Source: an uncultured Chloroflexota bacterium
Lineage (GTDB): Bacteria > Chloroflexota > Anaerolineae > Anaerolineales > Anaerolineaceae
Direction: 5' to 3'
Length of the DNA stretch: 13,210 nucleotides
NCBI GenBank assembly: GCA_902795255.1
Contig: CADBKS010000073.1
Coordinates: forward strand, 1-13,210
Under the pieces are notes generated by a model, which made no database searches, had not been told where the DNA came from, and worked only from the letters and a program-made list of their open reading frames with translations. Shown piece by piece: positions 1 to 13,210 of the stretch. The translations under genes were made by a program, and so were the position numbers. Position 1 is the stretch's first letter. Every line of letters starts with the position of its first letter.

Positions 1-2
1 AG

Positions 3-1880
3 GCCATGTACCGGATCTCCGGGTACCAGTTTTACAACACGTCGGAATTCTCCCTGAAAGAACTCTGCAACGACGCCGACCACATCGCCGCGAACTTCAA
101 GGCATATATCTCCGGGTTTTCGGCCAACCTTCAGGATATCCTGAAGGAGCTGGAACTGGAACAGCACATCACGAAGATGGACAAGGACGGCTGCCTTTAC
201 AATGTTGTCAAGGCATTCTCCGAACTGGATCTGAGTATCGAGACCTTCGATTCCATCAAGATGGGCTACATCTTTGAAAACCTCATCGGCCGTTTCTTCC
301 AGAATGTGGACGCCGGGCAGTTTTATACCGGCCGCGATATCATCAAGCTCTGCGTTTCGCTCCTGATCGCGGAAGGCTGCGAAGATATCTTCGACGACGG
401 CAAGATCATCACCGTATGTGATCAGGCATGCGGTACAGGCGGCATGCTTTCAACGGCCTATTCCTACCTGAAGCATTACAACCCGTCAGCTGATGTCCGC
501 CTGTTTGGTCAGGAATACATGGGCGTTTCCTATGCTGTCGGGCTGGCGGAAATGCTGATCAAAGGGCAGAATTCCGAGAACTTCCGCCATGCGGACACGC
601 TGAAGGAAGACTGTTTCCCGGATACGAAAATGCGGTTTCTGCTGGAAAATCCGCCATTCGGAACCTCCTGGAGTGGCGCCGACGCAAAGGACGGACAGGA
701 AGACGCGGTCAAGAAGGAATATGAAAAAGGTCTGTCCGGCCGCTGGGGCGCCGGGCTTCCTGCAGGATCGGACGCGCAGCTGCTTTTCATGCAGTCGGCT
801 ATCGCGAAAATGGATGACAAGATAGGCCGGGCAGCGATCATCGAGAACGGTTCTCCGCTGTTTACCGGCGGGACGGCTTCCGGTGAATCACAGGTACGCC
901 GCTGGCTGCTGGAAAATGACCTGATCGAAGCCATCGTTCAGCTGCCAACAGACCTGTTTTACAACACCGGCATCACCACCTATATCTGGGTCCTTTCCAA
1001 AAATAAGCGCCAGGGGCGAAAGGGAAAGATCCAGCTTATCGATGCTTCTTCAATCTATCACAAACTGCGCAAGCCGGCCGGCAATAAAAAGAACGAATTC
1101 TCACCGGAAGACCGGGCTGAGATCACGAAGCTTTACGCCAGCTATGAAGAAAACGAATTCTGCAAGATCTACCCGAACACGGAGTTTATCTACCGTGAGT
1201 ATGCCGTGTATCAGCCGCTGCAGCGGAGTTATTCCATCACGCAGGAAAGCATCGAACGGATGCTGCAGTCCGGTGCATTAAAGACGCTCTGGGATGATGC
1301 CGCGGTGATGGACCTGGAAGAAAAGGGAACGACCGCAACCGGCAAGGAACAGAACAAGCTGGCGAAATTCTATGAAACGAAACCGCTGTATGACGCTATT
1401 CTGCAGACACTGAACGACAACATCTCCGATGAAAAATGGATGTCTCCGGAAGCCTTTGAACCGGTCCTGACAAAGGTTCTTTTCGGGCTGAATGTAGACA
1501 GCAAGCTCTTCGGGAACATCATGGACGGTCTTTCCGTGATGGACAAGGAAGCGGTGATCCAGCGGGAAAAGAAGGGTAAGAAAGTGGGCGAGATCATTTA
1601 TGATAAAGCCAGCAAGGATACCGAGATCGTCAAATGGGATGAGAATATCGAGGATTACATGGCCCGCGAAGTGCTGCCGCATGTTCCGGATGCGAAATGG
1701 TTCTTTGAAGAGAACCTTACCGCGAAAAAACCGGTGATCAAGGTCGGGGCAGAGATCCCCTTTACCCGTTATTTCTATAAATATCAGCAGCCGGAAGCCA
1801 GTGAAGTGCTGGCGCAGCGGTTCACTGATCTGGAAGCCAGTGTTGACGAACGTATCCGCAAGTTGTTCGGAAAGGCTTGA
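3..1880 (+). CDS. hsdM: Type I restriction-modification DNA methyltransferase subunit HsdM (5' partial)
   Basis: N6-adenine DNA methyltransferase subunit of a type I R-M complex; with HsdS it methylates the recognition sequence using S-adenosylmethionine, and the M2S core carries HsdR. Numbering from the ATG at 6, the AdoMet-binding motif I is ACGTGGM at residues 141-147 and the catalytic motif IV is NPPF at 215-218, inside a typical N6-MTase fold. The C-terminal part (about 530-624, with GAEIPFTRYFYKYQ) is characteristic of HsdM. The frame is open to the window edge, and the first visible residues (FYNTSEF region) correspond to the internal part of family members that normally carry about 100-150 further N-terminal residues. 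The ATG at 6 is therefore probably not the true start. The stop codon overlaps the ATG of hsdS (TGATG). The first residue of motif IV is preceded by Glu where Ala or Ser is more usual; I attach little weight to this. Confidence 0.95.
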   Translation, partial: AMYRISGYQFYNTSEFSLKELCNDADHIAANFKAYISGFSANLQDILKELELEQHITKMDKDGCLYNVVKAFSELDLSIETFDSIKMGYIFENLIGRFFQNVDAGQFYTGRDIIKLCVSLLIAEGCEDIFDDGKIITVCDQACGTGGMLSTAYSYLKHYNPSADVRLFGQEYMGVSYAVGLAEMLIKGQNSENFRHADTLKEDCFPDTKMRFLLENPPFGTSWSGADAKDGQEDAVKKEYEKGLSGRWGAGLPAGSDAQLLFMQSAIAKMDDKIGRAAIIENGSPLFTGGTASGESQVRRWLLENDLIEAIVQLPTDLFYNTGITTYIWVLSKNKRQGRKGKIQLIDASSIYHKLRKPAGNKKNEFSPEDRAEITKLYASYEENEFCKIYPNTEFIYREYAVYQPLQRSYSITQESIERMLQSGALKTLWDDAAVMDLEEKGTTATGKEQNKLAKFYETKPLYDAILQTLNDNISDEKWMSPEAFEPVLTKVLFGLNVDSKLFGNIMDGLSVMDKEAVIQREKKGKKVGEIIYDKASKDTEIVKWDENIEDYMAREVLPHVPDAKWFFEENLTAKKPVIKVGAEIPFTRYFYKYQQPEASEVLAQRFTDLEASVDERIRKLFGKA

Positions 1881-3139
1881 TGGTGGCTGATATGAGAGAA
1901 ATGAAAGATAGTGGGATAGATTGGATAGGCAATATTCCAAAAATCTGGAGTATCAATAAAATAAAATACATAGTTCAGTCACGCTCAGTAAAATATCGAT
2001 TGTCCAAAGTTGGAAATTATATTGGTTTGGAAAATGTAGAGAGTTCTTCGGGACATTATGTAAAGTCAGAAACTGAATATGTTGATGCTTTTTATGACGG
2101 ATGTGAAGCTGGCGATTTGCTCTATGGAAAATTACGGCCAAATCTTGCAAAAGTTTTGATTTCTCCTTATAAATCATGTTGCACAGGAGAGTTTGAAATT
2201 ATATCATCATCCTTAGTTGGAAAAAAGTTTTTACAGTATTATATGCTGACTGAAGAATTTACTCAGGCGGCCACTCAATTAACATATGGAGCAAAAATGC
2301 CTCGAGTTAACTGGGATGATGTAAAAGAATTCAAAATAGCGTATCCAAATGCAAATGAAATATCAACAATCGTCTCTTTTCTCGACTCCAAATGTTCCGA
2401 AATCGACTCTCTCGCAGCAGACATCCAGACGCAGATCGATACGCTGGAACAGTACAAGCGGTCAGTCATATTTGAGACCGTTTCTAAAGGAATCGGTCAT
2501 TTAAAGTTTAAGAACACGGATTCAGCGGTATGGGTAAGCATTCCTGAGGAGTGGGCCCTCATAGATATAAAGTATCTTTTTGAAATCGTAAAACGTATAG
2601 CAGGAAAAGAAGGCTATGATATTCTCGCAATTACCCAGCGTGGAATAAAAGTAAAAGATATTTCGACAAATGAAGGTCAGATTGCTGAAAACTACCGGGG
2701 ATATCAGTTCGTTTATCCGGGTGATTTCGCAATGAACCACATGGATCTATTGACAGGATGGGTAGATTTATCTAATAATTTTGGGGTTACAAGTCCTGAT
2801 TATCGCGTATTTAAATTGCTCGATACTAATAATCATGACAGGAATTATTATAAGTATGTGATGCAGTGTTGTTATATGTGCCGGATTTTCTATTCATTAG
2901 GGCAGGGCGTTTCCAATCTTGGCCGATGGCGTTTGCAAACATCAACATTCAATAATTTTAAAGTTCCGGTGCCGCCATATAAAGAACAGGTAATAATTGG
3001 GAAATATCTTGACCAGAAAATACGTGAAATCAACAGTGTAATTGATGAAAAACAGGAACAACTCTCAGTGCTTGCCGACTACAAAAAATCCCTCATCTAC
3101 GAATACGTTACCGGAAAGAAAGAAGTACCGAATGAATAA
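1880..3139 (+). CDS. hsdS: Type I restriction-modification specificity subunit HsdS
   Basis: DNA-recognition subunit of the type I system, directing both methylation and restriction to a bipartite target. It has the usual two-repeat plan: target recognition domain 1 (about residues 10-165, with the YGKLRP motif), a central helical conserved region (about 166-204, starting LDSKCSEIDSL and containing LEQYKRSVI), target recognition domain 2 (about 210-375), and a C-terminal conserved helix (about 376-419, LDQKIREINS and LADYKKSLIYEYV). At 419 aa the length is normal. The chosen ATG overlaps the hsdM stop (TGATG) with a GGAAAGG ribosome site just upstream. An ATG at 1892, giving MREMKDSGIDWIG, is a credible alternative because many HsdS proteins begin there. 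The two recognition domains are visibly AT-rich, while the conserved helices match the GC level of hsdM and hsdR, a sign of domain exchange. The target sequence cannot be predicted from this. Confidence 0.95.
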   Translation: MVADMREMKDSGIDWIGNIPKIWSINKIKYIVQSRSVKYRLSKVGNYIGLENVESSSGHYVKSETEYVDAFYDGCEAGDLLYGKLRPNLAKVLISPYKSCCTGEFEIISSSLVGKKFLQYYMLTEEFTQAATQLTYGAKMPRVNWDDVKEFKIAYPNANEISTIVSFLDSKCSEIDSLAADIQTQIDTLEQYKRSVIFETVSKGIGHLKFKNTDSAVWVSIPEEWALIDIKYLFEIVKRIAGKEGYDILAITQRGIKVKDISTNEGQIAENYRGYQFVYPGDFAMNHMDLLTGWVDLSNNFGVTSPDYRVFKLLDTNNHDRNYYKYVMQCCYMCRIFYSLGQGVSNLGRWRLQTSTFNNFKVPVPPYKEQVIIGKYLDQKIREINSVIDEKQEQLSVLADYKKSLIYEYVTGKKEVPNE

Positions 3140-6086
3140 TATCCTCAGCGAAAAAGATTACCAGAAATATTTCCTTGAGCAGCTGGGAAAAAACGGCTAC
3201 AGGATCACATCCGCGAAGGATTATGACCGCCTGTTCGCCGTGGACCGGGTTCGGCTGTTCGAATTTCTCGAAGCCACACAGCCGGAAACCATGGACGCGC
3301 TGCGGAAAGTGTACCGGGACGAAACCGAAGAAACCATCGTCAACCTTATCAACGCGGAAGAGACGAAGGCAAGGGGAAGCCGCCTGAACGTGCTGAAGCA
3401 CGGCATCGATATCGCGAACACCCATCTGGACCTGATGTATACCCGTCCGGCGACCCCTTTCAATCCGGAAACACTGAAAAAATACGAAAAGAACATCTTC
3501 TCCGTTTCGGAAGAAGTCTGGGCATCCGACAATGAACGGATCGATGTGGTGATCTTCCTGAACGGACTTGCCATCATCACCTTCGAGCTCAAATGCAATG
3601 CCGCCGGGCAGTCCTATGAGGATGCGATCTGGCAGTACCGGAACGAGCGCGACCCGAAAACGCGCCTGTTCCGGTTTAAAGCCGGGGCGCTGGTGAACTT
3701 TGCCATGGACCTGGAACAGGTCTACATGACAACGAAGCTGGACAAGAACGCCACCTATTTTCTCCCGTTCAACCAGGGATGCGGCGAAGGAATCAACGCC
3801 GGAGCCGGAAACCCGATCTTTGATGATAAATTCAGCGTCTGCTACATGTGGGAAAGCGTCCTGCAGAAGGACAGCCTGCTTGAGATCCTCAGCAAATTCA
3901 TGTTCATCGAAGTAAAGGAAAAGAATGCTGATACCGGCAAGGGCGTCACCGAAACCGTCATTTTTCCGCGGTACCATCAGCTGGACGTGATCCGGAAGCT
4001 CCTGGACGATGTTGTAGTGAACAAGCGCACCCAGAATTACCTGCTGCAGCATTTTGCCGGTTCCGGAAAAACCAACGAAATCGCATGGCTGAGCCATCGT
4101 CTCACCTCCCTGCATGACCACGACAACAAGATCATCTTCGACAACATCATCGTGTGTACCGACCGCGTGGCCGTGGACCGTCAGCTGCAGCAGGCGATCA
4201 CCAGCATTGAACATAAGGCCGGCATGGTCCGGGCGCTGGATGACAAGTGCAATTCGGCTGATCTGGCGAAAGCCCTGAACGGAAACACAAAGATCATCGT
4301 AACCACCATCCAGAAATTTCCGTACATTCTGGATTCGGTCCATGACCTGCGGGACAAGAACTTCGCTGTGATCATTGACGAGGCCCATTCCTCGACCGCC
4401 GGCAAGAACATGAGTGCCGTTACCCGCGCGCTCGGATCCGACAGCGGAGACAGCGATGATGTGCAGGAAATCATCGCCTCTGAGATCCGGAGAACCGGCA
4501 AACAGCCGAACGTTTCCATGTTTGCCTTTACCGCGACGCCGAAACCGACCACGCTGGCGCTCTTCGGGCGCACGAACCGGAAGGGACAGAAGGAAGCGTT
4601 CCACACCTATTCCATGAAACAGGCTATCGAGGAAGGCTTCATTCTGGATGTACTGCAGAATTACACCACGTATAAGACATACTACCTGTTAAACAAAGAG
4701 ATCAGCGAAGATCCGAAGTTCCAGACGAATGAAGCCAAACGTCAAATCGCAAGGTTCGTCGATCTGCATGAAACCAACATCGCGCAGCGGGTCGAAGTCA
4801 TTGTCGAGCATTTCCGCACTACCGTCATGAACGAACTCGCCGGGCACGCAAAAGCCATGGTCGTCACGGATTCACGGCAGGCCGCCGTCAAATACCGTCA
4901 GGCCTTTGAGGATTACGTAAACCGGAAGGGGTATAGCGGCATCCACGCTCTTGTGGCGTTTTCCGGCAAGGTCACCGTTGATGATGTTGAATACACTGAA
5001 AGCGGCATGAACGGTATTTCCGAGAAAGCGCTGCCGGCGGAATTCGACAAGGATGACTATCAGGTGCTGCTGGTCGCGGATAAATATCAGACCGGGTTTG
5101 ACCAAAAAAAGCTTTGCGCCATGTATGTGCTGAAAAAATTGAAGGGCGTAAACGCGGTCCAGACGCTTTCCCGGCTCAACCGCATCTGCCCTCCCTATGA
5201 CAAGCACACCTTCATTCTGGATTTTGTAAATGATTACGGCGATATCGAAGATGCATTTTCCCGGTACTGCACCGTCACGCTGCTTTCCAACAGCGTCACC
5301 CCGCATTCCATTTACGACCTGGAAGCGAAGATCGACGGCTATTATTTCCTCGATCCTGTCGATGTTTCCGACTTCAACGATATGCTTTACGCGGAATCGC
5401 TGGATACCAAGGCAAAGAACAAGATGACGTTCATGCTCAAACGGGCAAAAAATGAAATCGCAAGAAACAGCGAGGATGTACAGGATGAGATCCTTGTGGC
5501 GATCCGGCATTTCATCCGCGGATACGAGTTCCTGATCCAGGCCTCCTGCTTTGAAGATCAGGAGCTGCACAAGAAATATAACTTCCTGACCTACCTTTAC
5601 GCTTTTTATAAAACACGGCATCACGGATATGGGTTTGACCTGACGGGCATGATCAAAGCATCAAACTTCACCCAGAAGAAGGAAGCCGAGCATCAGAAGC
5701 CGAAACACAAATCCAGCCCGATCGTTAAACTGCCGGTGGCCGATCAAATCATCCTGACGCCGCAAAAGGAAGAAGCGCTTTCGCAGATCATCGCAGAGAT
5801 CAACAGCCGGACGGGGAAGGCGTATGACAACGATGTTGCCGTGAAGGCCATGCTGCAGATCCGGGATATTATGATGAAATCCGAGAAGCTGAAGACCAGC
5901 GCGAAGAACAACACGGAAAAGGATTTTGAGTTCGCCTACTTCGACGATATTGATGATGCCCTGATCGAAGGTCTGGAACAGAATCAGGACTTCTTCACGA
6001 TGCTGCTGAACAATCCGGAACTGAAGCGCAGCGTCCTCGGCATTTTCGCCGGTGAGATCTATAAAAGTCTGCGGGAGGAAAAATAA
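3132..6086 (+). CDS. hsdR: Type I restriction endonuclease subunit HsdR
   Basis: Motor and nuclease subunit of the type I complex: it translocates DNA using ATP and cuts away from the recognition site. The 984-residue length is normal. From the N-terminus there is a PD-(D/E)xK nuclease domain (D138 and E152-x-K154 in TFELKC, followed by a QYR motif near 180). The SF2 helicase motor follows, with Walker A AGSGKT at 309-314, DEAH box at 416-419, motif III FTATP at 466-470 and motif VI QTLSRLNR near 680. A helical C-terminal region completes it. The ATG at 3132 lies 8 nt inside hsdS, with a purine-rich GGAAAGAAAG site ahead of it. The frame is open further upstream to 3042, but those 30 codons only read the hsdS C-terminus out of frame and lack HsdR similarity. 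All visible catalytic residues are intact, so the enzyme should be active. Confidence 0.96.
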   Translation: MNNILSEKDYQKYFLEQLGKNGYRITSAKDYDRLFAVDRVRLFEFLEATQPETMDALRKVYRDETEETIVNLINAEETKARGSRLNVLKHGIDIANTHLDLMYTRPATPFNPETLKKYEKNIFSVSEEVWASDNERIDVVIFLNGLAIITFELKCNAAGQSYEDAIWQYRNERDPKTRLFRFKAGALVNFAMDLEQVYMTTKLDKNATYFLPFNQGCGEGINAGAGNPIFDDKFSVCYMWESVLQKDSLLEILSKFMFIEVKEKNADTGKGVTETVIFPRYHQLDVIRKLLDDVVVNKRTQNYLLQHFAGSGKTNEIAWLSHRLTSLHDHDNKIIFDNIIVCTDRVAVDRQLQQAITSIEHKAGMVRALDDKCNSADLAKALNGNTKIIVTTIQKFPYILDSVHDLRDKNFAVIIDEAHSSTAGKNMSAVTRALGSDSGDSDDVQEIIASEIRRTGKQPNVSMFAFTATPKPTTLALFGRTNRKGQKEAFHTYSMKQAIEEGFILDVLQNYTTYKTYYLLNKEISEDPKFQTNEAKRQIARFVDLHETNIAQRVEVIVEHFRTTVMNELAGHAKAMVVTDSRQAAVKYRQAFEDYVNRKGYSGIHALVAFSGKVTVDDVEYTESGMNGISEKALPAEFDKDDYQVLLVADKYQTGFDQKKLCAMYVLKKLKGVNAVQTLSRLNRICPPYDKHTFILDFVNDYGDIEDAFSRYCTVTLLSNSVTPHSIYDLEAKIDGYYFLDPVDVSDFNDMLYAESLDTKAKNKMTFMLKRAKNEIARNSEDVQDEILVAIRHFIRGYEFLIQASCFEDQELHKKYNFLTYLYAFYKTRHHGYGFDLTGMIKASNFTQKKEAEHQKPKHKSSPIVKLPVADQIILTPQKEEALSQIIAEINSRTGKAYDNDVAVKAMLQIRDIMMKSEKLKTSAKNNTEKDFEFAYFDDIDDALIEGLEQNQDFFTMLLNNPELKRSVLGIFAGEIYKSLREEK

Positions 6087-6271
6087 TGGCTAAACCGAAA
6101 AAAGACAACCATCCTGTAACGATCCGCATGGAAGAATCCGTTTACGAACGGCTGTGTGAACACTGTGAAGCCTCCGGCCAGTCTAAAACCATCGCCATCG
6201 AGCGTGCCGTCGCCATGTATGTTGATGACTACGCGGAAAAAATGAAACGGCTGAATGAAAAAAAGAAATGA
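6086..6271 (+). CDS. Small ribbon-helix-helix (CopG/Arc-like) protein
   Basis: A 61-residue protein whose layout fits the ribbon-helix-helix DNA-binding fold: a basic N-terminus, a short beta strand (about residues 9-16, HPVTIRME), helix A (about 17-30, ESVYERLCEHCEASG), a Gly-containing turn, and helix B (about 33-50, SKTIAIERAVAMYV), then a charged Lys/Glu tail. Such proteins dimerise and bind operator DNA through the paired strands. It starts on the last base of the hsdR stop (TAATG), with a strong GGGAGG site 7 nt upstream, so it is translated as part of the operon. The next gene begins 24 nt after its stop. The likely role is autoregulation of the defence operon; an accessory or antitoxin-like partner of the following GmrSD-type protein is also possible. 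No target site is evident, because the operon promoter lies outside the window. Confidence 0.8.
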   Translation: MAKPKKDNHPVTIRMEESVYERLCEHCEASGQSKTIAIERAVAMYVDDYAEKMKRLNEKKK

Positions 6272-6295
6272 TCATTAAAAAGTGGGAAAATTGAC

Positions 6296-8899
6296 ATGGA
6301 TGGAAAGGCTATAAAACTCATCAAATATCTGGACGGCAGCGAAAAGCGGTTCATCATCCCTGTTTACCAGAGAAACTACAGCTGGAAGGTGGAAAACTGC
6401 CGTCAGCTTTACGATGATCTTGTGAAACTGTGCGTCAATGGTCGAAGCATGCACTTTTTCGGCAGCCTGGTCAGTGTTTATAACGGAGCTTCCGAAGAAT
6501 TTCTGATCATCGACGGCCAGCAGCGCGTCACTACCATCTCTTTGCTGCTGCTTGCGATCCACAATATTCTGAAAGAGGGGAAACTGATCGCAGAAGATAA
6601 AAGGCTGATCGACAAGGTTTACAACAAATATCTGGTCGATGAATATGAACCGACACAGAAACGCATCAAACTCAAAGCCGTAAACAAAGACCTGGAAGCT
6701 TTTGAAAAACTCTTTGATGAAGATCCGTCCGAATATATTCCGAATTCCGATATCACGATCAACTACCTTTATTTCTATGACCGGATCCTGAAGGAAGAAA
6801 TTTCGATCGATGAACTGTACGACGCGATCAGCAAGCTGATGGTGATCAACATCACCGTAGATGAAGATGATGATCCGCAGCTTATCTTTGAAAGCCTCAA
6901 CTCCACAGGTGTTGATCTGACTGAAGGCGATAAGATCAGAAACTTTATTCTCATGGGGCAAAAGCCTGATGACCAGGAATTGTTTTACAAAAAATACTGG
7001 AGCAAGATCGAACTGTGCACGGGCAGCGACAACAATAACAATAATGGCGTGAGTGCCTTTGTCCGGGATTATCTCAGCATGATGAGGCAATCAACGCCTA
7101 CCATGGACAGGATCTATCCGGTTTTCAAATCCTATGTGGGCGAGAAGAACATTTCGATCGAAGATCTGCTGAAGGAACTGCTGTATTATGCCCGCATTTA
7201 TGAAGTGCTGACGAAAGCACAGTTCCCGGACGAAGTGATCAATGCCAGTATCTATCGGCTTAATTATCTGGAGACGACAGTAACAAGGCCGTTTTTCCTT
7301 CAGGTGCTTGACCTCCATAAACAGGGGATTCTGACGAACGATGACCTGAAAGAAATCTTCCTGATCATTGAAAACTTCCTTTTCCGGCGGAACATCTGTG
7401 AAGTACCGACAAATGCGCTGAACAAATTGTTTATTACCCTGAACCGGGAGATCCGCCGCTATGACGGCAGTTATGATAACTATGTCGAAAAGCTGAAATA
7501 CGCCCTGACTTCCAAGAAAGAAAGTGTCAGGTTCCCGGATGACCAGGAATTTGCGACAGCATTGTCTGAAAAGCAGGTGTATCTGATGCGCGGCCGATAT
7601 AAAAATTATTTATTCGAACGGTTCGAGAATTTCGGTACGGATGAAGTAAAGGATGTCTTTACGCGGATCGAAAACGGCAAATACACGATCGAGCACATTA
7701 TGCCGCGTACACTTACACCGGCCTGGCGGACAGCGCTCGGAGAGGATTACAGCAGGATCCATGATGAATGGATCCATCGTTTAGCCAACCTGACGCTGAC
7801 GGCTTATAACAGCAGCTACAGCAACAATACCTTTCAGGAAAAACGTGATGCTGAGAACGGTTTCAGGTACAGCGGCATCCGGATGAACCAGCTCATTGCG
7901 CAGAAAGACCAATGGACACTCGCGGAATTGGAAGAGCGGGATGAATACATGGTGGCGAAAGCACTGGATATATGGAGCTACCCTTTGACAAAATATCAGC
8001 CGGAAGAAAAACAGCTGGATGCGGTGACGCTGGATGACGATGTCAGTTTGACGGGCAGCCAGATAGCCAAATTCGCTTATAAAGATGCTGAACAGGCAGT
8101 TGACAGCTGGACAGACATGTATGCCCGTGTCTTGAAGATATTACACTCGGAGGACAGTTCTGTTTTGACCGGTCTGGCGTATTCTGATTCCGATACCGAC
8201 CTGGCGTTCCATGTCTCAAGTTCTCCGGAGAAATTCAGCAGCAAGGTACAGATCGCACCAAATATCTATGTCTGGACAGGAACGGCGACACAGCATAAGA
8301 TCAACACGCTTAAGCGATTCTTCGTGTTGTTCGGAGCTGATCCTACAGACCTGGTGTTTTATCTGAAAGATCAGAATGAAACGAAATCATCAGAGGATGA
8401 TCCCGAACGATATGAACTCAGAAAGCGGTATTGGGCCTTTGCTCTTCCATATATTCAGGAAAAGTTTGATGAAAACGGGCCTTTCAGCAAGGTAGGTTGG
8501 TCGACCGCGAATTGGATTTCCGGTGCTTTCGGAATCGGTGGATTCAGTGTGGTTTGTGCAGCCAATTATGATTGCGCCCGTGTCCAGTTCTATCTCGGAA
8601 AATCTCAAAAAGAGAAGAATAAGGAAGCTTTCGATTTTCTTAACCGGCACAAGGCCGAAATCGAAGACAAGCTGGGTGCTCCGGTCGTGTGGGAGCGGGG
8701 TGACGGCAATAAGGCATCTCACATCACCTATGAACTGCCCGGTGTTAGCATCACGAAAGAAACGGACTGGATCAGAATGGCGAAGTTCCATGCGGAATGG
8801 AGCAGAAAATTCTGTGACGTGTTCCTGCCGGTTTTGAAAAACCTGTATCCGGCTGTAACTTTGCCGATATCAGGGCCGAAACAGGCAAAATTATTGTAA
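6296..8899 (+). CDS. GmrSD-family type IV restriction-like protein (DUF262 - DUF1524 HNH - DUF4268)
   Basis: An 867-residue single-chain protein of the GmrSD/BrxU type, a family of NTP-dependent endonucleases that act on modified DNA, best known for glucosylated hydroxymethylcytosine in phage DNA. The N-terminal DUF262 domain carries IPVYQRNYSW at residues 21-30 and the DGQQR motif at 73-77, which form the nucleotide-handling centre. A DUF1524 HNH-type nuclease domain follows, with EHIMP at 466-470 (H467), then HRLANLTL (N498) and N505. The C-terminal third (about 700-855, from KRYWAFALPYIQ to KFCDVFLPVL) resembles DUF4268. A stretch at about 575-700 has no name I can assign. All visible catalytic residues are present. 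A GTGGGA site precedes the ATG at 6296, which lies 24 nt after the RHH gene. Function by family is firm; the actual modification recognised is unknown. Confidence 0.88.
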   Translation: MDGKAIKLIKYLDGSEKRFIIPVYQRNYSWKVENCRQLYDDLVKLCVNGRSMHFFGSLVSVYNGASEEFLIIDGQQRVTTISLLLLAIHNILKEGKLIAEDKRLIDKVYNKYLVDEYEPTQKRIKLKAVNKDLEAFEKLFDEDPSEYIPNSDITINYLYFYDRILKEEISIDELYDAISKLMVINITVDEDDDPQLIFESLNSTGVDLTEGDKIRNFILMGQKPDDQELFYKKYWSKIELCTGSDNNNNNGVSAFVRDYLSMMRQSTPTMDRIYPVFKSYVGEKNISIEDLLKELLYYARIYEVLTKAQFPDEVINASIYRLNYLETTVTRPFFLQVLDLHKQGILTNDDLKEIFLIIENFLFRRNICEVPTNALNKLFITLNREIRRYDGSYDNYVEKLKYALTSKKESVRFPDDQEFATALSEKQVYLMRGRYKNYLFERFENFGTDEVKDVFTRIENGKYTIEHIMPRTLTPAWRTALGEDYSRIHDEWIHRLANLTLTAYNSSYSNNTFQEKRDAENGFRYSGIRMNQLIAQKDQWTLAELEERDEYMVAKALDIWSYPLTKYQPEEKQLDAVTLDDDVSLTGSQIAKFAYKDAEQAVDSWTDMYARVLKILHSEDSSVLTGLAYSDSDTDLAFHVSSSPEKFSSKVQIAPNIYVWTGTATQHKINTLKRFFVLFGADPTDLVFYLKDQNETKSSEDDPERYELRKRYWAFALPYIQEKFDENGPFSKVGWSTANWISGAFGIGGFSVVCAANYDCARVQFYLGKSQKEKNKEAFDFLNRHKAEIEDKLGAPVVWERGDGNKASHITYELPGVSITKETDWIRMAKFHAEWSRKFCDVFLPVLKNLYPAVTLPISGPKQAKLL

Positions 8900-8923
8900 A
8901 AACAAACGCCTTTTCTTGTTCAC

Positions 8924-8951
8924 CGTGCCAGTCCCGCGTGGGACTGGCACG
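8924..8951. terminator. Perfect 12-bp hairpin after the defence operon, probable terminator
   Basis: CGTGCCAGTCCC and its exact reverse complement are separated by a 4-nt GCGT loop, starting 25 nt after the stop of the GmrSD-like gene. Its place between that operon and the next promoter suggests a transcription end. There is no T-run on the 3' side of either strand, so intrinsic termination is not assured. It could instead stabilise the mRNA 3' end or act as an operator. Confidence 0.5.
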
Positions 8952-8962
8952 TCAATCACAAC

Positions 8963-9028
8963 TATAATTCGGACGAATTTTCTAATATTTCCTTTGTTTT
9001 CAGAACTTCCGTGCTATAATTTCGAAAT
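8963..9028 (+). promoter_or_regulatory. Two TATAAT modules with overlapping palindromes upstream of the S24-like gene
   Basis: A perfect TATAAT occurs at 9015-9020, 41 nt before the start codon at 9061. Only weak -35 candidates exist near 8992-8999 (TTTGTT or TTGTTT). Overlapping it is the 10-bp palindrome ATTTCGAAAT at 9019-9028, where a repressor would block initiation. A second TATAAT at 8963-8968 overlaps a similar inverted repeat, TTCG-GA-CGAA at 8968-8977. The repeated arrangement suggests an operator pair, and the protein encoded downstream belongs to a repressor-related fold, so autoregulation is an attractive inference. No binding evidence exists in the sequence itself. Confidence 0.55.
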
Positions 9029-9060
9029 ATAGAACAAAACTCAATATCAGGAGGTCAGAA

Positions 9061-9549
9061 ATGGAACTCAGCACGGAAGAAAGAATTCAGATCCTCGTGA
9101 ATGCGGGCGGGAAACGGCTGACAGAGAAAGATGTTGCTTATATCCCGTTGTTTGAGGGCCCGGAAGAACTCGGGTGGTTCTTACGGATGGGGAAAGAAGA
9201 ACGGGACCGGATCCAGGCGGAATTCGCCGAAGTATGTGCGGAAGAAAGAAAGAACGGGGAGCCGCTGGTCAGCCTGGAGATGAAGGACAACAGCATGAGC
9301 GGAACGCTCCGCACCGGGGACAAAGTGACGGTGAACTGCAAAGAAGCGGTGACGGAAGGACGGATGGGCGCGGTCTCCATCGCGGGTGAGGACGGGGATG
9401 TGCTGATCCGCAGGATCAGCTACCCGGGCGGGAAGGTCCGGCTGATCCCCGACAACGGAGCCTACCCGGCCGGCACCTTCGACCCGGACCAGGTCAACAT
9501 CCTCGGAAGGGTCGCCTGGGCGGACAGATGCGCTGCGCGCAGTGAATAG
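9061..9549 (+). CDS. S24/LexA-like domain protein without recognisable HTH, catalytic Lys replaced by Arg
   Basis: A 162-residue protein whose C-terminal half (about 68-155) has the order of the S24 peptidase fold found in LexA and phage repressors: LEMKDNSMSG around Ser78, LRTGDKVTV, EGRMGAVSI, VLIRRISY, RLIPDNGAYP, and ILGRVAW. The serine equivalent to the self-cleaving nucleophile is present at 78. At the position of the catalytic lysine (the K of the usual VKRL) there is Arg117, 39 residues later, so self-cleavage is doubtful. The first 65 residues are charged and helical and do not look like the HTH that repressors of this class carry. The start is well supported by AGGAGG 6 nt upstream. 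The last codons and the TAG stop lie within a repeat element starting at 9530. It may be a repressor-like regulator, or a degenerate S24 protein with another binding role. Confidence 0.8.
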   Translation: MELSTEERIQILVNAGGKRLTEKDVAYIPLFEGPEELGWFLRMGKEERDRIQAEFAEVCAEERKNGEPLVSLEMKDNSMSGTLRTGDKVTVNCKEAVTEGRMGAVSIAGEDGDVLIRRISYPGGKVRLIPDNGAYPAGTFDPDQVNILGRVAWADRCAARSE

Positions 9550-9574
9550 TGAATAGTGAATAGTGGCGGTGTCG
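9530..9574 (+). repeat. Modular heptamer element E1: GCGC-TGC-GCGC head, AGTGAAT x3, GGTGTCG tail
   Basis: An 11-nt GCGC-TGC-GCGC hairpin is followed at once by three perfect AGTGAAT copies (9541-9561), a partial copy, and GGTGTCG at 9568-9574. The same order of parts is seen in four elements between 12268 and 12953. This copy overlaps the end of the S24-like gene: the head encodes residues near its C-terminus and the first heptamers supply Ser-Glu-stop. Confidence 0.75.
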
Positions 9575-9588
9575 CTGAATACGGCAGT

Positions 9589-9616
9589 CATTGGTCATTG
9601 GTTATTGGTCATTGGT
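9589..9616 (+). repeat. Heptamer tandem array CATTGGT x4 (one TATTGGT variant)
   Basis: Four consecutive 7-bp units, three CATTGGT and one TATTGGT, lie between the GGTGTCG motifs at 9568 and 9625. This family differs in sequence from the AGTGAAT array just upstream but keeps the 7-bp period. Confidence 0.85.
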
Positions 9617-9624
9617 GAGGAATA

Positions 9625-9640
9625 GGTGTCGCTTCGCGAC
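9625..9640 (+). repeat. GGTGTCGCTTCGCGAC hairpin motif (locus C)
   Basis: The GGTGTCG tail runs into a 5-bp hairpin, GTCGC-TTC-GCGAC (9628-9640). The identical 16-mer occurs at 12947-12962, and a version with loop TGC occurs at 12376-12391. It marks the boundary between heptamer arrays and a core sequence. Confidence 0.75.
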
Positions 9641-9641
9641 G

Positions 9642-9765
9642 GGGTAAGATGAGCGCCGGTGCCGAAGGGGCCGGTTGCCTGCCGACACCGAAGGTGGCAG
9701 AAGGAACCGCTCCCGAAGGCACTTTTATGATGAGCACAGCGGGACGCGGAGCGCAATCTTTACCC
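9642..9765 (+). ncRNA. Candidate structured RNA with three CCGAAGG hairpins (speculative)
   Basis: The ends can pair: GGGTAAGAT (9642-9650) with ATCTTTACCC (9756-9765, one bulge), continued by GCGC (9653-9656) with GCGC (9751-9754). Within this closing helix are three smaller hairpins, at about 9656-9674, 9679-9700 and 9709-9735. Each contains CCGAAGG, in the loop of the first two and on the 5' side of the third. An alternative long-range pairing GTGCC/GGCAC (9659-9663 with 9718-9722) exists. It matches no riboswitch or housekeeping RNA that I recognise; the glycine riboswitch shares only a CCGAAGG-like segment and lacks its other conserved blocks. It sits where the core of the repeat locus would be, so it may be a structured repeat rather than an expressed RNA. 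Confidence 0.3.
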
Positions 9766-9852
9766 GCCGCGAAGTTACATCGAGTCAGGAGGCACCGATT
9801 CGCAGCAGGTATTACTTACAGGATCTAACTCATACCATCAAGAACGATGCTA

Positions 9853-9975
9853 TATAATACCCCTTACAGAAAAAATGATATTTTCCTCTTTTCTGTCCTG
9901 TTTTCCGCCAGCTACCAAATTATGCGGGAAACAACAAAGCTCCCGGAAGTTATCATCCGAGAGCTTTTGCTTTAT
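9853..9975 (+). ncRNA. Candidate small RNA with own promoter and terminator (speculative)
   Basis: A TATAAT at 9853-9858 could start a transcript near 9865. The next 110 nt form three hairpins in a row: ACAGAAAA with TTTTCTGT (9866-9896), TTTCCGC with GCGGGAAA (9902-9931, one bulge), and the terminator-like stem at 9936-9967 followed by a T-rich stretch. No clear -35 box and no start codon with a ribosome site are present. It could equally be only the 3' end region of the convergent minus-strand operon. Confidence 0.3.
9936..9967. terminator. Probable bidirectional terminator
   Basis: AAAGCTC and GAGCTTT form an arm continued by CGG/CCG with one mismatch around a 10-nt loop. On the plus strand it is followed by TTTTGCTTTATT. 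On the minus strand the 3' side reads GCTTTGTTGTTT. It lies about 100 nt beyond the last gene of the minus-strand operon, so ending that operon is its likely job. Confidence 0.6.
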
Positions 9976-10000
9976 TCTATGACTACTTCGATCTCCAAAT

Positions 10001-10033
10001 CCTCACCGGAAAGGGAGCCATTTCCCGCTGAGG
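10001..10033. other. Imperfect hairpin after the minus-strand operon
   Basis: CCTCA (10001-10005) pairs with TGAGG (10029-10033) and GGAAA (10008-10012) with TTTCC (10021-10025), separated by a small internal loop. No T-run follows on the minus strand. It lies 30 nt past the stop at 10064 and may protect the transcript end. Confidence 0.4.
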
Positions 10034-10063
10034 ACAGGGGCCGAATCTGTTTTGTTCCAAAGG

Positions 10064-10579
10064 TCACTTATTAATATATTCTGCTTCCGCAAGATAAAAC
10101 AGTTTGAAATTCACATAACGTCGCCTTACTGTATATTGAATTTTCCCTGCAATAATTCCGGAAATAGAAGTATCTGTCATGGATGTTACCTCAAAATATC
10201 CGGATTTTGTGTTTTCCCTGAATGGGAACCCGTAATAGTAAGCATAATAATTCAATGCCTCGTAAATCAGATTAGGATCATGTGACTTGAAAACGCCCAT
10301 CGAAACCAACGCCACGGATTTTACCGTTTTCTGTGTGTTATAACTCACGAGAATCGACAGAGAACTGTCATCCTCAAAGAGAATTGCGCCAACTTCAGTA
10401 TATCCCGCAAAAAAGTCCGAATAAAACGGCATAACCTCAGCGTCAGGGAAATTCTTATCAATGTAGTCTTTGCTTTTTCCGATAAGCTCGTAAAAAATAT
10501 CATAATTTTGTGCTGACGCTGATGAGAATGAAAAGATGACGATCAGCAGACAAAGAATAAACCACCTTTTTTTGATCAT
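10064..10579 (-). CDS. Secreted or membrane-anchored protein of unknown function, paralogue 1
   Basis: A 171-residue protein with an N-terminal signal sequence: a basic start (MIKKR), a hydrophobic run to about residue 17, and a likely signal peptidase site after SASAQ (about 20-24). The frame is open 26 codons further upstream, but AGGGGG lies about 5 nt before the ATG at 10579 and the signal peptide begins there, which fixes the start. The mature part opens with FYELIGKSKDYIDKNFPD, then FAGY, a strand-rich middle (LSILVSYN, VKSVALVSMG), a Tyr-rich helix (NYYAYYYGF) and an ending with YTVRRRYVNF. It aligns along its whole length with the neighbour at 10698-11213, which has the same length. 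I do not recognise the family. It is the last gene of the minus-strand operon. Confidence 0.8.
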   Translation of the reverse strand: MIKKRWFILCLLIVIFSFSSASAQNYDIFYELIGKSKDYIDKNFPDAEVMPFYSDFFAGYTEVGAILFEDDSSLSILVSYNTQKTVKSVALVSMGVFKSHDPNLIYEALNYYAYYYGFPFRENTKSGYFEVTSMTDTSISGIIAGKIQYTVRRRYVNFKLFYLAEAEYINK

Positions 10580-10697
10580 ACATGCCCCCTTTATATTGAT
10601 TGAGATTCCGGAACAGTCGCTTTTCGACAGAAAAGATAAAGCTGGAGAATCCGGCATTACGCTGATTTTCCGGTCGACGATTTACAGCGGGAACGAT

Positions 10698-11213
10698 TTA
10701 ATTAAACTGCATCGTGTCGGAAATGAAACAATAATTCTTCTTGTCCTGGTCGTAACGTCTTATCACGTCGAATAAAATTTTGTTCGGAAACATCAGCGAA
10801 ACAAAATCCTCAATATCCATCATGACCTTGGCCTCATCCATGTTTTTGTCCAATCCCAGAATTTCTGTAAACAGCTTTGTTGCTACAGCAATATCGCCAT
10901 CCGGTATATACTCCTCACACCCCTGAGCAAACAGACCAACCGTTTTGACTTCATTCGTCTTGCCTTCAGGGCCATCAAACCCGACCGTCATAATAATGCC
11001 GCCATCCTTACATTGCGCCTGTTCGATGATGTAGTAGCCCGCCCAAATATCATCATCCTCCGGGAGCATCTTATAGTCCGGATAATTCCGCTCGACCCAC
11101 TGTCTGCTTCTTCCATTCAGGTATTCAAAAAAGGTTACATCTTCTCCGAAAACAGCGGAAAAAGACATACAGAAAAGCAGGATCATAGCCGACAAAATGA
11201 TGATTTTTCTCAT
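10698..11213 (-). CDS. Secreted or membrane-anchored protein of unknown function, paralogue 2
   Basis: Also 171 residues, with signal sequence MRKIIILSAMILLFCMSFSAVFG and probable cleavage near residue 23. The ATG at 11213 is preceded 5 nt upstream by GGAGG, which overlaps an in-frame GTG at 11219, so the GTG is unlikely to be the start. Similarity to the downstream gene is clear: FFEYLNGRSRQWVERNYPD against FYELIGKSKDYIDKNFPD, then WAGY/FAGY, VKTVGLFAQG/VKSVALVSMG and FDVIRRY/YTVRRRY. Two cysteines in the mature part (in AQCKDG and QGCEEY) and one near the C-terminus (NYCF) are absent from the paralogue. It starts only 34 nt after the stop of the nuclease gene, with no terminator between. 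Function unknown; the location is probably outside the membrane. Confidence 0.8.
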   Translation of the reverse strand: MRKIIILSAMILLFCMSFSAVFGEDVTFFEYLNGRSRQWVERNYPDYKMLPEDDDIWAGYYIIEQAQCKDGGIIMTVGFDGPEGKTNEVKTVGLFAQGCEEYIPDGDIAVATKLFTEILGLDKNMDEAKVMMDIEDFVSLMFPNKILFDVIRRYDQDKKNYCFISDTMQFN

Positions 11214-11247
11214 AAACACCTCCGATCACGATAAAAAAGATGTCCTC

Positions 11248-12231
11248 TTATCTGCTGTTGTAGTAAGGGTGTCCGGCTTTGCCCGGTGTATACGTCGGAT
11301 CAAGCTTTTTGGACTCTGAATCACTGACGAAACGGACTTCTCCCGTACTGCTGGTGCATTTATTGTCATTGTAGGCATTCCCGTCATATGAAGTAGCATC
11401 CACACAATGCCAGGTCACTGAAGAACCGAGATAATTCCGGTTCTGCACCGGCTGAGGGACCGGCGTTCTGGTCGGTGCAGGGGCCACGATTCTTCCGGGT
11501 AAAGCAGTCTTTATTGCGGCAGGTGTTGCGGTTTTTGCAGGTACGGCAGTCTTTCTCGTAATGGGCGTTTTAGTCGGGGAAACAGGTCCGACCGTTCGGG
11601 TTATCGGCTGTGAATGAGTGTAATTCTTTTTGGTATTTGAAGAGGAACAGCCATCCAGAATCGAAGGAAACAAAATGGACAGAGAGAACAGGATAAGAAA
11701 AGCCAGGAATATCTTCCCACAGCCGCCCGATTTTTCTTTCTTATATGCTGGAGCCGTCACAGGTTGTGTATTTTGATTCACAGTTCCTTTTTGTTGAGAG
11801 ATACGCGGTAAAGGAATATAGATGCGGTTTCTCAGTTCCTGCCTGATCCCGTATGGATTTGAATTCACCTGATTATAAGAGTATCGAATCAGTTCAAATC
11901 CCTGACGGGTAACCTCATTCGTTCGATTTTCCTCTCTGTCGAATCTATCTGAACTCATATTCGTATGATAAGTACGCCCGTCCAGTTCAATTGCATATTT
12001 CCTGTTTCCGGTTCCCCATACAACGAAATCGATATAAAAGAAACGGTTACTTCGCTGGTCAAGAATGCGATACTGATAGCTCAGGTGATCAAGCCCGTTT
12101 TCTCCGAATTCCGGGAAAAAGACTTTATCCAGGAACAGGCGCTCAAGATATGCGTCATTTGAGTTGAGCTGAGGATTAAAGCGAATAAAATCAGTGTATT
12201 TCATAACCATTATTGTACCAGCCGACACCAT
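11248..12231 (-). CDS. Membrane-anchored DUF559/Vsr-like nuclease-domain protein with Thr/Pro-rich stalk
   Basis: A 327-residue multidomain protein. Residues about 25-140 resemble the DUF559/Vsr-like branch of the PD-(D/E)xK nucleases: YIDFVVWG with D68, AIELDG with E82 and D84, TYH with H89, DRFDREENR, then GFELIRYSY. After a linker and a basic patch comes a single membrane segment (about 174-193). A Thr/Pro/Lys-rich stalk with TPT-like motifs (about 205-262) follows, then a C-terminal domain with two cysteines (C276, C292) and the motif LDPTYTPGKAG near the end, which I do not recognise. The nuclease should be cytoplasmic and the stalk outside. The start is uncertain: the ATG at 12231 has AGGA 6 nt upstream, but ATGs at 12210 and 12204 (MKYTDFIRF) are possible, and the first codons overlap a repeat motif. 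It heads the minus-strand operon. Confidence 0.75.
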   Translation of the reverse strand: MVSAGTIMVMKYTDFIRFNPQLNSNDAYLERLFLDKVFFPEFGENGLDHLSYQYRILDQRSNRFFYIDFVVWGTGNRKYAIELDGRTYHTNMSSDRFDREENRTNEVTRQGFELIRYSYNQVNSNPYGIRQELRNRIYIPLPRISQQKGTVNQNTQPVTAPAYKKEKSGGCGKIFLAFLILFSLSILFPSILDGCSSSNTKKNYTHSQPITRTVGPVSPTKTPITRKTAVPAKTATPAAIKTALPGRIVAPAPTRTPVPQPVQNRNYLGSSVTWHCVDATSYDGNAYNDNKCTSSTGEVRFVSDSESKKLDPTYTPGKAGHPYYNSR

Positions 12232-12267
12232 TTTTTATCCTGCTGTTTTCACATACAAGCAATCGCC

Positions 12268-12323
12268 GCGCTATGCGCAGCAGCCAGCTGCCAGTAGCCG
12301 GTTGCCAGTTGAATTCGGTGTCG
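12268..12323 (+). repeat. 56-nt modular element E2 (GCC-type heptamers)
   Basis: GCGC-TAT-GCGC head (12268-12278), then five 7-bp units AGCAGCC, AGCTGCC, AGTAGCC, GGTTGCC, AGTTGAA (12279-12313), then TTC and the GGTGTCG tail (12317-12323). Total 56 nt. Three G bases separate it from the next element. Confidence 0.8.
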
Positions 12324-12326
12324 GGG

Positions 12327-12382
12327 GCGCTATGCGCAGCGGCCAGCTGCCAGTAGCCAGAAGCCAGTTGAATTCGGTGTCG
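12327..12382 (+). repeat. 56-nt modular element E3 (GCC-type heptamers)
   Basis: Same plan and same length as E2: head GCGC-TAT-GCGC (12327-12337), heptamers AGCGGCC, AGCTGCC, AGTAGCC, AGAAGCC, AGTTGAA, and tail GGTGTCG (12376-12382). The tail continues into the hairpin GTCGC-TGC-GCGAC at 12379-12391. Confidence 0.8.
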
Positions 12383-12491
12383 CTGCGCGACGATCTGTAT
12401 AGGTGCTGATTTTGGAAGGGTGGGTCTTGCAGCGCGGAGCCGGAGCGTTCTCTTTAAACGACGCGAAGCGTCACCTTATTAACTTCACTCT
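12346..12491 (+). repeat. Long direct repeat, copy A
   Basis: Matches 12917-13056 with two base changes and one 6-nt insertion (the extra CCGGAG-type block near 12435). It spans the end of element E3, the GTCGC/GCGAC hairpin, a 68-nt core, the inverted hairpin GACGC-GAA-GCGTC (12460-12472) followed by ACC, and the first TTCACTC unit. Confidence 0.9.
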
Positions 12492-12570
12492 GCACTCTTC
12501 ACTCTGCACTCTAAGTGAAGCTCTTCACTCTTCACACTTCACGCTATAGAAAGCTCTTCACACTTCATTC
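12484..12570 (+). repeat. TTCACTC-type heptamer arrays of locus A
   Basis: TTCACTC, TGCACTC, TTCACTC, TGCACTC run from 12484 to 12511. After a 12-nt break, TTCACTC, TTCACAC, TTCACGC follow (12524-12544), then TTCACAC and TTCATTC (12557-12570). On the minus strand the units read AGTGAAG/AGTGCAG, close to the AGTGAAT family of element E1, so this is the same family in reverse orientation. Confidence 0.8.
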
Positions 12571-12600
12571 TGAATTCAGGCGGCACCTTAGAGGAAGCAA

Positions 12601-12664
12601 GGTACACTGTCACCTGATACAGGTGTACCAGACTTGGTACACCTGTATCAGGTGGCCGTGTACC
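12601..12664. repeat. 64-nt nested palindrome
   Basis: Two perfect 20-nt arms (12611-12630 and 12635-12654) flank a 4-nt GACT loop. Outside them, after 3-nt unpaired spacers, GGTACAC (12601-12607) pairs with GTGTACC (12658-12664). Each 20-nt arm contains its own smaller palindrome, CACCTG-ATA-CAGGTG or CACCTG-TAT-CAGGTG, so cross-shaped or multi-hairpin folds are also possible. No T-run follows, so it is not a standard terminator. Confidence 0.85.
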
Positions 12665-12749
12665 GCTCCGCTCGTTCCGCGTGCGCTGCATACAGTTCCG
12701 ACGCGAATCGTCACATTCCTTTTCCCTTATACCTGCGCGGCGCTTTATC

Positions 12750-12781
12750 ACATTCCGGAATGTTTGTCAAGGGACAACATT
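12750..12781. repeat. 14-bp palindrome overlapping an imperfect hairpin
   Basis: ACATTCCGGAATGT (12750-12763) is a perfect palindrome. Its right half also begins a second inverted repeat, AATGTTTGTC with GACAACATT (12759-12781, one bulged T), followed 5 nt later by TTTCTTTTTT. This could be a plus-strand terminator, but no plus-strand gene precedes it. Confidence 0.5.
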
Positions 12782-12838
12782 GCCGGTTTCTTTTTTAATT
12801 CCGGGGGCGTAAACTGGATTTAATACAGCAGGCAGTGA

Positions 12839-12894
12839 GCGCTGTGCGCAGGATTCAGGATTCAGGATTCAGGATTCAGGGGAAATCGGTGTCG
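12839..12894 (+). repeat. 56-nt modular element E4 (AGGATTC heptamers)
   Basis: Head GCGC-TGT-GCGC (12839-12849), four perfect AGGATTC units (12850-12877), a 10-nt remainder, and the GGTGTCG tail (12888-12894). It has the same head, tail and total length as E2, E3 and E5 but a completely different heptamer. Three bases separate it from E5, as between E2 and E3. Confidence 0.8.
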
Positions 12895-12897
12895 CGG

Positions 12898-12953
12898 GCG
12901 CTTCGCTCAGCAGCCGGCTGCCAGTAGCCAGAAGCCAGTTGAATTCGGTGTCG
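12898..12953 (+). repeat. 56-nt modular element E5 (GCC-type heptamers)
   Basis: A degenerate head (GCGC-TTC-GCTC), heptamers AGCAGCC, GGCTGCC, AGTAGCC, AGAAGCC, AGTTGAA (12909-12943) and tail GGTGTCG (12947-12953), running into the hairpin GTCGC-TTC-GCGAC at 12950-12962. Confidence 0.8.
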
Positions 12954-13056
12954 CTTCGCGACAATCTGTATAGGTGCTGATTTTGGAAGGGTGGGTCTTG
13001 CAGCGCGGAGCGTTCTCTTTAAACGACGCGAAGCGTCACCTTATTAACTTCACTCT
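12917..13056 (+). repeat. Long direct repeat, copy B
   Basis: Near-identical to 12346-12491, lacking the 6-nt insertion and differing at two bases, with starts 571 nt apart. It carries the core and the inverted hairpin GACGC-GAA-GCGTC at 13025-13037. Confidence 0.9.
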
Positions 13057-13102
13057 TCACTCTTCACACTTCACTCTTGGCAAAGCTCTTCACACTGCAC
13101 AC
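13049..13102 (+). repeat. TTCACTC-type heptamer array of locus B
   Basis: TTCACTC, TTCACTC, TTCACAC, TTCACTC (13049-13076), a 12-nt break containing AAAGCTC, then TTCACAC and TGCACAC. The same break and AAGCTCTTCAC junction occur in locus A. The array ends just before the ribosome site of the next gene. Confidence 0.75.
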
Positions 13103-13128
13103 TAATGAAATGAAAGGAGGGCCGCGGG

Positions 13129-13210
13129 ATGGCGGAAAGAAAAGATAAAACCGACGCCGGGATTTTTCAGTTCCCGATGATCACATGCTGCGGCTCTTAT
13201 GATGACGTGA
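13129..13210 (+). CDS. Start of an unidentified protein-coding gene (3' partial)
   Basis: An ATG at 13129 with AGGAGG at 13115-13120 (8-nt spacing) opens a frame that runs to the window edge. The 27 visible residues begin MAERKDKTDAGIFQFPMI and include a Cys-Cys pair (ITCCGSYDDV). The strong ribosome site makes translation likely, but too little is present to name a family. Its 5' leader is the end of repeat locus B. Confidence 0.7.
   Translation, partial: MAERKDKTDAGIFQFPMITCCGSYDDV

Follow-up and report, generated by a model that had tools for sequence, protein, structure and literature searches.

The window, by which we mean the whole 13,210-nt stretch of DNA analysed, contains short repeat elements at one left-hand locus and two right-hand loci. 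At the left, a head hairpin (GCGC-TGC-GCGC, 9530-9540, + strand) recognised from the sequence and from folds is followed on the same strand by an AGTGAAT array of 3.6 units (9541-9565) found by tandem-repeat detection and by a GGTGTCG tail without its hairpin half (9568-9574). Also on the + strand are a GTCATTG array of 4.3 units (9587-9616) and a GGT-tagged hairpin, GGT-GTCGC-TTC-GCGAC (9625-9640). The first right-hand locus begins with a 56-nt + strand unit (12268-12323) consisting of a head, a GCCAG-type array and GGTGTCG, which is copy 1 of a 59-bp tandem duplication, and a second 56-nt unit (12327-12382, +) whose tail opens the hairpin at 12376. A 100-bp unit (12376-12475) lies between inverted GGT-hairpins at 12376-12391 (+) and 12460-12475 (-), and the right-hand array on the - strand (12483-12512) reads CTTCACT/CTGCACT, the other-strand counterpart of AGTGAAG words. 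The second right-hand locus has a 56-nt unit (12839-12894, +) with an AGGATTC array (12849-12880) and GGTGTCG, a 56-nt unit (12898-12953, +) that is the homologue of 12327-12382 through a block duplication, a 94-bp unit (12947-13040) between inverted GGT-hairpins at 12947-12962 (+) and 13025-13040 (-), and a - strand CTTCACT array of 4.4 units (13048-13078).

GGTGTCG occurs eight times in the window (both strands) against 1.15 expected, a count reached in 0/200 shuffles, and the 7-bp arrays of the window were confirmed as real. Re-reading bore out the coordinates of the four 56-nt units proposed in the sequence-only reading, along with their order of GCGC-N3-GCGC head, 7-bp array and GGTGTCG (the head is degenerate in the 12898 unit), the same order of parts in the 45 nt of 9530-9574, and the spacing of the tails, 59 nt at both right-hand loci and 57 nt at the left. 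The 56-nt length did not extend to other genomes as a rule. Within the window, a single block has been duplicated to give 12311-12538 and 12882-13103, which agree at 204 of 222 aligned bases with one 6-base gap, and 12268-12382 is the 59-bp tandem duplication (92% matches), so three of the four units share descent; 12839 is the sole independent instance of the length. In many cases the GGTGTCG tail makes up one half of a hairpin tagged with GGT (GGT-GTCGC-N3-GCGAC); 3/8 window copies (9625, 12376, 12947) are the left half of a perfect hairpin. On the opposite strand, GGTGACGC-N3-GCGTC begins at 12475 and 13040, and two inverted palindromes form one unit, as in REPINs, at 12376/12475 and 12947/13040.

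Folded as DNA, the two GGT-bounded units gave z-scores of -0.97 and -2.58, and 9530-9640 was no better than shuffles (z -0.69), as was 12260-12550 folded as RNA (z 0.84). Five window arrays were scored, the remaining ones being below the scoring limits, and none was paired with an inverted array inside 260 nt. The 59-nt core model described below had no match in the window. Of 394 genomes sampled within the order of one relative (G003), 56 matched positions 12240-13110, and among the matches listed nearly all were to the CTTCACT array at 13048 or the array at 12483. Phage and plasmid collections had no match to 12230-13110 at E 1e-5. Four patterns matched 0, 1, 0 and 0 stretches of a viral collection, and the single match (L001, at 1690) was rejected as chance, with its sole GGTGTCG 3 kb off on the other strand.

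We followed the elements into relatives from 58 starting loci. Those titled Clostridia, Clostridiales, Ruminococcaceae or Oscillospiraceae (38), plus L011 and L016, were kept; the other 18 were dropped and are absent from the structure-only finder, tail-site, gene-carrying-version and inverted-partner analyses. The flank of one dropped locus (L003) looks array-like. L208 was counted as a genome of its own in genome-grouped analyses (arm periods, core scores, permutations). The array-then-GGTGTCG order recurred in other genomes: a period-7 match of 0.493 preceded the 82 tail sites, against 0.256 in controls taken 108-150 nt upstream, and at 45/82 sites the match for period 7 or 8 was higher than the 99th percentile of shuffles. 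The head, which the earlier reading made an integral part, is not obligatory, as a GC4 hairpin lay within 75 nt upstream at just 11/81 tail sites (shuffles: 0). The unit itself is two-ended, with array, GGT and hairpin at each end and the arrays mutually inverted, a boundary different from the one drawn in the sequence-only reading.

This unit recurs in related Clostridia (record titles Oscillospiraceae) in the order array, GGT, hairpin, linker, hairpin, ACC, inverse array. Several of these records are from rumen, a label that some titles give as buffalo rumen, sheep rumen or goat omasum; the RUG names of genomes presumably denote rumen origin as well. Uncultured gut bacteria carry it in many intergenic copies. 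In its compact form the element has a core of 53-63 bp, is ~130-140 bp with its arms and is gene-less. Read inwards, each end has a 7- or 8-bp word repeated ~4.5 times, then a few bases, GGT and a perfect hairpin. A 59-nt core model matched 19/23 genomes of one genus, with up to 64 matches per genome and 305 in total (a table sum that includes short secondary matches on the opposite strand of the element). It matched 10/150 genomes of a family sample and, under stricter filters and a stricter E-value limit, 1/391 of a class sample, the query genome only. A structure-only finder that demands perfect stems, GGT and CC identified 102 elements in relatives, including three tandem copies in L201 and some near-duplicates, and none in 350,618 mononucleotide-shuffled bases. 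By eye, we also saw the array-hairpin-array order in L376, L378, L379 and L384 among 15 loci inspected.

GGT/ACC was kept in most rows of the core model, which was built without forcing the tag, while the stems varied (GTCGC, GTCCC, ATCCC, ATGCC) and neither GTAG nor CGTC was kept. Pair changes in the core were 245 two-sided vs 8 one-sided in an alignment (A3) fitted to the model with partial matches included, in keeping with palindromes at the DNA level. The 98.5% paired cells of a second alignment (A2) partly reflect selection, because 31/32 of its sequences were chosen for a perfect second hairpin. Folded as single-stranded DNA, 4/4 relatives gave z-scores of -3.6 to -9.3. No gene-carrying version between the two hairpins was accepted; four long spans (542-1,976 bp) were rejected on arm scores of just 4-6. 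Three cases (L030, L033, L093) had a GTAG-type repeat between the hairpins with the arms still pairing.

Arrays were present on both sides in 84/99 elements, with medians of 4.5 and 4.43 units per arm, and 82 of these 84 had an equal period in both arms (45 of 7 bp, 37 of 8 bp). A second scoring found concordant periods in 83/85, where within-genome permutation gave a mean of 64.2 and a maximum of 75 (0/10,000 as high). Arrays had inverted partners in 202/394 cases vs 32/394 direct partners and 16/393 in a random-locus control, at loci mostly fetched because they contain these elements. Arm pairing holds at the level of the class, not of the individual element: within genome and word length, arm complementarity to the own partner was 15.46 vs 15.36 to the arms of other elements (3,974/10,000 permutations as high). 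A per-element signal in 31 elements (self vs cross, 0/10,000) was discarded, as it mixed genomes and the within-genome pairing is accounted for by word-length class. The short tandemly repeated repetitive (STRR) heptamers of cyanobacteria are tandem 7-bp arrays between genes, and the arrays here are likewise intergenic tandem heptamers; the resemblance raised by the sequence-only reading is analogy only, and STRRs are not known to occur as inverted pairs around hairpins.

We compared 146 non-orthologous pairs with core identity of 90% or more. Similarity ended within 10 bp of the core in most (95 on the left, 73 on the right), ran >60 bp on a side in four, and extended 27-42 bp into both flanks and ended there in 34. 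Because 27 of these 34 pairs belong to the 8-bp class, whose words resemble each other, a common array length may explain part of the agreement in arm ends. The elements are like MITEs in being short and gene-less with inverted ends, with common outer ends in those 34/146 pairs only, mostly of the 8-bp class. Two gene junctions held the element, other elements or nothing, depending on the genome. L313 and L317 matched at their flank junctions with the core reversed (core score 0.96), so that one element is inverted in place between two genomes. Flipped ortholog pairs numbered seven at five loci, with the same core, words and junctions only in L032/L043; the other four loci, with core scores of 0.63-0.78, were rejected as in-place flips in favour of apparent separate insertions. 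Among the sequences compared we saw neither a transposition event nor an excision product or target-site duplication, and the junctions compared by eye included no empty site close enough for reading a duplication.

The closest prior art is REPINs together with the paired heptamer arrays of Xanthomonas. In the portions of the sources available to us, REPINs and REP doublets share with the element an inverted palindrome pair, high copy number, extragenic position, tandem clusters and hairpin or clover folds (PMC3116915, PMC3733652). They differ in that the REPIN tag is GTAG or CGTC where the element has GGT, and in that the ends of the element are extended by word arrays. The Xanthomonas GGGAATC arrays, as far as the available part of that report describes them (PMC4692102), are intergenic, 7-bp and mostly of four units, with frequent nearby inverted pairs (70 and 75 cases) and more convergent than divergent gene pairs. 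The element resembles them in its intergenic ~four-unit 7-bp arrays, inverted pairs and convergent bias. They concern a single G-rich word studied as a G-quadruplex, generally not found with mobile elements by the authors, and the same portion describes no tagged hairpin core, 7/8 classes or mobility. It also reports only few inverted pairs for the Nostoc GGGGA(C/T)T repeats. The TAACTGA repeats of Beggiatoaceae are, in the part of their report available (PMC4679880), likewise intergenic 7-bp direct repeats in few copies, and differ in having one fixed word, almost always direct, with a proposed translational role.

One rival reading, that the elements are REPINs with GGT in place of GTAG and are moved by the RAYT (Y1) transposases their genomes encode, would fit their two inverted tagged palindromes, extragenic position, high copy number and tandem cluster (L201), all REPIN-like in the accessible description (PMC3116915), and Y1 matches in 12/23 genomes. 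We consider it unlikely. Of 23 Y1 loci, 22 were examined (L389 was left out): 11 had GTAG-hairpins within 900 bp of their centre and 1 had a GGT-hairpin of the element type within 1,600 bp, so the element is not linked to RAYT genes as REPINs are. Y1 had no match in 8/19 element-bearing genomes and a match in 1/4 element-free genomes, although absence is weak evidence in draft genomes, and the available REPIN description does not mention word arrays (PMC3116915). The Y1 transposases do not track the element and are not supported as its partner.

We give a similarly low probability to a cassette or copying process, proposed in the sequence-only reading, in which cores are fixed and repeat content is swapped at each site. 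Most unrelated pairs do lose similarity at the core, words form genome dialects, and cores scoring 0.82-0.96 mutually have different words at one gene junction in G003/G007, G008 and G173. The hairpins indeed stay while the word varies between elements, but the words are not swapped freely, because word length is strongly tied to core type (Fisher p = 4e-11). At the junction just named, the sequence beside the arms differs by eye on one side between G007 and G008; since the flank differs and orthologous junctions often hold different elements, separate insertion is possible at such junctions. Taken as a whole, the earlier interpretation is partly supported.

An RNA function, as transcribed terminators, mRNA stabilisers or regulators, appears more doubtful still. 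One copy folded strongly as RNA (z -6.7, 0/200 shuffles), the median distance from core to longest open frame was 42 and 50 nt on either side, and naive ORF calls placed 41 cores in convergent vs 7 in divergent contexts (10/102 unresolved, 10/102 inside a long open frame). Against this, orientation between co-directional genes was unbiased (23 vs 21), one-sided (G-U) changes were scarce, one element was flipped in place, and Rfam 15 at gathering score had no match in the window and only RNase P and T-box in 10 loci of relatives. It is very improbable that plain slippage during replication next to palindromes produced the arrays with no mobile unit involved: many bacterial genomes do have an excess of heptameric repeats, according to the part of the survey available (PMC4692102), but here unit number is narrow, period is equal on both sides, inverted partners are common, and dispersed pairs share the core with both arms.

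We favour, with modest confidence, the reading that these are non-autonomous REPIN/MITE-like small mobile DNA elements of Oscillospiraceae-type Clostridia with iteron-array ends. Because the ends are inverted, a single strand can form a long arm tipped by two hairpins. An enzyme encoded elsewhere would recognise the folded or iterated ends and may move the core and both arms as a single unit; the words would afterwards change faster than the core, through slippage and diversification, and recombination between the inverted arms could flip the core in place. The window copies are a relative of the symmetric element, with near-copy GGT-hairpins (REPIN-like, 94-100 bp), different words in each arm and a tandemly duplicated left arm.

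More tentatively, the elements could form a distinct class of small mobile DNA in which each inverted end consists of ~4 exchangeable 7- or 8-bp words in a short array, recognised by an enzyme other than Y1/RAYT that reads iterated, word-like ends. If so, the genome dialects would be a record of how enzyme specificity has changed, and inversion between the arms would account for in-place flips of the core. Intergenic heptamer arrays are known from phyla far removed from one another, where there is no accepted reason for the seven, the roughly four units or the occasional inverted pairs. Many of the heptamer arrays here terminate a defined unit whose hairpin core is conserved and covarying. What was a statistical oddity thereby becomes an element open to testing, one that has ends, subfamilies and turnover and that offers a concrete place to seek the enzyme that would move it.

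The element with which the repeats of the window can be compared is a compact, gene-less hairpin unit of Oscillospiraceae-type Clostridia. A scan for TTCGGTGTCGCTNCGCGAC found 58 loci, 38 of which were titled Clostridia, Clostridiales, Ruminococcaceae or Oscillospiraceae, and the pattern GGTGTCGCTNCGCGAC, searched in 12 genomes to which these loci led, had 83 matches vs. 0 for the reversed control. The order reported by the sequence-only reading, an array ahead of GGTGTCG, recurred outside the window: 45 of 82 distinct sites had a period 7 or 8 array above the 99th shuffled percentile. The GCGC-N3-GCGC head, which that reading took as conserved, did not generalize. The head hairpin was present at only 11/81 distinct sites of relatives and is therefore an occasional module. 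In G001 (SIG584), a genome of a relative, many copies of the head belonged by eye to an inverted repeat enclosing a larger composite.

Many relatives shared the order array, TTN(N), GGT, hairpin P2 (5-bp stem), linker, hairpin P3 (usually 12 bp), ACC, and inverse array. In an alignment of 31 cores (30 distinct) selected for perfect P3, 98.5% of cells were paired, with two-sided changes in 25 cells and a one-sided change in 1, while sliding the partners along left 0–2 two-sided cells. An alignment of 142 matches (121 distinct), fitted to the core model, contained 245 two-sided vs. 8 one-sided changes, and none of 500 shuffles reached its covariation on any measure. One-sided (G-U) steps were nearly absent, which points to constraint or repair at the DNA level. 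All four copies tested by single-stranded DNA folding (z −3.6 to −9.3) formed a long arm that carries two hairpins.

Among 99 elements with enough flank, arrays of 7- or 8-bp words lay beside the core on the left in 88, on the right in 89, and on both sides in 84. The period was equal in both arms of 82/84 elements (45 with 7, 37 with 8) and mixed in 2, with median unit numbers per arm of 4.5 and 4.43 (quartiles ~4.25 to 5). Period concordance was 83/85, compared with a mean of 64.2 and a maximum of 75 in within-genome permutation. Left-right complementarity was 15.0 vs. 12.1 in the same kind of permutation (0/10,000 as high), and this effect was gone at fixed word length (15.46 vs. 15.36, n = 79); arm pairing therefore belongs to classes and not to individual elements. 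The P3 centre was also linked to word length, with ATAT in 28/37 eight-types vs. 3/46 seven-types (p = 4e-11). Array periods detected were 7 (323), 8 (106), 9 (26), and 6 (13), with 5, 10, or 11 accounting for 9 together. When the core was ignored, 202 of 394 period 7 or 8 arrays, at loci mostly picked for containing these elements, had an inverted partner within 260 nt and 32 a direct one, vs. 16 and 24 among 393 with flanks from a random other array. A second arm type, a short word plus variable hairpin in tandem units (AAGTTATGATT or ATGAAGTAT, each followed by a hairpin) inverted across the two sides, occurred at loci L228, L243, L246, L268, L153, and L343.

The core model matched 305 times in 19/23 genomes of the genus, in 10/150 genomes of a family sample, and, under stricter settings, in 1/391 genomes of a class sample, the query genome itself. 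Comparison of 102 elements gave 152 pairs at least 90% identical across the core, 146 of which were neither orthologous nor tandem copies. Similarity extended 27–42 bp into each flank and then ended in 34 of these pairs (24 at 34–42 bp with 90–94% identity; 27 in the 8-bp class), ended within 10 bp of the core on the left in 95 and on the right in 73, and ran beyond 60 bp on one side in 4. From these counts, cores are widely dispersed and the full ~130–140 bp unit is a shared block in a minority. By eye, two gene junctions traced across the genus (20/23 and 16/23 genomes matched) had no insert in some genomes and in others contained the element, a different hairpin within similar arms, tandem hairpin arrays, or a GTAG-type repeat. 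Both flanks matched in 20 ortholog pairs, 13 in the same orientation and 7 (5 loci) in the opposite one. L313 (G007) and L317 (G003) had common flank junctions on both sides and an inverted core, an in-place reversal. At the remaining flipped loci core scores were 0.63–0.78, and separate insertion is likelier there. No target duplication was found in the elements and junctions compared. One locus (L201, G174:C116:1239-1510) had three tandem copies of core plus arms, repeating every 107 bp, and L030, L033, and L093 had nested elements, with a GTAG-type repeat between core hairpins and outer arms that remained complementary.

Y1/RAYT transposases (PF01797) matched in 12/23 genomes of the genus. 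GTAG-hairpins lay within 900 bp at 11 of the 22 Y1 loci examined (of 23), and a GGT-hairpin of the element type within 1600 bp at 1/22. Eight of 19 element-bearing genomes were without a Y1 match and one of four element-free genomes had one (drafts). GTAG-hairpin repeats, e.g., GTAGGGGCGAGCATTGCTCGCCC, were near Y1 at L147, L149, L155, L156, L158, L159, L161, L391, and L393, and these look like REP/RAYT pairs in Clostridia. At L390 and L242 (G176:C116) one element of this type stood right where a RAYT-like frame begins, and by eye the frame seemed truncated there; at L153 arrays of the second arm type flanked a Y1 gene on either side. This search found no helper gene for the element, and none of 172 GGT-hairpin sites had a gene-carrying version; a P3-like hairpin lay within 4 kb downstream at 106 of these sites, at the core distance in 96.

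In the window, all positions and lengths in the earlier reading were correct, including those of the four 56-nt units (starts 12268, 12327, 12839, and 12898). These units are not four independent witnesses, because 12311-12538 and 12882-13103 are a single duplicated block (identical at 204/222 aligned positions, with a single 6-base gap), and a tandem duplication of 59 bp (92%) makes up 12268-12382. GGTGTCG at 9625, 12376, and 12947 opens the hairpin GGT-GTCGC-N3-GCGAC, and GGT-GACGC-N3-GCGTC reads on the opposite strand from 12475 and 13040. Each right-hand locus therefore contains a unit of 100 bp (12376..12475) or 94 bp (12947..13040) that has inverted GGT-hairpins at its two ends; a GCCAG-type array lies to its left and a CTTCACT array to its right. 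None of the five window arrays scored had an inverted partner within 260 nt, and the core model had no match in the window. The window copies appear to be a related form, more REPIN-like and with mismatched arms. An S24-type peptidase ORF (9061-9549) runs into the AGTGAAT array (9541), which provides its stop codon. Defence genes occupy 6-8899 (type I restriction HsdM, HsdS, and HsdR, and a GmrSD-type protein with DUF4268, PADLOC Orf5/HEC-06-like), and between the repeat loci (10064-12231) are two minus-strand ORFs without a Pfam match and an ORF for a DUF559/MTES_1575-like nuclease.

We found no published description of this element in open-licence PMC literature. REPINs (PMC3116915) are tagged palindromes in inverted orientation, an arrangement shared with the element; their tag, arms, and RAYT link are different (PMC3733652). 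The nearest precedent for the arms is the Xanthomonas GGGAATC repeats, mostly of four units and with inverted pairs (70 and 75; PMC4692102). The element itself is a repeated core with tagged hairpins and period-matched word arrays that falls into classes and turns over between genomes. An enzyme encoded elsewhere would act on its folded or iterated ends, words would diversify faster than the core, and recombination between the arms may flip the core.
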